DNA from: Erysipelotrichaceae bacterium
GTDB lineage: Bacteria > Bacillota_I > Bacilli_A > Erysipelotrichales > Erysipelotrichaceae
DNA length: 64,000 nucleotides
NCBI GenBank assembly: GCA_017404205.1
Contig: JAFRCV010000003.1
Span: 1-64,000 of the forward strand
Direction of reading: 5' to 3'
The notes under the pieces: model-generated
What the model saw: only the letters and a program-made list of their open reading frames with translations
The model's database searches: none
What the model was told of the DNA's origin: nothing
Shown here: piece after piece, positions 1-64,000 of the stretch
Position numbering within the stretch: the stretch's first letter is position 1
Layout of the letters: each line of letters opens with the position of its first letter
Translations under genes and position numbers: made by a program

Positions 1-90
1 ATAAGAGAAACTAGACTAAAAGATGTTGTCGATAATAAAAAAGAATTAACTAGTAGAATATCAGACTATATCGAAAAAAGGAAAGAATAG
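1..90 (+). CDS. C-terminal end of an unidentified protein (5' truncated by window)
   Basis: Frame 1 is open from the first base to a TAG at 88-90 and gives 29 residues, rich in Lys, Glu and Arg and probably helical (it ends YIEKRKE). The start lies outside the window. A perfect intrinsic-terminator stem begins inside the last codons, which supports this being a real gene end. The fragment is too short to name. Confidence 0.6.
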   Translation: MRETRLKDVVDNKKELTSRISDYIEKRKE

Positions 91-110
91 ATAATCTTTC
101 CTTTATTGTT
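77..110 (+). terminator. Intrinsic terminator overlapping the end of the first gene
   Basis: A perfect 10-bp stem (77-86 with 95-104), an 8-base loop and a T-rich tail follow. The stop codon lies in the loop. Confidence 0.7.
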
Positions 111-187
111 TAGTGGTGACATTTTCAAAAAATTTCAACAATATTTTATTATATTTTTTATAATGATATTAGAAAAAGATATTCTCT

Positions 188-2386
188 ATGAAAAAAACAT
201 TAACATTTGTTATTAGTATATTCTTATTCATTTCTTGTTTTTTTATAAACGAAAAAGAAATAAATGCTGTTGGATATCGCGTTGAACTTGTTAGAGGATA
301 TGGAAGAGAAGTTGCAGGAGAAAAGGCGACTTATATATTTGAAAACGGAATTGATACTGGTTATTCTCTAATTGGCTCATTCGCTGGAGAGGTAGATCAA
401 AGCGGGCCAAACACAACAAAAAGGTATTCACAAAAGACAAGTGCTGAAACAAAAGTTACTGGCGTTGATGTATTTTATGGCGATAAAGCACTATACAATA
501 TTACAAGTGGATTACTTATAAAAGAAGATGGAAGTCTTACAAGTACAGTATCAAGCAATGCAACTAGGATATTAAAATTTGCTATTTCTGATACAACTTT
601 CTTTTGTCGTTTTTATTATGTTGCTGATGATTTAACAATAGTGCTTCACTATGCTAATGAAAATAAATTAAGCATAGAAAATATCAATGATTATTCTTCT
701 AATGAAACATATGATACATATTTAAAAGATGAGAACGAATCTTATATTTTAGGTAATTATAATTTGGCTGAAGGATTAAATATTAATATTAATCCTCTAG
801 ATAAAGAAATAGATAGAATAAATTTTGAATTAGATGATAAGAAATTAAGTCTATCTAGATTTGATAATACTTATTATTTATCAAATAATTATTTATTTTC
901 AAATATTCATAATGATGATGATATTTTGGCATACGATAAGAATAATATAACAATCTATAATGCGAATTCAGACATTAATATCAATTATGAATATCGAAAC
1001 AACATAATATTTGATGCATCAGAAGGCAAGTTTGAAGATGGCACAAACATCTATTCCACATTAACTTATAACAATAAAATAGATTATCCAAAAGATCCTA
1101 AAAAAGAAAATACTAATTTTGCGGGTTGGTATGATATCAATGATTATAAAGTTACAAACGATACATTTACTGAAGACACAAGCTTGAAAGCTGTATACAC
1201 CAATAATATTTACGATGTTACTTTTGATTTAAATAAAAAAGCCGAAAATATAATTGAAACAGTTGCTGAGAATTATAAATTAAAAGGCGACATAATACCA
1301 GAGATTGATGGCTATGCTTTTATGGGCTGGTATAGTGATCCCGAATATAAAAACGCTTATGATTTTTCAAAAGCCATCACTTCAAATACAACTATTTATG
1401 GAAAATATTTAAAGATTATTTCTGTTAGATTTAATAACGCAAAATCAATTATTTCAACAAGCTTTGAAAGCCAAATAAAAGATAATGGCTATATAGATTA
1501 CGATAATAATCGAATAATCCTTTTTGATAATTTTAAAAATGAAAATGGAATTAGTGTTGTTGTGAATAATTATGAAGGAAATATAAAAGATATTCTTATA
1601 ACTAATGGAAGTAGAAAAGTCAAAATAAATAAAAATGATATTGAAAACAATACAACTGTTTATGTAGGAAAATGGTTTTGGAAAAGAAAAACAGGAAATA
1701 AAAATAGTATTCTAAAATTTGTTCATTCAAATAAAGCCAACAAAAATGAAGCATTTACAATAACTCTTTACAATATAAAAAAAGATATCGACATCAACAT
1801 AAATTATGCCGATGTTAATTTAACTTATGTACTTGATGGTAAATCATATGACAAGATAATTCCATATAATTCAACTCTTGATATAGTGGTGCCTCAAAAA
1901 GAGGGTGCGATATTTAAGGGCTGGTATATGGATGAAAATTATCTAAATGAATTCAAAATTGATAATAGGATAACAAACGATATAACTTTATATGGAAAAT
2001 ATGAAATTAATCATGAAATAAGATTTGAAAATATAAATAAATTGTCATCTAGTAATTGGAATAGAGTAACAGGCGGCGAAATTAATGAAAATAGCTTAAT
2101 TAGTCTTGGCGATTATTCAAGTAGTGAAGGCATACAAGCAACAATCTTTTGCGATGTAGAAAATATGAAAGCAATTGAATTTGAATATGAAGGCTTTAAG
2201 ACAAGAGTTGATAAAGCTGATTTATATGAAACACATATCTTAGATAAAAACTTTGATTTCGTAGATAAAAGCAAATACGAAAATGGTGACTTGTTAAGGA
2301 TGTATATGTCAAAAGAAGCAAAAAATCAAATAACAATAAGATTCTTTAATATCTTAAGCGATATGAAAATTACAATTGTAAAATAA
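188..2386 (+). CDS. Secreted protein with Listeria-Bacteroides (InlB B-type / Flg_new) repeats
   Basis: A 732-residue exported protein. Residues 1-28 form a signal peptide (MKK start, hydrophobic stretch, Ala-Val-Gly near the end). Three InlB B-type modules can be seen. Each has a central GWY (about residues 313, 378 and 576) and two or three end in a Y/A-GKY or AVY strand; they start near residues 271, 341 and 542. This is the beta-grasp repeat family of Gram-positive surface proteins. No LPXTG motif, C-terminal membrane anchor, LysM or SLH domain is visible, so it is probably released or held by an unknown partner. A TATAAT at 159-164 gives a short leader without a good SD. The gene stands alone, bounded by terminators on both sides. 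The repeat call is firm; the function (adhesion, surface) is inferred. Confidence 0.8.
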   Translation: MKKTLTFVISIFLFISCFFINEKEINAVGYRVELVRGYGREVAGEKATYIFENGIDTGYSLIGSFAGEVDQSGPNTTKRYSQKTSAETKVTGVDVFYGDKALYNITSGLLIKEDGSLTSTVSSNATRILKFAISDTTFFCRFYYVADDLTIVLHYANENKLSIENINDYSSNETYDTYLKDENESYILGNYNLAEGLNININPLDKEIDRINFELDDKKLSLSRFDNTYYLSNNYLFSNIHNDDDILAYDKNNITIYNANSDININYEYRNNIIFDASEGKFEDGTNIYSTLTYNNKIDYPKDPKKENTNFAGWYDINDYKVTNDTFTEDTSLKAVYTNNIYDVTFDLNKKAENIIETVAENYKLKGDIIPEIDGYAFMGWYSDPEYKNAYDFSKAITSNTTIYGKYLKIISVRFNNAKSIISTSFESQIKDNGYIDYDNNRIILFDNFKNENGISVVVNNYEGNIKDILITNGSRKVKINKNDIENNTTVYVGKWFWKRKTGNKNSILKFVHSNKANKNEAFTITLYNIKKDIDININYADVNLTYVLDGKSYDKIIPYNSTLDIVVPQKEGAIFKGWYMDENYLNEFKIDNRITNDITLYGKYEINHEIRFENINKLSSSNWNRVTGGEINENSLISLGDYSSSEGIQATIFCDVENMKAIEFEYEGFKTRVDKADLYETHILDKNFDFVDKSKYENGDLLRMYMSKEAKNQITIRFFNILSDMKITIVK

Positions 2387-2390
2387 TTAA

Positions 2391-2416
2391 AAACAAATCT
2401 CATTTGAGATTTGTTT
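2391..2416. terminator. Bidirectional terminator between convergent genes
   Basis: A 12-bp perfect inverted repeat (2391-2402 with 2405-2416) sits between the stops of the secreted-protein gene and the exchanger gene. T-rich DNA follows on both strands, more strongly on the minus strand. Confidence 0.8.
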
Positions 2417-2421
2417 AGTAT

Positions 2422-3381
2422 TTATAGAAAGAATTGAATTCCACAATAGCAAGCATAAATTATTAGTAATGTGATACCTTGCCATCTATATAAACGTCCT
2501 TTAATTAATGGTGGCAAAACAAGTAATGCCATAACTGACAACATTACTGGTATATCAAGAATAAATGAAGCATTCATTCCAAATAAAACTTTTTCTACTG
2601 GAACAGCAAATGGCGATAAAGCAATTGATACACCAGATACTAAAACAAGATTGAATAGATTTGCACCAATAATGTTTCCAAGAGACAATAAGCCATGTCC
2701 CTTTCTTAATGATGTTATGGCTGTAACAAGCTCAGGCAACGAAGTTCCTAGTGCAACAAATGTCAAAGCAATTACTGATTCTGGAACACCTAAGCCTTTC
2801 GCAATTATCGTACCATTATCTACTAAGAAGTCTGCACCAAAAGCAATAGCGATAGCACCTAAGACAAGAAATAAAATATCTTTCCATAATGGCGTGTTTT
2901 GTTCTTCTTCAATTTCTTCTTCAGTTTTATTTTCTTTAGCAGATTTAATTTGAAGAATTATATAAACAACAAAAATTGAAAGCAAGATAATACCTTCAAG
3001 TCTTGTAAAGAAAGCATCGCCATACGCAAATATACAATACAATAAAGCGGCTGTAAAAAAGAAAATAACAGGAAGCTTCATTGTTTTTTTGTTTACTGTA
3101 GATGGTTTAGCAGCAATTGTAATTGCACAAATTAAAGCAGTATTACAAATAATTGAACCAATTGCATTTCCATAAGCAATTTGTGGATGCCCCTCTAAGG
3201 CACCTGTAGCACTTACCATAACTTCTGGTAAGGTTGTGCCAATTGATACAACCGTAGCACCAATTAATAGATCTGGTACATGAAATTTTTTAGCAATTCC
3301 AGTAGCACCATCAACAAACTTATCGCCACCAATAATTAATAGCACAAGACCAACAATAAATAATAAAATAGCAACTAACAT
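2422..3381 (-). CDS. CaCA-family cation/Na+ (or H+) exchanger, YrbG-like
   Basis: A 319-residue integral membrane exchanger with the two inverted alpha-repeats of the CaCA family. Repeat 1 has GTTLPE (residues 48-53) and GNAIGS (71-76); repeat 2 has GTSLPE (211-216) and GNIIGAN (234-240). An acidic cytosolic loop (about 148-165, many Glu) lies between the halves. The family usually moves Ca2+ out against Na+ or H+. The ATG overlaps the mntP stop by one base (TAATG) and has a G-rich SD inside mntP, so it is translationally coupled to mntP and lies under the Mn2+ riboswitch. That context suggests Mn2+ or mixed Mn2+/Ca2+ export here; this is inference. Confidence 0.88.
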   Translation of the reverse strand: MLVAILLFIVGLVLLIIGGDKFVDGATGIAKKFHVPDLLIGATVVSIGTTLPEVMVSATGALEGHPQIAYGNAIGSIICNTALICAITIAAKPSTVNKKTMKLPVIFFFTAALLYCIFAYGDAFFTRLEGIILLSIFVVYIILQIKSAKENKTEEEIEEEQNTPLWKDILFLVLGAIAIAFGADFLVDNGTIIAKGLGVPESVIALTFVALGTSLPELVTAITSLRKGHGLLSLGNIIGANLFNLVLVSGVSIALSPFAVPVEKVLFGMNASFILDIPVMLSVMALLVLPPLIKGRLYRWQGITLLIIYACYCGIQFFL

Positions 3382-3947
3382 TAAATAACCCCCGAGATAA
3401 ATATCTTTATTCCTACAATTATCAATATAATTCCACCAATAATTGGTGCATTATTAGATAATTTGTTACCACCTTTTTTCCCTATATAGTAAGCAATTAA
3501 ACATAAGATAAAAGTAACAATTCCAATAATTAATGCTTCATATAAAGCTTTTGAAAATGAGTAAGCAATCATTGTCAAGCCAACTGACAATGCATCAATA
3601 GATGTTGCGATCGCTTGAATGACAAGAACAGAAAAGTTTAAGCTTACTTTTTCTTCTTTCTTGTCTTTTTCAACAATCATTTTGATACCGATATAAAGAA
3701 GCAAGATTAATGCAAGATATGGAACAATTTTATTAATAATTTCAAATTTTTCTGCTAATTGAGAAGTAAGATGCCAACCAATTAAAGGCATTAAAGCTTG
3801 AAACAGTCCAAAGACAAAGACCATCAGTAAGACATCTTTAAAATTCATTTTAGGCTTATTTAAACCATTAGCTAAGGAAATTGAAAAAGCATCCATCGCT
3901 AATCCTATTCCTAATAAAAATGCATTAATAATAAAATTGTGTTCCAT
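3381..3947 (-). CDS. mntP: Manganese efflux pump MntP
   Basis: A 188-residue, six-helix membrane protein of the MntP family, which exports Mn2+. The two conserved membrane aspartates are present in AMDAF (Asp19) and TSIDA (Asp118), matching the E. coli pair. The start at 3947 (MEHNF) was chosen because it aligns with the family N-terminus. In-frame ATGs at 4001, 3989 and 3971 would add a hydrophobic tail encoded by the riboswitch terminator. The chosen ATG directly follows the terminator U-tract and has no SD, so the true start is uncertain. A yybP-ykoY riboswitch upstream and a coupled CaCA exchanger downstream support a Mn detoxification role. Confidence 0.92.
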   Translation of the reverse strand: MEHNFIINAFLLGIGLAMDAFSISLANGLNKPKMNFKDVLLMVFVFGLFQALMPLIGWHLTSQLAEKFEIINKIVPYLALILLLYIGIKMIVEKDKKEEKVSLNFSVLVIQAIATSIDALSVGLTMIAYSFSKALYEALIIGIVTFILCLIAYYIGKKGGNKLSNNAPIIGGIILIIVGIKIFISGVI

Positions 3948-3950
3948 AAA

Positions 3951-3980
3951 AAAAATAAAAGCTTGTGTCATACACAAGCT
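3951..3980 (-). terminator. Riboswitch-controlled intrinsic terminator before mntP
   Basis: Read on the minus strand: a perfect 9-bp stem (3980-3972 with 3968-3960), a 3-base loop, then a T-rich run ending at the mntP ATG. It is the likely expression platform of the manganese aptamer. Confidence 0.85.
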
Positions 3981-3998
3981 AACACTCATGTATAACAA

Positions 3999-4080
3999 CA
4001 TGAGTCTCGCAAATTAAGATAAGCCAGGCTTAGAGCCATGATGTTGTACTTATCACCTTTAGGCTTGCTACTCCCTCAGT
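3999..4080 (-). promoter_or_regulatory. yybP-ykoY (Mn2+) riboswitch aptamer
   Basis: The minus strand has the hallmark GGGAGTAGC near the 5' end and GCGAGA near the 3' end. They are flanked by TGAG and CTCA, which close helix P1, as in the B. subtilis element. The family senses Mn2+ and turns on exporters when Mn2+ is high. A second inverted repeat (3984-3990 with 3999-4005) would compete with P1. The downstream gene is mntP, the classic target. Confidence 0.93.
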
Positions 4081-4086
4081 AAGTAA

Positions 4087-4115
4087 ATACTATCATTTTA
4101 TGAAAATTACTTCAA
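4087..4115 (-). promoter_or_regulatory. Promoter of the mntP riboswitch operon
   Basis: On the minus strand, TTGAAG (4115-4110), a 17-base spacer and TAGTAT (4092-4087) with an upstream TG. Transcription would begin near 4080, the first base of the aptamer. Confidence 0.65.
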
Positions 4116-4129
4116 TATCAAAAAAATAT

Positions 4130-4140
4130 GATAATATAAT
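4130..4140 (+). promoter_or_regulatory. -10 region of the 4150 gene; near-leaderless
   Basis: Overlapping GATAAT (4130-4135) and TATAAT (4135-4140) boxes lie 14 and 9 bases before the ATG at 4150. TTACTT at 4107-4112 is a 17-base match for GATAAT. No SD is present. Confidence 0.5.
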
Positions 4141-4149
4141 AATTACCCT

Positions 4150-4815
4150 ATGAAAAAAGTTATACTTGTATTATTTATTCTATTATTGTCTTTAACAAGT
4201 TCAGGATTTTCTTATGAAGAAGAAAAAGAAGAAAGAGCTTTTTCTATAGATGATTTATATGACTATCAAAAAGAATTTAAAAGTGAAGAAATAGATGTAT
4301 GCGCAAGTAATTCTTCAAAAACATATATGGATTATCGTGCAACAACCGCTAGAGATTCAAGACAATATTGGTTTATAAGAGAAGAACTAACAGTAGATGA
4401 ACAAACAGGTTTTTTATATGACAAAGATGGTTTTATTGGTGTTGCACTTGGATCATTCTATGGTGAAATTGGTGACAGATATTATTTCACACTTGAATCA
4501 GGCGTTGTATTGCCACTTGTAAAATGTGAAGAAAAATCTGATGGCGATACTGATTATACAAATTGTTATCACACAAGTGATAACTCAGTAATTGAGTTTG
4601 TAATTGATAAAAATGCAGCCATGGAGTATTTTGGTAGGTTATCAAACGATTACATACTAAATGGTAACTACAATAACTATTCATTATTCAAAGGAGAAAT
4701 AGTTAAAGTAGAAAAAGTTCTAGAAGAAAGAAATGAGAACTATGTAACCTTTGAAAAGAACAAACAAATCAATATAAATAAATATGACATCTTCAATTAT
4801 GGAAGTGGATACTAA
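4150..4815 (+). CDS. Secreted protein of unknown function
   Basis: A 221-residue protein with a clear signal peptide (residues 1-21: MKK, Leu-rich core, SGFS), then an acidic segment (EEEKEE) and a hydrophilic, Tyr-rich domain. Four Cys residues appear in the mature part (CASN, VKCEE, NCYH). No lipobox or cell-wall anchor is seen. I do not recognise the family. It is divergent from the mntP operon across about 70 bases that hold both promoters. A terminator follows directly, so it is monocistronic. The ATG has no SD and a -10 box only 9 bases upstream. Confidence 0.75.
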   Translation: MKKVILVLFILLLSLTSSGFSYEEEKEERAFSIDDLYDYQKEFKSEEIDVCASNSSKTYMDYRATTARDSRQYWFIREELTVDEQTGFLYDKDGFIGVALGSFYGEIGDRYYFTLESGVVLPLVKCEEKSDGDTDYTNCYHTSDNSVIEFVIDKNAAMEYFGRLSNDYILNGNYNNYSLFKGEIVKVEKVLEERNENYVTFEKNKQININKYDIFNYGSGY

Positions 4816-4844
4816 ACGCACATAACAGTGCGTTTTTCTTTTTT
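4814..4844 (+). terminator. Intrinsic terminator after the 4150 gene
   Basis: An 8-bp GC-rich stem (4814-4821 with 4828-4835), then a long T-run to 4845. Confidence 0.9.
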
Positions 4845-4970
4845 TCAGAACCAGATAGAAAAGAATGTATTGTATATAAAGACAAAACAAAGACATTTGA
4901 AATCTATCATGGAGATAGTGAAAGTAATGTATCTATAAAAGAGGAAAGTTTTAAAAACATCTTGTATTAG
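4845..4970 (+). pseudogene. Possible remnant of a decayed gene (C-terminal 41 codons)
   Basis: Directly after the terminator, a frame without ATG reads 41 sense codons and ends at TAG 4968-4970. The peptide (begins SEPDRKECIVY, ends ESFKNILY) has protein-like composition, unlike the flanking AT-rich DNA. No start or SD fits. It may be the tail of a deleted gene. The rest of the gap, 4971-5110, shows nothing but AT-rich DNA. Confidence 0.3.
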
Positions 4971-5110
4971 ATTAAAAGATATAAATTATATTAACGCAAA
5001 TATATTCTATTTTCCTAAATAAGATATGAAGCATTTTTTCAATTGATGAAGAAAGGTGCAAACATACATAAGATAAATAAAGAAACAAGAATAAATATTG
5101 TCGTTTTTTA

Positions 5111-5116
5111 TATAAT
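5111..5116 (+). promoter_or_regulatory. -10 box of the miaA operon; leaderless start
   Basis: A perfect TATAAT lies only 6 bases before the miaA ATG (5123), so transcription should start at or next to the start codon. No good -35 and no SD are visible. Confidence 0.55.
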
Positions 5117-5122
5117 TAAGAT

Positions 5123-6010
5123 ATGCAAAAAGTCTTAGTTATTGTAGGGCCTACAGCTAGTGGAAAATCAGCCTTTGGAATTGAATGTGCCAAAGCTTTT
5201 AATGGCGAAATAATATCTGGAGATTCTATTCAGATATATAGAGGACTAAATATTGGTAGTGCCAAAATAAGTCAAGATGAAATGTCAAACATTAAACATC
5301 ATTTAATTGACATCAAAGATGCCAATGAAACATATTCCGTTAAAGAGTTTCAAGAAAGAGGAAGATCTTTAATTGAAGAAATAAGTTTAAAGAATAAACT
5401 ACCAATAATAGTTGGTGGAACTGGTTTATATATTAAAGCCTTATTGTATGATTATGTATTTTTTGATGAAGAAGAAAAAGATAATCCTTATGATGAATTA
5501 AGCAATGAAGATATATATGATGTTTTATTAAAAGAAGATCCTGCTTCATTAGAAAAGATACACATCAATAATCGTAAAAGATTAGTGAGAGCTTTAAATG
5601 TATTAAGAAAACATAAAACAGGAATTGCAGATATTGCATCTAAACAAGAACATAAACTTCTATATGATGCCAAAATAATTGGACTAACATTAGATAGAGA
5701 AAGCCTATATGAAAGAATAAATATACGTGTTGATAAAATGATAGAAGAGGGTTTGCTAGAAGAAATTCAAGGCCTATTAGATTCAGACATCAATTTTTCT
5801 AATCAATCTATGCAAGGCATTGGTTATAAAGAATTTAAAGAATTTTTTAATGGTGAAAAAACTTTAGATGAATGTATAGCTTCTGTTAAATCAAATACTA
5901 AACATTTCGCAAAAAGACAATATACATGGTTTAAAAACCAGATGAATCTTAATTGGTATGAAGATAAAGATAGCGCAAAAAAGGATATTGAAGAATGGCT
6001 AAATATTTAG
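5123..6010 (+). CDS. miaA: tRNA dimethylallyltransferase MiaA
   Basis: A 295-residue enzyme that prenylates N6 of A37 in tRNAs reading UNN codons, the first step to i6A/ms2i6A. The P-loop GPTASGKS (residues 8-15) is followed by the SGDS and D-x-x-Q-x-Y-R motif, GGTGLY and RRLVRALNV-type signatures of the family; a QYTWF-like segment lies near the C-terminus. Length is normal. It is first in a ten-gene plus-strand run and overlaps the next gene by 16 bases. The ATG has no SD but has TATAAT 6 bases upstream. Confidence 0.96.
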   Translation: MQKVLVIVGPTASGKSAFGIECAKAFNGEIISGDSIQIYRGLNIGSAKISQDEMSNIKHHLIDIKDANETYSVKEFQERGRSLIEEISLKNKLPIIVGGTGLYIKALLYDYVFFDEEEKDNPYDELSNEDIYDVLLKEDPASLEKIHINNRKRLVRALNVLRKHKTGIADIASKQEHKLLYDAKIIGLTLDRESLYERINIRVDKMIEEGLLEEIQGLLDSDINFSNQSMQGIGYKEFKEFFNGEKTLDECIASVKSNTKHFAKRQYTWFKNQMNLNWYEDKDSAKKDIEEWLNI

Positions 6011-6678
6011 AACGTTTAGAAATCTTGCTTGGTAAAGATGCAATTAAATTTCTTAAAAAGAAAAAAGTTTTAATATGCGGCGTTGGTGGTGTTGGTTCAT
6101 TTGTTGCTGAAGCTTTAGCGAGAAGTGGCATTGGTAAAATAGATATTGTTGATTATGATATTGTAGATCCTTCAAATCTAAATCGCCAATTACTTAGCAA
6201 CAAAAACAATATTGGCAAGATTAAAGTTGAAGAAATGAAGAAAAGATTAGAAGAGATATCTGATTGTAAAGTAGAAGCTTATAATCAATATATTGATGAG
6301 AATTTTAAATTAAAAAAATATGATTATGTTGTTGACTGCATTGATTCACTTAATAGTAAATTCTCTTTAATTAAGAAGTGCCATGAAAAAAATATACCAA
6401 TATTATCTTCTCTTGGCACCGCAAAAAGAATAAAAATTGAAAACATTAAGCGCACAACTTTAGATAAAACACAAAACGATCCTTTAGCTAAGGCTTTTAG
6501 AAATCTTGTAAGAAAAGAAAAATATCGTCATAAGATTGATGTTGTCTTTGTAGATAGCCCACCAATACAGGTTCCTAAACTTGGTTCAAGCATCTTTGTG
6601 GTTGGAAGTGCTGGCTTATTTATCGCATCAGAAGTGTTTAAAGATTTATTAAGAGGTCTAAATGAAAATTCAAATTAA
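5995..6678 (+). CDS. tcdA: tRNA threonylcarbamoyladenosine dehydratase (TcdA/CsdL family)
   Basis: A 227-residue E1-like (ThiF/MoeB superfamily) protein. The nucleotide-binding GVGGVGS (residues 29-35), DYDIVDPSNLNRQ (about 53-65) and a VDCID segment are present. TcdA uses ATP to convert t6A37 of tRNA into cyclic ct6A. It is slightly shorter than E. coli TcdA (about 268), lacking part of the C-terminus. Its overlap with miaA, another A37 modification gene, supports the tRNA role over sulfur-carrier activation. The next ORF overlaps by 17 bases. Confidence 0.85.
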   Translation: MAKYLERLEILLGKDAIKFLKKKKVLICGVGGVGSFVAEALARSGIGKIDIVDYDIVDPSNLNRQLLSNKNNIGKIKVEEMKKRLEEISDCKVEAYNQYIDENFKLKKYDYVVDCIDSLNSKFSLIKKCHEKNIPILSSLGTAKRIKIENIKRTTLDKTQNDPLAKAFRNLVRKEKYRHKIDVVFVDSPPIQVPKLGSSIFVVGSAGLFIASEVFKDLLRGLNENSN

Positions 6679-7273
6679 TAAACAAAGTTCTATTAAAATC
6701 ATCAGTAATAAGATTATCTATTTTGATCCATTTATGATTGATGAAGAAAGCCATGATGCAGATATTGTTTTTATTACTCATGATCACTATGATCACTTTT
6801 CTATTGATGATATTAAAAAAATAGAAAAAGAAGATACTGTCTTTGTGATTCCAGATAATATGTACAATTTATTAGGAGGAGAAAATGTAGTTGTATTAAA
6901 TCCTAATGAAAAAACAATTGTAGAAGGATATGAGGTTATGACCATTCCTTCATACAATGTAAATAAAAGATTTCATCCAAAAGAAAAAGGTAATTTAGGT
7001 TATATCGTTAAAATAGAAGGTAAAAGAGTTTATGTAGCTGGTGATTGTGATATGAATGAAGATAATGAAAATATTAGTGTTGATATTGCAATAGTTCCTG
7101 TTGGTGGTCATTTCACAATGGATTATAAGGAAGCAGCAAAACTAATAAACAAAATTAAACCAGAAATTGCGATACCTTGTCATTATGGAGATTTAGGAAT
7201 AGGTGACATAGATGATGGCAAAAGATTTAAAGAATTAGTTGATTCAAATATAAAAGTAGAAATATTAACATAG
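6662..7273 (+). CDS. Metallo-beta-lactamase fold hydrolase, YtkL/UPF0173-like
   Basis: A 203-residue MBL-fold protein. The THDHYDH metal motif (residues 39-45), a later AGDCD (Asp ligand) and PCHYGD (His ligand) complete the dinuclear metal site. It resembles the UlaG/UPF0173 branch of small cytosolic hydrolases whose substrates are mostly unknown. It is translationally linked to tcdA (17-base overlap), and the peptidase gene starts 10 bases after it. Confidence 0.85.
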   Translation: MKIQINKQSSIKIISNKIIYFDPFMIDEESHDADIVFITHDHYDHFSIDDIKKIEKEDTVFVIPDNMYNLLGGENVVVLNPNEKTIVEGYEVMTIPSYNVNKRFHPKEKGNLGYIVKIEGKRVYVAGDCDMNEDNENISVDIAIVPVGGHFTMDYKEAAKLINKIKPEIAIPCHYGDLGIGDIDDGKRFKELVDSNIKVEILT

Positions 7274-7283
7274 GAGACCAAAG

Positions 7284-8978
7284 ATGAAATTTAAAGACTA
7301 CAAATATGAAAGACTAAATTATGAAGACATTGAAAAAGATTATACAAATCTTTTAAATGAACTAAAATCCGCAAATGATGTAGAAACATTTAAGGATGTT
7401 TTTAAGCGCATCAATAACTATCGCTCTCATTTACAAACAATGATGACTCTTTGTTCAATTAGACATTCTATTGATACAAGCGATTCATTTTATGATGAAG
7501 AAAATGATTATTGGGATAACACAAGCCCTAGAATTCAAGTATTTGAAAACGAATTCTTCATAACTTGTTTAAATGTTCCTTTTAGAAATGAATTAAATAT
7601 TCCTGATGTTTTCTTTAAATTAGCAGAATTTTCTTTAAAATCATTTAGTCCTGAAATTATTGAAGATTTACAAGAAGAAAACAAATTAGCGAGTGAATAT
7701 GGAAAACTTAAAGCAAGTGCAAAAATTGAATATAATGGTGAAACTTATAATCTTGCCTCAATTGGTCCGTTATTGAAAGATAATAATCGTCAAACAAGAA
7801 AAGAAGCCATGAAAGCTTATATGAAATTCTTTGAAGATAATGAAGAAAAGTTTGATGATATATATGACAAATTAGTAAAAGTAAGAGATAAAATGGCTAA
7901 AAAGTTAGGCTATAAATCTTTTATTGAACTTGGATATGTTCGCATGAATCGTTTTGATTATGATGAAAAGATGGTAGCTAATTATCGCAAACAAGTATTA
8001 AATGACATTGTCCCTTTAGCTAATAAAATTTATGCAAATCAAGCCAAAAGAATTGGTGTTGATAAACTTGAGGCATATGATTTAGACTTTGAATTTAATA
8101 GTGGCAATCCAAAACCAATAGGCGATGAAAAAGTTTTGGTTGCTGCAGCATTAAAAATGTATAAAGAGATGTCTAAAGAGACTGGCGAATATTTTCAAAC
8201 AATGGTTGATAATGAATTATTCGATTTAACAACTAAACCAAATAAACAAATGGGTGGCTATTGTACAGAATTACCAGACTTTAAAGTTCCATTTATTTTT
8301 TCAAACTTCAATGGAAGTGATGGAGATGTAAATGTTTTAACACATGAAGCAGGGCATGGCTTCCAATCATATATGTCAATGAAAGAAATCGATATTCCTG
8401 ATTTAGTATTCCCAACTTATGAATCATGTGAAATACATTCGATGTCAATGGAATTCTTTGCGTTTCCTTGGCTTGAATCTTTCTTTGGCAAAGATGTAGA
8501 TAAATATAAATTATTACAATTAGCTGGCACATTGACATTCCTTCCTTATGGATGTTTAGTTGATCACTTCCAACATGAAGTATATAGAAATCCAAATATG
8601 ACTCCAAAAGAAAGAAAAGAAACATGGAGAAATTTAGAAAAACAATATAAGCCATATATCTCATATGATGAATTTCCATTGCTTGAAAGAGGTGGCTATT
8701 TCTATCGCCAAGGTCATATATTTGAAAGTCCATTCTATTATATTGATTACACACTTGCTCAAGTATGTGCATTACAATTTTATAAACGCATGTTAGATAA
8801 TGATCTAAAAGCATTTGAAGATTATTTAAGATTATGTAAAGTTGGTGGAACATATAGTTTTGTTGGGCTTGTAAAATTAGCTAATCTAAAATCACCATTT
8901 GAAGATTCTTGTTTAAAAGATGTAGCAATGGTAATGGATAAAGAATTAGATAAAATGAATATGAAAGATTATGATTAG
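7284..8978 (+). CDS. M3-family oligoendopeptidase (PepF-like)
   Basis: A 564-residue cytosolic zinc peptidase. The HEAGH motif (residues 354-358, HExxH) and the downstream ESCEIHSMSMEFF segment carrying the third Zn ligand are typical of M3 oligoendopeptidases. It cleaves short peptides, probably in peptide recycling or nutrient use. There is no signal peptide. A GGAGACC SD lies before the ATG, and the next gene follows after 8 bases with a strong GGAGG. Confidence 0.93.
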   Translation: MKFKDYKYERLNYEDIEKDYTNLLNELKSANDVETFKDVFKRINNYRSHLQTMMTLCSIRHSIDTSDSFYDEENDYWDNTSPRIQVFENEFFITCLNVPFRNELNIPDVFFKLAEFSLKSFSPEIIEDLQEENKLASEYGKLKASAKIEYNGETYNLASIGPLLKDNNRQTRKEAMKAYMKFFEDNEEKFDDIYDKLVKVRDKMAKKLGYKSFIELGYVRMNRFDYDEKMVANYRKQVLNDIVPLANKIYANQAKRIGVDKLEAYDLDFEFNSGNPKPIGDEKVLVAAALKMYKEMSKETGEYFQTMVDNELFDLTTKPNKQMGGYCTELPDFKVPFIFSNFNGSDGDVNVLTHEAGHGFQSYMSMKEIDIPDLVFPTYESCEIHSMSMEFFAFPWLESFFGKDVDKYKLLQLAGTLTFLPYGCLVDHFQHEVYRNPNMTPKERKETWRNLEKQYKPYISYDEFPLLERGGYFYRQGHIFESPFYYIDYTLAQVCALQFYKRMLDNDLKAFEDYLRLCKVGGTYSFVGLVKLANLKSPFEDSCLKDVAMVMDKELDKMNMKDYD

Positions 8979-8986
8979 GAGGAGTT

Positions 8987-9700
8987 ATGAGTAATTATAA
9001 TAGTGTCTATGAAAATCAAAACCAATTGACATTTAATGAATTTTTAACGAAGGTATATTCGATAGTGGCAATTGGTGTTGCAACAAGTGCGTTTGTTGCT
9101 TATATGGTTTCATTATTCTTAAAAGACATTTATATGGTTTTGGGTGATGCACTATTTATCGCCATTATTATATTTGCGGTTGCGGAAATTGTAGTAGCCC
9201 TAGTTCTTAGTGCAAAATTAAGAAATTTGTCTAAAAATGCTGCCTGGATTTTATATATTGTTTATTCAATATTGACAGGATTATCGATGTCATTTATTTT
9301 TATTGAGTATACAAGCACTTCAATTTGGTTAGCATTCATTGTAACAGCAATTATGTTTGTTTCAATGGCTTTAATTGGACATACAACAAAAGTTGATTTA
9401 AGCAAATTCTCTGGATTAATTGCTCCAGCTTTGATTTCAATAATTATCGCAACAATTCTAAATGCTTTAATATTTAAGAGCAATTTTTTCTCATGGATTA
9501 TTACCTATGCTGGAATCGTTATATTTTTAGGATTGGTTGCATATGATATGCGCATGCTAAGAAATTATTATTATGAAGGTATTTCTGATGCAAACATGCT
9601 AGATAAAATAATGATTTTTGGGGCCTTTCAATTGTATTTAGACTTCATCAATTTATTTATTAGAATATTACGAATTATAGGAAAGAGAAATTCTGATTAA
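8987..9700 (+). CDS. Bax inhibitor-1 / YccA family membrane protein
   Basis: A 237-residue protein with about seven hydrophobic helices and a short polar N-terminus. The late segment (LVAYDMRMLRNYY, then a Phe/Leu-rich helix ending RILRIIG) fits the BI-1/YccA family. Bacterial members are proton-dependent Ca2+ leak channels (YetJ) or FtsH-associated (YccA). The SD AGGAGG is strong. It sits inside the miaA-nptA run; that context does not refine the role. Confidence 0.9.
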   Translation: MSNYNSVYENQNQLTFNEFLTKVYSIVAIGVATSAFVAYMVSLFLKDIYMVLGDALFIAIIIFAVAEIVVALVLSAKLRNLSKNAAWILYIVYSILTGLSMSFIFIEYTSTSIWLAFIVTAIMFVSMALIGHTTKVDLSKFSGLIAPALISIIIATILNALIFKSNFFSWIITYAGIVIFLGLVAYDMRMLRNYYYEGISDANMLDKIMIFGAFQLYLDFINLFIRILRIIGKRNSD

Positions 9701-9702
9701 AT

Positions 9703-10248
9703 ATGTTAAAAATCAATATTGAAATAAATGACGAAATGATTAAAGAAGCTTCAAAAAATGAAGTCAAAGTTTCAATTGGTCATTTAGGAACGCATATTGA
9801 TTTAAAAGGCAAGCAATTTAAAGATTGTTCAGTAAAAGGAATAGTCTTTAAATGCGAAGACAATATTGAAATTAAAGATATTGATTTATCTTTAATTAAA
9901 GAAAACTATTTTGTTATTTTTAATACTAATCATATAAATAAATATTTATATGGTAGTAAAGAATATTATCAAGATTATTCAATTCTTGATAAAGATTTAA
10001 TCGAAGAACTAATTAAAAGAAATGTATCTTTTATTGGCATCGATGGGCCAGGAATAAGAAAAGGCAAAGAGCATCCATTAATGGATGCTTATTTAGCAAG
10101 CAAAAATATTTTTGTGATTGAAAATCTATGCAATTTAGATAAATTAGAAACCAAGACAATTTATGATATAGATTTGATTTCTTCAAACAAGATTGATGAT
10201 GGCATGCCATTAGACATATTAATTAAAAATTATAATGAAACTACCTAA
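9703..10248 (+). CDS. Cyclase-family hydrolase (kynurenine-formamidase fold), short form
   Basis: A 181-residue protein with the cyclase-family metal motif HLGTHID (His27, His31, Asp33) and a later GIDGPGIRKG segment where family members carry the second conserved block. The family includes arylformamidases and isatin hydrolases. It is shorter than typical (about 210) and lacks the usual D-x-P-x-H-F continuation, so the substrate is unclear. It starts 2 bases after the BI-1 gene without an SD, suggesting coupled translation, and overlaps the exonuclease gene by 14 bases. Confidence 0.75.
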   Translation: MLKINIEINDEMIKEASKNEVKVSIGHLGTHIDLKGKQFKDCSVKGIVFKCEDNIEIKDIDLSLIKENYFVIFNTNHINKYLYGSKEYYQDYSILDKDLIEELIKRNVSFIGIDGPGIRKGKEHPLMDAYLASKNIFVIENLCNLDKLETKTIYDIDLISSNKIDDGMPLDILIKNYNETT

Positions 10249-10756
10249 AGATTATATTGTTCTTGATACAGAAACAACAGGCTTGTCTTACCGCACGTGT
10301 AAGATGATAGAATTGTCAGCTATAAAAGTTAGAAACGATGAAATAGTTGATACTTTTTCAGTATTAGTTAATCCCCACGAAAAGGTTCATTATTTCATAA
10401 CGCAATTAACAGGTATATCTAACGAAATGTTAGAAAATGAAAAGCCAATTGAAGATGTATTAATCCCTTTTATTGATTTTGTAGAAGATGATGTGATAAT
10501 TGGTCACAACATATTGTTTGATATTAAGTTCATTAATGAAGCAACAACAAAATGTTTAGGTATGATATTTGATAATAAATATATTGATACAATGTCATTA
10601 AGCAAAAGGCTTTGGCCATTTGAAAGACACCATCGTTTGGAAGATTTAATTGAACGTTGTGATTTAGAAGGCATACAAGAGCATCGTGGATTGAGTGATT
10701 GTATGTATACATATAAAGCATATTTATATATGAAAAATAAATTAGAAAGAAAATAA
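10235..10756 (+). CDS. DnaQ-like 3'-5' exonuclease (DEDDh)
   Basis: A 173-residue single-domain exonuclease. All catalytic residues are visible: Asp11 and Glu13 (LDTETTG), Asp96 (HNILFD), His150 and Asp155 (EHRGLSDC). It resembles the exonuclease domain of PolC and stand-alone DnaQ/DinG-type proteins. Likely roles are proofreading, single-strand trimming or oligoribonucleotide turnover; the sequence does not decide. It overlaps the previous gene, and the next begins 1 base after its stop. Confidence 0.88.
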   Translation: MKLPKDYIVLDTETTGLSYRTCKMIELSAIKVRNDEIVDTFSVLVNPHEKVHYFITQLTGISNEMLENEKPIEDVLIPFIDFVEDDVIIGHNILFDIKFINEATTKCLGMIFDNKYIDTMSLSKRLWPFERHHRLEDLIERCDLEGIQEHRGLSDCMYTYKAYLYMKNKLERK

Positions 10757-10757
10757 A

Positions 10758-11780
10758 ATGGAAAAAGAAAAAATAATTCTTGATGTTGATACTGGTAGTG
10801 ATGATGCGGTAGCGATAATTTGTGCTTTATTAAGTAATGAATTTGATGTTCTTGGTATTTGCACAGTTAGTGGAAACGTGAATATTGACAATGCTACAGA
10901 TAACACTCTGAGGGTTGTTGATTATTTAAATTCAAGCGTAAAAGTTTATAAAGGTGCAAGCCTTCCTTTAGCTTCAACACTAATACCTTGGGGCATACAA
11001 GGCTTAACTCTACCTCACAACGAAATAAGGTTAGATGATTCAAAACGCATTCATCCAGACCATTTGCCTTTGCCAAAACCAAACATCACTTATGAAGATA
11101 AAAGTGCTGTGATATGGTTAATTGAAACTCTATTAAAACAAGAAGATCATTCAGTTACACTTGTTCCTGTTGGTCCACTTACAAATATCGCATTAGCTAT
11201 TAGAAGCGATGAAAGAATATTAAAGAAGATTAAAAGAATTGTTTTAATGGGCGGAAGCCATGATGTATATGCACCAACACAGGGAGCTGAATTTAATATT
11301 TGGGTTGATCCAGAAGCAGCAGAGATAGTTATTAATAGCGGGCTTGATGTTACAATGGTTTCTCTTGATGCGACATCTTGTATATGCCTTGATTATAATG
11401 AAGCAAAAAGAATTAGAGATATTAATACAAGAGCAGCCATATTTGTAGCTGATATGATTGAACAAAGGTTAAATGCAGCTAAAAAAACTATGAATAAACA
11501 AGCTGGACAAGTTGTTGGGATTGCCCTTCATGATCCTCTAGCTGTGTGCGCAATAAAACACCCAGAAGTTTTAACAGATATTTGGGATACGAGTTGTCAT
11601 ATTGATTTAGGCAGAAGCTATGCATATGGTGAAACTGTATTAGGTAGAAATTATCAAAGTGAAATAAATGAAAAGGGAGAATATGTGAATCTTCCTAACA
11701 ATATTCATTATGTTAGAAAAGCTAATAAGGAAATATTTTTTAATTGGCTTTATAATTTATTAGTAGAGGACACAAAATGA
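10758..11780 (+). CDS. Nucleoside hydrolase (IunH/RihA-type)
   Basis: A 340-residue nucleoside hydrolase. The N-terminal LDVDTGSDDA (Asp9, Asp11, Asp15, Asp16) binds Ca2+, and the central FNIWVDPEAA and HDPLA segments complete the site. It cleaves the N-glycosidic bond of nucleosides (purine or pyrimidine) in salvage. There is no signal peptide, so it acts in the cytosol. The TGA stop overlaps the msrA ATG (ATGA). Confidence 0.93.
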   Translation: MEKEKIILDVDTGSDDAVAIICALLSNEFDVLGICTVSGNVNIDNATDNTLRVVDYLNSSVKVYKGASLPLASTLIPWGIQGLTLPHNEIRLDDSKRIHPDHLPLPKPNITYEDKSAVIWLIETLLKQEDHSVTLVPVGPLTNIALAIRSDERILKKIKRIVLMGGSHDVYAPTQGAEFNIWVDPEAAEIVINSGLDVTMVSLDATSCICLDYNEAKRIRDINTRAAIFVADMIEQRLNAAKKTMNKQAGQVVGIALHDPLAVCAIKHPEVLTDIWDTSCHIDLGRSYAYGETVLGRNYQSEINEKGEYVNLPNNIHYVRKANKEIFFNWLYNLLVEDTK

Positions 11781-12289
11781 TTAAAGAGATTTATTTTGCG
11801 GGTGGATGTTTTTGGGGAGTTGAAAAAGCATTTAAACTATTAAATGGTGTTTTAGAAACTACAGTCGGCTACATCAATGGCAATGTTGACAATCCATACT
11901 ACGAATTAGTTAAAACAGGAACAACTGGATTTAAAGAAGCTGTAAAGGTTTTATATGATGATAAATTGTTGTCATTAAATACATTATTAAAAGCTTTCTT
12001 TATTTGTATAGATCCAAGCCAAAAAGATGGACAAAAAAATGATATTGGAAGTCAATATCTAACTGGTGTTTATTATACAAACGAAGAAGATTATAAAATA
12101 ATCAATGAGTATTTTAACAATGAAAAGAAAAAATATGATGAGTTTTATGTTGAATTAAAACCATTAAAAGTTTTTTATGATGCGGAAGAATATCATCAAG
12201 ATTATTTGGATAAGAATATTAACGGCTATTGTCATTTAAATAAAGTTGAATATGATAATATAAAGAAGCTTAATAAAGTAGGGGAGTAA
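11777..12289 (+). CDS. msrA: Peptide-methionine (S)-S-oxide reductase MsrA
   Basis: A 170-residue enzyme with the catalytic GCFWG motif (Cys11) and DPSQKDGQKNDIGSQY, YHQDY and related family blocks. It reduces methionine-S-sulfoxide in oxidised proteins. No C-terminal resolving Cys pair of the two-Cys type is obvious, although the last stretch has CHLNK (Cys near 158). MsrB is absent from the window. A GAGG SD lies in the end of the previous gene. Confidence 0.96.
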   Translation: MIKEIYFAGGCFWGVEKAFKLLNGVLETTVGYINGNVDNPYYELVKTGTTGFKEAVKVLYDDKLLSLNTLLKAFFICIDPSQKDGQKNDIGSQYLTGVYYTNEEDYKIINEYFNNEKKKYDEFYVELKPLKVFYDAEEYHQDYLDKNINGYCHLNKVEYDNIKKLNKVGE

Positions 12290-12291
12290 GT

Positions 12292-14049
12292 ATGAACTTA
12301 ACAAATGTATTAGCATTACTAAGTGGCGTTGCCTTGTTCTTGTTTGGAATGACTTTAATGTCAGACAATCTAAAAAAGGTAGCTGGAAACTCATTAGAAT
12401 TATTCTTGTATAAACTATCTTCTAATCCATTAAAGGCAATATTGTTTGGAACGGGAATAACTGCAGCCATTCAATCATCTTCAGCTACTTCAGTAATGGT
12501 TGTTGGTTTTGTTAATTCAAAAATGATGAAGACTAAACAAGCTATTGCGGTAATAATGGGCGCCATAATCGGTACATCAATTACTGGTTGGATTGTGTCA
12601 CTGTCTTCAATTAATGGCTCAAATGGTTTCTTTGAAATATTTTCCACAGATTCTTTAACAGCCATAATTGCGATTGTTGGTATCTATTTAAGAATGTTCA
12701 CAAAGCACACTAAACAAAAACATGTTGGTGATATTTTAATGGGTTTTGCGATATTGATGTTTGGCATGAAAGCAATGTCAAATTCTGTTTCTGTTTTAAA
12801 AGATTCTCCATTATTTATAAAACTTATAACAGATTTTTCTAACCCACTAATCGGTGTTCTTGTTGGCGTTGTATTTACTGCCGTCATTCAATCAGCTAGT
12901 GCAGCTGTTGGTATTTTACAAGCTTTATCAAGCACAGGCGCAATTGATTTTTCTGTTGCTTTCCCAATATTGATGGGAATTGGCATCGGTGCTTCTTTAC
13001 CAGTTATTCTTTCATCATTAAGTGCATCAATTGAAGGTAAAAGAGTAGCTTTTTCTTATTTAATCATTAATACATTTGGAGCAGTAATAATGTCAATATT
13101 GTTCTATGGACTAAATGCTTTATTAAATCTTGGAATAAGCAATATGATATTAAATACATTTTCAATTGCTTTAATTAATACACTATATCGAGCAATCTTT
13201 ATATTGTTATTATCTCCATTTATTGATTTAATTGATTCATTTACAAAGAGAATAATTAAATCAAACGATGAAGATGATGAAGATGTTTATGAAGAAGATT
13301 TATTAGAAGATCGTTTCATTGCCCATCCAGCATTGGCTATTGAACAATGTCGTTTAAGCATAAATTCAATGGCTCGCTTCACAATGGACAATATTCAACA
13401 TGCATGTCAATTGTTAATAAACTATAATGACAAACTGTTTGAAAAAGTAAACAAAAAAGAAGACATTGTAGATAGATATGCCGATAAATTAGGAACATAT
13501 TTAGTAAAAGTAACAAGAAAAGAATTGACTAAAAGTCAAAACGAACAAGTTACAAGATTCTTGCATGCAATTGGTGATTTTGAAAGAATATCGGATCACG
13601 CACTAAATATTGCTCAATCTGCCCAACAAATAAATGAAGAAGGCGTCACTTTTTCTGATAGTGGAAATAAAGAAATGAATACATTAGCATTAGCTGTATG
13701 TGACATGTTAGCCATAACCGTTGAAGCTTTTCTTAACAACAATATCAATCTGGCATACACAATTGAGCCTTTTGAACAAACAATAGATGATATTACAGAA
13801 AAAATGAAAGAAAACCATATTGAAAGATTAAAGAATAACGAGTGCACACTAGTACACGGTATTGCGTTTAATGATTTAATAACTGATTTAGAAAGAGTTG
13901 GCGACCACTGTAGTAATATCGCTTTAACAATAATTGGACTAGAAAGTGATTCTTTAGATATGCATAATTTCGAAGCAAATCTAACTCAAGAACAAAAAGA
14001 ACACTACAATGATTTGTTGAATAGCTATAAATCTAAATATGGCATTTAA
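12292..14049 (+). CDS. Na+/phosphate cotransporter with PhoU-like domain (NptA/YjbB type)
   Basis: A 585-residue transporter. Two Na/Pi-cotransporter repeats each carry the QSSSA/QSASA signature (near residues 62 and 202). After the last helix (about residue 315), an acidic linker (DEDDEDVYEEDL) leads into a PhoU-like helical domain (about 340-570). It imports or exports phosphate with Na+. The SD GGGGAG is strong. It is last in the miaA-led run and is followed by a bidirectional terminator. Confidence 0.93.
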   Translation: MNLTNVLALLSGVALFLFGMTLMSDNLKKVAGNSLELFLYKLSSNPLKAILFGTGITAAIQSSSATSVMVVGFVNSKMMKTKQAIAVIMGAIIGTSITGWIVSLSSINGSNGFFEIFSTDSLTAIIAIVGIYLRMFTKHTKQKHVGDILMGFAILMFGMKAMSNSVSVLKDSPLFIKLITDFSNPLIGVLVGVVFTAVIQSASAAVGILQALSSTGAIDFSVAFPILMGIGIGASLPVILSSLSASIEGKRVAFSYLIINTFGAVIMSILFYGLNALLNLGISNMILNTFSIALINTLYRAIFILLLSPFIDLIDSFTKRIIKSNDEDDEDVYEEDLLEDRFIAHPALAIEQCRLSINSMARFTMDNIQHACQLLINYNDKLFEKVNKKEDIVDRYADKLGTYLVKVTRKELTKSQNEQVTRFLHAIGDFERISDHALNIAQSAQQINEEGVTFSDSGNKEMNTLALAVCDMLAITVEAFLNNNINLAYTIEPFEQTIDDITEKMKENHIERLKNNECTLVHGIAFNDLITDLERVGDHCSNIALTIIGLESDSLDMHNFEANLTQEQKEHYNDLLNSYKSKYGI

Positions 14050-14093
14050 AATACAAAAGATATCTAATTGATTTAAATTGTAATCTATTAAAA

Positions 14094-14130
14094 AAGCGCT
14101 AATCCATAAATGGAACAGCGCTTATTTTTT
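14094..14130. terminator. Bidirectional terminator between nptA-like gene and tRNA cluster
   Basis: A 7-bp stem (AAGCGCT 14094-14100 with AGCGCTT 14117-14123) with T-runs on both strands ends the plus-strand operon and the minus-strand tRNA-Lys. Confidence 0.8.
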
Positions 14131-14133
14131 AAG

Positions 14134-14209
14134 TGGTGATCCCTCAGGGACTCGAACCCTGGACCCTCTGATTAAGAGTCAGATGCTCTACCAACTGAGC
14201 TAAGGGATC
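14134..14209 (-). tRNA. tRNA-Lys (CTT anticodon)
   Basis: A complete cloverleaf on the minus strand: acceptor GATCCCT/AGGGATC, D-stem GCTC/GAGC, anticodon loop CTCTTAA (CTT), T-arm CAGGG-TTCGAGT-CCCTG. The 3' CCA is encoded (TGG at 14134-14136). This anticodon reads AAG. Confidence 0.97.
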
Positions 14210-14220
14210 ATTAGACAATA

Positions 14221-14242
14221 AAACCACATTAATTGTGGCCTT
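14221..14242 (-). terminator. Weak hairpin between tRNA-Glu and tRNA-Lys
   Basis: On the minus strand, CCACA-ATTAA-TGTGG followed by TTTTATT. The stem can extend to 8 bp with two G-U pairs. It may be a partial terminator or a processing spacer. Confidence 0.4.
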
Positions 14243-14250
14243 AGTTGAGA

Positions 14251-14327
14251 TGGTGACTAGTACGGGATTCGAACCCGTGAATGCTGCCGTGAAAGGGCAG
14301 TGTGTTAAGCCGCTTCACCAACTAGCC
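14251..14327 (-). tRNA. tRNA-Glu (TTC anticodon)
   Basis: A complete cloverleaf on the minus strand: acceptor GGCTAGT/ACTAGTC (one G-U), anticodon stem CTGCC/GGCAG with loop CTTTCAC (TTC), T-arm CACGG...; CCA is encoded (TGG at 14251-14253). Confidence 0.97.
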
Positions 14328-14332
14328 GTAAA

Positions 14333-14408
14333 TGGCGCCTGATACAGGACTCGAACCTGTGACCTGCCGGTTAACAGCCGGACGCTCTACCGACTGAGCT
14401 AATCAGGC
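14333..14408 (-). tRNA. tRNA-Asn (GTT anticodon)
   Basis: A complete cloverleaf on the minus strand: acceptor GCCTGAT/ATCAGGC, anticodon loop CTGTTAA (GTT), T-arm ACAGG-TTCGAGT-CCTGT, encoded CCA. It is first in the three-tRNA transcription unit. Confidence 0.97.
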
Positions 14409-14419
14409 GTCGCTTAATT

Positions 14420-14448
14420 ATATTAGCACATGAGCGATTATTTATCAA
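14420..14448 (-). promoter_or_regulatory. Promoter of the tRNA-Asn-Glu-Lys unit
   Basis: On the minus strand, TTGATA (14448-14443), a 17-base spacer and TAATAT (14425-14420) with an upstream TGTGC (extended -10). The tRNA 5' end lies 12 bases further on. Confidence 0.75.
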
Positions 14449-14508
14449 TATTTTAACGATTATTTTTGAAAAAAATTTTTTGTTAGTAAAAAGGCACTAT
14501 ATATTCAA

Positions 14509-14517
14509 TGTTATAAT
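14509..14517 (+). promoter_or_regulatory. Extended -10 promoter, leaderless start of the HTH/RCC1 gene
   Basis: TG-T-TATAAT (TATAAT at 14512-14517) lies 6 bases before the ATG at 14524. No SD is present and no good -35 is seen. Confidence 0.6.
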
Positions 14518-14523
14518 TGTTTT

Positions 14524-16269
14524 ATGAATTACTTACCAAGTAAGCTTTTAAAATTGCGTAAACATTATAATTATTCTCAAGCTCATCTTGCGGAGCTTTT
14601 AAAAGTTGATGTTATGGAATATATGGCTTATGAAAATGGACGCAAAATTCCAAGTTATGAAGAATGTCAAACAATTGCCAACTTATATCACATAAGTATT
14701 GATGAAATAATTAAAAATAGTGATGAAGTGACTTTATATAATGTTTCTAGTTCTAGGACCGATGAAATAAATATTGAATATTTTTTACCTAAAAAGAATT
14801 TCTTTGATTATTTAAAAGAATTTGTTAAAAATCATGGCATATTGGTAGGGACAACAATTGGTGTTGTTTTATTAGGACTGTTGGTAATTGGTTTATTTAC
14901 AAATAAAGAAGAAATACCATATAGTTTAAATTTATTAAATATAAATCGTTTATCAGTATCGGAAACAACAGTTGTATATATTTATGGTGATGGTGCTGTA
15001 AAAGGAAGTGGTGATAATTCGAAAGGGCAGCTTTCTAATTTACCATCAAGTAATGCTATTAAAGTTGGCGAAGGCAGTGATTTTACAATTATTTTAAATA
15101 GCGATGGAACAGTGAGTTATGTTGGCTTGGATAAAGAACTTGAAGCTGAATTAAAACAATGGCATAACATCATTGATATAGCTGCTGGTGATAAACACAT
15201 TGTTGGAGTTGATCAAAGAGGATATGTTTTTGCTATTGGTGATAATAGTTTTGGCCAATGTGAAGTCTCATCTTTTAAAAACATAAAAAAAGTCTATGCA
15301 ACAAAAAATGCCACTATTGTTTTAGACAATGAAGGTATCTTATCTTCAACTGGTGAATTCATTGGATCTAGCAAGATACAAAGTTTCGCAAATGTAATAG
15401 ATTTAGATGCTAGCGATGATAATCTTGTTGTCCTAGATGAAAATGGTTCTGTTGAATATATCGCAAAAAACAAAAATTTTTTAAACATCTATAAATGGCA
15501 AAATGTTGTGGATGTATGTTGCGGTGATAATTTTGTAGCTGCTTTATTAAAAGATGGTAGTGTTGTTGTTGATTGTGATGATGAAAAAATAACTAAACAA
15601 GTTTCTAAATGGGAAAACATTATCGCCATTGATGCAGGCAACGATTATTTAATTGCTTACGATGGAGAAAAAATATATGGTGTTGGTAAAAATGATTACC
15701 AACAATTTGAAGGCGAAGCACATCAAGAAATATTAGCGCAAGTGACTAATGTAAAAATTGCGATAAATGATACAATCGATGTCACATTTGATTCTGTCGA
15801 AGGTGCTAGCGGTTATGAATTAAGATTAAATGCTGGCGAGGGTAATGTTAAAAAAGTGTCTTCTAATCAAATTGTAAGTTTCTTTAGTGATGGCCTTGAA
15901 AATGGCAACAATTATCAAATCACAATTACGGCTTTAGGAGACGGGGAGTATTATTTAGATTCAGATCCATTAATGTTAAATTTTACATATATCAAAGAAG
16001 AAAAAAACAATGAAGAAGAATATGTTGATATTAATGTTAATTTTACAGATATGGATGAAGAACAATTAAAAGAATATTTAAATTCTATTGGTATCAGTAA
16101 TATCATATGCGTAGAAACTGCTAGTCCTTGTGAAGAAGGCGGTCACACAATTATTTCTGTTGATGGAATTTCTAGTGGCCAAAGGATTGCGAAAAGAGAT
16201 TTAGCCAAAGCGATGGTTACATATTACACATGTAAGATTCCAGAAAATGAAGGTGTAGATAATGAATAA
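14524..16269 (+). CDS. Membrane-anchored HTH protein with extracytoplasmic RCC1-like, FN3-like and PASTA-like domains
   Basis: A 581-residue multi-domain protein. Residues about 3-62 form an XRE-type helix-turn-helix. A single TM helix spans about 104-127 (GTTIGVVLLGLLVIGLF). Residues about 140-405 contain RCC1-like blades with repeated A-x-G-x-x-H/F and D-G-x-V/S units (for example GDNSKGQ, IAAGDKHIVGV, GDNSFGQ). About 413-500 resembles a fibronectin III domain (VTFDSVEGASGYELRL). About 505-575 has the spacing of a degenerate PASTA domain (DMDEEQLKEYLNSIGI ... SSGQRIAK). The architecture suggests that an outside signal controls DNA binding or clustering at the membrane; this is inference. 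It is first in the unit with the GYF_2-like gene and cysS. Confidence 0.8.
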   Translation: MNYLPSKLLKLRKHYNYSQAHLAELLKVDVMEYMAYENGRKIPSYEECQTIANLYHISIDEIIKNSDEVTLYNVSSSRTDEINIEYFLPKKNFFDYLKEFVKNHGILVGTTIGVVLLGLLVIGLFTNKEEIPYSLNLLNINRLSVSETTVVYIYGDGAVKGSGDNSKGQLSNLPSSNAIKVGEGSDFTIILNSDGTVSYVGLDKELEAELKQWHNIIDIAAGDKHIVGVDQRGYVFAIGDNSFGQCEVSSFKNIKKVYATKNATIVLDNEGILSSTGEFIGSSKIQSFANVIDLDASDDNLVVLDENGSVEYIAKNKNFLNIYKWQNVVDVCCGDNFVAALLKDGSVVVDCDDEKITKQVSKWENIIAIDAGNDYLIAYDGEKIYGVGKNDYQQFEGEAHQEILAQVTNVKIAINDTIDVTFDSVEGASGYELRLNAGEGNVKKVSSNQIVSFFSDGLENGNNYQITITALGDGEYYLDSDPLMLNFTYIKEEKNNEEEYVDINVNFTDMDEEQLKEYLNSIGISNIICVETASPCEEGGHTIISVDGISSGQRIAKRDLAKAMVTYYTCKIPENEGVDNE

Positions 16270-16450
16270 GATTTGGAAAATAAGAGGTTTTGAAGGCAAA
16301 TTCGCTGATGAAGAATTAATTAAAATGATTAAAGAAGGACGCCTTTTAGCCAGTGATTATATAAGCACAAAAGACATGAAAAATTGGATTAAGATAGAAG
16401 ATTCTATTTATCAATTCTATTTACGAAGGGAGAAATATGAAACTATATAA
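16262..16450 (+). CDS. Small GYF_2 (DUF4339)-like protein
   Basis: A 62-residue protein overlapping the gene before it by 8 bases and cysS by 14. The pattern W-x-I-R-G-F-E-G-K-F ... EELIKMIKEGRLLASDYIS ... MKNWIKIED fits a single GYF_2/DUF4339 domain, usually a peptide-binding module. It has no TM segment or extra domain. Overlaps on both sides indicate translational coupling and support it being a real gene despite its size. A role as partner of the membrane HTH protein is a guess. Confidence 0.65.
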   Translation: MNKIWKIRGFEGKFADEELIKMIKEGRLLASDYISTKDMKNWIKIEDSIYQFYLRREKYETI

Positions 16451-17771
16451 TAGCTATTCATTAAAAGAAGAAGAGTTCAAGCCAATTAAAGAAGGCGAAG
16501 TTAGTATGTATGTTTGTGGGCCAACGGTTTATAATCATGCCCATATTGGTAACGCTAGACCAATAGTTGTTTTTGACACATTAAGAAGAGTATTTGAAGC
16601 ATTAAATTATAAAGTTAAATTTGTTTCTAATTTTACGGATGTTGATGACAAAATTATTAATAAAGCATTAGAAGAAGGTGTATCTGAAAAGGAAATAGCT
16701 GAAAGATATATAAAAGCTTACAATGATGTGCGCAACAGTTTAAATATAATTCCAATTGATGTAACTCCAAGAGTTACAGAAACAATGGATGAGATTATTG
16801 ATTTTATTGATAAATTAGTCAAAGAAGGAAACGCTTATGAAGTAGATGGCGACGTATTCTTTTCTGTAGAATCAGATAAAAAGTATGGTGAATTATCTCA
16901 TCAAAAATTAGAAGATTTAGATGCAGGCGCAAGAGTTAATATTGGCGATACAAAAAGAAATCCATTGGATTTCGCGCTATGGAAAAAGACCGACAAAGGA
17001 ATTAAATGGAATTCTCCTTGGGGAGAAGGAAGACCTGGATGGCATACTGAATGTGTTGTCATGATTGGTAAAGAATTTAATGGCGGCATGATTGATATTC
17101 ATGGTGGTGGCAAAGACTTAAAATTCCCACATCATGAAAATGAAATGGCTCAATCAGAATGTGTTAATCATCATCATTTAGCCAACTACTGGATACATAA
17201 TGGCATGCTAGAAACAAAAGGCGGCAAGATGTCTAAGTCTTTAGGAAATACAAGCTGGGCTAAAGATGTAATTAAAGAGTATGGAAGTAATCTTGTCAGA
17301 TGGTTTTTATTAAGTGCTAAATATCGTGATTCATTAATATATGATGATGAAACCTTTAATGCTGCAAAAGTGGAATTAAATAAAATCGAAACAGCTTTAA
17401 AACAAGCAGAAGTTAAAGTTCAAACTAATGGTAAGTGCTTTAGTAATGAATATAATCAAGAAAAGTATCAAGAATTCTTAAGTCAAATGGAAGATGACTT
17501 AAATACACCAAATGCTTATATGGTAATTTTTGATACAGTAAAATTATTAAATCAAGCACTTCGCATGAAAGATATTAATTTTGATGAAGTAAGTAAACAT
17601 TATAATGCAATTAAGAAGATGTTAAATATCTTAGGTATTGATATTGAAGAAGTAAAGATGAGTGAAGATGATTTAAATATTTATCAAAAGTGGAATGATG
17701 CAAAAGCAATAAAAGACTATGAAAATGCTGATAAATACCGTAGTCAATTAATTGAAAAAGGTATCCTTTAA
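16437..17771 (+). CDS. cysS: Cysteinyl-tRNA synthetase
   Basis: A 444-residue class I synthetase. HIGH is present as HIGN (in GPTVYNHAHIGNAR, about residues 27-40) and KMSKS lies near residue 263. Zn ligands are visible in MYVCGP, HTECV and HHENEM. It charges tRNA-Cys. Length is slightly below the usual 460. A strong GGGAG SD lies in the preceding ORF. No T-box leader is present. It is followed immediately by mrnC, the conserved Firmicute order. Confidence 0.98.
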   Translation: MKLYNSYSLKEEEFKPIKEGEVSMYVCGPTVYNHAHIGNARPIVVFDTLRRVFEALNYKVKFVSNFTDVDDKIINKALEEGVSEKEIAERYIKAYNDVRNSLNIIPIDVTPRVTETMDEIIDFIDKLVKEGNAYEVDGDVFFSVESDKKYGELSHQKLEDLDAGARVNIGDTKRNPLDFALWKKTDKGIKWNSPWGEGRPGWHTECVVMIGKEFNGGMIDIHGGGKDLKFPHHENEMAQSECVNHHHLANYWIHNGMLETKGGKMSKSLGNTSWAKDVIKEYGSNLVRWFLLSAKYRDSLIYDDETFNAAKVELNKIETALKQAEVKVQTNGKCFSNEYNQEKYQEFLSQMEDDLNTPNAYMVIFDTVKLLNQALRMKDINFDEVSKHYNAIKKMLNILGIDIEEVKMSEDDLNIYQKWNDAKAIKDYENADKYRSQLIEKGIL

Positions 17772-18155
17772 ATGAATATTAAAGAAATTAGTTCTAATTC
17801 ATTGAGTTTTATTGGCGATGCAGTTTATACATTAAAAGTTCGCGAATTCTTTATAAGCAATCATTATCAAAGCTCTAAAGACTTACAAAAACTATGCAAT
17901 CGCTACAATTGTGCAAGAGGCCAAGCTAAAACATACAATCGCTTGTTGGAAGCAAATTTCTTTACCGAAATAGAAAAAGAGATATTTAAAAGAGGAAGAA
18001 ATCATATTACTCACATTCCAAAAAATGGTGATTTAGATTCCTATAAGGCCGCATCAGGTTTAGAGGCAATAGTTGGCTATTTATATCTAACTGATAATAA
18101 TCGATTAGAAGAATTATTTAAAGAAATATTTAAGGCAGGTATTAATAATGAGTGA
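17772..18155 (+). CDS. mrnC: Mini-ribonuclease 3 (MrnC)
   Basis: A 127-residue RNase III domain protein without a dsRNA-binding domain. LSFIGDAVYTLKVRE carries the catalytic signature, and the later SYKAASGLEAIVGYLYL carries the second acidic motif. MrnC matures 23S rRNA 3' and 5' ends in Firmicutes. The ATG directly follows the cysS stop, and the gene overlaps rlmB by 8 bases. Confidence 0.95.
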   Translation: MNIKEISSNSLSFIGDAVYTLKVREFFISNHYQSSKDLQKLCNRYNCARGQAKTYNRLLEANFFTEIEKEIFKRGRNHITHIPKNGDLDSYKAASGLEAIVGYLYLTDNNRLEELFKEIFKAGINNE

Positions 18156-18846
18156 TATTGTCTATGGCAAAAATAGTTTTGTGGAAGCATTAAACAATAA
18201 GCGTATTAAAAAAGCTTATCTTTTAAACGATAGCTATTTTATCGATCGTTTAAAAAAAGAACATATTGAATATGAAATTGCTAATAAAGCTAAGCTCGAT
18301 TCTTTAACAAGAAGAGGAAATCATCAAGGACTGGTTGCTGAAGTAGAAGAATATAAAACATATGAACTTGAAGATATTGTCAAAGATAGTAATGGTTTAA
18401 TTGTTGTTTTGGATGGTTTAAAAGATCCACATAATTTAGGTGCCATAATTAGAACTTGTGAATGTGCTGGAGTTGATGGCATCATCTACAAAAAACATAA
18501 CAGTGTTAAATTAAATGACACAGTAGCTAAAGTCGCAAGTGGTGCTTTGGAATATGTCAAAGTTGTTGAAGCCACTAATTTAGTTAATACATTAAAAAAA
18601 TTAAAAGAAAAGAATTATTGGATAGTTGGAACTGATGGTAATGCCAAAGATGCATATGACAAGATTGACTACAACATGAACACGGTAATCATCATTGGCT
18701 CGGAAGGTGATGGCATTAGTAGACTTGTAAAAGAAGAATGCGACTTTATGGTCAAAATGCCCATGCTTGGAAAGATCAATTCTTTAAATGCTTCTGTAGC
18801 AGCTGGTATTATGATTTATAATGTCTTGAGTTATAGACAGAAATAA
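18148..18846 (+). CDS. rlmB: 23S rRNA (guanosine-2'-O-)-methyltransferase RlmB (TrmH family)
   Basis: A 232-residue SPOUT methyltransferase. An N-terminal substrate-binding domain (about 1-70, RRGNHQGL) precedes the knot domain with DGLKDPHNLGAIIRTCE, GSEGDGISRLV and NSLNASVA. It 2'-O-methylates a guanosine in 23S rRNA. It is the last gene before an intrinsic terminator. Confidence 0.93.
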   Translation: MSDIVYGKNSFVEALNNKRIKKAYLLNDSYFIDRLKKEHIEYEIANKAKLDSLTRRGNHQGLVAEVEEYKTYELEDIVKDSNGLIVVLDGLKDPHNLGAIIRTCECAGVDGIIYKKHNSVKLNDTVAKVASGALEYVKVVEATNLVNTLKKLKEKNYWIVGTDGNAKDAYDKIDYNMNTVIIIGSEGDGISRLVKEECDFMVKMPMLGKINSLNASVAAGIMIYNVLSYRQK

Positions 18847-18880
18847 ATGTGGAAAAAGTAAAATATATGATAATAAAACG

Positions 18881-18905
18881 AAAGGGACAATGTCCCTTTT
18901 TGTTT
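18881..18905 (+). terminator. Intrinsic terminator after rlmB
   Basis: An 8-bp stem (AAAGGGAC 18881-18888 with GTCCCTTT 18892-18899) followed by TTTGTTT. The sigma-factor ATG lies 13 bases beyond. Confidence 0.88.
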
Positions 18906-18917
18906 AATAATTGAAGC

Positions 18918-19481
18918 ATGAACATTGATGAACTAATCAATAGAGTTAAGACAAACGATGAGTGTGCTTGTAAAGAATTATTTGAGTATTATCGAAAGAT
19001 GATCTATTCAATCATTAATGAGTATGATTTAGATTTTGGTGATTATTCTGTTAACCAAGATGATTTATATCAAGAAGCTTTGATTGGAATCTACGATGCT
19101 TGTAAAGCATATAAATTTGACAAAAATGCTAAGTTTTCAACATTTGCTTATGTTGTAGTTAAAAGAAAAACAAACAAATTTTATTATGAGCAAATAAAAA
19201 GATATGCCAATGAAGCATATTCAATAGATAAAATAGAAAGTATTGATCATAAAGAAGCATTTAAATCAGTTTATGTAGAAGATAATCCAATCGCCTATTA
19301 TAAGAAAGAAGAATTTAAGAAATATATAGATACTTTTAATGAGTTAGATAGACAAATAATAAAACTTAGAATTGAAAATTATTCTTATGATCAGATAGCT
19401 CATATATTAAATATCAATAAAAAGAAAGTAGATAATCGTTTATATAAATTAAAAAAGAAATTTTTAGGAAAAACAAAATAG
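18918..19481 (+). CDS. Sigma-70 family RNA polymerase sigma factor (SigH-like)
   Basis: A 187-residue sigma factor with region 2 (DLYQEALIGIYDACKAY ... FSTFAYVVV, residues about 48-85) and region 4 (FNELDRQIIKLRIENYSYDQIAHILNI, about 140-180); region 3 is absent. Position after rlmB matches Firmicute sigH, though yacP is missing. Its target genes (competence, stress or stationary phase) cannot be read from here; comFA and comFC elsewhere in the window are candidates only by analogy. The ATG lacks an SD; TTTAATAAT lies 6-9 bases upstream, so it may be leaderless. Confidence 0.85.
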   Translation: MNIDELINRVKTNDECACKELFEYYRKMIYSIINEYDLDFGDYSVNQDDLYQEALIGIYDACKAYKFDKNAKFSTFAYVVVKRKTNKFYYEQIKRYANEAYSIDKIESIDHKEAFKSVYVEDNPIAYYKKEEFKKYIDTFNELDRQIIKLRIENYSYDQIAHILNINKKKVDNRLYKLKKKFLGKTK

Positions 19482-19524
19482 CTGTATATGAAAGATATGA
19501 CACATGTTTAATTGAGCTTATTGC

Positions 19525-19553
19525 TTGTAATAGATTAATAATAGGTTTATTAT
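19525..19553 (+). promoter_or_regulatory. Promoter of the FMN riboswitch operon
   Basis: TTGTAA (19525-19530), a 17-base spacer and TATTAT (19548-19553). The expected transcription start near 19560 is the first base of riboswitch helix P1. Confidence 0.65.
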
Positions 19554-19560
19554 AAAGGTG

Positions 19561-19659
19561 TTTTCAGGGCAGGGTTAGATTCCCGACCGGTGGTATACCC
19601 CACGAGTGAACAACGAACTTGTGAAATTCAAGTGGCGACAGTAAAGTCTGGATGGAAGG
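19561..19659 (+). promoter_or_regulatory. FMN riboswitch (RFN element) with SD inside helix P1
   Basis: All RFN core blocks are present: AGGGCAGGGT, GATTCCCGACCGGTGGTA, CCCACGAG, GTGAAATTC, CGACAGTAAAGTCTGGATG. Helix P1 can form between 19561-19565 and 19655-19659. The second strand is part of the ribU SD (AAGGA), so FMN binding would hide the SD. No terminator hairpin is seen, which suggests translational control. Confidence 0.95.
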
Positions 19660-19665
19660 AAATGT

Positions 19666-20262
19666 ATGAAAAAATCTAAAACTAATTTTATTGTATTTGT
19701 TGCGATACTAGGCGCCTTATCAGGAATATTGATGTTTATTAAATTTCCTATTCCAATAGCTCCTAGTTTTTATAAACTTGATTTTTCTGATGCAGCAAGT
19801 TTAATTGGTGGTTTTGCTTTTGGACCATTAGCTTCAATACTTATTAATTTAATTAAAAATATCATTAATCTATTAATTGAAGGGACGACAACGGCCTTTA
19901 TTGGTGAATTGTCAAATTTCATTATGTCTTGTGCACTTACTGTTCCAGCTGCAATCTATTATAAGAAGGAACATACTAAAATAGGTGCTCTAAAAGCTAT
20001 GCTTATAGGTATAGTTTCACTTGTTATTGTAGCTTCAGTGATTAATTATTATGTAGTTATACCTGCATATGTCAATTTGATGAATTTTCCATTAGAAGCA
20101 ATTATTGGAATGGGCAACAAAATATTCCCAGCAGTTAATTCGTTACTGACATTAATATTATTTTGTACAGCTCCATTTAATTTAATTAAAGGAATATTAG
20201 TTTGTTTTATAACTTTCATTTTATATAAAAGAGTTTCATCTCTAATTAATGGCAGTAAATGA
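19666..20262 (+). CDS. ribU: Riboflavin ECF transporter S component RibU
   Basis: A 198-residue membrane protein with six predicted helices. The N-terminal helix, the PSFYKLDFSDAASLIGGFAFGP segment and GELSNFIMS are RibU signatures. It binds riboflavin outside the cell and works with the shared EcfAA'T module, which is not in this window. The FMN riboswitch directly upstream confirms the substrate. Its TGA overlaps the next ATG (ATGA). Confidence 0.95.
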   Translation: MKKSKTNFIVFVAILGALSGILMFIKFPIPIAPSFYKLDFSDAASLIGGFAFGPLASILINLIKNIINLLIEGTTTAFIGELSNFIMSCALTVPAAIYYKKEHTKIGALKAMLIGIVSLVIVASVINYYVVIPAYVNLMNFPLEAIIGMGNKIFPAVNSLLTLILFCTAPFNLIKGILVCFITFILYKRVSSLINGSK

Positions 20263-21155
20263 TTGAAATTCAAGATAAATATATAGGTGAATTTAATAAA
20301 GATATTAAAGAAGTCGCTAGGTGTGAAGATGGTGATATTGTAAAGTTTTATACTAGAGATTGTTTTAATAATGCCATCAAGAATCATCAAGATCGTGGCA
20401 AAGAGAAAAATGAGATTGCCAATCCAGCAACAGGACCTTTATATATTAATGGCTTAAAAGAAAATGATGTTTTAGCTGTTGATATTATTGATATTGAAAT
20501 TGATTCAAAAGGTATATGTTGTACAATGGAAGATGTAGGCATCTTATGGGAAAACTGCGAACTAAGAACAAAAGAATTTGAAATAGAAAATGATTATATT
20601 AGATTCAATGATTTAAAGATTAAGATTAAGCCAATGATTGGTGTTATTGGTTTAGCCCCAAAAGATAAAATAATTTCTACAGAAGATTCCTTTTATTTAG
20701 GTGGTAACATGGACAATCCATTATTAAATAAAGGAACAACTATCTATTTGCCTTGTGAAGTTGATGGTGGTTTATTATCAATTGGTGATCTTCATGCCTT
20801 AATGGGAGATGGAGAAATAGCAGGAGCTGGTATTGAAATAAAAGGTGCAGTAACTGTTAGAGTTAGAATCATTAAAGACTTTAAATTAAACTGGCCGCTT
20901 CTAGAAACAAAAGATGCATATTATGTAAATGCTAATGGAATTGACAGCAACATGGCACTTACTAGAGCTTTTAAGGAGATGCAAAGACTTGTTTCTATAA
21001 CCAAGAATTGGGATTTAAGCGAAAGTGCAATCTATCTTTCTTTAAGGGCTATTGTTTCCAGCAATCAATCATGTATGTCAGTGAATATTGACCATGAAGA
21101 AAGTGGACCAAATTTTAGAGTTGGTGTTTATAAAGATGAAATAAAGATTATTTAA
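20259..21155 (+). CDS. Acetamidase/formamidase family protein
   Basis: A 298-residue member of the FmdA/AmdA family. NPATGPLYINGLKENDVL, GCxxxIP-like turns (IGVIGLAPKD), GGNMDNPLL and HALMGDGEIAGAGIE are family blocks. Members hydrolyse formamide or acetamide to ammonia and an acid. It is coupled to ribU by an ATGA overlap and shares the FMN riboswitch transcript with no terminator between. Why a flavin signal should control an amidase is not obvious. Confidence 0.88.
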   Translation: MIEIQDKYIGEFNKDIKEVARCEDGDIVKFYTRDCFNNAIKNHQDRGKEKNEIANPATGPLYINGLKENDVLAVDIIDIEIDSKGICCTMEDVGILWENCELRTKEFEIENDYIRFNDLKIKIKPMIGVIGLAPKDKIISTEDSFYLGGNMDNPLLNKGTTIYLPCEVDGGLLSIGDLHALMGDGEIAGAGIEIKGAVTVRVRIIKDFKLNWPLLETKDAYYVNANGIDSNMALTRAFKEMQRLVSITKNWDLSESAIYLSLRAIVSSNQSCMSVNIDHEESGPNFRVGVYKDEIKII

Positions 21156-21156
21156 T

Positions 21157-22233
21157 ATGAAAAGACAATGGACAAAAAAGGAAGCATGGGATTGGTATAA
21201 TTCTTTATCTTGGATAAGAGGCTTTAATGGTTATCCATCAAATTGTGTCAATCGTATTGCGATGTGGCAAAGCTATAATCATGAAGAAGTAGCTAAACAA
21301 ATTGAATATGAGTTTTCTTTAGCAGCCAATACGGGTTTTAATGCGGTGAGGGCAATCATCCAATTTGAATGCTGGTATTATGAGCACGATTCATTTATGA
21401 ATAATCTTGAAGAATATTTTTCTTTAGCTGATAAATACGGACTAAAGGTAATGCTTACAATAGGCAATGACTGTTCAGTGCCAAAGGAAGTATTTGAAAA
21501 AGTTAGCTTTGGACCACAAAAAGTTGATTGGGGACATCATGGAGGAAAAAAGATAAATCCTCACGAAGGAATATATGATGCTCCTGGCTATTATTTAATG
21601 GATGAAGAAGAATTTGAACCATATTATTATAAGATGGTTGATGAATTAGGAAGCAAATATGCTAAAGATCCTCGTTTACAAGTCTGGGATATTTTCAATG
21701 AACCTGGAAATGGCAGAAGAGGTAATTTAAGTTTAAAAGCAATGGAAAAGTTCTTTGAAATAATCAGATCACATGATCCGATTGCACCATTAACGGCTGA
21801 TGTATGGAGCTATGATAAAGATTTGTTGCCTAGACTTGAAATAGAAAAAAGAGCTTTAGAATTATCAGATATCATTACTTTCCATTATTATGGATCTTTT
21901 GAAAATATGAAAAAGATTGTCGATAACTTAAGAAAGATATATGATAGGCCATTAATTAATAATGAATGGTTAAATCGCTGTAGCCATAATAACGTTTTAG
22001 ATATTTTTCCTTATTTTTATGAAGAAAAGATTGGTTCATATCATTGGGGATTAATACAAGGGTATAGTCAAACATATGAACCATGGGGAAGATATTTCCA
22101 TCTAAAAGATAAATCTAATTTAGATTTAACCAAGTGGCAGCATGATCTGTATCGTTTTAATGGCTATCCATATGATGAAAAAGAAATAGAATGTATTAAA
22201 TACTATTGTTTAAAAGCTGACCAGGAAAAATAA
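21157..22233 (+). CDS. GH5-like (clan GH-A) glycoside hydrolase, cytosolic
   Basis: A 358-residue TIM-barrel glycosidase. The acid/base Glu lies in WDIFNEPGN (about residue 183) and the likely nucleophile in LINNEWL (about 270). There is no signal peptide, so it would act on an imported or intracellular glycoside. Related proteins are often labelled 1,4-beta-xylanase or cellulase-like, but the substrate is not shown. It begins 1 base after the amidase stop and has no SD, so it is translated from the ribU operon message. Confidence 0.85.
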   Translation: MKRQWTKKEAWDWYNSLSWIRGFNGYPSNCVNRIAMWQSYNHEEVAKQIEYEFSLAANTGFNAVRAIIQFECWYYEHDSFMNNLEEYFSLADKYGLKVMLTIGNDCSVPKEVFEKVSFGPQKVDWGHHGGKKINPHEGIYDAPGYYLMDEEEFEPYYYKMVDELGSKYAKDPRLQVWDIFNEPGNGRRGNLSLKAMEKFFEIIRSHDPIAPLTADVWSYDKDLLPRLEIEKRALELSDIITFHYYGSFENMKKIVDNLRKIYDRPLINNEWLNRCSHNNVLDIFPYFYEEKIGSYHWGLIQGYSQTYEPWGRYFHLKDKSNLDLTKWQHDLYRFNGYPYDEKEIECIKYYCLKADQEK

Positions 22234-22240
22234 AAAACTC

Positions 22241-22270
22241 TTGAAAATGACTTTCAGTTTATGCGATAAT
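22241..22270 (+). promoter_or_regulatory. Promoter of the rplJ-rplL-rpoBC operon
   Basis: TTGAAA (22241-22246), an 18-base spacer and GATAAT (22265-22270) preceded by TGC, an extended -10. It gives a leader of about 130 bases. Confidence 0.75.
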
Positions 22271-22277
22271 AAATAGG

Positions 22278-22380
22278 CATCAATATACCATAGACAGTAA
22301 CGGCATTAGCTTAAAAATGTTACCGAGGTGAATCGAAGATGATTTTTAACCTTTGTCTATGGGCAAAGGTTTTATTTATG
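22278..22380 (+). promoter_or_regulatory. Ribosomal protein L10 leader with competing terminator
   Basis: CATAGAC (22289-22295) pairs with GTCTATG (22355-22361) to close the leader. A terminator stem AACCTTTG/CAAAGGTT (22348-22355 with 22364-22371) ends in TTTATTT. The two overlap, so they exclude each other. This is the L10-leader arrangement, in which L10(L12)4 binding is expected to favour termination. Confidence 0.88.
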
Positions 22381-22407
22381 AGTATAGAGATGTTAGAAAG
22401 AGGGATT

Positions 22408-22992
22408 ATGAATCAAGCTGTATTGAGCGAGAAACAGAATACTGTAAATGAGATCGTTAGTAAGATCAAAGATTCACAGTCAACTGTAATCGTCGAGTAC
22501 CGTGGTCTTAGCGTTGCTGAAGTTACAGAACTTAGAAGAAATTTAAGAGCTGAAGATGTTGACTTCAAAGTTTATAAGAACACAATGGCTGAAAGAGCTG
22601 TAGATGAATGTGGTTTTGATGGCTTAAAAGAATATTTAAGTGGTCCTAATGCCTTAGCATTCTCAAAAGATGCTACAGCACCTGCTAGAATCTTATCTAA
22701 CTTCGCTAAGAAGCACAAAGCCCTAGTATTAAAGAGCGGTATCGTAGAAGGAAAGGAAGTTGGTCTTGAAACATTACAAGAATTAGCTAGCTTACCAAAC
22801 AGAGACGGTATGTTATCAATGTTACTAGGTTGTTTACAATCACCAGTTAGATCATTTGCTTGCATCGTTAAAGCTGTTGCTGATGCTAAAGAATCTGGTG
22901 AATTCAAGGTTGTTGATGCACCTGTTGAAGCATCAAATGAAGCTCCAGTAGAGAGCGAACCTGCTAAAGAAGCAGAGAAAGAAGGAGAATAA
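22408..22992 (+). CDS. rplJ: 50S ribosomal protein L10
   Basis: A 194-residue L10, the base of the ribosomal stalk that carries L7/L12 dimers. The start MNQAVLSEKQ was chosen because a GAGGG SD precedes it; longer frames run into the leader. The N-terminal globular domain (VIVEYRGLSVAEVTELR, FKVYKNTMAERA) is typical. The C-terminus has a Glu/Ala-rich tail (about 160-194) beyond the L12-binding helix, a lineage extension. It is autoregulated by the L10 leader. Confidence 0.96.
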   Translation: MNQAVLSEKQNTVNEIVSKIKDSQSTVIVEYRGLSVAEVTELRRNLRAEDVDFKVYKNTMAERAVDECGFDGLKEYLSGPNALAFSKDATAPARILSNFAKKHKALVLKSGIVEGKEVGLETLQELASLPNRDGMLSMLLGCLQSPVRSFACIVKAVADAKESGEFKVVDAPVEASNEAPVESEPAKEAEKEGE

Positions 22993-22997
22993 TTTAA

Positions 22998-23369
22998 ATG
23001 GCAAACATTACTCATGATGATATTCTAGCTTATCTTGAAGGAGCTAGCATTCTAGAACTTAACGATTTAGTTAAAGCAATCGAAGACAAATTTGGTGTTA
23101 CTGCTGCTGCACCTGTTGCTGTTGCTGCTGCACCTGCTGAAGCAGAAGCTGAAGGACCAAGCGTTGTATCTGTAATTTTAACTTCATTTGGTGAAAGCAA
23201 GACTGCTGTAATTAAAGTTGTAAAAGAAATTACTGGCCTAGGCTTAGTAGAAGCTAAAGGTTTAGTTGATAAGTGTCCAAGTCCTATTAAAGAAAATATT
23301 GGTGTAGAAGAAGCTGAAACAATTAAGAAGAAATTAATGGATGCTGGTGCATCTGTAGATCTTAAATAA
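22998..23369 (+). CDS. rplL: 50S ribosomal protein L7/L12
   Basis: A 123-residue stalk protein. The N-terminal dimerisation domain ([17 protein letters not shown]), an Ala/Pro/Val hinge (about 35-52) and the C-terminal factor-binding domain ([24 protein letters not shown]) are in order. It binds EF-Tu, EF-G and other GTPases. A GGAG SD lies at the end of rplJ. Confidence 0.98.
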
Positions 23370-23374
23370 TTAAG

Positions 23375-23965
23375 ATGACTCATTATTACACAGATAATAG
23401 TGATTTGGTTTCTAATCGTAAACAATTTGACTATTATTTTGGTAATGAGAAATTTGTTTTTACTACTGATAATGGCGTTTTCTCTAAAGGAAATGTCGAT
23501 TACGGTAGTTATCTTCTGATAAAGAATACATATAAAAGAAAACTTGGCAAAAGCTTATTAGATTTAGGATGTGGATATGGACCAATAGGCATTATCATTA
23601 AAAGATTCAATAATGATATTAAAACTTATATGGTCGATGTCAATTCTAGAGCTATTGAGCTAGCAAACTTAAATTGTCTTAACAACAAGACAGATATCAA
23701 TGTTTATTTATGTGATGATATTTTAAATCTTGATTTAAGTTTTGATTCAATATTATTAAATCCTCCAATTAGAGCAGGCAAGAAAGTTATTTATGACTTA
23801 TATCATAAAGCATATAAATGCCTAAATGAAGAAGGATCATTATATATTGTAATAGCTAAAAAACAAGGTGCTTTATCAAGCATAAATGAATTAAAAAATA
23901 TATTTAAGAATGTATATGTCTTGGATAAAGATGGTGGTTACCTCGTTATTCAAGCTAGCAAATAG
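23375..23965 (+). CDS. Class I SAM methyltransferase, RsmC/YbxB-like
   Basis: A 196-residue methyltransferase between rplL and rpoB, the position of B. subtilis ybxB. Motif I LLDLGCGYGPIGI (about 66-78) and the catalytic NPPIRAGK (about 128-135) match the RsmC family, which methylates guanine N2 of 16S rRNA. It lacks the duplicated N-terminal domain of E. coli RsmC, as usual in Firmicutes. The exact rRNA target is inferred. Confidence 0.85.
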   Translation: MTHYYTDNSDLVSNRKQFDYYFGNEKFVFTTDNGVFSKGNVDYGSYLLIKNTYKRKLGKSLLDLGCGYGPIGIIIKRFNNDIKTYMVDVNSRAIELANLNCLNNKTDINVYLCDDILNLDLSFDSILLNPPIRAGKKVIYDLYHKAYKCLNEEGSLYIVIAKKQGALSSINELKNIFKNVYVLDKDGGYLVIQASK

Positions 23966-23999
23966 TTTTCTACACATTTAATAGGAAAGGACGGCGTTA

Positions 24000-26900
24000 A
24001 TGAAACAAACTTATCATGTTGTTGAATCGGGCAAACACTCTACTCGCCGTGATTATTCTAAAGTTAGTGGTAATCTTGAATTACCTTATTTAGTAGAAAT
24101 TCAAACTGATTCTTTTAAGTGGTTCACTGAAGAAGGAATCAAGGAAGTGTTTGACGAAATTTATCCAATTCAAAACTATGGTGGAAACATCTGCCTAAAA
24201 TTATTAGGATATGAATTCCGTAACCCAGAACATGATGTTGCGGAAAGTAAATATCGTGAAATAAATTACTCTGCTCCACTATGGGCTAAGATGGAACTTG
24301 AAATCATTGACCCAGAAACTGGTGAAGTAATCACTAAGCCTGAGGAAGTATTCTTAGGTGACTTCCCAATGATGACTCCTACTGGTACTTTCATCATCAA
24401 TGGTGCTGAAAGAGTTATTGTTTCACAAATCGTTAGATCTCCTGGTGCTTATTTTGATATCCAAAGCGATGACCGCACTGGTAAAGAAATTTATGATGGC
24501 GAATTAATTCCATCAAGAGGCACTTGGTTAGAATTTTTGACTGATGATAAAAAGACTGCTTTAGGACGCATCATGAATATGAGCGTTGATAGAAAGCGTA
24601 AGATTTTTTCAACAGTATTATTAAAGACTATTGGTTTCTCATTAAACATTGAAAGAGGAGAAGATACTTTTGATGTTGAAAGAGTTAAAACATTCATTAA
24701 AGCTTTAGGCTTACATGTTTATGATGACTTGATTTCACAAAATAACGATCGTGACTTCTTAAACATTTATGAAGCTATTTACACATCTTTCTTTGGTGCA
24801 TATGAAGAAATAACAAACACTTTATTTGCGGATAAGACTAACACAACGGAAGCTGCATTATTAGAAATGCATCGCAATCAAAAACAAGATGAAGTTCCAA
24901 CAATTGAAGGTGCTGCATCATTAATGAATGCGAAATTCTTTGATGCTAAAAAATATGATTTAACAGCTGCTGGTCGTTATAAATTAAGAAAGAAATTGAA
25001 TGTAATTGATCGTATTGAAAATCATGTACTAGCTCAAGATTTATATAAAGCTGATGGTACTCTTCTTATGAAGAAAGGAACATTAGTTGGCAAGGATGAA
25101 CGTAATCTATTAAGAGAAGAATTAACAAAAGGAAGCCATGTAGAAGCATTCCCATTTAGACATGGATTCTCTCACCCAACAATTGTTGAAGTAGATACAA
25201 AAGATCGTTTAGCTCTTGTAGGTAGAATCTTAGCTAATGATGTAGATTTAAAAGAATTTACATATTTTACAGGCACAGCTTTAAGCGAAAGTGATGTTAA
25301 ACGTTTAGCAAGAGAAGTTAAAAAAGTTAGAGTTTATTCAGGAATCATTTCTCGTCCAGTTGAATTAACTAACGAAAACATTGATGCTGTATTAGACTAT
25401 GGCCAAAGATTCTTCATCTTGGCTAGATTAACAGACAAACATGGCGATGTCATCATTGATGATGAACCAGCAATGCCTGCATATTTACCAGATCATGATT
25501 CTTATATTCTAATGGCTGACAAAGAAGAAATCATTAGAAAAAGAGTCGCAAGCGGTGAAAGTATCACAGCTTGGTTTGTAGGTAGTGCATGTCAAGTAGT
25601 AAATGTTTATCATCCAGAAGATGAAAACGTTGAAGTTAAACTAATTGGTATAGATCCATTAAATGATAAGAAGTGTATCACTATTTCTGATATGATTGCT
25701 TTATATTCTTATATGCTTTCATTATTAGATGGCATTGGTAGTGCTGATGATATTGATATGCTTGGCAATAGAAGAATTAGAACTGTAGGCGAACTAATTC
25801 AAAATCAATTTAGAATTGGTTTAAGCCGTATGGAAAAGTCAGTTAAAGAAAAGATGTCAATTATGGAAATTGAAAGTACAACTCCAAAGACTTTAACTAA
25901 CACTCGTCCATTAGCTGGTGCAATTAAAGAATTCTTCTCAAGTTCACAATTATCACAATTTATGGATCAACAAAATCCATTAGCTGAACTTACAAATAAA
26001 CGTCGTATAAGTGCTCTAGGACCTGGCGGTCTAACAAGAGAAAGAGCTGGCTTTGAAGTTCGTGATGTTCACAATTCTCACTATGGTAGAATTTGTCCTA
26101 TCGAAACTCCAGAAGGCCAAAACATCGGTCTAATTTCATATTTGACAACTTATGCGAAAGTTAATGAATATGGTTTTATTCAAACTCCATATCGTAAAGT
26201 TGATAAGAAAGGTAATGTTTCAGAAGATTACATTTATTTATCAGCTGATGATGAAAATGATTATATTATTGCCCAAGCAAACGAAGTTAAAGATGGCAAA
26301 CTAGTTAACGACATGGTCGTATCAAGAAAAGCTGGTGAAACTATCATGGCAAAAAGAGAAGATGTTGAATTAGCTGACGTTTCTCCAAAACAAATCGTTT
26401 CAGTGGCAGCTGCATGTATTCCATTCCTTGAAAACGATGACTCTACTCGTGCTTTGATGGGTGCAAACATGCAAAGACAAGCTGTTCCTCTACTAAATCC
26501 TCATTCACCATATGTAGGTACTGGTATTGAATCTAAAATCGCAAGAGATGCTGGTACAGGTGTTGTCGCAAAAGAGAATGGCGTTGTTACTTATGTTGAT
26601 TCAAGAACTATCGTTATTACATCAAAAGATGGTCAAGAACATACTTATGAATTAGAAAAATTCGGTCGTTCAAATGCAGGCACTTGCATTAACCAAAAAC
26701 CAAATGTTAAAAATGGCGATAAGGTTAAAGCTGGTGAACTTATTGCTGATGGACCAAGTATGGATGATGGTGAATTAGCATTAGGACAAAACGTAACTAT
26801 TGCCTTCATGACATGGCATGGCTATAACTATGAAGATGCTATTATCATGTCTGAAAGAATGGTTAAAGATGATGTTTATACATCAATTCATATTGATGAA

Positions 26901-28130
26901 TATTCAATCGAAAAACGTAAAACAAAATTAGGTGATGAAGAAATCACTAGAGATATTCCAAATGTACAAGAAGGCGCATGTCGTAATCTAGATGCTAGAG
27001 GTATCGTTATGATTGGTGCTGAAGTAAAAGAAGGCGATATCTTAGTAGGTAAGGTTACTCCAAAAGGACAATCAGATGCATCACCTGAAGAAAAATTGTT
27101 ATTAGCTATCTTCGGTGAAAAATCACATGAAGTTAGAGATACATCTTTAAGAGTTCCACATGGTGGAGCAGGTATCGTACAAGCTGTTAGAACTTTCAAG
27201 AGATCTGATGGTTATGATATGCCTCCTGGTGTTACTGAAGTCATTAAAGTCTATGTCGTTCAAAAACGTAAGATTTCTGAAGGCGATAAGATGGCTGGAA
27301 GACATGGTAACAAGGGTGTTATTTCTAAGATTTTACCAGTTGAAGATATGCCATTTATGCCAGATGGCACACCAATTGATATTATGTTAAATCCATTCGG
27401 TGTTCCTTCTCGTATGAATATCGGTCAAGTTCTTGAAATCCATTTAGGTATGGCCGCAAAGAGTCTTGGCGTTAAATTTGCTACACCAGTATTTGATGGT
27501 ATCACTAACGATGAATTAATGGAAATCATGGATGAAGCTAAGACTTCAAAAGATGGTAAGATAATTCTTCGTGATGGTATGACTGGTGAAGTATATGATG
27601 AAAGAATTTCTGTAGGTGTCATGTATATGATCAAGCTTGCTCACATGGTTGATGATAAATTACATGCACGTGCAACTGGTCCTTATTCACTGGTTACTCA
27701 ACAACCATTAGGTGGTAAAGCACAAAATGGTGGACAAAGATTTGGTGAAATGGAAGTTTGGGCACTTGAAGCATATGGAGCTGCTCATACATTAGAGGAA
27801 ATTCTTACTGTTAAATCAGATGATATCAATGGTCGTACAAAGACTTATGATGCCATCATTAAAGGTAAGCCAATTCCAGAACCAGGAATTCCAGAATCTT
27901 TCAATGTATTAAAGAATGAACTTCAAGCTTTAGCTGTTGATGTAAGAATGTTAGACAGCCAAGGAAATGAAGTAACATTAGCTAAATCTGATGATGATGA
28001 AGTAAGTGAACAAATTAAACCTGAACTTCTTCCTGATAGTGAAGGACTAACTGAAAAAGATTCATTAGAAGAAGATGAAAACGAAACATCTGATGCTGTA
28101 ATGGGCTTAGATGATTTGGATGTAGAATAG
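24000..28130 (+). CDS. rpoB: RNA polymerase beta subunit (long form, Asn at rifampicin site)
   Basis: A 1376-residue beta subunit. All core regions are recognisable, including [35 protein letters not shown] and [21 protein letters not shown]. About 200 residues more than the Bacillus form lie mainly between about 345 and 560, before GVGDTDD-type [13 protein letters not shown], and there is a short acidic C-terminal tail. In the rifampicin cluster the usual THKRR is TNKRR (Asn666, E. coli position 526), a change linked to natural rifampicin resistance in Spiroplasma. A GGA-rich SD precedes the ATG. Confidence 0.98.
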
Positions 28131-28141
28131 GAGGGTGACTT

Positions 28142-31100
28142 ATGGCAAACAATAAATTTGATGCAATTAAAGTAGGTTTAGCTTCTCCTGAAAGAATTCT
28201 TGAATGGTCATATGGCGAGGTAACAAAGCCAGAAACTATTAACTATCGTAGTCAAAAGCCAGAAAAAGATGGCTTATTCTGCGAAAGAATTTTTGGTCCT
28301 ACAAAGGACTGGGAATGTGCTTGTGGTAAATACAAGAAAGTAAGATACAAAGGTGTTGTATGTGACAGATGTGGTGTTGAAATCACTAAGGCATCTGTAA
28401 GAAGAGAAAGAATGGGTCACATTTCTTTAGCAGCACCAGTTGCCCACATTTGGTATTTAAAGGGCATTCCTTCTAGAATGGGACTTGTATTAAACATTTC
28501 TCCAAAGATTCTAGAAGAAATCGTTTATTTCGTTACTTGGGTTGTAACTGATCCAGGTTCTACAGAGCTTGAATATAAACAAGCAATGAGCGAAATGGAA
28601 GTTAGAAAATACCATGCTCTATATGGCGAAAAAGCATTTAAAGCTGCTACTGGAGCTGAAGCAATCAAGACTCTACTTGAACAAGTTGATGTTGTAAAAG
28701 AAAAAGAACTTATTCAAAAGGAACTTGAAAAAGCTCAAGGTGATAAACGTAAAAAATTAATCAAACGTTTAGAAACAATTAATGCTTTTGTTGAATCAGA
28801 TAATAAACCTGAATGGATGATTTTAACAGAACTTCCTGTTATTCCACCAGATTTAAGACCAATGTTACAACTAGATGGCGGTCGTTTCGCAACATCTGAT
28901 TTAAATGACTTATACCGTAGAGTTATTACACGTAATACACGTTTAAGAAGACTACTTGAAATTGGTACCCCAAACATTATCGTTCAAAATGAAAAACGTA
29001 TGCTTCAAGAAGCTGTTGATGCTTTGATTGATAATGGTAGAAGAGGAAATCCAGTTAAAGGTAGCGCTAATCGTCCACTTAAGTCTTTATCTCATAGCTT
29101 AAAAGGCAAACAAGGTCGTTTCAGACAAAACCTATTAGGTAAAAGAGTTGACTTCTCTGGAAGATCGGTTATTGCTGTTGGACCAAATCTAAAGATGCAT
29201 CAATGTGGCATTCCAAGAGAAATGGCTATTCAACTTTATAAACCATTCGTTATTAACGAATTAGTATTAAGAAAAATAGCTCAATCTTCTAAATATGCTG
29301 AAAAGATGATTGATAGACAAGATCCACAAATCTGGGATGTTCTTGAAGAAATCATGGATAATCATCCAGTATTCTTAAATAGAGCTCCTACACTACATAG
29401 ACTTGGTATCCAAGCATTTAAACCAAAACTTGTAGAAGGTAGAGCAATAAGATTACATCCACTAGTTTGTACTGCATTTAATGCCGATTTCGATGGTGAC
29501 CAAATGGCTGTCCATTTACCATTAAGCGAAAAGGCAAGAGCAGAAGCAGAAATATTAATGTTGGCTTCTAACAATATCTTAGGTCCTAAGGATGGTAAGC
29601 CTATCGTTACACCTACCCAAGATATGATTCTAGGTAACTTCTATATCAATATGGAAGAAACAAAAGAAGAATTCTATAAGAAAGCTGACTTATTAGAAAA
29701 ATTAGGCGATATAGATGGTGCAATCAAATGGAGAAAATTTGGTGATGCTGAAGGCCATGTATATAAAGACTTTAACGAAGTTTTAATGGCTTATCAAAAC
29801 AAAGATGTCCATTTACACACAAGAATCGCTGTTAAGGGTTCAAGTTTAAAGAAGACTTGTTTCACTGAAAAACAAAATGAAATGTATTTAATCACAACTG
29901 TTGGTAAATTAATTTTCAATAATTGTTTCCCAAGTGATTTCCCTTATATCAATTATGTAACTGCTGAATCTTTAAAGCATACATTAGATGAATATTTTGT
30001 TGAAGTTGGAACAGACATAAAAGAATATATTGCTTCTAAACCAGTTTCTCCAGAATTCGCTAAAAAGAATTTAGGTCTTGTTATCTCTGAAGTATTCGCA
30101 AGATATAAGACTGAAGGTAGTAGTACTATTCTAGATGCTATCAAGGATCTAGGATTTGAATATTCTACTGTTGCCGGCATGACTGTATCATTAGCTGATA
30201 TTAACGTTGCTCCAAATAAGCAAAAATATGTTGATGAAGCAAAGAAGAAAGCTGATGTATTACAAAATCTATTAGATAGAGGTCAATTAACTCCACCTGA
30301 ATGGGAAAGACATTATGCTAAACTTTGGGACGATACAAAAGAAGCTATCGGTAAAGAAGTTATGAGCAGCATGGAAAGAATGTCTCCAATCAATATGATG
30401 GCTGTATCAGGTGCCAGAGGTAATAAATCACACTTTACACAGCTTGCTGGAATGAGAGGTCTAATGGGTAGACCAACGCAATCTAAATCTAAGAAAGAAT
30501 ATCAACCTTCAATTATTGAAGTTCCAATTTATTCTTCATTCCGTGAAGGTATGAATGTAAGTGAATTCTTCATTTCAACTCACGGTGTTAGAAAAGGTTT
30601 AACAGATACTGCCCTTAAGACTGCTGAATCTGGATATCTAACAAGACGTCTAGTAGATGTTTCTCAAGATGTTATTATCATGGAAGATGATTGTGAAACC
30701 GACCAAGGTTATTATGTAGAAGCAATCGTTGACCGTAAGAATAACAGTATTGTTGAACCATTCTACGATCGTATCATTGGCAGATATTCTAAAGAAAACA
30801 TTACTGATCCTGAAACTGGTGAAGTAATCGTAGCTGAAGATGAATTCATTGATGAAGACATCGCAGATAAGATTATTAAAGCTGGTTATACAGGAATGCA
30901 TATTCGTAACACATTCACTTGTCGATGCAAAGATGGTATTTGTCGTAAATGTTATGGACGTAATATGGCAACAGGAAAACTAGTTGAGAATGGTGAAGCT
31001 GTAGGTATTATGGCTGCTCAATCAATTGGTGAACCAGGTACGCAGTTAACAATGAGAACATTCCACACTGGTGGTGTTGCTGCAGCAAGTAATTCAGATA

Positions 31101-31996
31101 TCACTCAAGGTTTACCTCGTGTTGAAGAATTGTTTGAAGCAAGATGTCCAAAACATCCAGCTGTACTATCTAAGATTGAAGGCGAAATAACTTCTATTGA
31201 TGAACTAGATGATCACTCATATGTAATCGTAGTATCTAATGAAAAAGAATCAATTTCTCATAAGTTAGGTCTATCACAAACTATTAGGTCTTGGATGTCA
31301 GTAGGCACTAAGGTTAAAGCTGGTGAAAAATTAACTGAAGGTAGTATTGACCCTAAAGAACTATTAGCGATTGCTGGTGTTGGTGAAGTTCAAAAATATA
31401 TCTTAAAAGAAGTTAAGAAGGTATATGCTGCACAAAGTATTGACATTTCTGATAAGCACGTAGAAGTAATTATCAGACAAATGTTGAAGAAAGTTATTAT
31501 TCTTGAACCAGGTGATTGTGAACTAAGTGCTGGTCAAACTGTATCATTAAAGAAAGCTATTGAAATCAATAACAATCTATTACTACAAGGTAAGACCCCA
31601 GCTAAGATTGGTCCAGTATTACTTGGTATCTCTAAATCTTCTGTTGAGACTGATTCATTCTTATCAGCTGCTTCATTCCAAGAAACGACAAAAGTTCTTA
31701 CTGATGCTGCTGTTAATGCGAAAGTTGATAACTTATTTGGTATCAAAGAAAATGTTATCATCGGTAAATTAATTCCTGCTGGTACTGGCTCTAAATTTGA
31801 AAGACAAACAACTACATTGATCAATGAAAGAGCTGCTGAATTAATCGCAGAAAAAGAAGAAAGAGTTAGATTGGCTAAAGAAGAAGAGGAAGAAAGTAGA
31901 CTTCCTGATTCTGTTACAAGCATCGCTGAAGAAGCCATTGATGAGAAAGTTGATGAATTATTCGACAATCTACTAGGTGGCGATTCAGAAGAATAA
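28142..31996 (+). CDS. rpoC: RNA polymerase beta' subunit
   Basis: A 1284-residue beta' subunit. The N-terminal zinc site ([20 protein letters not shown]), the active-site NADFDGD (about 447-453) that holds Mg2+, the trigger-loop region (MTVS...GARGN) and a second zinc site ([13 protein letters not shown]) are present. Length is near the Firmicute norm (about 1200), with a Glu-rich C-terminus. GGAGG overlaps the rpoB stop; a strong terminator follows. Confidence 0.98.
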
Positions 31997-32011
31997 AAAC
32001 TTCTTATTGTT

Positions 32012-32046
32012 AAAGGCTGTCAAAAGACAGCCTTTATTTTTTCAAT
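32012..32046 (+). terminator. Strong intrinsic terminator after rpoC
   Basis: A 10-bp perfect stem (32012-32021 with 32026-32035), AAAA loop and T-rich tail. Confidence 0.95.
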
Positions 32047-32089
32047 TTTTTCAAATATTATATACTATAAATAGAATATTGGGAGATTT

Positions 32090-32626
32090 ATGAAAAAAGT
32101 ACTCGTAGTTATTGATATGCAAAATGATTTCATTGATGGAGCACTTGGTAGTAGTGATTGTCTTTTGACTGTTAAACCGGTAATAAGAGAAATCATGAAT
32201 GAAGAATATGATTTTATTGCCCTCACAAGAGATCATCATCAAGAAAATTATTTAGATACACTTGAAGGAAAGAATTTACCTGTTAGACATTGTATTGATA
32301 AGACTTATGGTTACAATATAAGACAAGATATAATGGACGCTGTTATAGCTTCAAAAAAAGAATATAAGATATTTGATAAAAAGAGTTTTGGTAGTTTTTC
32401 ACTTGTAGGTGAACTTGAATCATTTAAAGATACAATTGAAGAGATTACAATTGTCGGCTTATGTACGGATATATGTGTTGTTTCAAATGCGTTAATGCTT
32501 AGATCAATGTTAAATAATACACCAATATATTATGTTGAAGATGCTACAGCCGGTGTCAGTAAAGAATCTAAACAAGCAGCACTAATCACCATGAACGCTT
32601 GTCAGATATATAAAAAAGGAAAATAA
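32090..32626 (+). CDS. pncA: Nicotinamidase / cysteine hydrolase PncA
   Basis: A 178-residue isochorismatase-fold hydrolase. The catalytic triad is visible as Asp9 (VIDMQNDF), Lys97 or 98 (FDKKSFGSF) and Cys129 (VGLCTDICV). TRDHH supplies metal ligands. It converts nicotinamide to nicotinate. The next genes are pncB, nadE and nadD, so the nicotinamidase assignment is well supported by context. The promoter region has TATACTATAAAT and a GGGAG SD. Confidence 0.93.
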   Translation: MKKVLVVIDMQNDFIDGALGSSDCLLTVKPVIREIMNEEYDFIALTRDHHQENYLDTLEGKNLPVRHCIDKTYGYNIRQDIMDAVIASKKEYKIFDKKSFGSFSLVGELESFKDTIEEITIVGLCTDICVVSNALMLRSMLNNTPIYYVEDATAGVSKESKQAALITMNACQIYKKGK

Positions 32627-32627
32627 T

Positions 32628-33836
32628 ATGGAACAAATTATCAAAAGTTTATTAGAGAATGATATGTATAAATTCTCAATGGGTCAAGCAATTTATCATT
32701 TATTTAGTGATTATAAAACTACTTGGACTTTTAAATGTCGCAATGAAGATGTTTATTTTACTGAAGAAATGGTAGAAGAAATAAAGAGACAAATTTCTTT
32801 ATATTGTAATCTGCGTTTTAAAGAAGATGAACTTGAATATTTAAATAATATCCTTTGGATTAAAGGAAGTTATATTGATTTTCTTAAATTATGGGAGCCT
32901 CAATATGATGACTTCACAATTACACACGATGGTCAAAGAGGTCTAGAAATTGAGGCTAAAGGAACATGGTTAAATACATCAATGTATGAAGTTCCTGTAT
33001 TGGCTATTGTTAATGAAGTATATTTCCGTTATCAATATGACTATGATGTATTGATTGAAGAATATAAGAAAAGATTAAAAGATAAGATAAATGCCTTAGA
33101 AAGAAATGAATATCGCATAAATTCATTTTCTGAATTTGGTTTAAGAAGAAGACTGTCAGGTGAGGCACAAGACATAGCTGTTGGTTCATTAAAAAATCTT
33201 AGAGCATGTTCATCAAGATTTTTAGGGACTTCAAATGTTTATCTAGCGAGAAAATATAATGTGACGCCTGTTGGCACAATGGCACATGAATGGATAATGT
33301 GTGTAGGACAGGGAAATCATAAACATAATCCTGCATATTCAAATTATTATGCATTAAATGCTTGGATAAAGGAATATGGTGTTTTAAATGGTACAGCTTT
33401 AACAGATACAATTACAACTGATTGTTTCTTAAGAGATTTTGGACTTACATTTTCAACACTATTTTCAGGCGTAAGACATGATAGTGGTGATCCATTTGAA
33501 TGGGCATATAAAATGATTGATCATTACAAAAAACATGGTATTGATTCAAGAACAAAGACATTATTATTTTCAGATAGTTTGAATTTTGAAAAAGCTACTA
33601 AACTAAATGATGAATTAAAAGATAAATGTAAAGTAGCCTTTGGCATAGGAACATATATCAGTAATGATACAAATGTTAAACCATTAAATATTGTAATGAA
33701 GGTAACGTTATGTAACAGCGAAGATGTCGCTAAGATATCTGATGCTCCTGGAAAAGAAATGTGCAAGAATCCAGAATATGTTGATTATTTAAGAAGAAGT
33801 ATTAAATGGCGTATGGAACATGGAAAGGTGAAATAA
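32628..33836 (+). CDS. pncB: Nicotinate phosphoribosyltransferase
   Basis: A 402-residue enzyme that makes nicotinate mononucleotide from nicotinate and PRPP. Family features are the N-terminal LLENDMYKFSMGQAIYH, FSEFGLRRR, GTMAHEW and VRHDSGDPFEWAYKM. It begins 1 base after pncA and is second in the NAD salvage unit. Confidence 0.95.
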   Translation: MEQIIKSLLENDMYKFSMGQAIYHLFSDYKTTWTFKCRNEDVYFTEEMVEEIKRQISLYCNLRFKEDELEYLNNILWIKGSYIDFLKLWEPQYDDFTITHDGQRGLEIEAKGTWLNTSMYEVPVLAIVNEVYFRYQYDYDVLIEEYKKRLKDKINALERNEYRINSFSEFGLRRRLSGEAQDIAVGSLKNLRACSSRFLGTSNVYLARKYNVTPVGTMAHEWIMCVGQGNHKHNPAYSNYYALNAWIKEYGVLNGTALTDTITTDCFLRDFGLTFSTLFSGVRHDSGDPFEWAYKMIDHYKKHGIDSRTKTLLFSDSLNFEKATKLNDELKDKCKVAFGIGTYISNDTNVKPLNIVMKVTLCNSEDVAKISDAPGKEMCKNPEYVDYLRRSIKWRMEHGKVK

Positions 33837-33837
33837 T

Positions 33838-34596
33838 ATGTTTGATGCATTAAAGACTAAAAATGAAATTGTTGAATTTATTAGAGACTATTATCAAAAG
33901 AATCATTTAAAAGGTGCGGTGCTTGGCATATCTGGTGGTAAAGACTCAGGTGTTGTAGCAGGATTGATGAGTGAAGCTTTAGGAAAAGAAAATGTTGTAG
34001 GATTAACATTGCCATGTCATTCAAAATCTAAAGATGCTGAAGATGCCAAATTGGTAGCTGATAAATTTGGCTTTGAATTAATCAATATTGATTTAACAAG
34101 TACTTTTGATGCTTTTCACACAGAAATTGAAAAGCTAGGAACATATAGTGAAGAAGAATTAAAAAATTCTGATATTAATTTAAAACCAAGACTAAGGATG
34201 TCAACAGCCTATTATATGGCAGCATTATTGTCAGCTGTTAAAGGCGGCACATATATTGTTCCTGGTACATCAAATGCTTGCGAATTATATGTTGGCTATT
34301 TTACTAAAGGTGGTGATTCTGTTTTTGATATAGCGCCAATTTATTCATTAACTGTTGAAGAAGTAATTAAAGTTGGTGAAGTATTGGGTGTTCCAGAAAA
34401 AGTATTATACAAAACACCAGATGATGGTTTGTCAGGATTAAGTGATGAAGATAAATTAGGCGTTAAATACAAAGATATCGCATCAGTGATTAGAAAAGAT
34501 CGACAGTTAGATCAAGAAATATTTGAAAAGATTGAAAAATTGCATCGTTCATCATTACATAAATTTAATATTCCAAAATTTGAGATTAAAGAATAA
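33838..34596 (+). CDS. nadE: NH3-dependent NAD+ synthetase
   Basis: A 252-residue synthetase domain only; no N-terminal glutaminase domain, so it uses ammonia. The ATP pyrophosphatase motif SGGKDS (residues 32-37) and GTSNACELYVGYFTKGGD are typical. It adenylates and amidates deamido-NAD. It starts 1 base after pncB and its stop overlaps the nadD start. Confidence 0.96.
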   Translation: MFDALKTKNEIVEFIRDYYQKNHLKGAVLGISGGKDSGVVAGLMSEALGKENVVGLTLPCHSKSKDAEDAKLVADKFGFELINIDLTSTFDAFHTEIEKLGTYSEEELKNSDINLKPRLRMSTAYYMAALLSAVKGGTYIVPGTSNACELYVGYFTKGGDSVFDIAPIYSLTVEEVIKVGEVLGVPEKVLYKTPDDGLSGLSDEDKLGVKYKDIASVIRKDRQLDQEIFEKIEKLHRSSLHKFNIPKFEIKE

Positions 34597-35171
34597 TGCG
34601 CATTGGTATTTATTGTGGTTCATTTGATCCTATACATAATGGCCACGTGAAAATTATTAAGACTATTTTAAAAGAAAATATCGTTGATAAGATTTTTATT
34701 ATGCCTACAGATGATTATTGGAATAAAAAAATAAATTTATCTTTTGAGGAAAGAAAAAAAGCTATCAGCATTTCTTTAAAAAGAAGAGTCAATAAAAACA
34801 AATATATAATTGAAGAAGAATTATCTAAGTATCAATATACTTATTTAATATTCAGAGATTTGAAAAAGATCTATCCAAAAGATGAATTTTATTTAATCAT
34901 GGGCGGAGATAATGTTTTAAATTTTGATAAATGGAAAAATTATAAAGAATTGTTAGAAAATCCTTTTATAGTTATCAATCGTAAGAATGATGATTTAGAA
35001 AAAAGTATAAAGAAATTAAATCCTAAAAAATATTATTTATTAGAAATAGAAGGCATTAGCGATATTTCATCAACATTTATTAGAGACAATATTGATGATT
35101 ACTCAAAAATAAAAAAGATGATTAATGAAGAAACATATAAATATGTTTATAGAAAGTTAAAACATGAATAA
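34596..35171 (+). CDS. nadD: Nicotinate-mononucleotide adenylyltransferase
   Basis: A 191-residue nucleotidyltransferase with GSFDPIHNGH (residues 8-17) and the C-terminal ISSTFIRD motif. It converts nicotinate mononucleotide to deamido-NAD, the step between PncB and NadE. No fused HD (YqeK) domain. It shares one base with nadE and overlaps the ZIP gene by 8 bases. Confidence 0.95.
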   Translation: MRIGIYCGSFDPIHNGHVKIIKTILKENIVDKIFIMPTDDYWNKKINLSFEERKKAISISLKRRVNKNKYIIEEELSKYQYTYLIFRDLKKIYPKDEFYLIMGGDNVLNFDKWKNYKELLENPFIVINRKNDDLEKSIKKLNPKKYYLLEIEGISDISSTFIRDNIDDYSKIKKMINEETYKYVYRKLKHE

Positions 35172-35952
35172 AGATGTTATATTAGGAATTATTATTCCTT
35201 TTGTTGGTACAAGTTTAGGCGCTGCCTGTGTGTTCTTTTTAAAGAAAGAATTGAGCGTTAATTTAAAAAAAGCTTTTAGTGGATTTGCGGGTGGTGTAAT
35301 GGTAGCTGCTTCTATTTGGAGTCTATTAATACCATCAATCGATCAAGCTAGCAATTTAGGTGCTTTATCGTTTGTGCCTGCAATAGTTGGTTTTTGGCTT
35401 GGTATATTATTTTTACTATTGATTGATAATGTTGTTCCTCATTTGCATGTTGAAGGAAATAAAGAAGAAGGATTAAAACTTAATAAGAAATTAAGTAAAA
35501 CAACGATGATGCTTTTAGCAATAACCATACATAATATTCCTGAAGGCATGGCTGTTGGTGTTATTTATGCAGGGTATCTAAATGGTTCAAATGCTATTAG
35601 CCTATCAGGAGCTTTAGCTTTAGCGATAGGCATCGCTATACAAAACTTTCCTGAAGGAGCAATTGTTTCGCTTCCGTTAAGTGCTAATGGTGAAAATAAA
35701 AAGAAATCATTTATTTTGGGATGTTTATCTGGGATAGTTGAACCAATTGCGGCAGTTTTAACTATCTTTTTGTCAAAATTAGTAATACCATTTATGCCAT
35801 ATCTGTTGAGCTTTGCGGCTGGTGCAATGATGTATGTTGTTGTTGAAGAATTAATACCAGAAATGGCTGAAGGCGAACATAGCCATGTAGGAGTGATATG
35901 TTTTTCATTTGGCTTTAGTGTGATGATGTTATTAGATCTATTATTGGGGTAA
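35164..35952 (+). CDS. ZIP-family divalent metal transporter (ZupT/GufA type)
   Basis: A 262-residue membrane protein of about eight helices. The paired metal motifs HNIPEGMAVG (helix 4) and QNFPEGAIVSLP (helix 5) are diagnostic. A His-containing segment (HLHVEGNKEEGL) lies in the cytosolic loop. It probably imports Zn2+ or a related metal. Overlap with nadD puts it in the NAD operon; NadE-type enzymes need Mg, so no direct link is evident. Confidence 0.9.
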   Translation: MNKDVILGIIIPFVGTSLGAACVFFLKKELSVNLKKAFSGFAGGVMVAASIWSLLIPSIDQASNLGALSFVPAIVGFWLGILFLLLIDNVVPHLHVEGNKEEGLKLNKKLSKTTMMLLAITIHNIPEGMAVGVIYAGYLNGSNAISLSGALALAIGIAIQNFPEGAIVSLPLSANGENKKKSFILGCLSGIVEPIAAVLTIFLSKLVIPFMPYLLSFAAGAMMYVVVEELIPEMAEGEHSHVGVICFSFGFSVMMLLDLLLG

Positions 35953-35954
35953 AT

Positions 35955-36518
35955 ATGGAAGATAAGACAAGAAAACATTTAATTATTTTATTAATTGTAT
36001 TATTAACTATTGGCGGTATTTTTTATGTTGATAAAAGCATCAAAGAAATAAATTATCGCAATGATTTTGATGATATTGTTTATTCAATTGTCGAATGTTC
36101 AGATGATATGATTGATACATTAAATATGATTTCTAAAATATGGTATAACGCCTTATACAAAAAAGCTGATGAAGAAACTGATGTATACACAAAAAATGAA
36201 AAAGGATATTTCTATAGCGACTTCAATGATGCCATGGCAAATTATTATGATAGCGAACAATATTTAACCAGTATAGAAAAGATTGAAAATCAAGTAAACA
36301 AGATTTATTCTTTAACTAAAAGGCTTCAAGATCCACCCAAAAAATATAGTCAAGCTTATGCAGACTTTGCCACATATTATGAATATTTTACTAAGTTAAA
36401 ATCAATAACTTATAGTCAATCAGGAATGACTTATGAAGAATTCACAGATGAATATATTCCTCTTTCTGAGAATGTAATCAACCAGTTCTATAAAATGCAA
36501 ATGTATACAAGTTATTAA
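35955..36518 (+). CDS. Single-pass membrane protein of unknown function
   Basis: A 187-residue protein with a short Lys/Arg-rich N-terminus, a TM helix (about 8-28, LIILLIVLLTIGGIFYV) and a largely helical exterior domain rich in Tyr, Asp and Lys. No family is recognised. A GGGGT SD overlaps the end of the ZIP gene. It is last in the NAD/ZIP unit, directly before a terminator. Confidence 0.7.
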   Translation: MEDKTRKHLIILLIVLLTIGGIFYVDKSIKEINYRNDFDDIVYSIVECSDDMIDTLNMISKIWYNALYKKADEETDVYTKNEKGYFYSDFNDAMANYYDSEQYLTSIEKIENQVNKIYSLTKRLQDPPKKYSQAYADFATYYEYFTKLKSITYSQSGMTYEEFTDEYIPLSENVINQFYKMQMYTSY

Positions 36519-36551
36519 AAAAGATCTACAACAAAGTAGATCTTGTTTTAT
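36517..36551. terminator. Bidirectional terminator between convergent genes
   Basis: A 9-bp stem (AAGATCTAC 36521-36529 with GTAGATCTT 36536-36544) with T-rich sequence on both strands. Confidence 0.88.
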
Positions 36552-36569
36552 AAATAATATGCTTTTCGA

Positions 36570-36893
36570 TTATAATTTCATGAATTGATCAACATTGAGG
36601 ACAAAGATTGTTGCCCCACCAACAGTTACTTCAACAGGCATTGGTGTAAATTCACTAGACATGAATGAAGTTGCTGCAGGCGCAATTTCCGTTCTTCTTT
36701 TTGATTCTGAACCAATAAGTTCAATTACCTTATCAACTTGATTATCTTCACAACCAACAATTAATGTAGTATTTCCTAAAGAAAGAAAACCACCAGTTGT
36801 CGCAAGTTTAGTAACTTGGAATGAATTGTTATTTAAAGTTTGTGATACAGCTGAGCTATCATCGTTTGATACAATTGCCAATACAAGTTTCAT
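36570..36893 (-). CDS. darA: Cyclic-di-AMP receptor DarA (PII-like, YaaQ/PstA)
   Basis: A 107-residue PII-like protein: MKLVLAIVSNDDSSAVSQTL, TTGGFLSLGNTTL and the C-terminal VGGATIFVLNVDQF match DarA/PstA. It binds c-di-AMP; its downstream role is not settled in any species. The start was set at MKLVLA rather than 15 bases upstream, because the GGGGGT run then serves as SD. It is monocistronic and convergent with the NAD/ZIP unit. Confidence 0.92.
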   Translation of the reverse strand: MKLVLAIVSNDDSSAVSQTLNNNSFQVTKLATTGGFLSLGNTTLIVGCEDNQVDKVIELIGSESKRRTEIAPAATSFMSSEFTPMPVEVTVGGATIFVLNVDQFMKL

Positions 36894-36994
36894 AAATACT
36901 ACCCCCATATTTATTATAAAATATCTTTTTAAAAATGTGTTTATAATATATGAAACACTGATGAATACAAGTCATTATAAAAGTTAGAATATAG

Positions 36995-37000
36995 TATAAT
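36995..37000 (+). promoter_or_regulatory. -10 box of the ftsE operon; near-leaderless
   Basis: TATAAT lies 9 bases before the ftsE ATG and no SD is present. A small inverted repeat (GTGTTT 36937-36942 with AAACAC 36953-36958) lies upstream. Confidence 0.5.
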
Positions 37001-37009
37001 TAAATTACT

Positions 37010-37783
37010 ATGATTAAGTTTAAAAAAGTTAGTTACACATACAAAAAGGGCGTACATGCCTTATTCGATATTAATTTGAATATTGAAGATGGAGAATTTG
37101 TTTATATTATTGGAAAGACTGGTTCTGGCAAGACAACAATGATTAGCTTGCTTGATGGTGAATTAGTGCCATCTAGTGGTAGTATTATTGTTTCAAATAT
37201 CAATGTTGGAAAGCTAAAAAACTCTAAGGTTCCACTATATAGACGTAATATTGGCGTTGTTTTCCAAAACTATCGCTTGCTTCCAAAAAAGACAGTTTTT
37301 GAAAATGTTGCCTATGCAATGGAAGTTATTGATACACCAACAAAGAAAATCAATCAAAGAGTAAGAGAAGTTTTAAAGTTAGTTGGTTTATCTGATAAAT
37401 ATAAATCACTTCCTGGTGAATTATCTGGTGGCCAACAACAAAGAGTCGCTATTGCTAGAGCTATTGCGAATAAGCCAAAGATTTTAATAGCTGATGAGCC
37501 TACGGGTAATTTGGATTCAGATACTTCAAATGACATAATTGCCTTATTTGAAAGAATCAACAAAGAAGAAGGAACGACAATCTTAATTGTTACTCATGAT
37601 TTACAAACCGTTAAAGAATTTCCAAAAAGAACTATTGAATTAAGTAGTGGTCATATTATTAGAGATTTGCCTAATGGCTTAGTAAATGAAAACATCCCTA
37701 AAAATATTAATAGTGATGATTATTTTGATACAACAGCGAAATTATATTTTAAAGAAGAAATAAAGAAGGACGAAAATGTTTAG
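37010..37783 (+). CDS. ftsE: Cell-division ABC transporter ATP-binding protein FtsE
   Basis: A 257-residue ATPase with Walker A GKTGSGKTT (about 35-43), signature LSGGQQQR and Walker B ILIADEPTGNLD. The C-terminal extension (about 220-257) is longer than E. coli FtsE. FtsEX is not a transporter; it transmits ATP hydrolysis through the membrane to activate cell-wall hydrolases. Overlap with ftsX (8 bases) and a hydrolase next in line support the assignment over LolD/MacB relatives. Confidence 0.94.
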   Translation: MIKFKKVSYTYKKGVHALFDINLNIEDGEFVYIIGKTGSGKTTMISLLDGELVPSSGSIIVSNINVGKLKNSKVPLYRRNIGVVFQNYRLLPKKTVFENVAYAMEVIDTPTKKINQRVREVLKLVGLSDKYKSLPGELSGGQQQRVAIARAIANKPKILIADEPTGNLDSDTSNDIIALFERINKEEGTTILIVTHDLQTVKEFPKRTIELSSGHIIRDLPNGLVNENIPKNINSDDYFDTTAKLYFKEEIKKDENV

Positions 37784-38672
37784 AAGATTATTTAGACATA
37801 TAAAAGAAGGTTTTGTAGGTGTAGGAAGACATTTTGGTATGGCTTTTTCTTCTAGCGCCTCAGTAACAATCGCCTTATTTTTGGTAGGACTATTTTTAGT
37901 ATTGACATATAATCTTACAATCATAACCAAAGACATTGAGCAATCAATATCTTTAAGTGCTTTAGTTGATTATGATGTAACAGGACAAGGAGCTATTAAC
38001 AATCTTGAAAAAGAATTATTGAATATTGAAGGTGTTAAGGAAGTTGAATTTAGAAGCAAGGATGATGAATTTACATATTATGTAGAAATGTATCCAGATA
38101 TAAAAGAATTCAATGAATATTATCGTGATCGTAATCCTTTCCATGATGCTTTTTTAGTAAGTGTTGAAGACGGTAGCATGTTAGAAAGTGTTAAGGAACA
38201 AGTTCAAAAAGTAAATGGCATTGATTCTGTGCATGATGGTGGTAGCAACACTTATCTATTAATCAACATATTAGAAAAAGTGAGAATCTTTGGTGGCATA
38301 TTGGTAGTTGCTTTGGCAGTATTAGCTATTTACCTAATTTACAATACTATATCGATTACTATTAGAGCTCGTGATAATGAAATTTGGATTATGAAAAATG
38401 TTGGTGCTAAAAATGGTTATATTCGTGCACCATTCTTGGTTGAAGGAATTATCATTGGCGTACTTGGAAGTATAGTTCCAATTATTGTTTTAATTATTAT
38501 CTATTTATACTTATTTAATATATCAAATGGAACATTACTAGGTGTCTTTACTTTAGTACCACCTTACCCATTCTTATTACAATTAAGTTTAATACTAGTA
38601 GGTGTTGGCATTTTGGTAGGCTTTTTAGGATCTTATCTAAGTGTTTCAATTCAATTGAGGAATAAGCGATGA
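37776..38672 (+). CDS. ftsX: Cell-division protein FtsX
   Basis: A 298-residue protein with four TM helices. The large extracellular loop after TM1 (about 55-165) and three C-terminal helices fit the FtsX fold. It begins with a basic, amphipathic N-terminus. It partners FtsE and probably the M23 hydrolase encoded next. It ends in TGA overlapping the next ATG (ATGA), confirming TGA as stop. Confidence 0.93.
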   Translation: MFRRLFRHIKEGFVGVGRHFGMAFSSSASVTIALFLVGLFLVLTYNLTIITKDIEQSISLSALVDYDVTGQGAINNLEKELLNIEGVKEVEFRSKDDEFTYYVEMYPDIKEFNEYYRDRNPFHDAFLVSVEDGSMLESVKEQVQKVNGIDSVHDGGSNTYLLINILEKVRIFGGILVVALAVLAIYLIYNTISITIRARDNEIWIMKNVGAKNGYIRAPFLVEGIIIGVLGSIVPIIVLIIIYLYLFNISNGTLLGVFTLVPPYPFLLQLSLILVGVGILVGFLGSYLSVSIQLRNKR

Positions 38673-40003
38673 TAAAGAAAATAGTATCTTTCTTTTTAAT
38701 CTTTTCTATTCTTATTGGATTAAATACCAGTTTTTTAAATTACCATAAAGCATATGCTGAAGATGATGATGAATGTGGTAATGACAAAACATGTCGTATC
38801 AATCGTTCAAGAAAAAGACAAGAGGAATTACAAGCGCAATATGAAGCTGCAAGATCAAATTATCAAAGTTTAATCGCCTTAGCTAATCAATACGCTAAAG
38901 ACATAGAAAATCTTGAGGCAGAAATAGCATTGATTACTCCACAAATTGAAGACTTAACGGTAAGAATTGATGAACTTGAGAAAAGCATAGAAACAAATCA
39001 ACAACTCGTTGATGAACTTGAAGAAAGAGTTCTTACAAGAATGGCTGAAGCACAAGGAACAATGCATTTTAATCCATATTTAGATTTTATTCTTGGTGCT
39101 AATGGTTTTTCCGATATGCTTAGAAGAATGTATGGAATTGAAGCCATCAATTCTAAAGAAGAAGCTGATCGAAACGAACTAGCTGACATCATTGAAACAT
39201 TAACTAGACAGAAGAACGAATTAGATGAAGCAAAAGAAGATTTGGAAAATAAACGTCTTGATTTAGAACTTAAACAAGCCGAAGCTGAGAAGATGCGTTC
39301 TTATTATAATGAAGCTGCCGAAGCTGCTGAAGAAGAAGCTGATAATTATCGAAATCAAATTGAAGATGAAATTAGATTGCAAACTTCTATTGAATTTAAT
39401 CTTGAAGACTTGTTGCAACTTGACCCATTAACTGGTTTTTCATCTCCAGTTCCCGGTTCAACAATTTCTGCTGGCTTTCCATATTATCCTGCAAGTTTTG
39501 GTGGTGGTGTACATTTGGGCGTTGATTATGCAGCTAAAATTGGAACATATTTATATGCACCGGCTGATGGAATCATTGTCGTATCTGATGATAACTGTGC
39601 TACGTATGGATATTTAGGCAATTCATGTGGAGGACTAGGTGGCGGTGTTTCATATGGCGGCAATCAAATCTATTTCATGTGTTCAGTTGGTGGCTCTATA
39701 TTTGCGTTAACATTCTCACATTTATATTCAGGTTCAGTTCATGAAAAAGGAATCGTGACGCAAGGCACACCGATTGCTAGAGTTGGTTCATCAGGAAATT
39801 CAACTGGTCCACATTGTCACATTGAAATGTTCTATTTGGGTCCTGGTGATAATGAAGATTTGATAACTTATGTTGATAAACTTAAACATGGTGATTATTC
39901 ATTATCATTTAATTGTGGTTGGGGAAGTGCTGGCTTATATACAACTTGTGATAATAAAGGCGCACCTTGTCGTTTGAATGGAGCTAATTATTTACCTCAT
40001 TAA
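38669..40003 (+). CDS. Secreted coiled-coil peptidoglycan hydrolase with M23 domain
   Basis: A 444-residue exported protein. Signal peptide residues 1-31 (ending KAYA), a coiled coil rich in Gln/Glu/Lys (about 45-255), and an M23 (LytM) endopeptidase domain (about 262-410) with HLGVDYA, FSHLYSG and GPHCHIEMF zinc ligands. The layout equals EnvC and is functionally like PcsB/CwlO, hydrolases activated by FtsEX. M23 Zn ligands appear intact, so it may be catalytic rather than an EnvC-type activator. It overlaps ftsX. Confidence 0.92.
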   Translation: MIKKIVSFFLIFSILIGLNTSFLNYHKAYAEDDDECGNDKTCRINRSRKRQEELQAQYEAARSNYQSLIALANQYAKDIENLEAEIALITPQIEDLTVRIDELEKSIETNQQLVDELEERVLTRMAEAQGTMHFNPYLDFILGANGFSDMLRRMYGIEAINSKEEADRNELADIIETLTRQKNELDEAKEDLENKRLDLELKQAEAEKMRSYYNEAAEAAEEEADNYRNQIEDEIRLQTSIEFNLEDLLQLDPLTGFSSPVPGSTISAGFPYYPASFGGGVHLGVDYAAKIGTYLYAPADGIIVVSDDNCATYGYLGNSCGGLGGGVSYGGNQIYFMCSVGGSIFALTFSHLYSGSVHEKGIVTQGTPIARVGSSGNSTGPHCHIEMFYLGPGDNEDLITYVDKLKHGDYSLSFNCGWGSAGLYTTCDNKGAPCRLNGANYLPH

Positions 40004-40005
40004 TT

Positions 40006-41496
40006 ATGGAAGAACAAGAAGAAAAAAAAGTAATCGTTAAACTTAAAAAAGTACCATTACAATCAGAAAGAGAAGAAATAAGAGAGAAAAGAAAACATAA
40101 GTTTTCAATCTTTTTATTGTGCTTATTCATATTTGTAGCAGGGCTTGGAATAGGTGGTGGCTTTGTATATGGCCTTAGAAGCAAAGGTTATTTACCTCAT
40201 TCTGATAATAAATATGATGCAATAAAGAAATATCTTGGAAGAGCTTGGTTATATAAAAATGATTATGAAGACTTAGATTCATATTTGGATGATAAAGCAT
40301 ATGCTGGAATGACATTCTTTGATTTTGATCCATACACTTCATATATGTCGGTTGATGAAATGAAAGAATATTATAGTAGTATCAATATGAATTATGTTGG
40401 TATTGGTGTTCAATATTATCTATTAAATGATGTGGCGACTATTACAAGAGTATTTAAAGGCTCACCTGCAGAAATAGCTGGCATTTTAGATGGTGATATT
40501 ATTGTTGCAGTTGATGGAAATTCTATTGAAGGATTAAGTTCTGATGATATTAAGAATGCTGTTGTAGGTGAAGAAGGGACAAATGTTGTTATTACCGTAA
40601 AAAGAGGCGGCATTGAACAAAATATCGTTGTCACAAGAGGGACAGTAGATTCAACAGTATATGCAAGAGCTAATGATGATTATGTTATTCTTGAAATAAT
40701 GAGTTTTGGAGAAACAACAACCGATGAAGTTGTTAAATATTTAAATGATTATCAAAATTATTCTAAATTAATCATTGATTTAAGAGATAATGGTGGCGGT
40801 TATCAAACCGCTGTACAAGGTGTTGCATCATTATTCTTGGGCAGCAACAAAATTGTCATGAGACAGGTTTATGCTGATGGTTATGAAGAAATAACAAATA
40901 CAATTAATGGCAAATATTTTGCTAATTTTAAGAATATTATTATCTTAACAAATGGTTCAACAGCTTCAGCTGCTGAAGTACTAGTAATGGCATTAAAAGA
41001 AGGCCATGAAAATTGTATATCTTTAGGTGAAACAACATACGGAAAAGGTGTAGTACAAACTCCATATCGTTTACAAGATGGCTCAATTGTAAAGATTACA
41101 ACTTCAGAATGGATGTCTCCAAGTGGTAAAAGCATTAATAATGAAGGTATTAAACCAGATATTGAAGTTAAATTAAATGATATTTTTTATCAAAGGGCTT
41201 TGCCGTTTGAAAAAGATGATGTTTATGAATTTGATCAAGTATCTGAATCAATTAAAATAGCACAACTTTCTTTAGACTATCTAGGCTATGATGTGAAACG
41301 TAAAGATGGCTATTTTGATGAAGATTTTTTGGAAACATTATTAATGTTCAAACAAGATCATGATTTAACTATTAATAATAAATTAGATTATGATACATAT
41401 AAAGAGATTATTAGTGAAGTTTCTATCACCTATGCATTAGATGAAAATGCTGATCCGCAATTGAATAAAGCAAAGGAGCTATTAAACTATGATTAA
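40006..41496 (+). CDS. C-terminal processing protease (S41, CtpA/CtpB type) with PDZ and peptidoglycan-binding domains
   Basis: A 496-residue exported serine protease. After a Lys-rich cytosolic start there is a TM anchor (about 37-58), a PDZ domain (about 115-205, YVGIGVQY ... GDIIVAVDG), the S41 core with the catalytic pair Ser321 (NGSTASAAE) and Lys347 (TYGKGVVQT), then a PG_binding_1-like C-terminus (about 405-485). Such enzymes clip exported proteins at their C-termini. It starts 2 bases after the M23 gene and overlaps the symporter gene by 8 bases, so it may process the FtsEX hydrolase. Confidence 0.93.
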   Translation: MEEQEEKKVIVKLKKVPLQSEREEIREKRKHKFSIFLLCLFIFVAGLGIGGGFVYGLRSKGYLPHSDNKYDAIKKYLGRAWLYKNDYEDLDSYLDDKAYAGMTFFDFDPYTSYMSVDEMKEYYSSINMNYVGIGVQYYLLNDVATITRVFKGSPAEIAGILDGDIIVAVDGNSIEGLSSDDIKNAVVGEEGTNVVITVKRGGIEQNIVVTRGTVDSTVYARANDDYVILEIMSFGETTTDEVVKYLNDYQNYSKLIIDLRDNGGGYQTAVQGVASLFLGSNKIVMRQVYADGYEEITNTINGKYFANFKNIIILTNGSTASAAEVLVMALKEGHENCISLGETTYGKGVVQTPYRLQDGSIVKITTSEWMSPSGKSINNEGIKPDIEVKLNDIFYQRALPFEKDDVYEFDQVSESIKIAQLSLDYLGYDVKRKDGYFDEDFLETLLMFKQDHDLTINNKLDYDTYKEIISEVSITYALDENADPQLNKAKELLNYD

Positions 41497-42850
41497 TAAT
41501 ATTGTCTCTTCCATTAATGATATTTTATGGGGTGTGCCAATGATAATCTTTTTAGTTGGTGCTCATTTATATTTAACTTATAAAACAAAATTTGTTCAAA
41601 GAAAAATCTTTACAGGAATAAAATTATCATTAAAGAAACAAAATGATGGAAGTGGTGATGTATCAGTATTTGGTGCATTAACTACAGCTTTAGCAAGTAC
41701 TGTAGGAACAGGCAATATCATTGGTGTTGCTACGGCAATAACACTTGGTGGTCCAGGCGCTGTTTTATGGACTTGGATTGGTGGCATTTTTGGAATTGCG
41801 ACAAAATATGCCGAAACATTTATCGCTGTTAAACATCGTCAAAAGAAAGAAGATGGTTCTTATGTTGGTGGCGCAATGACAGCTTTAGATTTTTTAAAGA
41901 AGCCATTCCTATCTAAATTTTTCTGCTCTGCGACAATATTAGGTGCTTTTGGAATCGGTTGCTTAACACAATCCAATGCGATATCTTCATTAGCTAGAGA
42001 TAATTTCAATATCCCGCCTTATATCACGGGCATTGTAATTGCCATAATAACTTTCATTATTGTTTTTGGTGGTATTAAATCAATATCTAATGTATGCACA
42101 AAACTGGTACCAATTATGTCAATTGTATATGTAATTGGTTGTTTATATATCTTAGTAGTCAATGCATCTTATTTACCACAAACTATTTCGTTAATTATTT
42201 CCAGTGCTTTTACTCCTAAAGCTATGGCTGGAGGCTTTGTAGGTTCTACATTAATAATTGCGATGAGGTATGGTGTAGCAAGAGGTCTTTTCTCAAATGA
42301 AGCAGGAATGGGCAGTGCACCAATCGCCAGTGCTGCAGGCCAAGCAAAAAATGCCGTTAAACCAGCTATCGTTGGCGCAACAGGAGTATTTTGGGACACA
42401 GTAGTAATATGCTTAATGACAGGTCTTGTATTATGCACATGTGTTATTGCTAATCCAGATATTGATGCTGTATTAATAAATGATGGCTCTCGTTTATGCA
42501 CAATTGCTTTTAATACAATTCCATATATTGGTGCTCCATTATTAATATTTGGTGTTTTAACCTTTGCCTATTCAACAATTCTTGGTTGGTGCTATTATGC
42601 AACTTCATGTGCTGAATATTTATTCTCAAAAAAGGCAACCAAGATTTATATGTTTATTTGGATTATTGTTATTTTCTTAGGATCAATCGGCAAGATTCAA
42701 CTTGTATGGGATGTAGCTGATATCTTAAATGCATTAATGGTAATTCCAAATATAATTGCAGTATTCTTATTACGTAAAGAAATTGCGAAAGATACTGACT
42801 ATTATTTATATCAAAATAGATTAGAGGAAAAGGATGAGTCAATGCAATGA
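41489..42850 (+). CDS. Alanine/glycine:cation symporter (AGCS family)
   Basis: A 453-residue transporter with about 10-11 helices. TVGTGNIIGVATAITLGGPGA and RGLFSNEAGMGSAPIA are AGCS signatures. It imports alanine or glycine with Na+. It overlaps both neighbours (8 bases with the protease gene, ATGA with the CBS gene). Alanine is a peptidoglycan precursor, so co-expression with FtsEX and wall hydrolases may be functional; this is inference. Confidence 0.94.
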   Translation: MINNIVSSINDILWGVPMIIFLVGAHLYLTYKTKFVQRKIFTGIKLSLKKQNDGSGDVSVFGALTTALASTVGTGNIIGVATAITLGGPGAVLWTWIGGIFGIATKYAETFIAVKHRQKKEDGSYVGGAMTALDFLKKPFLSKFFCSATILGAFGIGCLTQSNAISSLARDNFNIPPYITGIVIAIITFIIVFGGIKSISNVCTKLVPIMSIVYVIGCLYILVVNASYLPQTISLIISSAFTPKAMAGGFVGSTLIIAMRYGVARGLFSNEAGMGSAPIASAAGQAKNAVKPAIVGATGVFWDTVVICLMTGLVLCTCVIANPDIDAVLINDGSRLCTIAFNTIPYIGAPLLIFGVLTFAYSTILGWCYYATSCAEYLFSKKATKIYMFIWIIVIFLGSIGKIQLVWDVADILNALMVIPNIIAVFLLRKEIAKDTDYYLYQNRLEEKDESMQ

Positions 42851-43272
42851 GTGACAACATTTTAACCTTATTAACGCCAAAAGCTTTACTAGTATATCTA
42901 AGTGACGATATGACCATTAGACAAGGACTAGAAAAAATGCGTGTTCATCGTTATACAGCAATTCCCATTGTCAATGAAAAAACTGGTGAATATGTTGGTT
43001 CAATTGCTGAAGGTGATTTACTATACAACATCGTCAAAGATGAAGATGTCAATGTTAAGAAATTAGAAAATAAAAAAATAATAAAACTTGTAAGAAAGAA
43101 ATTCATGCCGGCAATGAAAGTAGATATGTCAATGGATGAACTGATTAAATTAATTACGATTCAAAACTATGTTCCAATTGTCGATGACCGAAATATTTTA
43201 ATGGGTATCGTTACTAGAAGTTCAGTAATGAAATATTTAGTAGAAAAATTAGATGGAACATCTAACAAATAA
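42847..43272 (+). CDS. CBS-domain pair protein (DarB/CbpB-like)
   Basis: A 141-residue protein composed of two CBS domains (about 10-70 and 78-140). The RYTAIPIV...GEYVGSIAEGDLLYNI segment resembles the small CBS proteins DarB (YkuL) and CbpB, which bind c-di-AMP; other CBS pairs bind AMP or ATP. No extra domain or TM. It is translationally coupled to the alanine symporter (ATGA), so it may be a regulator of it. The ligand is inferred from size and layout only. Confidence 0.75.
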   Translation: MSDNILTLLTPKALLVYLSDDMTIRQGLEKMRVHRYTAIPIVNEKTGEYVGSIAEGDLLYNIVKDEDVNVKKLENKKIIKLVRKKFMPAMKVDMSMDELIKLITIQNYVPIVDDRNILMGIVTRSSVMKYLVEKLDGTSNK

Positions 43273-43283
43273 TGAATAAAGAC

Positions 43284-43320
43284 AAAGGTTATTAATGATT
43301 AAATAGCCTTTATTTTATTT
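43284..43320 (+). terminator. Terminator after the ftsE-CBS operon
   Basis: A 10-bp stem with one G-U pair (43284-43293 with 43302-43311), then ATTTTATTTTTATTT. It overlaps the end of the convergent XRE gene. Confidence 0.75.
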
Positions 43321-43564
43321 TTATTTCTAGCTTTTTGCCCATCGCAATAGCTAATGCAGATAGTGTTTGAATTGTTGGTGAACAGGTTCCATTTTCAATC
43401 CGAGAGATATTAGATTGTCTTATGCCAGATCTTTTAGATAATTCAACTTGAGAAATACCTAAATCGGTTCTTGTTTCAAAGAGTGCTAATATTGCTTGAT
43501 ATTCAGGTTCAATAATATGCACTTTTTTAATTTGTTCAGCATTTTGCTTATTATTTTTATTCAT
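43310..43564 (-). CDS. Orphan XRE-family HTH regulator (HigA-like antitoxin type)
   Basis: An 84-residue DNA-binding protein. A Lys/Asn-rich N-terminus precedes an XRE HTH (about 30-82): ISQVELSKRSGIRQSNISRIENGTCSP and LSALAIAMGKKLEIKIK. This compact form is typical of HigA-type antitoxins, but no toxin ORF lies nearby. The ATG is 6 bases from a TATAAT and lacks an SD. A perfect palindrome covers the promoter, fitting autorepression. Confidence 0.82.
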   Translation of the reverse strand: MNKNNKQNAEQIKKVHIIEPEYQAILALFETRTDLGISQVELSKRSGIRQSNISRIENGTCSPTIQTLSALAIAMGKKLEIKIK

Positions 43565-43570
43565 ATTTAT

Positions 43571-43591
43571 ATTATATTCCTTTTAAGGAAT
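43571..43591 (-). promoter_or_regulatory. Leaderless promoter with palindromic operator for the XRE gene
   Basis: On the minus strand TATAAT (43576-43571) lies 6 bases before the ATG. Directly upstream and sharing one base is ATTCCTT-AA-AAGGAAT (43591-43576), a 7-bp-arm inverted repeat suited to an HTH dimer. Confidence 0.6.
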
Positions 43592-43607
43592 AATTCATTA
43601 AAAAGTG

Positions 43608-43636
43608 TTGAAATAATGATTTTAATAGGTTATTAT
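43608..43636 (+). promoter_or_regulatory. Promoter of rplM-rpsI
   Basis: TTGAAA (43608-43613), a 17-base spacer and TATTAT (43631-43636). The transcript would start near the L13 leader. Confidence 0.6.
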
Positions 43637-43640
43637 AAAT

Positions 43641-43690
43641 AAGCCTTATATTTGTAGCCCCGGAAACTACAAAGGTAAAAGGAGATTAGA
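43641..43690 (+). promoter_or_regulatory. Probable L13 leader hairpin that can pair with the SD
   Basis: TTTGTAG (43651-43657) pairs with CTACAAA (43667-43673). Outside it CCTT (43644-43647) can pair with AAGG (43679-43682), which is part of the rplM SD. This suggests autoregulation by L13, as in other Firmicutes. Confidence 0.5.
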
Positions 43691-43694
43691 AATT

Positions 43695-44123
43695 ATGCGT
43701 CAGACTACAATGCTTAAAGCAGAAGAAGTCAAAAAAGATTGGTATGTAATTGATGCTGCTGGACAAAATCTAGGTAGACTTGCTAGTAAAGTTGCAAGTG
43801 TTATTAGAGGAAAACACAAAGCTAATTACACACCAAATGTTGACTGCGGCGATTATGTTATTATCTTAAACGCTGCTAAGATTGTCTATACAGGCGATCA
43901 AGAAAATAAGAAGGTTTATTACCATCACACAATGTATCCAGGTGGTCTTAAGAAGAGAAGTATTGGTTTAATGAAGAGAGAAAACCCAGTTGAATTAGTT
44001 GAGAAAGCAGTTCATGGTATGCTTCCACATACTAAATTAGGTGACAAGATGAGAAAACACCTTTATGTTTATGAAGGAAGTGAACATCCTCATACAGCTC
44101 AAAAACCAATGGAGCTTAAATAA
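43695..44123 (+). CDS. rplM: 50S ribosomal protein L13
   Basis: A 142-residue L13 with WYVIDAAGQNLGRLASKVA, GKHKANYTPNVDCGDYVI and HTMYPGGLK. It binds 23S rRNA early in 50S assembly. Normal length. Strong AAAGGAG SD. The rplM-rpsI pair is universal in Bacteria. Confidence 0.99.
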   Translation: MRQTTMLKAEEVKKDWYVIDAAGQNLGRLASKVASVIRGKHKANYTPNVDCGDYVIILNAAKIVYTGDQENKKVYYHHTMYPGGLKKRSIGLMKRENPVELVEKAVHGMLPHTKLGDKMRKHLYVYEGSEHPHTAQKPMELK

Positions 44124-44135
44124 GGAGAATAAGAA

Positions 44136-44540
44136 ATGCCAAGAAAGAAAACAAACGAAACTTATAAGGGCGTTGGCAGACGTAAATCATCAGTAGCACG
44201 TGTTTATATGACACCTGGTACTGGTAAAATCACTGTTGGCGACAAAACTCTCGATGAATATTTACCACAAGAAATCTTAAGAATGGTTGTTAAATCACCT
44301 CTAGTAGTTACTGGAACTCTAGAATCATATGACATTAAGATTAATGTCTATGGTGGTGGTCTAACAGGCCAAGCTGGTGCTATGAGACATGGTATTGCCA
44401 GAGCTCTACTTGAGGCTGGCGATGACTTTAGAGCAACATTAAAGTCAGAAGGCTTCTTAACTCGTGATTCTCGTGTTAAAGAACGTAAGAAATATGGTTT
44501 GAAGGGTGCTAGACGTGCTCCTCAATTCTCTAAACGTTAA
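44136..44540 (+). CDS. rpsI: 30S ribosomal protein S9
   Basis: A 134-residue S9 with [12 protein letters not shown] near the N-terminus, [19 protein letters not shown] and the C-terminal [10 protein letters not shown] tail that reaches the P site. AAGGAG SD 12 bases after rplM. Ends at a terminator. Confidence 0.99.
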
Positions 44541-44557
44541 TTTAGAAGAATCATTTC

Positions 44558-44583
44558 AAGGTCCCTATTGGGGCCTTTTGTTT
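44558..44583 (+). terminator. Intrinsic terminator after rpsI
   Basis: AAGGTCCC (44558-44565) pairs with GGGGCCTT (44570-44577, one G-U) before TTGTTT. Confidence 0.82.
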
Positions 44584-44595
44584 AAAGGAATAATT

Positions 44596-45702
44596 ATGGA
44601 AAAAAATAGAGATCAAGTAATTGTTAAGACAAGTATTATTGGTATTGTTGCCAATGTTTTACTTGCAACTTTTAAAGCGATTGTTGGTTTATTATCTTCT
44701 TCAATTGCTATTGTATTAGATGCTGTAAATAATTTAAGTGATGCATTATCATCACTAATAACCATAATCGGTTCAAAACTATCTCATCGTGCACCAGATA
44801 AAAAACACCCTTTAGGACATGGACGTATTGAATATTTAAGTGCTATGGTTATTTCAATAATTGTCCTATACGCTGGTCTAAGTGCATTTATTGAATCATT
44901 TAAAAGCATATTAAATCCTGAAACACCTGACTATTCAACAATCACATTAATCATCGTTGGCGTTGCAGTTATAGTTAAGATTGTTTTAGGAAAATATGTT
45001 AAAACTAAAGGCCAACAAATTAATTCTGATGCCTTAGTTGCATCTGGACAAGATGCAATGTTTGATTCAATTATCTCTGCTTCAACACTAGTTGCTGCCA
45101 TCATTTATATTTTCACAAAAGTATCTTTAGAAGCTTGGCTTGGTTTAATTATTTCAGTAATTATTATTAAATCAGGTTATTCAATGTTGATGGATACAAT
45201 AAGTGAAATATTGGGTGAAAGAGTAGATAGTGATTTAGCGAAAGCAGTAAAAGAATCAATTAATTCTTTTGATGAAGTATTAGGCGTATATGACTTATTC
45301 ATTCATAACTATGGTCCTGAAAAACTAATTGGTTCTGCTCATATTGAAGTATCTAATAAATTAAGCATTGAACAATTAGATGAATTAGAAAGAAACATTG
45401 CCACTAAAGTTGCTGCCGATTGTGGAATCATTATGACAGGAATTTCTATCTATTCTATCGATACCGAAAATGAAGAAGTAAGTTCATTATTAAAAGGAAT
45501 AAAAGATATTATTTCTAAATATCCAGAAGTCTTACAAATTCATGGGTTCCGTTTAAAAGACAAAAAAGTAAGCTTTGATATAATAATTGACTTTGATGCT
45601 AAAGATAGAATGCATGTATATGATGAAGTAACAAGTAAGATTAAAGAAAAATATCCAGATTATGATTTCAATATATTCTTAGATACAGATATTTCAGATT
45701 AA
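44596..45702 (+). CDS. Cation diffusion facilitator (CDF) metal exporter
   Basis: A 368-residue CDF protein. The start MEKNRDQ was chosen because AAAGGA precedes it; a longer frame would begin inside rpsI and the terminator. About six TM helices carry the metal-site residues (VLDAVNNLSDALSS and ALVASGQDAMFDS), with HRAPDKKHPLGHGRIEY between. The C-terminal cytoplasmic domain continues to about 368 with a second repeat-like part, longer than usual (about 290-300). It exports Zn2+, Fe2+ or Mn2+. Confidence 0.92.
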   Translation: MEKNRDQVIVKTSIIGIVANVLLATFKAIVGLLSSSIAIVLDAVNNLSDALSSLITIIGSKLSHRAPDKKHPLGHGRIEYLSAMVISIIVLYAGLSAFIESFKSILNPETPDYSTITLIIVGVAVIVKIVLGKYVKTKGQQINSDALVASGQDAMFDSIISASTLVAAIIYIFTKVSLEAWLGLIISVIIIKSGYSMLMDTISEILGERVDSDLAKAVKESINSFDEVLGVYDLFIHNYGPEKLIGSAHIEVSNKLSIEQLDELERNIATKVAADCGIIMTGISIYSIDTENEEVSSLLKGIKDIISKYPEVLQIHGFRLKDKKVSFDIIIDFDAKDRMHVYDEVTSKIKEKYPDYDFNIFLDTDISD

Positions 45703-45713
45703 AAAAAAAAAAA
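45701..45713 (+). repeat. 13-A homopolymer after the CDF gene
   Basis: A run of 13 A starts in the CDF stop codon (TAA). It lies between genes, so slippage would alter only the spacer before comFA. Confidence 0.9.
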
Positions 45714-45760
45714 GAAGGAATTTTCATTTTTGTTAATAATAATGACATAAGGAGGTAAAT

Positions 45761-46921
45761 ATGCTTTGCCCTTTATGTGGCAACAAGGATGAAAATTTCT
45801 TTTTTAATGGTCACAAAGGAATTTATTGTCGAAAATGTATAAAATTTAAACGCGTTTTATTACAAGAAGATCTAGAACCCTTAGAATATGAAATCAATGA
45901 AAACGTCAATGATTATCATTTTGATTATTCATTGACAAAGTATCAAAAAGAGATTTCTGATAAATGTTCTTTGTTTATTAAAAAAAGTGATGTTTTATTG
46001 CATTGCGTCTGTGGTGCTGGGAAAACAGAAATCGTCGTAAAAAGTATTAGCGAAGCGCTTGAAAAAAGACAGAAAGTCTGTTATGCCATAGCTAGAAAAG
46101 AAGTCGTAATTGAATTATATGAGCGCTTCAAAAGGATATTTTTTGATGCTAAGGTTATAGCTCTTTATGGCGGCCATCACAATGAATTAATTGGCGATTT
46201 AATAATATGTACAACACATCAACTGTTTCGTTATTATAAAACATTTGATTTATTAATACTTGATGAAGTTGATGCCTTCCCTTTAAATAATAATTATGAA
46301 TTAATGAATATCGCACTTAATAGTTGTAAAGGCCGGATAATATTTTCGACAGCTACATTAAACGATTTTATCGACAATATTTTAAAAGAAAGAAAAGTCC
46401 AAGAATTAAAACTAACAATAAGGCCATCATTAAAACCACTAATTGTTCCCAAAACATTTTATGGTCCTATTTTATTCTTGCATATTTACCTTTTAATTAT
46501 TTTAAAGAGGATGAAAAATCAATGTATTATTTTTGTTTCAAGTAAAAGTGAGGCAAAGACATTACACATGATATTTAAAAGATTTCTTTCTTGTGCATAT
46601 GTATATGCTGAACTTCAAGAAAGAAATAAAAACATCAGGGATTTTAAAGAGAAAAAATACCAATTTATCTTTGCGACATCGGTTTTAGAAAGGGGAATTA
46701 CGATAAAAGATGTTAATGTCATTATTATGAATATTCATAAAGATGTCTTCAAAAAAGAAAACTTGATTCAGATGCTTGGAAGAGTTGGTAGAAATTTCTC
46801 AAATCCTTATGGAGAAGCATATATTTTATCTGCATATCAAAATCAAGATATTAAACTCGCAATTGAAGAAATAAAAAATGCTAACGAATTATCATTGTCT
46901 TTATTGTCAAAAGAAAATTGA
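45761..46921 (+). CDS. comFA: Competence helicase ComFA
   Basis: A 386-residue superfamily 2 helicase. A four-Cys zinc site (Cys3, Cys6, Cys23, Cys26) precedes Walker A (CVCGAGKTE, about 85) and the Walker B box LDEVD. The helicase C-terminal domain includes FATSVLERGITIKDV and QMLGRVGR. ComFA drives uptake of single-stranded DNA during transformation. GGAGG SD. It overlaps comFC by 44 bases, unusually long. Confidence 0.93.
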   Translation: MLCPLCGNKDENFFFNGHKGIYCRKCIKFKRVLLQEDLEPLEYEINENVNDYHFDYSLTKYQKEISDKCSLFIKKSDVLLHCVCGAGKTEIVVKSISEALEKRQKVCYAIARKEVVIELYERFKRIFFDAKVIALYGGHHNELIGDLIICTTHQLFRYYKTFDLLILDEVDAFPLNNNYELMNIALNSCKGRIIFSTATLNDFIDNILKERKVQELKLTIRPSLKPLIVPKTFYGPILFLHIYLLIILKRMKNQCIIFVSSKSEAKTLHMIFKRFLSCAYVYAELQERNKNIRDFKEKKYQFIFATSVLERGITIKDVNVIIMNIHKDVFKKENLIQMLGRVGRNFSNPYGEAYILSAYQNQDIKLAIEEIKNANELSLSLLSKEN

Positions 46922-47474
46922 TCGTTATACCCTTTACAGTCTTTATATTGAAGAAGATAGTCTATGTTTAGATTGTCGTGAAAAATTAAATTTAAAAGTC
47001 AGAAAATTTCAAATTGATGATTGTAAAGCTGAATATCTATATGATTATAATTCTTTATTCAAAAGCATCTTGCTTCAATATAAAGAATGTTATGATGAAG
47101 CATTATACATTTGCTTCTTATATAAAATAGATATTTATCTATATTTAAAATATTGGAACTATCAAATATTATATGTTCCAAGCACTAAAACAAAGATAAA
47201 AGAAAGAGGCTTTAATCATCTAAAACTTATTTTTGAACAATTAGGATTAAAAGAAGTTAATGGTTTAAAGATGAAAGAAGAAATTATTCAAAAGGGCAAA
47301 AGTGTAGCCGATAGACAGAAAATGATTAATAATTATTACTACGAAGGTTCTTTTATTAAAAGACTATTAATTGTCGATGATGTCTATACAAGTGGTTCAT
47401 CTTTAAAAGGTGTACTAAAGGCTATGAAGGGTCATTATAAAAAGGTAAAAATAGTCTTATTATCAAGAGCCTAG
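46878..47474 (+). CDS. comFC: Competence protein ComFC (phosphoribosyltransferase-like)
   Basis: A 198-residue protein. An N-terminal Cys cluster (CLYC ... CLDC) forms a zinc site and the C-terminal half contains the PRTase-type motif RLLIVDDVYTSGSSL. ComFC acts with ComFA in DNA uptake. The upstream ATG is used here; a later start would lose the first Cys pair, which supports the 44-base overlap with comFA. Confidence 0.92.
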   Translation: MLTNYHCLYCQKKIDRYTLYSLYIEEDSLCLDCREKLNLKVRKFQIDDCKAEYLYDYNSLFKSILLQYKECYDEALYICFLYKIDIYLYLKYWNYQILYVPSTKTKIKERGFNHLKLIFEQLGLKEVNGLKMKEEIIQKGKSVADRQKMINNYYYEGSFIKRLLIVDDVYTSGSSLKGVLKAMKGHYKKVKIVLLSRA

Positions 47475-47482
47475 TATAAAGG

Positions 47483-47498
47483 TTGTAAGTGCTTACAA
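47483..47498. repeat. Palindrome upstream of the cold-shock gene
   Basis: TTGTAAG-TG-CTTACAA, 7-bp arms, lies over the likely -35 (TTGTAA, 17 bases before TATATA at 47506-47511). It looks like an operator; as a hairpin its loop is too small and no T-run follows. Confidence 0.55.
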
Positions 47499-47552
47499 TT
47501 TAAAATATATATGATAAAATTAAAACAGAAAGGAAAGTTGGAGTCTTTAAAG

Positions 47553-47756
47553 ATGCAAGGAAAAGTAAAAAGATTCAACAGAATAAAGGGATTCGGTTTT
47601 ATTACCCTAGATGATAATAGAGACGCATTCTTCCACTTTTCAGAGCTTGTCATGGATGGTTATAAGACAATTGATGAGGGTGCTCGAGTTGAGTTTGATC
47701 TAGTCGAAGGCGAAAGAGGTCTTCAAGCTCATAACATAAAGAAGATTGAAGGTTAG
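47553..47756 (+). CDS. Cold-shock domain protein
   Basis: A 67-residue single CSD protein. GKVKRFNRIKGFGFIT and DAFFHFSEL are RNP1 and RNP2 motifs; an acidic DDNRD insert lies between. It binds single-stranded RNA/DNA as an RNA chaperone. The start MQGKVK was selected because the frame upstream is Lys-rich and untypical. A palindrome and promoter lie before it and a terminator after it. Confidence 0.94.
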   Translation: MQGKVKRFNRIKGFGFITLDDNRDAFFHFSELVMDGYKTIDEGARVEFDLVEGERGLQAHNIKKIEG

Positions 47757-47777
47757 AGTTCAATAAGCAGATGAAAT

Positions 47778-47808
47778 AAAATGCTTGGTCTAATGGCTAA
47801 GCATTTTT
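47778..47808 (+). terminator. Intrinsic terminator after the cold-shock gene
   Basis: AAAATGCTT (47778-47786) pairs with AAGCATTTT (47799-47807), then T-rich. The secA -10 (TATAATATAAT) lies just past it. Confidence 0.85.
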
Positions 47809-47840
47809 ATATAATATAATAGAGTTATTAAGAGGTAATT

Positions 47841-50177
47841 ATGGGATTATTTGATAGATTATTTAATAGCGATAAAAAAATATTAGCTAATATAGAAGCA
47901 GAAACAAAGCCTATTTTAGATTATGAAAATGAAATGGCTTCTTTAACAGATGAACAATTAAAAGGAAAGACTGCTGAATTTAAAGAAAGATTAAAAAAAG
48001 GTGAAACACTTGAAGATATAAAGTGTGAAGCTTTCGCAGTAGCTAGAGAAGCAGCTAAAAGAGTCATTGGTGAATTTCCATATTTTTGTCAATTAGAAGG
48101 TGCCATGGTGCTTCACCATGGTGATATTGCGGAAATGAAAACTGGTGAAGGTAAAACACTTACATCAGTTATGGCTGTTTATTTAAATGCCTTAGAGGGC
48201 AAAGGCGTTCATGTCATTACAGTAAATGAATATTTGGCTGAAAGAGACTCTAAATGGATGGGCGAGATTCACCGTTTCTTAGGGCTAAGTGTTGGACTCA
48301 ATTTAAGAGCATTAACACCTGCTGAAAAAAGAAAAGCTTATTTATGTGATATTACATATACAACAAATGCTGAAGTTGGCTTTGATTATTTAAGAGACAA
48401 CATGGTGACAAGAGTTGAAGATCGTGTATTAAGAGAATTAAATTTCGCCTTAGTCGATGAAGTCGATTCAATTCTAATTGATGAATCAAGAACACCACTA
48501 ATTATTTCTGGTGGCGAAAGGAAGACAGCGAACCTTTATATTAATGCAGATAGATTCGTTAAGAGATTAAAAGAAAATGAAGATTATGAAATTGATATCA
48601 AAGGTAAAAATATTCAATTAACTGAAGAAGGCATTCATAAAGGAGAAAAATTCTTTAAGGTAGATAATTTATATGATGTAGATAATACATCACTTGTACA
48701 CTATATTGCCCAAGCACTAAAAGCTAATTACATCATGCATAATGATGTTGAATATGTTGTAGAAAATAATGAGGTAATAATTGTTGACCAAAATACTGGT
48801 CGTAAAATGCCAGGAAGAGAATATTCTGATGGCCTTCATCAAGCAATTGAAGCTAAAGAAAATGTTCCAATTAAACAAGAAACAACAACATTAGCTACTA
48901 TTACTTATCAAAATTTCTTTAGATTATATGCAAAGCTTGCTGGTATGACAGGTACTGCAAAAACGGAAGAAGAAGAATTCTTATCTATTTATAATATGCG
49001 TGTTGTAGAAATACCTACAAATAAACCAGTTATCAGAAAAGATGAAGCTGATTTAATTTTTGGTACAAAAAGAGCTAAATATGAAGCATTAGTCAATGAA
49101 GTAAAAGAATTAAATGAAAAAGGACAACCAGTACTAGTTGGCACTATTTCAGTTGAAACATCAGAATTATTAAGTAGAATGTTTAAACAAGCTCACATTA
49201 GGCATGAGGTATTAAATGCCAAAAATCACGCAAGAGAAGCAGACATCATTGCTAAGGCTGGTGTAGAAGGTTCAGTTACAATTGCGACTAATATGGCAGG
49301 TAGAGGAACCGATATTAAATTAACTGATAAATCAAGAGAGCTTGGTGGGTTGGCTGTAATTGGTTCAGAAAGACATGAATCAAGACGTATCGACAATCAG
49401 TTAAGAGGACGTTCAGGAAGGCAAGGAGATCCTGGCTATTCAAGATTTTATGTTTCACTTGAAGACGAACTAATGGTCAGATTTGGTAGCGAACATATTC
49501 AAATGCTCTTTGCACAAATGGGTGATATTCCAATTGAAAATAAAACCGTATCTAAAGCGATTTCAAGCGCTCAAAAAAGAGTTGAAGGAATTAACTTTGA
49601 TGTTCGTAAATCATTACTAGATTATGATGATGTTTTAAGACTACAAAGAGAAACAATGTATGAACAAAGAAACTTCATTCTTGAACATGAAGATGTCCAT
49701 TCAGTAATTGAAAATATGTTTGAAAGAGTAACATTAAAAACAGTTGAAGAGAATACAGTTGTTGATGGAAAGAAAGAAAATATTGATTATGAAGGCATCG
49801 TTAATTCTTTAAAAACAATTGGTTGTGAAATTGATATTAATGATATTAATAATCTTGATAAAGATGAATGTGCTAAACGTCTAAAAGAAATTTCTTTTGA
49901 AGCATATAATAAGAAAATTGAAAAAGTAAAGGATCAAATAATGCCACTAGAAAAAACAATGGTATTAAGAATGATGGACCGTGCATGGGTAAACCATATT
50001 GATATCATGTCTAAATTAAGAGAAGGTATTCATTTAAGAAGTTATGCTCAAAATAACCCTTTACAAGCATATGTAGAAGAAGGATATGAATTATTTGAAT
50101 CAATGATGAATACTATTTCTAATGATGTTGTGACTTTCTGTAATAATGTAAAGATTGTAGTAAAAGGTAAAGAATAA
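47841..50177 (+). CDS. secA: Preprotein translocase ATPase SecA
   Basis: A 778-residue motor ATPase that drives secretion through SecYEG. Walker A region MKTGEGKT (about 99-106), DEVDSILIDE, and TNMAGRGTDI and RGRSGRQGDPG are present. It ends at about the helical scaffold and lacks the C-terminal linker and Cys/His zinc motif that binds SecB or lipids. The shorter form is common in Mollicutes-like groups. SD AAGAGGT. The stop overlaps the prfB start. Confidence 0.97.
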   Translation: MGLFDRLFNSDKKILANIEAETKPILDYENEMASLTDEQLKGKTAEFKERLKKGETLEDIKCEAFAVAREAAKRVIGEFPYFCQLEGAMVLHHGDIAEMKTGEGKTLTSVMAVYLNALEGKGVHVITVNEYLAERDSKWMGEIHRFLGLSVGLNLRALTPAEKRKAYLCDITYTTNAEVGFDYLRDNMVTRVEDRVLRELNFALVDEVDSILIDESRTPLIISGGERKTANLYINADRFVKRLKENEDYEIDIKGKNIQLTEEGIHKGEKFFKVDNLYDVDNTSLVHYIAQALKANYIMHNDVEYVVENNEVIIVDQNTGRKMPGREYSDGLHQAIEAKENVPIKQETTTLATITYQNFFRLYAKLAGMTGTAKTEEEEFLSIYNMRVVEIPTNKPVIRKDEADLIFGTKRAKYEALVNEVKELNEKGQPVLVGTISVETSELLSRMFKQAHIRHEVLNAKNHAREADIIAKAGVEGSVTIATNMAGRGTDIKLTDKSRELGGLAVIGSERHESRRIDNQLRGRSGRQGDPGYSRFYVSLEDELMVRFGSEHIQMLFAQMGDIPIENKTVSKAISSAQKRVEGINFDVRKSLLDYDDVLRLQRETMYEQRNFILEHEDVHSVIENMFERVTLKTVEENTVVDGKKENIDYEGIVNSLKTIGCEIDINDINNLDKDECAKRLKEISFEAYNKKIEKVKDQIMPLEKTMVLRMMDRAWVNHIDIMSKLREGIHLRSYAQNNPLQAYVEEGYELFESMMNTISNDVVTFCNNVKIVVKGKE

Positions 50178-51275
50178 TGGAATTATATGATATTAAACAG
50201 AGCCTAAACAATTCTTTTAAGAAATTAGAAGAATTAGGCAACTCTCTTTGACTTAGCTAAATTAAGTAATAAAATCAATGAACTTGAAAAACTTCAGGAA
50301 GCTGAAGATTTTTGGAATGATCCAAAGAAAGCTCAAAATATAATTAAAGAATTAAATTTAAATAAAAATTTATTAAGTAAATATCATAGTAACAAGGACG
50401 CCATTTCTAACTTACTAGAAACTGTTGAAGAATTAAATAAAAATCCTGACATGGAATTATTAGATTTAGTTAGCGATGAATATGAAACCGTAAATAAAAA
50501 TTTTGAAGAATTTGAAATGGAAGTTCTATTGTCTAATGATTATGATCATGCCAATTGCATTTTAGAAATACATCCTGGAGCTGGTGGAACTGAGTCACAA
50601 GATTGGGCCGATATGTTGTTTAGAATGTATCAAAGATATGCCCAAAAGAATAACTACACTTTTGATGTAATTGATTATCAAGAAGGTGATGAGGCTGGTC
50701 TTAAATCTTGTTCAGTTTTGATTAAAGGTGATCTAGCGTATGGTTATTTAAAAGGAGAAAACGGTGTTCATCGATTAGTACGTATTTCACCATTTGATGC
50801 AAATGCCAGAAGACATACATCGTTTGCCTCAGTTGAAGTGACACCTGAATTTAATGATGAAATAGATATCAAGATTGAAGATAAGGACTTGGAAATAGAC
50901 ACCATGAGATCTTCAGGAGCTGGTGGCCAGCATATAAATAAAACTGACAGTGCTGTTAGAATTAGACACATCCCTACAGGAATTGTTGCCTTTTCTCAAA
51001 GTGAGAGAAGTCAGATATTAAATCGTGAAAAATGTATGGCTGTCTTAAAATCTAAGCTTTACCAAAGAGCTATTGAAGAAAGAGAAGCAGAGAAAAGATC
51101 ACTAAAGGGTGAACAAAAGAAAATTGAATGGGGAAGTCAAATAAGGTCGTATGTATTTTGTCCATATACATTAGTAAAAGATCATCGTACTAATGAAGAA
51201 GAAGGCAACATCAATAAGGTAATGGATGGTGATATATCTAAATTCTTATTTGCATATTTAAAGAGCCAAGTATAA
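50177..51275 (+). CDS. prfB: Peptide chain release factor 2, programmed +1 frameshift
   Basis: RF2 of 365 residues read in two frames. Zero frame runs 50177-50248 (24 codons, start MELYDIKQ) to a TGA at 50249-50251. After CTT the ribosome slips +1 (CTT-T-GAC) and continues from 50250 to 51275. Stop recognition SPF (RISPFDANA) and catalytic GGQ (SSGAGGQHINKTDS) are intact. RF2 reads UGA and UAA, so low RF2 favours the frameshift. The usual AGGGGG stimulator before CTT is replaced by TTAGGCAACT. The start overlaps the secA stop (TAATG). Confidence 0.96.
50246..50252 (+). other. Programmed +1 frameshift site in prfB
   Basis: CTT TGA C: a slippery CUU followed by an in-frame UGA with C as fourth base, the poor termination context seen in prfB. 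The SD-like element upstream is weak: only AGG, 7 bases before CTT instead of 3. Confidence 0.93.
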
Positions 51276-52498
51276 TGTTTAAACAATATAAAGGACTAAG
51301 AAAAGAATTATATGTATTATTCTTTGGTCGAGTTATGACTAATTTAGGTAGTATGATTTGGCCAATGTTGACATTGATTCTTAATAAAAAACTAGGTATG
51401 AATGCAAATGAAGTAGCTAACTGTTTATTGGTATTTTCACTTTTAGCTCTTCCTGTTTCTTTATTAGGTGGTAAATTAACTGACAAATTAAATAAAAAGA
51501 ATATTATTGTCATATGTGATTTATTCTCGGTATTCTTTTATCTAATATGTGGATTTATACCTTTAAGTTTCTTATCAATTATTTTTATTGCGATAGCTGC
51601 ATTATTACAGACAAGTGAATGGCCTGCATATGATGCCTTAGTATCTGATTTTACACTTCCAAGCGATAGACAAAGAGCTTATTCATTAAGCTATTTTGGA
51701 GCTAATTTAGGTTTAATGTTATCACCTACGATTGGCGGATTATTATTTAATAATTATTTAAATATCGCTTTTATTATTAATGGACTTGCGATATTAAGTA
51801 GTACTTGTCTAATTTTCTTTTTAATTAAAAATGTAAATAGAGAAGAAAGCGAAGATGATGTTAACGAATATGAAAAGGATTTAGATAACAATACCAATTC
51901 ATTTAAATATATATTCACAAATAAAGTATTAGTTTTTTATTTAATTGCGTGTGTATTATATGAATTAGCATACCATCAATTCTCTTTTCTAGTGCCACTT
52001 GAAATGGGAAGGGTCTTTGGTGATAATGGTTCGATTATTTATGGAACATTGTCTTCAATGAACTGCGTAACGGTTGTTTTACTTACCGCTTTTTTGACAA
52101 GAATATTAAATAGAGTACTTGATATCAACAAATGTATGCTTGGATGTTTGTCGGTAATTATCGGTTTAATTATTTTTGGAACGTTGTCTAAATATCCATT
52201 CATGAATTATGTGGCAGTAGTTGTATTTACAATTGGTGAAATAATAAGTACACTTGGACAAAAACCTTTTATAAGTAAAAGGATACCTGCTAATTATCGT
52301 GGAAGAATTAATTCGATTATTAATGTGATAGGCAATGTCACAATTTCAATTATGACTAAAGTAGTTGGCAATCTATATGATACAAAAGGAAATATGTTGT
52401 CATGGGGCTTTATTTATATTATTGGTTTAATATCAATAATTGCCTATCTACTGTTGAGAAGTGCCGATAAAAAAGAGTATCCAGCACTTTACAAATAA
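51275..52498 (+). CDS. MFS transporter
   Basis: A 407-residue, 12-helix major facilitator protein. A loop of Asp/Lys residues (GGKLTDKLNKKN) between helices 2 and 3 and an SDRQRAYSLSYFGANLGLML segment in the first half fit a drug/metabolite efflux type. A long acidic central loop (ESEDDVNEYEKDLD) is visible. The substrate is unknown. The ATG overlaps the prfB stop (TAATG). Confidence 0.88.
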   Translation: MFKQYKGLRKELYVLFFGRVMTNLGSMIWPMLTLILNKKLGMNANEVANCLLVFSLLALPVSLLGGKLTDKLNKKNIIVICDLFSVFFYLICGFIPLSFLSIIFIAIAALLQTSEWPAYDALVSDFTLPSDRQRAYSLSYFGANLGLMLSPTIGGLLFNNYLNIAFIINGLAILSSTCLIFFLIKNVNREESEDDVNEYEKDLDNNTNSFKYIFTNKVLVFYLIACVLYELAYHQFSFLVPLEMGRVFGDNGSIIYGTLSSMNCVTVVLLTAFLTRILNRVLDINKCMLGCLSVIIGLIIFGTLSKYPFMNYVAVVVFTIGEIISTLGQKPFISKRIPANYRGRINSIINVIGNVTISIMTKVVGNLYDTKGNMLSWGFIYIIGLISIIAYLLLRSADKKEYPALYK

Positions 52499-52524
52499 GG
52501 AGTTTAAAAAAATTTAATTATATT

Positions 52525-52555
52525 AGCATTTCCTATTGAAATGCTTTTTATTTTT
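52525..52555 (+). terminator. Intrinsic terminator after the MFS gene
   Basis: AGCATTTC (52525-52532) pairs with GAAATGCT (52538-52545); a T-rich tail follows. Confidence 0.88.
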
Positions 52556-52586
52556 AATATATAATATTATCGTTTTTAAACAATAT

Positions 52587-52603
52587 GTTTAGTATTACTA
52601 AAC
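52587..52603. promoter_or_regulatory. Palindromic operator in the leader of the XRE-cupin/potABCD operon
   Basis: GTTTAGTA-T-TACTAAAC, 8-bp arms with one central base, lies directly before the AGAAAGGAGG SD and after a TATAAT at 52560-52565. It is a likely site for the regulator encoded next. Confidence 0.62.
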
Positions 52604-52617
52604 TAGAAAGGAGGCTT

Positions 52618-53157
52618 ATGAACATCGGCAAAAAACTTAGAGCATTAAGAATTAAAAGAGGTTTAACACTCGAAGAATTGGCTTCAAGGTCTGAACTTTC
52701 AAAAGGCTTTTTGTCTCAACTTGAAAATGATGTAACTTCACCAAGCATATCTACTCTTGAAGATATAACGGAAGTGTTGGGCATCAGTTTAGAAGCCTTC
52801 TTTAAAGAAGAAAAGGATGAACAAATAAAATTTAATGATAATGATTATTTCATAGATGAAAAAGAAAAATCAATTATTACTTGGCTGGTCCCAAATGCTC
52901 AAAAAAATGAAATGGAACCCATATTACTAGAACTTGAAAAAAATGGTGAATCAAATATTGTTGATCCCCATGAAGGTGAAGAATTTGGATATGTTCTAAG
53001 AGGTGAAATTGAACTTATTGATTTAGATAATGATCAAAGCATAGTTATTAAAAAGAACGAAACATTTTATTTAAAAGGCGAATATAAACATAAGTTGGTA
53101 AATAAATCTAAACAAAACGCAAAATTAATTTGGATTATTACCCCACCATTATTTTAG
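52618..53157 (+). CDS. XRE-family regulator with cupin sensor domain (PuuR-like)
   Basis: A 179-residue regulator. The N-terminal HTH (about 5-60; [29 protein letters not shown]) is joined to a C-terminal cupin-2 barrel (about 105-178; [18 protein letters not shown]). The start MNIGKKL follows a strong AAAGGAGG. This fusion next to potABCD in Firmicutes suggests polyamine-dependent repression. The palindrome in its leader is the probable site. Confidence 0.9.
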
Positions 53158-53168
53158 GAGGAAGAAAA

Positions 53169-54740
53169 ATGGAAAAATTAATTGAATTTAGAAACATCGT
53201 AAAGAAATTTGATGGCCAAACAGTTTTAAAAGGAATTAATCTTGATATTAACAAGAATGAATTCGTAACTTTACTTGGCCCATCAGGATGCGGAAAAACA
53301 ACTTTACTTAGAATATTAGGTGGTTTCTTAGAACAAGATGAAGGAAATGTTGTCTTTAATGGCGAAGAAATTTCAAATGTGCCAGCTTATTTAAGACCAA
53401 TTAATACGGTCTTTCAAAGATATGCGTTATTTCCTCATTTAAATGTTTATGAAAATGTTGCCTTTGGTTTAAGAATTAAGAAGATGACAAATGACTTAAT
53501 TGAACCAAGAGTTAATAGAATGTTAGAGCTTGTAGGTCTAGATGGTTATCAAAAGAAAGATGTAACTTTACTATCAGGTGGTCAACAACAAAGGGTTGCG
53601 ATTGCTAGAGCTTTAGTTAATGAACCAGATGTATTATTGTTGGATGAGCCATTAAGTGCGCTTGATGCAAAATTAAGAAAAGAGATGCAACAAGAATTAA
53701 AACGTATTCAAAAAGAAGTTGGTATCACTTTTATATTTGTAACACATGATCAAGAAGAAGCTTTAACGATGTCAGATAAAATCGTTGTCATGAAAGATGG
53801 CAATATTGAACAAATTGGCACACCAACGGAAATATATAATGAACCAATCAATAAATATGTCGCAAGATTTATTGGTGAATCTAATATTATTGATGGCATT
53901 ATGAAAGAAGACTATTTAGTAAATTTTGATGATAAAGATTTTGAATGTGTAGATTATGACTTTAAACCTAATGAACCAGTTGATGTAATAATTAGACCAG
54001 AAGATATTAAGATTGTTAAAAAGAACACTGGTAAATTAAAAGGGCAAGTAATATCGGTATTATTTAAAGGTGTTCATTATGAAGTAATAGTCGAAACTAA
54101 AAAAGGTGCATCTAAAACAGTCACTTTACATGTCTTAGAAGATAAAGACGAATTTAATCCCGAGACTAATGAAAAGATGCACGCTTCAGAATTCTCAATG
54201 GACAAAGAAGATGTTGCATCTTTAACAAATAACGAACTAATCGCAAGAGCCAACGCACAAGCGTGGGATGCAACAAGTGAAGAAGATATTTCTATTAATG
54301 AAGTTATTCATGGCATCAAAGAAGAAGTTGGCAAATATCCAGTAACTTTTAAAACGGAAAAAGGTTCATCAATAACTACATTTGTTAATGTTGTAAGTCC
54401 AAGAGTTATCACCGATGAAGAAGAGAATATCGGTATACAAGCCTTTGATGTATATAAGACAGTTGATGAAATTAAAGAATCAATGGCTATCAGTGTTGAC
54501 TTAAAAACTTGGGCTGATGCTTATGCGTGGGACTTAGAAGATGAAACACCAGTTGAAATTGATGATGTAAGATACAATTTTGAACCAATGGAAATTATCC
54601 CTGGTGATTACTCAGTTAGCTTTGTGACTGAAGGTAGAACTTATAAAATACACACAACCGAAAATCAAAAGGAAGGCAGCAATGTCGCATTAGATTTTGA
54701 TGCAGATGACATTCATGTAATGCCTAAAATGGTGGATTAA
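53169..54740 (+). CDS. potA: Spermidine/putrescine ABC transporter ATPase PotA, long form with split TOBE domain
   Basis: A 523-residue ATPase (usual about 350-380). Walker [10 protein letters not shown] (about 37-45), LSGGQQQR and [11 protein letters not shown] are normal, and a TOBE domain begins near 268 ([12 protein letters not shown]). It is interrupted after about 320 and resumes near 501 ([11 protein letters not shown]). The inserted 180 residues hold two similar units (about 350-410 and 436-498) sharing A-x-AWD, E-x-x-I and a G-x-Y-x-V-x-F strand, like extracellular Ig-type repeats. The start follows GGAGG, 11 bases after the regulator. Confidence 0.93.
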
Positions 54741-55520
54741 ATGAGAGGATTTAAAAGACTTGTTTGGCCATACATGGTATGGGCTGGCATTATGATTGTC
54801 ATTCCAATGTTAATAATTGTCTTTTATGCATTCACCAAAGAAGGCAACAGTGTAGTACAAGTAAAATTAACATTAGAAAATTTTGGTCGATTTTTTCAAG
54901 ATAGAATATTTGCAGCTGTTCTTGGCAAATCACTTGTTATTGCGATTATCACAACACTTATTTGTATTTTAATTGGTTATCCAACAGCATATATCATCGC
55001 TAAGATGAAAACTGATTCACAAGCAACAATGATACTGCTTGTAACCATTCCTCAACTTATAAATATGCTTGTTAGAACATATGCATGGAGAGGTATCTTA
55101 TTAAATCTTGATATTTCTCCTGATGTAAAAGTATATATCGGTATGGTATATAATTTCTTACCATTTATGATTCTTCAAATATATACTTCATTATCAAAAC
55201 TTGATCACAATTTGATTGTGGCAGCTCATGATTTAGGATGCGATGATAGACAAGCATTTATGAAAGTAACACTACCATTAAGTATCCCTGGTGTTATTGC
55301 AGGTATTACGCTTGTATTCTTACCTGCCGTATCATCGTTCTTTATTCCTAAATTATTAGGAGGAGGAAGCTTTGTCCTAGTAGGTAACTTAATTGAAAAC
55401 TATTTTGTAACAATTGGTGATTGGAATTTTGGTGCAGCTATCTCCCTAGTTATGACAATTATCATTTTGATATCAATGTATCTTACAAAGAAATTAGATT
55501 ATGATAAGGAGGCCAGATAA
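54741..55520 (+). CDS. potB: Spermidine/putrescine ABC transporter permease PotB
   Basis: A 259-residue permease with six helices. The EAA loop reads AAHDLGCDDRQAFMKVTLPLSIPG. It forms the channel with PotC. The ATG follows the potA stop directly; the stop overlaps potC (TAATG). Confidence 0.95.
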   Translation: MRGFKRLVWPYMVWAGIMIVIPMLIIVFYAFTKEGNSVVQVKLTLENFGRFFQDRIFAAVLGKSLVIAIITTLICILIGYPTAYIIAKMKTDSQATMILLVTIPQLINMLVRTYAWRGILLNLDISPDVKVYIGMVYNFLPFMILQIYTSLSKLDHNLIVAAHDLGCDDRQAFMKVTLPLSIPGVIAGITLVFLPAVSSFFIPKLLGGGSFVLVGNLIENYFVTIGDWNFGAAISLVMTIIILISMYLTKKLDYDKEAR

Positions 55521-56314
55521 TGAAAAAAGTAGTTCCAAAGATTTATTTAGCACTTATCTTATTGTTCTTTTATTTGCCAATTATCTATGTTGTTATATTT
55601 TCGTTTAATGAATCAAGATCTTTAACAGCATTTACTGGTTTCTCTTTACAATGGTATACAAAGATGTTTGAAACACGTGCAATTATGGAAGCAATCTATT
55701 ATACCGTTGTTATTGCGGTGATTGCGACTATTGTTTCAACAATTGTCGGAACTATTGCATCTATTGGTTTATCTAAATCAAATAGAGTAATAAAAGAAAT
55801 TGTCAATCAAGTAAATAATCTTCCAATGTTAAATCCTGAGATTGTTACGGCAATTGGCTTAATGTTATTTTTTACTTCATTAAATATTGAAAAAGGTTTC
55901 TGGACATTACTAATGGCTCATATTGCCTTTTGTATTCCATATGTGATGCTATCAATTATGCCTAGACTTAGAATGCTGGATGATAATTTAGCAGAAGCTG
56001 CTCTTGATCTTGGCTGTACACCTTTTCAAGCTTTAACCAAAGTTATTATTCCCCAAATTAAGGGTGGTATCTTGTCAGGAGCGTTAATTGCCTTTACAAT
56101 GTCATTTGATGACTTTGTGATTTCTTATTTTACTACAGGGCCTGGAATCAACAATATTTCGACCTATGTATATTCAAGCGTTAAAAGAATAAACCCTAGT
56201 GTTAACGCTTTATCGACAATCATTATTGTTGTTATTACAATAGTATTGATTATCACAAATGTTGTACCAATGTTAAAAAACAGGAGGAATAAAAATAATG
56301 AAAAAATTGCTTAG
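55520..56314 (+). CDS. potC: Spermidine/putrescine ABC transporter permease PotC
   Basis: A 264-residue permease, partner of PotB. EAA loop AALDLGCTPFQALTKVIIPQIKGG and the SFDDFVISYF segment near the C-terminus are family marks. It overlaps potD by 17 bases. Confidence 0.95.
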   Translation: MKKVVPKIYLALILLFFYLPIIYVVIFSFNESRSLTAFTGFSLQWYTKMFETRAIMEAIYYTVVIAVIATIVSTIVGTIASIGLSKSNRVIKEIVNQVNNLPMLNPEIVTAIGLMLFFTSLNIEKGFWTLLMAHIAFCIPYVMLSIMPRLRMLDDNLAEAALDLGCTPFQALTKVIIPQIKGGILSGALIAFTMSFDDFVISYFTTGPGINNISTYVYSSVKRINPSVNALSTIIIVVITIVLIITNVVPMLKNRRNKNNEKIA

Positions 56315-57359
56315 TGTCTTATTTGCCTTATTATTACTTGTAAGTGTTAGCGGATGTTCTGGTAGTAATAAAGCTGATGCTGAAATTCATATTTTCCTTC
56401 CAGGAGAATATATTTCACAAGATGTTGTCAATGAATTTGAACGTCAAACAAATATCAAAGTAACAATTGATAATTTTGCTTCTAATGAAGAAATGTATAC
56501 AAAATTATTAGGTGGTGCAAGTTATGATGTTTTAATTCCTAGTGACTATATGATTGAAAAACTAATTCAAGAAAATATGTTACAAGAAATTGATAAATCA
56601 ATTATTGATAATTTAGATGATTTATATGAAGGCGTATTAAATCAAGAATATGATCCTAATAATGACTATTCTGTTCCTTATTTCTGGGGCAATGTAGGCA
56701 TTGTTTATGATTCAACTAAGGTCGCTGAAGAAGATGTAATGAATCAAGGTTGGGAAGTATTAAGAAATCCTAAATATAAAGGTATTCTTTATATGTATGA
56801 TTCAGCAAGAGATTCATTTATGATTCCTTTAAAAGTTTTAGGTTATTCAATGAATACTGATAATGAAACCGAATTGCAAGAAGCATATAATTGGTTGCTT
56901 GAACAAAATCAAACAATGGATGTAGCATATGCAACAGATGAATGCATTGATGGACTTGCATTTGCGACTGAAGGAAAATATCTAGGTGTTATGTATTCTG
57001 GTGATGCTGCATATATCATATCTGAAAATGAAAATATGCGTTTCTATGCTCCAAAAGAAGGAACTAATTTCTGGGTAGATGCAATGGTTATTCCTAGCAA
57101 TGCTAAAAATGTTAAAGAAGCTAATATGTTTATCAAATATATGATTGAATATGATTCACAATATGACAATTCTTTAGAATATTGCTACAGTAGTGTCAAT
57201 AAAGATGCTTTAGCTGATTTATGTGGTGAAGATGGTGAATTCTATGGTAATGAAGCATATCTTCCTCGTACAAGAAATAATAATGATGAAGTTTTTCATA
57301 CATCAGAAGTAAATCGTAAATTAACTTCTGAATTATGGAACAACATCATGATGCAATAG
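56298..57359 (+). CDS. potD: Spermidine/putrescine-binding lipoprotein PotD
   Basis: A 353-residue solute-binding lipoprotein. Lipobox SVSGC (Cys20) follows a Leu-rich signal peptide. The binding fold has IFLPGEYISQDVVNEFE, YDVLIPSDYMIEKL and VPYFWGNVGIVYD, as in PotD/PotF. GGAGG within the end of potC precedes its ATG. It binds polyamine outside and delivers it to PotBC. Confidence 0.95.
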   Translation: MKKLLSVLFALLLLVSVSGCSGSNKADAEIHIFLPGEYISQDVVNEFERQTNIKVTIDNFASNEEMYTKLLGGASYDVLIPSDYMIEKLIQENMLQEIDKSIIDNLDDLYEGVLNQEYDPNNDYSVPYFWGNVGIVYDSTKVAEEDVMNQGWEVLRNPKYKGILYMYDSARDSFMIPLKVLGYSMNTDNETELQEAYNWLLEQNQTMDVAYATDECIDGLAFATEGKYLGVMYSGDAAYIISENENMRFYAPKEGTNFWVDAMVIPSNAKNVKEANMFIKYMIEYDSQYDNSLEYCYSSVNKDALADLCGEDGEFYGNEAYLPRTRNNNDEVFHTSEVNRKLTSELWNNIMMQ

Positions 57360-57366
57360 GAGTTTT

Positions 57367-58017
57367 ATGGCTAATTGGTTAAATACATTTTTTGCGAATT
57401 TCGATTATGCAATAATAGAATTCTTTCACAATATAGTCGCAAGTGCTCCAAAAATATTTGTGCCTATATGCCAAATATTAGATTCAATAGGTGATATGCC
57501 ACTACTTCTACTTGGATGGTTAGGCTTATTGTTCTTCTTTATCAAAAAAGATAAAAAATGTGGAATGATGATGATTGGTTCAATTATGATTGGTGCAATC
57601 ATCACTTCACTTGTTATTAAAAAAATTGTTTATCGTCCTCGTCCTTATATGTCTGATATCGAAATGTATAAGACATGGTGGCAATTGGCTGGTGCTGAAC
57701 TTGAATCTGAGACATCATTTCCTAGTGGACATACAACTGCTGCTATGGCTGGTATATTGGGCTATTTCTTGTGGTCAGATAAAAAATGGCCTAAATGCCT
57801 TGTGTTCTTATATCCATTAATAATGGGTATTTCAAGAATATGCTTAGTTGTCCATTATCCAAGTGATATTTTAGGTGGATTAATAGTTGGAACACTATCT
57901 TCTTATTTGTGCTTATTGGTTGTTAATCTACTTTATAAATTATTTAATAAATATCCAGATTTTGTTCTGTTTAGATATTTCTTAACTGGATCATTTAAAA
58001 AACAGATCACTGAATAA
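57367..58017 (+). CDS. PAP2-family membrane phosphatase
   Basis: A 216-residue integral membrane protein. All three PAP2 motifs are present: KKIVYRPRP, the PSGHTTA block (catalytic His) and SRICLVVHYPSDILGG. It could act on phosphatidate or undecaprenyl pyrophosphate; the sequence does not decide. It begins 7 bases after potD with GGAG. Confidence 0.9.
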   Translation: MANWLNTFFANFDYAIIEFFHNIVASAPKIFVPICQILDSIGDMPLLLLGWLGLLFFFIKKDKKCGMMMIGSIMIGAIITSLVIKKIVYRPRPYMSDIEMYKTWWQLAGAELESETSFPSGHTTAAMAGILGYFLWSDKKWPKCLVFLYPLIMGISRICLVVHYPSDILGGLIVGTLSSYLCLLVVNLLYKLFNKYPDFVLFRYFLTGSFKKQITE

Positions 58018-58020
58018 ATA

Positions 58021-58058
58021 AAATCCTATTTTGGTTAAAAACTAAAATAGGATTTTTT
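58021..58058 (+). terminator. Intrinsic terminator after the pot operon
   Basis: A 12-bp perfect stem (58021-58032 with 58044-58055), T-tail. From here to 58212 the DNA is AT-rich and shows no feature. Confidence 0.92.
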
Positions 58059-58212
58059 AATTACACAATTTAATTAAATCTGAATCATAAAAGTTATGTA
58101 TTTCGTCTATGTATTTTTTCTATAAATCATTTGTATACCTCTACTTAGAATTTTTACAAGAAAAAGGAAAAATTTGGAAAAATTCTCAGTATGTATAAAT
58201 TTTTTTGTAAAT

Positions 58213-58239
58213 AAAAAGATTTAACAAAAATGTTAAATC
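58213..58239 (-). terminator. Terminator of tRNA-Leu (GAG)
   Basis: On the minus strand a 9-bp stem (58239-58231 with 58226-58218) precedes TTTTTATTT. Confidence 0.75.
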
Positions 58240-58259
58240 AAGACTAGTAGCAATAGTTA

Positions 58260-58344
58260 TGGTGCATCTGACAAGATTTGAACTTGCACGAGTTACCCCA
58301 CACGCCCCTCAAGCGTGCGCGTCTACCAATTCCGCCACAGATGC
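58260..58344 (-). tRNA. tRNA-Leu (GAG anticodon)
   Basis: A class II tRNA on the minus strand: acceptor GCATCTG/CAGATGC, anticodon stem CACGC/GCGTG with loop TTGAGGG (GAG), long variable arm, T-arm GCAAG-TTCAAAT, encoded CCA. TATAAT on the minus strand, just upstream, is its -10. Confidence 0.96.
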
Positions 58345-58413
58345 ATCTTTTATCATTATAAAATATTTAATTATTTGTTAAAATAGATTTGGCTATAAAA
58401 AAGGAGAGGTTAT

Positions 58414-59352
58414 ATGAGCTCATTTAAAGATTTAAGAATTGTTGATAATTTTTATCAAACATCAGCATTTTATCCAATGCCTACAGTATGCATTTCAACT
58501 GTTAATCCTGATGGATCATTAAACATTGGATCTTATTCATTATGTTTCCCTTATTACATTGCGGGAAAGAAAAGATATGCAATGTTGCTTGAATGTCGTA
58601 ATACTTCTAATACTTGCATGAATATTCTAAGAACACATAAATGTGCTATTAATTTTATTCCTGATGACAAGAAATATTTTAAAGAAGCAGTAAGACTTGG
58701 CTTCCCTGGACCAAGTGAAGAAAAGATGAAAGAGAAACTTTTATTTACTATGGAAGATGGCCAAGCAGACCCTAGCGATAAGAATCGTCCACAAGTTATT
58801 GCGGAAGCATTCCAAGTATTTGAATGTACATGGGACTTTGAATTAGAAGGTGCAGACAAATATAATGTTGAAGATATTGATGATGGACATCCTGGCCCAT
58901 ATAATGATTTCAATGGTATCACATCTAAATATGGTGCACATTTTATTTTAAACATCGATAAGATTTTAATGAAAGAAAAATATTATGATGCTATCGTAAA
59001 TGGTGTAAAAGCTAACAGCTTCCCTAATGTTCCAGTTGATTATGGATATCGTGATTCAACTAATTTCTGGTATACAAAATTCCCAAGAATTTCAAAACCA
59101 ATTGCTGAGCCAATTCCAGCACCAAAAGAAGTTGATATCGCATCAATTAAGTTTGCAGCAGATAGAATAGATGACGTTGTTAAATTTAGTGATGATGCAT
59201 TGAAAAACTTCGTAAAGATTCCTCGTCCATTCTTAAAGACTGTCTTAAATGGTTGTGTTGCTTGGGCAAAAGAAAATAATGTTACATTAATTACAGCTGA
59301 GCATGTAAAGATAATTAACGATAAACGTAAACAAGAAAAAGAAAAGCGATAA
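58414..59352 (+). CDS. Flavin-reductase-like protein with C-terminal PCP_red-like domain
   Basis: A 312-residue cytosolic protein. Residues about 1-210 resemble the flavin reductase (DIM6/NTAB) split-barrel family, with PMPTVCISTVNPDGSLNIGSYS at the FMN-binding face. The last 60 residues (about 248-308; FSDDALKNFVKIPRPFLKTVL ... ITAEHVKIIND) match the pattern of PCP_red, the small domain of light-independent protochlorophyllide reductase also found in other bacteria. No substrate can be named. Strong AAGGAGAGG SD; monocistronic. Confidence 0.72.
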   Translation: MSSFKDLRIVDNFYQTSAFYPMPTVCISTVNPDGSLNIGSYSLCFPYYIAGKKRYAMLLECRNTSNTCMNILRTHKCAINFIPDDKKYFKEAVRLGFPGPSEEKMKEKLLFTMEDGQADPSDKNRPQVIAEAFQVFECTWDFELEGADKYNVEDIDDGHPGPYNDFNGITSKYGAHFILNIDKILMKEKYYDAIVNGVKANSFPNVPVDYGYRDSTNFWYTKFPRISKPIAEPIPAPKEVDIASIKFAADRIDDVVKFSDDALKNFVKIPRPFLKTVLNGCVAWAKENNVTLITAEHVKIINDKRKQEKEKR

Positions 59353-59360
59353 AGCATAAT

Positions 59361-59397
59361 AAAGGTCACAAACGAATATTCAATTGTGGCCTTTTTA
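59361..59397. terminator. Terminator between convergent genes
   Basis: An 11-bp stem with one G-U pair (59361-59371 with 59384-59394), T-run to 59397. Confidence 0.85.
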
Positions 59398-60015
59398 TTA
59401 TTTAATAATTGGTTTAATATCTACTAATAATGATTTATATGAATCAGACCAGATATACCATTTATTATCTTTTGGATCTTTATATACTGATACACTTCTT
59501 TCACTATCGACACCTTTGAAATCACTGACAATTTTTTCTACATAAATATTAGGGCCATACATTGTCGACAATTGTGGGGCATATGGATATTCTCTTAAAG
59601 TAATAGATAGTGGACTATTTGGAGTATAGCCATTATCTGGGCAAGCGCCATCAAAATAGGCATCAGCTAAAAAATCATATTTATCATTTTGTAGCATTCG
59701 ATCTTTCACAAACGATTTCGTAAAGTTACTATAGTTATTTGGAATGGTTGGTGAATTTAATAATTCTTTCATCATTTCGCTACATGTTTCTTCATCTTCT
59801 TTTTTCCAAGTTTTTAACGAAGCCAATAATAAAGCTACTACAACAAATTTACCATTATCACCACTTCGATCTATTAGTTTTAAATCTTCTACATTTTTAG
59901 GTAAAGCTAAAAATTCAATTGTCAATTCTTTTAATTTTACTAATTCAGTTCCCTCATTAATCTTGCCATCAGATGCAAGCTTATCAATGGTTCTTTCACT
60001 AATTCTGATTGTCAT
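59398..60015 (-). CDS. Conserved-looking protein of unknown function
   Basis: A 205-residue soluble protein. The N-terminal half is helical and charged (KLKELTIEFLALP, FVVVALLLASLKTW). The C-terminal half has DAYFDGACPDNGYTPNSPLSITLREYPYAPQ and a strand-rich end with YKDPKDNKWYIWSDSYKSLLVDIKP. No signal peptide. I do not recognise the family. It starts 3 bases after the 5'-nucleotidase stop, using a GGAG SD, so the two are co-transcribed. Confidence 0.75.
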   Translation of the reverse strand: MTIRISERTIDKLASDGKINEGTELVKLKELTIEFLALPKNVEDLKLIDRSGDNGKFVVVALLLASLKTWKKEDEETCSEMMKELLNSPTIPNNYSNFTKSFVKDRMLQNDKYDFLADAYFDGACPDNGYTPNSPLSITLREYPYAPQLSTMYGPNIYVEKIVSDFKGVDSERSVSVYKDPKDNKWYIWSDSYKSLLVDIKPIIK

Positions 60016-60018
60016 TTG

Positions 60019-61485
60019 TTACTCCTTTACTATGATCCTTCCTTCAACTTGTGAATCAATATTATTCGTAGCAGCCAATAATTCTTCAAAGATGGTAAAA
60101 TCATCAGTAATAACCATTCTAGGTTTTTTATTAGCCATTACTTCTTTAATTGATAAATTAAAAAATTCATCAAAGTTCTTATAATGATAATCTTGTAAAG
60201 CTATCTTAATGATATCATTGTCGGATATTTCTTTTCCATTTAGTGAAAATTCTTCAAATTTATGATTAGCTTTAGAATATATAATCTTAACACCTTTTGA
60301 TACTTGATAGAATTCGCTATGACTTCCTTCAACAAACGTTTCATCTCTTAACATATATTGCATCATATGTTTAAATTGTTTACCATTAATTTCAAGCATA
60401 TAAACAGGTCCATTAAATGGCAAACATTCCTTAAGATCTTGATAATGAATGATTGGACCTAATTCTTTTAGTCTAATTGAACCTGATGCATATAACATAA
60501 TATCAAAACTAGAATCAACTTGAAGTAGATCGGCAAATAAATTGCCAAGTTCAGTTTCCTCATGTCTAGTAGGATGACTTAGTTTTCTTTTGAAGTTAGT
60601 GATGATTCTTGAATATTTTTGATCAGTTTGATTTTTATATGTATTTAAAACTTCTTCTAATATTAAATCATTTGGTGCGATATCAGAATTTATTTCAATA
60701 TTTTCCCATTTATAATTAAGCATTTGATGTTCATCAATATCAATTTCAATATCAAATCTGCCAAGATGATGCGAACCCATTCCAACTTGGACAATAGGGA
60801 TGTTGTTTATAATACATGGCTCATTTAGATTGGTATGTGAATGACCACCAATGATTAAATCAACACCTAAATTTGGATCAATTAGCTTAGCTAATTCTTT
60901 ATCTTTTTCAAAGCCAATATGTGTTAATAGAATAGTTAAATCAACTTTTGTAGTTTTATAATTATCAATTATTACCCCAACTTGTTTAGCAGCTTCCCAT
61001 ACATCAATAAAAGAGCCAATAATTTCTTCATTTTTAGTTGAAGCCAATACTTCATCGGTAATAATACCAATAAACATCACTTTTAAGCCATTGACATCAA
61101 TTATTTCATAAGGCTTAAACAATCTTTTATGGTTTGTTTTTATATACATATTGGCATTGACGATTGGAAATCTAGCACATTTTTCTAAGAATAATAAATG
61201 AGCAAGCCCATAATCTATTTCATGATTGCCAAGTGTTACAATATCAGGCGATAAAAAATTCATCAGGTCAATTGTTGAATAGCCTTTATATTCATGATCA
61301 ATAACCGAACCCCTAAACATATCGCCAGCTATTGTATATAAGCAATTTTCTTCTTCGCTTTTAATCTTCTTAACAAGGCCAGATAATAAGGAGATACCAC
61401 CAAGCTGTTTATTATCTTTCTCTTGAGCTAAAAAATCGCCATGAAGATCATTAGAATGTAAGATGGTAATTTTCTTTTTATTCAT
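60019..61485 (-). CDS. 5'-nucleotidase / UDP-sugar hydrolase family, cytosolic
   Basis: A 488-residue two-domain metallophosphoesterase. HSNDLHGDF (about 9-17), GNHEIDYG and GGHSHTN form the metal site; the C-terminal domain includes LGNLFADLLQ and LKECLPFNGPVYMLEI. It would dephosphorylate nucleotides or cleave UDP-sugars. Most family members are exported, but this one has no signal peptide. GAGGT SD; TATAAT on the minus strand at 61514-61509. Confidence 0.88.
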   Translation of the reverse strand: MNKKKITILHSNDLHGDFLAQEKDNKQLGGISLLSGLVKKIKSEEENCLYTIAGDMFRGSVIDHEYKGYSTIDLMNFLSPDIVTLGNHEIDYGLAHLLFLEKCARFPIVNANMYIKTNHKRLFKPYEIIDVNGLKVMFIGIITDEVLASTKNEEIIGSFIDVWEAAKQVGVIIDNYKTTKVDLTILLTHIGFEKDKELAKLIDPNLGVDLIIGGHSHTNLNEPCIINNIPIVQVGMGSHHLGRFDIEIDIDEHQMLNYKWENIEINSDIAPNDLILEEVLNTYKNQTDQKYSRIITNFKRKLSHPTRHEETELGNLFADLLQVDSSFDIMLYASGSIRLKELGPIIHYQDLKECLPFNGPVYMLEINGKQFKHMMQYMLRDETFVEGSHSEFYQVSKGVKIIYSKANHKFEEFSLNGKEISDNDIIKIALQDYHYKNFDEFFNLSIKEVMANKKPRMVITDDFTIFEELLAATNNIDSQVEGRIIVKE

Positions 61486-61514
61486 AAGGTAACCTCATCG
61501 ATATATTAATTATA

Positions 61515-61723
61515 TCTTAGAAGATTGTTTATTAAATATCTTTAAACATATTGATAAAGAACACTTTTTAATAATCGTGGATATAAAGAAAAGGACATAA
61601 AAATAAATGAAAAAAATTATTATGTTTTTCTATAGACAATATGATAATTGATTAAGCAAACATCTATTTCATTTCATAAAATAAAAAATAATTAAATTTG
61701 TGAAATGTTGATTTAAACAATGT
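61515..61723. other. AT-rich spacer, no supported feature
   Basis: About 210 bases between the 5'-nucleotidase promoter and tRNA-Leu. It holds a 14-codon frame after AAAGGA near 61590-61650 and a loose inverted repeat (TTTCA/TGAAA), neither convincing as a gene or terminator. Confidence 0.5.
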
Positions 61724-61808
61724 TGGTGCACCAGACAGGACTTGAACCTGCACAAGTTTCCTTATATGAACCTGAATCATACGCGTCTGCCAATTTCGCC
61801 ACTGGTGC
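61724..61808 (-). tRNA. tRNA-Leu (CAG anticodon)
   Basis: A class II tRNA on the minus strand: acceptor GCACCAG/CTGGTGC, anticodon stem TATGA/TCATA with loop TTCAGGT (CAG), long variable arm, T-arm GCAGG-TTCAAGT-CCTGT, encoded CCA. Confidence 0.96.
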
Positions 61809-61848
61809 ATAAAATTATTTTATACTATAATGACTCTTGGAGGTTATT

Positions 61849-62223
61849 ATGTTTGAATTTATTTTTACATTAGCTGAAATCGTTGGAAATTGGCAAACAT
61901 TTAAGAAAATGGGAAGAGAAGGTTGGGAATCAATTGTACCTTTCTATAATATATATGTTTTATTTGAAACATTATATGGTAATGGTTGGTTATTCTTAAC
62001 TTTACTTATTCCTTTCTATGGAATCTATGTTTATTTCAAATTATGGATTGATGTAGCTGCAGGTTTTAATAAGTCTACTGGTTTTGGTGTTGGACTAGCT
62101 CTTTTACAACCAATCTTTATTTGTCTTGTTGGCTTCTCTTCTGAATATGTTTGGAAAGATGGAAGTACTCCTTATCAAGAAGATTTCATCGATAACATCT
62201 TTGGCAAAAACAATAATCAATAA
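61849..62223 (+). CDS. Small membrane protein, DUF5684-like
   Basis: A 124-residue protein with about three TM segments. NWQTFKKMGREGWESIVPFYNIYVL and the later YFKLWIDVAAGFNKSTGFG fit DUF5684, a family of unknown role often near signal peptidases. The start MFEFIF follows a strong GGAGG; TATAAT at 61826-61831 leaves a leader of about 10 bases. Confidence 0.8.
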   Translation: MFEFIFTLAEIVGNWQTFKKMGREGWESIVPFYNIYVLFETLYGNGWLFLTLLIPFYGIYVYFKLWIDVAAGFNKSTGFGVGLALLQPIFICLVGFSSEYVWKDGSTPYQEDFIDNIFGKNNNQ

Positions 62224-62237
62224 ACAAATAATTTATG

Positions 62238-62270
62238 AAAAGCTCTTGTCATTAAAAAAGAGCTTTTTAT
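62238..62270 (+). terminator. Intrinsic terminator after the small membrane protein gene
   Basis: AAAAGCTCTT (62238-62247) pairs with AAGAGCTTTT (62258-62267). Confidence 0.9.
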
Positions 62271-62294
62271 ATTACTAAAATAGAGCTTAAATTA

Positions 62295-62322
62295 TTGAAA
62301 AATGACTTTAAAAGTCTATAAT
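62295..62322 (+). promoter_or_regulatory. Promoter of bipA; leaderless
   Basis: TTGAAA (62295-62300), a 16-base spacer and TATAAT (62317-62322), then 8 bases to the ATG. Transcription should begin at about the A of ATG or 1-2 bases before. Confidence 0.68.
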
Positions 62323-62330
62323 TATAAGGT

Positions 62331-64000
62331 ATGGAATTTAGAAAGATTATAAATGTCGCAGTTATTGCGCACGTTGATGCTGGTAAATCAACATTGGTTG
62401 ATGCTTTTTTAGCACAGTCACATGTTTTTGGTGAACATGATGAAATAGTTGAACAAGTAATGGATTCTAATGATTTAGAAAGAGAAAGAGGTATAACTAT
62501 ATATTCTAAGAATTGTTCTATCAACTATAAGGACTATAAAATCAACATTGTTGATACACCTGGACACGCTGATTTCTCAAGCGAAGTTGAAAGAATTATT
62601 AAAACAGTTGATACCGTTATCTTACTTGTCGATTCAAGTGAGGGGCCAATGCCTCAAACACGTTTCGTATTAAAAAAATCATTAGAAGCAAACTTAAGAC
62701 CAATATTACTTATCAATAAAATAGATAAAAAAGACCAAAGAGCTATAGAAGTAATCGATGAAGTTTATGATCTATTCCTAGATTTAAAGGCAACCGATGA
62801 ACAATTAGATTTCCCAATTCTATATGGAATTGCTAAAGATGGAATTGTTCGTTATGAAATGAATGATACAAATAATGATATTGAGCCATTATTTGAAACT
62901 ATCGTTAAACATGTAAATCCATATCCAAATCTAATGGACAAATCACTTAAGATGCAAGTAAGTGCTTTAGCTTATGATGATTATATTGGAAGAATTGGTA
63001 TTGGTAGAGTTTATGAAGGTGTCATAAAAAATAATGAAATCATAACTGTTTGTGATAGTGATATTAAGAAAGAAAATCGTAAGATAGCCAATCTATATAA
63101 TTATCAAGGACTAAAAAGAGTAGCCATTGATGAAGCTCAATGTGGCGATATTGTCTTAATTAGTGGAATTGACAATATTGAAATTGGCGACACAATTTGT
63201 GCTAAAGATGTAGTTGATCCAATGCCTATGATCGCTATTGAAGAGCCAACACTATCAATGAATTTTATGGTTAATACCTCACCATTCCAAGGCAAGTCTG
63301 GTAAATATGTCACAAGTAGAAATATCAAAGAAAGACTTGAAAAAGAGTTAGAAGTAAATGTTGGTCTAAAAGTAGAAGCTACAGATACAACTGATAAATT
63401 TAAAGTAAGTGGTAGAGGTGAATTACATCTATCAATATTACTTGAAAATATGCGCAGAGAGTCTTATGAAGTAGCTGTATCTAGACCAGAGGTTATTTTT
63501 AGAACTATCAATCATGAATTATGTGAACCAATTGAAGAAGTTATTTGTTCAGTACCAAATGAATATTCAGGTTCGGTAATTAATTCACTTAATTTAAGAA
63601 AAGGTGAAATGATTGATATTGAAGATGAAGGATCATACACAAAGATTATTTATCATTCTCCTACAAGAGGCCTAATGGGCTTTAGAACAGAATTCATTAA
63701 TATGACTAAGGGCGAAGGTGTTCTTGTCAGAAAATTTATTGAATATAAACCATTTAAGGGTGAGATTCCTGAAAGGCTGAATGGCGCTATGATTTGTTGC
63801 CAAACAGGAAAGACTATGACTTATTCATTATGGAATCTTCAAGAAAGAGGACAACTATTTGTTGGGCCAGCTGAAGATGTATATGAAGGTCAAATAGTTG
63901 GTGTATCAAGTAAGCTACAAGATATGGAAGTAAATCCAACTATCAATAAGAAAATGACAGCTATTAGATCTACAGGCAATGATGAAGCGATGAAACTTGT
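62331..64000 (+). CDS. typA: Ribosome-associated GTPase BipA/TypA (3' truncated by window)
   Basis: 556 complete codons to the window edge; the full protein should be about 600-615. G1 AHVDAGKS (13-20), the RGITI switch, G3 DTPGHADF and G4 NKID are intact. VNTSPFQGKSGKYVTSR and SPTRGLMGFRTEF are BipA rather than EF-G, LepA or TetM features. It binds the ribosome under stress and cold. The ATG has no SD and appears leaderless. Confidence 0.96.
   Translation, partial: MEFRKIINVAVIAHVDAGKSTLVDAFLAQSHVFGEHDEIVEQVMDSNDLERERGITIYSKNCSINYKDYKINIVDTPGHADFSSEVERIIKTVDTVILLVDSSEGPMPQTRFVLKKSLEANLRPILLINKIDKKDQRAIEVIDEVYDLFLDLKATDEQLDFPILYGIAKDGIVRYEMNDTNNDIEPLFETIVKHVNPYPNLMDKSLKMQVSALAYDDYIGRIGIGRVYEGVIKNNEIITVCDSDIKKENRKIANLYNYQGLKRVAIDEAQCGDIVLISGIDNIEIGDTICAKDVVDPMPMIAIEEPTLSMNFMVNTSPFQGKSGKYVTSRNIKERLEKELEVNVGLKVEATDTTDKFKVSGRGELHLSILLENMRRESYEVAVSRPEVIFRTINHELCEPIEEVICSVPNEYSGSVINSLNLRKGEMIDIEDEGSYTKIIYHSPTRGLMGFRTEFINMTKGEGVLVRKFIEYKPFKGEIPERLNGAMICCQTGKTMTYSLWNLQERGQLFVGPAEDVYEGQIVGVSSKLQDMEVNPTINKKMTAIRSTGNDEAMKL

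Follow-up and report, generated by a model that had tools for sequence, protein, structure and literature searches.

The window analysed here is a 64,000-nucleotide stretch of an Erysipelotrichaceae genome, and the features mapped on it below lie on its forward strand. Positions 14524 to 16269 hold an open reading frame, placed as in the preliminary description, for a 581-residue protein in which an HTH, a transmembrane (TM) helix, an RCC1 propeller, an fn3-like domain and a PASTA-like domain follow one another, as established from the ORF list, Pfam, an orthologue alignment and AlphaFold2. An XRE/Cro-type HTH with a non-canonical acidic and hydrophobic recognition helix occupied residues 1-67 (14524 to 14724), and both HTH_19 and HTH_3 matched above their cut-offs at residues 7-67. 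It was followed by a juxtamembrane motif, TDEINIEYF (residues 79-87; 14758 to 14784), a candidate docking motif. The HTH and this motif were the best conserved parts of the protein, and the motif was the most conserved stretch in the genus family (mean majority identity 0.92) despite being modelled with low confidence (pLDDT <50). The sole strong hydrophobic segment by hydropathy was residues 104-127 (14833 to 14904), modelled by AlphaFold2 as a helix spanning 105-126. The count of lysine and arginine was 4.4 before this TM helix and 2.3 after it, which places the N terminus, and with it the HTH, inside the cell.

Residues ~140-395 (14941 to 15708) form an RCC1/BLIP-II-type beta-propeller that is predicted to be extracellular. 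RCC1_2 matched the protein above its cut-off at 70 bits, and HTH and RCC1 profile matches were found in 30 of 30 aligned orthologues. An AlphaFold2 model built with a 30-sequence alignment had a mean pLDDT of 84, with most of the propeller region above 90; prediction from the single sequence gave a pLDDT of 39 and a model that was not usable. Foldseek matched the propeller to BLIP-II (E 1e-16; TM-score 0.67-0.71 on the target) and also to RCC1. VIA gave Z scores of 22-24 against CRINKLY4, UVR8, RCC1 and BLIP-II (23 for BLIP-II), and since the propeller took up both the VIA and the Foldseek match lists, these structural matches bear on the propeller and not on the HTH or the tail. Two cysteines of the propeller, C246 and C333, were invariant in the orthologue alignment. 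The protein shares the fold of BLIP-II and RCC1 propellers and, like BLIP-II, would carry it outside the cell, but differs in being membrane-anchored with an HTH inside and in showing no sign of a beta-lactamase target. Propellers of this type are a known protein-binding fold (PMC9218822). The domain order and topology of the preliminary description, and the propeller fold it implied for the RCC1-like repeats, were borne out by Pfam, hydropathy and AlphaFold2.

The two distal domains were less sharply defined. Residues 398-490 (15715 to 15993) form an fn3-like beta domain, for which the fn3 profile (PF00041) matched 4 of 30 short-form members with a best E of 0.024, and a search of PDB profiles returned weak fn3 matches. 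The FN3-like segment of the preliminary description is therefore weak in this protein, but it is clear in a long homologue, L077, at 50.5 bits. The end of the protein, residues 501-572 (16024 to 16239), includes two further invariant cysteines, C536 and C570. When the tail was searched in isolation, the only Pfam match was PASTA (PF03793; E 0.053, 13.9 bits against a gathering cut-off of 23.2), and a small home-made PASTA profile, run against 30 sequences, aligned with one orthologue over its entire tail (E 3e-4). The degenerate PASTA domain first described is thus the sole Pfam candidate for the tail, but a marginal one. Against PDB profiles the tail matched only fatty-acid-binding proteins, which look like chance matches and were set aside.

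Upstream of the gene, an extended -10 element, TGTTATAAT (14509 to 14517), ends 6 nucleotides before the start codon. There is no Shine-Dalgarno sequence, and the start is of a leaderless type. A TAnnnT box ending 6-9 nucleotides before the start was found in 39 of 44 homologues and its TGn extension in 29 of 44, while Shine-Dalgarno-like sequences preceded 3 of 44 homologues versus 30 of 45 control genes. The upstream information content peaked only at the extended -10. The arrangement TGnTAnAAT-N6-ATG, of which positions 14509-14526 are an example, occurred 80 times in the genome versus 30 for a reversed control, and 24 of about 30 fetched sites opened reading frames of at least 98 residues. 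Starts of this type precede, by eye, dnaX, ruvA, murG, truB and pgsA, among others. A leaderless start as a gene-specific regulatory feature was rejected, as the arrangement is genome-wide. To our knowledge, an enrichment of leaderless-type starts has not been reported for Erysipelotrichaceae. In a published survey, most of the leaderless genes found among Firmicutes came from Lactobacillales and Mycoplasma (PMC3160421).

The gene had been described as heading a transcript that runs into cysS. It does head a tight string of genes that runs into cysS (16437 to 17771), but a conserved gene between the two had been missed. This gene (16262 to 16450) overlaps both the preceding stop codon and the cysS start, and encodes a 62-residue GYF_2-like protein. 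The differences between this reading frame and its closest relative fell 12/9/30 over the three codon positions, indicating a real protein gene. The window copy is degenerate and matched GYF_2 (PF14237) just below the cut-off (E 1.6e-4; 21.8 bits against a gathering threshold of 25.8), but many homologues in the same position exceeded it, reaching 42.5 bits, and 12 of 16 aligned members of the small-protein set matched the profile. Set beside known GYF_2 proteins, the small partner looks like a domain of that kind standing alone. In the literature searched, no function of bacterial GYF_2 domains was found.

Of 55 loci examined, some of them from the same genome, 53 had a GYF_2-like gene immediately 3' of the one for the propeller protein. 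In a PF14237 search of 48 genomes, all 19 of the short GYF_2 reading frames found were directly downstream of a propeller gene. The gene 3' of the pair varied: it was mostly cysS, elsewhere a DUF2238-like gene and then cysS, and in one group mutL-miaA, with gapA upstream of the pair. Because the GYF gene stays adjacent where cysS is replaced, the conserved unit consists of the propeller protein and the GYF protein. For the same reason cysS was rejected as a functional partner; it is probably an old, incidental neighbour with no functional link. This pairing with GYF_2 is the chief new finding of the analysis, and the GYF_2 partner is a more informative neighbour than cysS. The main exception to the pairing is locus L071, where the propeller protein (2289-4094) ends in a tail rich in Thr and Pro and no downstream GYF_2 gene was found. 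In some genera a membrane protein of about 235 residues, DUF2238-like by eye, is encoded between the GYF gene and cysS (L061, 5897-6601; L070, 5934-6659); no Pfam match was found for the proteins of these two loci.

Homologues were retrieved by an alignment-based search of contigs; a single-protein search of the contigs gave none. In the genus set of 36 genomes, all but 3 encode a full-length orthologue, at 36-68% identity. Across the order (295 genomes), strong homologues, either full-length or of the long form, were seen in a single Erysipelotrichaceae-type family, where at least 13 genera have them; none was found in the order's other family. In a phylum-wide sample of 392 genomes, 14 of 14 matches fell in the same family and none outside it. 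The carriers belong to Erysipelotrichaceae and are for the most part MAGs from gut and rumen (Solobacterium sp., Candidatus Colivicinus equi), together with strain OH741_COT-311, whose record (RQZE01000015; L068) includes the gene pair and bears no MAG label. Two forms were distinguished: a short form of ~570-610 residues with a PASTA-like tail, as in the window, and a long form of about 700-900 residues, in which an extended acidic linker containing Thr and Pro separates the HTH from the TM helix. In the one long form checked with Pfam, the propeller is followed by fn3 domains. A literature search returned no paper joining RCC1, GYF and HTH.

The protein had been interpreted as a one-component sensor linking the cell wall to DNA. 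In a reading of this kind it would be a CadC/ToxR-like regulator whose ectodomain would sense a wall ligand and whose HTH would bind promoters. Its topology, a cytosolic HTH joined by one TM helix to a large ectodomain, is that of a TM regulator, an established class of membrane-bound proteins (PMC10269533); any role of the protein in transcription would be putative. The recognition helix of 57 HTHs of the family was compared with that of 28 XRE HTHs taken from related genomes and of 9 HTHs of the RodZ type. Its exposed positions were polar or basic in the 28 XRE controls (S-R-Q-T-x-S-K, x read as V), versus a nearly invariant D-(T/V)-L-E-x-M-(N/G) in the family, x being Y. The mean charge of these positions was -1.79 in the family and +1.04 in the XRE controls, and of 6 exposed positions 2.9 versus 0.8 were non-polar. 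Y33 and M34 were invariant in the family HTHs, although the family sequences had been gathered partly with a pattern containing EYM-x-x-ENG, so that selection helped the invariance of those letters. Two independent alignments (A1 and A2) gave the same pattern, and distant long forms also carried it. The polar or basic helix expected of a DNA-reading HTH thus appears to be lacking from the family.

S18/Q19 and N38/G39, residues of the type that hold DNA phosphates in XRE repressors, were retained, and helix 1 is basic (KLRKHY); together these leave DNA binding possible. An unusual, conserved recognition helix is also conceivable for a narrow, single-copy regulator. Against regulation, no operator-like element was conserved upstream of the propeller gene among 30 genus orthologues, in which only the extended -10 was clearly conserved, and the near-constant GYF_2 partner has no role in a regulator. 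In comparison with the CadC/ToxR class and with the XRE protein BcrR, the protein likewise fuses a DNA-binding-type domain to a TM helix, but its recognition helix does not look DNA-reading, its ectodomain is of the RCC1/fn3/PASTA-like kind and it has a near-constant small partner. The earlier interpretation is thus not favoured: we consider a TM transcription regulator rather unlikely and, judging from the sequences, a DNA-linked sensor possible, with a protein scaffold the likelier of the two. We read the HTH as one that has probably been converted to protein docking.

A protein-docking HTH in the membrane has a precedent in RodZ, and we weighed whether this could be a morphogenesis protein of the RodZ type, with an HTH serving as anchor for MreB filaments. 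The two proteins share an XRE-like HTH inside, a single TM helix and a beta-rich part outside, and the HTH of both is probably for protein binding, as is known for that of RodZ (PMC5073135). They differ in HTH subfamily and ectodomain, in the GYF_2 partner found here and in the lack of MreB from the genome. Neither HTH_25 nor DUF4115 matched the 581-residue protein at E up to 1, and the HTH_25 matches of the window's genome lie elsewhere than this gene. In that genome, which is 99.7% complete, RodZ was absent and the sole MreB match was a DnaK-sized reading frame of 606 residues. Where MreB is present, in six other genomes (G063, G074, G111, G121, G145 and G202), a separate RodZ is encoded beside the propeller protein. 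As the window's genome has neither MreB nor RodZ, MreB anchoring is excluded there, and we regard a RodZ-type role as highly improbable.

A further possibility is that the protein belongs to the PrkC pathway, in which a PASTA kinase would phosphorylate its cytosolic linker and the protein would relay or scaffold the signal. The preliminary description had envisaged signalling without a kinase, a phrase that needs care, since the genome does encode a Ser/Thr kinase with PASTA domains, as well as a penicillin-binding protein that carries them. T-[IVMRT]-[VIM] motifs were enriched in the acidic linkers of long forms (13 observed versus 2.9 expected), although the motif was picked after the sequences had been viewed, and they resemble, by eye, PTIV segments in PrkC juxtamembrane regions (L127 and L128). 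The repeated T-[IVMR]-[VI] motifs between the HTH and the TM helix in L077, L079, L075 and L124 are possible phosphorylation sites. However, the short form in the window has no long Thr-rich linker, its PASTA-like tail is only marginal, and PASTA domains were present in 25 of 25 genomes searched, so that no correlation can be drawn. Like PrkC, the protein is single-pass with a PASTA-like extracellular end, but it has no kinase, its PASTA match is below the cut-off, and a propeller and fn3 are added. Membership of the pathway is improbable in our estimation, and we treat the connection with PrkC as no more than a lead. A protein of ~570 residues composed of PASTA-like repeats and devoid of a kinase domain was also seen in another genome (L125; G014:C14), with a shortened version in the window's genome (L126; G000:C19); its gene adjoins, by eye, one for a MatE-type transporter.

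Returning to protein docking, our preferred reading, held at about even odds, is that the protein is a single-pass TM scaffold or receptor in which the HTH acts as a docking domain together with the GYF adaptor. The propeller, fn3 and PASTA-like parts would form an extracellular arm that engages a partner, protein or glycan, on the surface of the wall or membrane; the PASTA-like tail suggests that this ligand is possibly wall-related. Inside the cell, the HTH fold and the TDEINIEYF motif would provide a docking platform for proteins and not for DNA, and one or both may bind the 62-residue GYF_2-like protein, as a putative cytosolic adaptor, and another cytosolic partner. Taking both genes together, we tentatively propose, at a little under even chance, that they constitute a previously undescribed two-protein TM module found only in Erysipelotrichaceae-type bacteria. 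A repurposed XRE HTH docking head and a stand-alone GYF_2 adaptor would here connect cytosolic machinery with an extracellular RCC1 propeller and its PASTA-like or fn3 arm, even in bacteria that lack MreB.

These observations caution against an annotation of the protein as no more than a transcriptional regulator. The known example of an XRE-type HTH that is anchored in the membrane and serves protein binding is RodZ; if the proposed module is real, it would be a second independent case and would make membrane XRE-HTH docking a reusable design. It would also offer a defined, single-copy module through which surface sensing or wall assembly could be studied in gut bacteria without the MreB system.

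Follow-up and report, generated by a model that had tools for sequence, protein, structure and literature searches.

Genes under the control of a vitamin riboswitch are often ascribed to the metabolism of that vitamin. In the genome of an Erysipelotrichaceae bacterium (GCA_017404205.1, contig JAFRCV010000003.1), an FMN riboswitch precedes the riboflavin transporter gene ribU together with an amidase gene and a glycosidase gene packed behind it, and the question arises why FMN should govern these two enzymes. We analyzed the first 64,000 nucleotides of this contig, hereafter the window (genome G000). A sequence-only reading of the window had stated that such control has no known reason in flavin metabolism, a view that our results share, and had proposed that the enzymes degrade a flavin glycoside or a flavin breakdown amide, giving free riboflavin. 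The results described below suggest a different answer, namely that the organism, a likely riboflavin auxotroph, probably has an ordinary FMN-repressed ribU that took up general metabolic cargo on its 3' side.

Organization of the ribU locus

The locus comprises the following features.

19556..19667, + strand: FMN riboswitch aptamer (RFN element; RF00050, 95.1 bits, full model 1-138)
19654..19661, + strand: ribU Shine-Dalgarno (SD) region, GGAAGGAA (structure line of the cmscan alignment; SD scan)
19666..20262, + strand: ribU, substrate-binding (S) component of a riboflavin ECF transporter (PF12822; 3p5n, 5kbw, 5kc0)
20259..21155, + strand: acetamidase/formamidase-family gene, here the amidase (PF03069; 3tkk, 2ii1; family motif columns; SD scan)
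21157..22233, + strand: GH5-like clan-A glycosidase with candidate catalytic residues E182 and E270 (relatives, alignment, profile against PDB)
20185..22226, + strand: tract 99.3% identical to the congener G001 (15 mismatches in 2042 nucleotides)
22270..22385, + strand: ribosomal protein L10 leader (RF00557, 66.1 bits), which opens the next transcription unit and is outside the system

The RFN leader had been described as shared by ribU, the amidase and the glycosidase, with tight gene spacing and no terminator, and each of these points was borne out. The aptamer lies directly 5' of the tightly packed genes, ribU and the amidase gene overlap at ATGA, a single base separates the amidase gene from the glycosidase gene, and a pattern scan of the + strand from 19482 to 22233 detected no terminator-like site. 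Downstream of the unit, the mechanical open reading frame for L10 (rplJ, 22339-22992) starts within the L10 leader, and position 22408 is more likely to be the true rplJ start than 22339. Upstream, between rlmB and the FMN leader, a small sigma-70-like gene (18918-19481) shares 52% identity with its counterpart in G001, compared with 74-84% for its neighbors, and is a fast-evolving gene.

The FMN switch and its probable control of ribU

The aptamer scored 95.1 bits over the full length of the RF00050 model, against a gathering score of 66.2 bits, placing it in this family, and it runs through the second base of the ribU start codon, sharing two bases with it. The covariance-model alignment places the P1 3' strand at 19658-19665 and the ribU start codon next, at 19666, so that the ribU SD region falls within the joining strand and P1, with GGAAGGAA (19654-19661) spanning the joining strand before P1 and the P1 3' strand itself. 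No space is left for a terminator between the aptamer and ribU. Plain minimum-energy folding of 19545-19690 missed the aptamer, and the stability of this segment was not above that of shuffled sequences (z +0.70); the aptamer call therefore rests on the covariance model. A candidate ribU start was found at most 15 nucleotides from the aptamer end in 27 of the 29 genus loci measured (the thirtieth aptamer locus, L020, runs off its contig and was left out), and a distance of at most 15 nucleotides is the criterion for classing riboswitches as direct translation control in the relevant passages of PMC2258182. Because the ribU ribosome-binding site sits inside the aptamer, a direct block of ribU translation is the most likely action of this FMN switch.

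The ribU product matched PF12822 (E 9e-30), with the riboflavin uptake protein 3p5n as its best solved relative (E 1e-25), and its similarity to RibU extended to 5kbw and 5kc0 (E about 1e-10 to 7e-10). From this similarity and the presence of an FMN switch, we infer that it transports riboflavin. Lumazine synthase (PF00885), a marker of riboflavin synthesis, was absent from all eight genus genomes searched while being present in 14 of 14 controls. With this one marker enzyme absent from its genome, the bacterium probably relies on taking up riboflavin and is likely to be a riboflavin auxotroph.

Probable extension of FMN control to the enzyme genes

An SD scan found no match beyond two bases upstream of the amidase start, and a weak three-base match for the glycosidase, whose start lies one base past the amidase stop. 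With an amidase start that has no SD, a weak glycosidase SD, the ATGA overlap and the one-base gap, FMN control probably extends to both enzymes via translational coupling. Termination followed by restart is the likely route, since the + strand of 19482-22233 also has no terminator-like site and ribU no promoter-like site. When FMN is scarce, the aptamer would be free and the ribosome-binding site in the P1 side open, allowing ribU to be translated; ribosomes finishing ribU at the overlapping ATGA would restart on the amidase, and, past the single base behind the amidase stop, once more on the glycosidase. With ample FMN, expression of all three genes would be expected to drop together.

Alternatively, an unseen promoter in ribU or in the amidase gene could drive the enzymes, leaving FMN with little effect. 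In favor of such decoupled expression, our promoter scan was limited to a sigma-70-type consensus, and it returned + strand matches within the amidase gene (20500 and 20578). However, the same scan showed the + strand of ribU to be free of promoter-like sites, the 27 promoter-like sites found overall are not commoner than in shuffles (mean 23.7, sd 5.9), and the amidase start, overlapping the ribU stop, is the very one for which no SD was detected. We regard decoupled expression as quite improbable, and translational coupling is retained as the preferred model.

Properties of the two enzymes

The amidase scored 99.7 bits against PF03069 (gathering score 27; E 2e-28), showed whole-length similarity to 3tkk and 2ii1 (E about 5e-49) and retains the acetamidase/formamidase motif columns, indicating membership of this family. 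By contrast, it reached 59.9 bits against the curated formamidase FmdA model NF045496, for which the cut-off is 500. A search for literature on the amidase active site found none. Judging by family membership, a small-amide hydrolase would be the safest guess for its function.

The glycosidase fell below every Pfam cut-off, its best match being PF02449 with 17.8 bits against 21. However it can be placed by its relatives: those found on plasmids carry the labels 'cellulase family glycosylhydrolase' or GH5, and seven glycosidase sequences, combined into a profile and run against the PDB, retrieved GH5 endoglucanases and other clan-A enzymes, with 6uje as the best match (E 2.8e-6). On these two grounds, the label 'GH5-like, clan A' given to it by the sequence-only reading is a fair one. 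N181, E182 and E270 are invariant in all seven aligned sequences, providing both an NE(P) acid/base motif and a second glutamate, and E182 and E270 are presumably the catalytic glutamate pair of clan A. A single-sequence structure model had a mean pLDDT of 44.5, too poor for reading the fold.

The glycosidase has no apparent signal peptide, and its relatives have as neighbors a LacI regulator with an MFS transporter on an E. coli plasmid, genes for ABC sugar transport and for galactonate or xylose oxidation in Natronorubrum, LacI and sugar ABC genes in Octadecabacter, LacI, GH43 and MFS genes in Hymenobacter, and GH2 and GH43 genes in G396. A cytosolic oligosaccharide glycosidase is thus its likely identity from sequence and context. 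Apart from the glycosidases of G000 and G001, 392 genomes of the phylum yielded one full-length relative, at 50% identity, in G396. Further weak partial matches were obtained in G002, G239 and G248 and, by a profile search of 395 class genomes, in twelve more genomes, none of which were counted as members; the relative in G605 (L130), one of these twelve, is a broken fragment with stop codons.

Distribution of the arrangement

The FMN aptamer was present in 33 of 36 genus genomes, and ribU stood next to it in all 31 loci examined (leaving out G023 and also G021, whose locus is truncated where the contig stops). The amidase and the glycosidase follow ribU in two of these 31 loci, those of G000 and G001. 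In G007, a PF00300 gene overlaps the ribU end by one base; in G014, rpiB lies 55 nucleotides past ribU; and in G016, a 318-amino-acid frame adjoins ribU. The remaining 26 loci have an unrelated gene with a common N-terminal motif 34-119 nucleotides downstream, as judged visually on the first 60 residues. The whole ribU-rplJ interval of G014 (L074:3440-6587) holds rpiB, zinc and iron alcohol dehydrogenases and a cupin gene, with no amidase or glycosidase.

Similar results were obtained starting from the enzymes. Among 195 family genomes, 40 have the amidase family and two (G000 and G001) the full-length glycosidase, while ribU or the glycosidase lay within 1.5 kb of the amidase at two of the 30 family loci examined, again those of G000 and G001. 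None of 14 amidase loci from other species, viewed with wider flanks, has ribU or the glycosidase, and among eight amidase loci taken from genome contigs these neighbors occurred only at L001, on the G001 contig. No Rfam riboswitch scored above threshold at the other 28 family amidase loci, nor at L002-L008. Conservation of the operon, on which the proposed flavin role had been made to depend, is therefore confined to two of 31 ribU loci and two of 30 amidase loci. Relatives carrying ribU alone, the outcome held to speak against that role, are largely what the genus contains, with 29 of the 31 ribU loci lacking the two enzymes and the two holder species as the exception.

These distributions bear on a possible salvage of flavin conjugates, in which RibU would import a flavin glycoside or a damaged flavin, the glycosidase would remove the sugar, and the amidase would open or trim the amide to yield riboflavin. 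That the enzymes share an FMN-repressed unit with the riboflavin transporter of a likely auxotroph, that the glycosidase is without an apparent signal peptide and that the arrangement is intact in two species would all fit such a pathway. However, 2/31 is a very sparse occurrence among genus ribU loci, and both enzyme families are found elsewhere without ribU or an FMN switch, the amidase in other members of the family without ribU, the glycosidase or a riboswitch, and the glycosidase relatives among sugar transporters and other glycosidases. In addition, carriage of a glycoside by RibU is an assumption, and the riboflavin-degradation neighborhood presented in the main text of PMC12934955 contains neither an amidase nor a glycosidase. 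Combined with the recent exchange of the two genes described below, these observations leave the proposed action on flavin glycosides or breakdown amides unsupported, and we consider it very unlikely.

A second possibility is that low FMN serves as a sign of a poor environment, raising the scavenging of amides (for ammonia) and oligosaccharides along with vitamin uptake, so that the co-regulation would be adaptive with non-flavin substrates. The tight coupling and the intact frames in both species would agree with this, as would the overlap of an enzyme gene with the ribU end in G007 and the proximity of rpiB in G014. The cargo is not conserved, however, and in 26 of the 31 loci its place is taken by the unrelated downstream gene recognized by eye. 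We judge an adaptive use of this kind to be unlikely, and acquired cargo with incidental co-regulation is preferred as the explanation.

Recent exchange of the enzyme genes

The tract shared with G001 (20185-22226) is 99.3% identical, compared with 74.9% for the upstream segment 14120-19456. It begins in ribU, 78 nucleotides before the gene end, and extends to where the glycosidase gene finishes. Consistently, a comparison of the window with G001 gave a dS of 0.011 in the amidase and of 0.73 in ribU, 1.14 in rlmB and 1.00 in cysS. The sharp difference in identity between the tract and its upstream DNA indicates, as read from the two genomes, that a recent homologous exchange between species brought the tract to at least one of G000 and G001. 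Past the tract the two genomes part, the window continuing into the L10 leader and G001 into different DNA. The G001 contig (L072) stops 177 bases beyond the tract, and these last bases contain the start of a gene similar to a DUF6088 gene that in G013 is next to AbiEii, of a type IV toxin-antitoxin family. G001 was assembled from a metagenome, its contig stops this soon after the tract and rplJ was not found in the assembly, which leaves a small chance that the tract in G001 is a mis-assembly artefact. The breaks in identity at both sides of the tract, however, argue against a simple mis-assembly. Scans confirmed no relative of the amidase or of the glycosidase in viral contigs, and plasmid records held only distant relatives, all below 60% identity; no carriage of the tract by phage or plasmid was seen.

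The differences within the tract amount to nine replacement and six silent codons, corresponding to an omega of about 0.35 to 0.49 depending on the assumed transition bias (P 0.05 to 0.14 against neutrality), which leans to purifying selection on the exchanged tract without proving it. Because the open frames, the coupled start and stop codons and the catalytic motifs are all kept, selection may favor the arrangement. The GC content of the amidase gene fits the AT-rich window (31% GC), whereas the copy found elsewhere in the G014 genome has 50% GC. Since the divergence of the amidase from the G014 copy (73.5% identity) resembles that of ribU, rlmB and cysS (67.7-83.8%), the amidase may be a long-standing member of the genus gene pool, later relocated behind ribU, and not a newcomer.

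With only two related species found to hold the arrangement, and through a recent exchange, the enzymes are better explained as acquired cargo than as parts of a conserved vitamin B2 pathway. In this scheme, which we regard as the probable one, a small-amide hydrolase and a cytosolic oligosaccharide glycosidase would serve general metabolism, and would have reached at least one of the two holder species by homologous exchange of the tract that starts 78 nucleotides short of the ribU end and reaches to the glycosidase end. A wider version, possible but doubtful, is that the 3' side of ribU forms an exchange slot in the genus, with vitamin status controlling whatever cargo plugs in. Because incoming tracts would recombine within the ribU end, cargo would arrive translation-coupled under the FMN switch of the recipient, and candidates for it would be the amidase and glycosidase in two species, the PF00300 gene in G007, and rpiB with a dehydrogenase in G014. 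If this were true, it would be a simple way for riboswitch regulons to gain members. The present case illustrates how riboswitch-based assignment of function can fail, in that recent exchange can put unrelated enzymes under an FMN switch via an overlap with ribU.

Comparison with known systems

As in other RF00050-ribU units of Bacillota, the aptamer is directly followed by a RibU-family S component; the difference is that ribU is here apparently coupled to two enzyme genes, which are missing in 29 of 31 genus loci. According to the sections of PMC4418817 on this subject, earlier studies found FMN switches at genes for riboflavin synthesis or transport and nowhere else, and its Table 1 gives few exceptions, yaaD and the carbohydrate kinase CLJU_c14910; likewise, FMN-controlled genes are sorted into synthesis and transport in the corresponding part of PMC3766115. 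The yaaD and CLJU_c14910 units, as tabulated in PMC4418817, resemble the present one in having an FMN switch before genes without an evident flavin role, but the genes are others, and here the enzymes come after ribU and not in its place.

The amidase shares whole-length similarity and family motifs with the PF03069 family (3tkk, 2ii1), whereas it differs from the formamidases of NF045496 in scoring far under their cut-off. The glycosidase has 28-50% identity over its length to the clan GH-A 'cellulase family glycosylhydrolase' group (e.g. WP_032248209 from an E. coli plasmid) and has both candidate catalytic glutamates in common with it; by contrast, the other members examined are located in sugar-utilization loci, and this one behind ribU and an amidase gene. 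A preprint on C. scindens (PMC12934955) describes riboflavin degradation with an aldolase, oxidoreductases and a flavokinase/adenylyltransferase. It was considered as a parallel and rejected, the string 'amid' being absent from its main text and 'glycosid' appearing once, in the reference list. A literature search on FMN switches before amidases or glycosidases and on flavin glucosides brought up no paper that we recognized as describing this arrangement. Taken together, an FMN-switch unit with an amidase and a glycosidase is unusual among these systems, and the evidence points to acquired cargo over a new flavin pathway.
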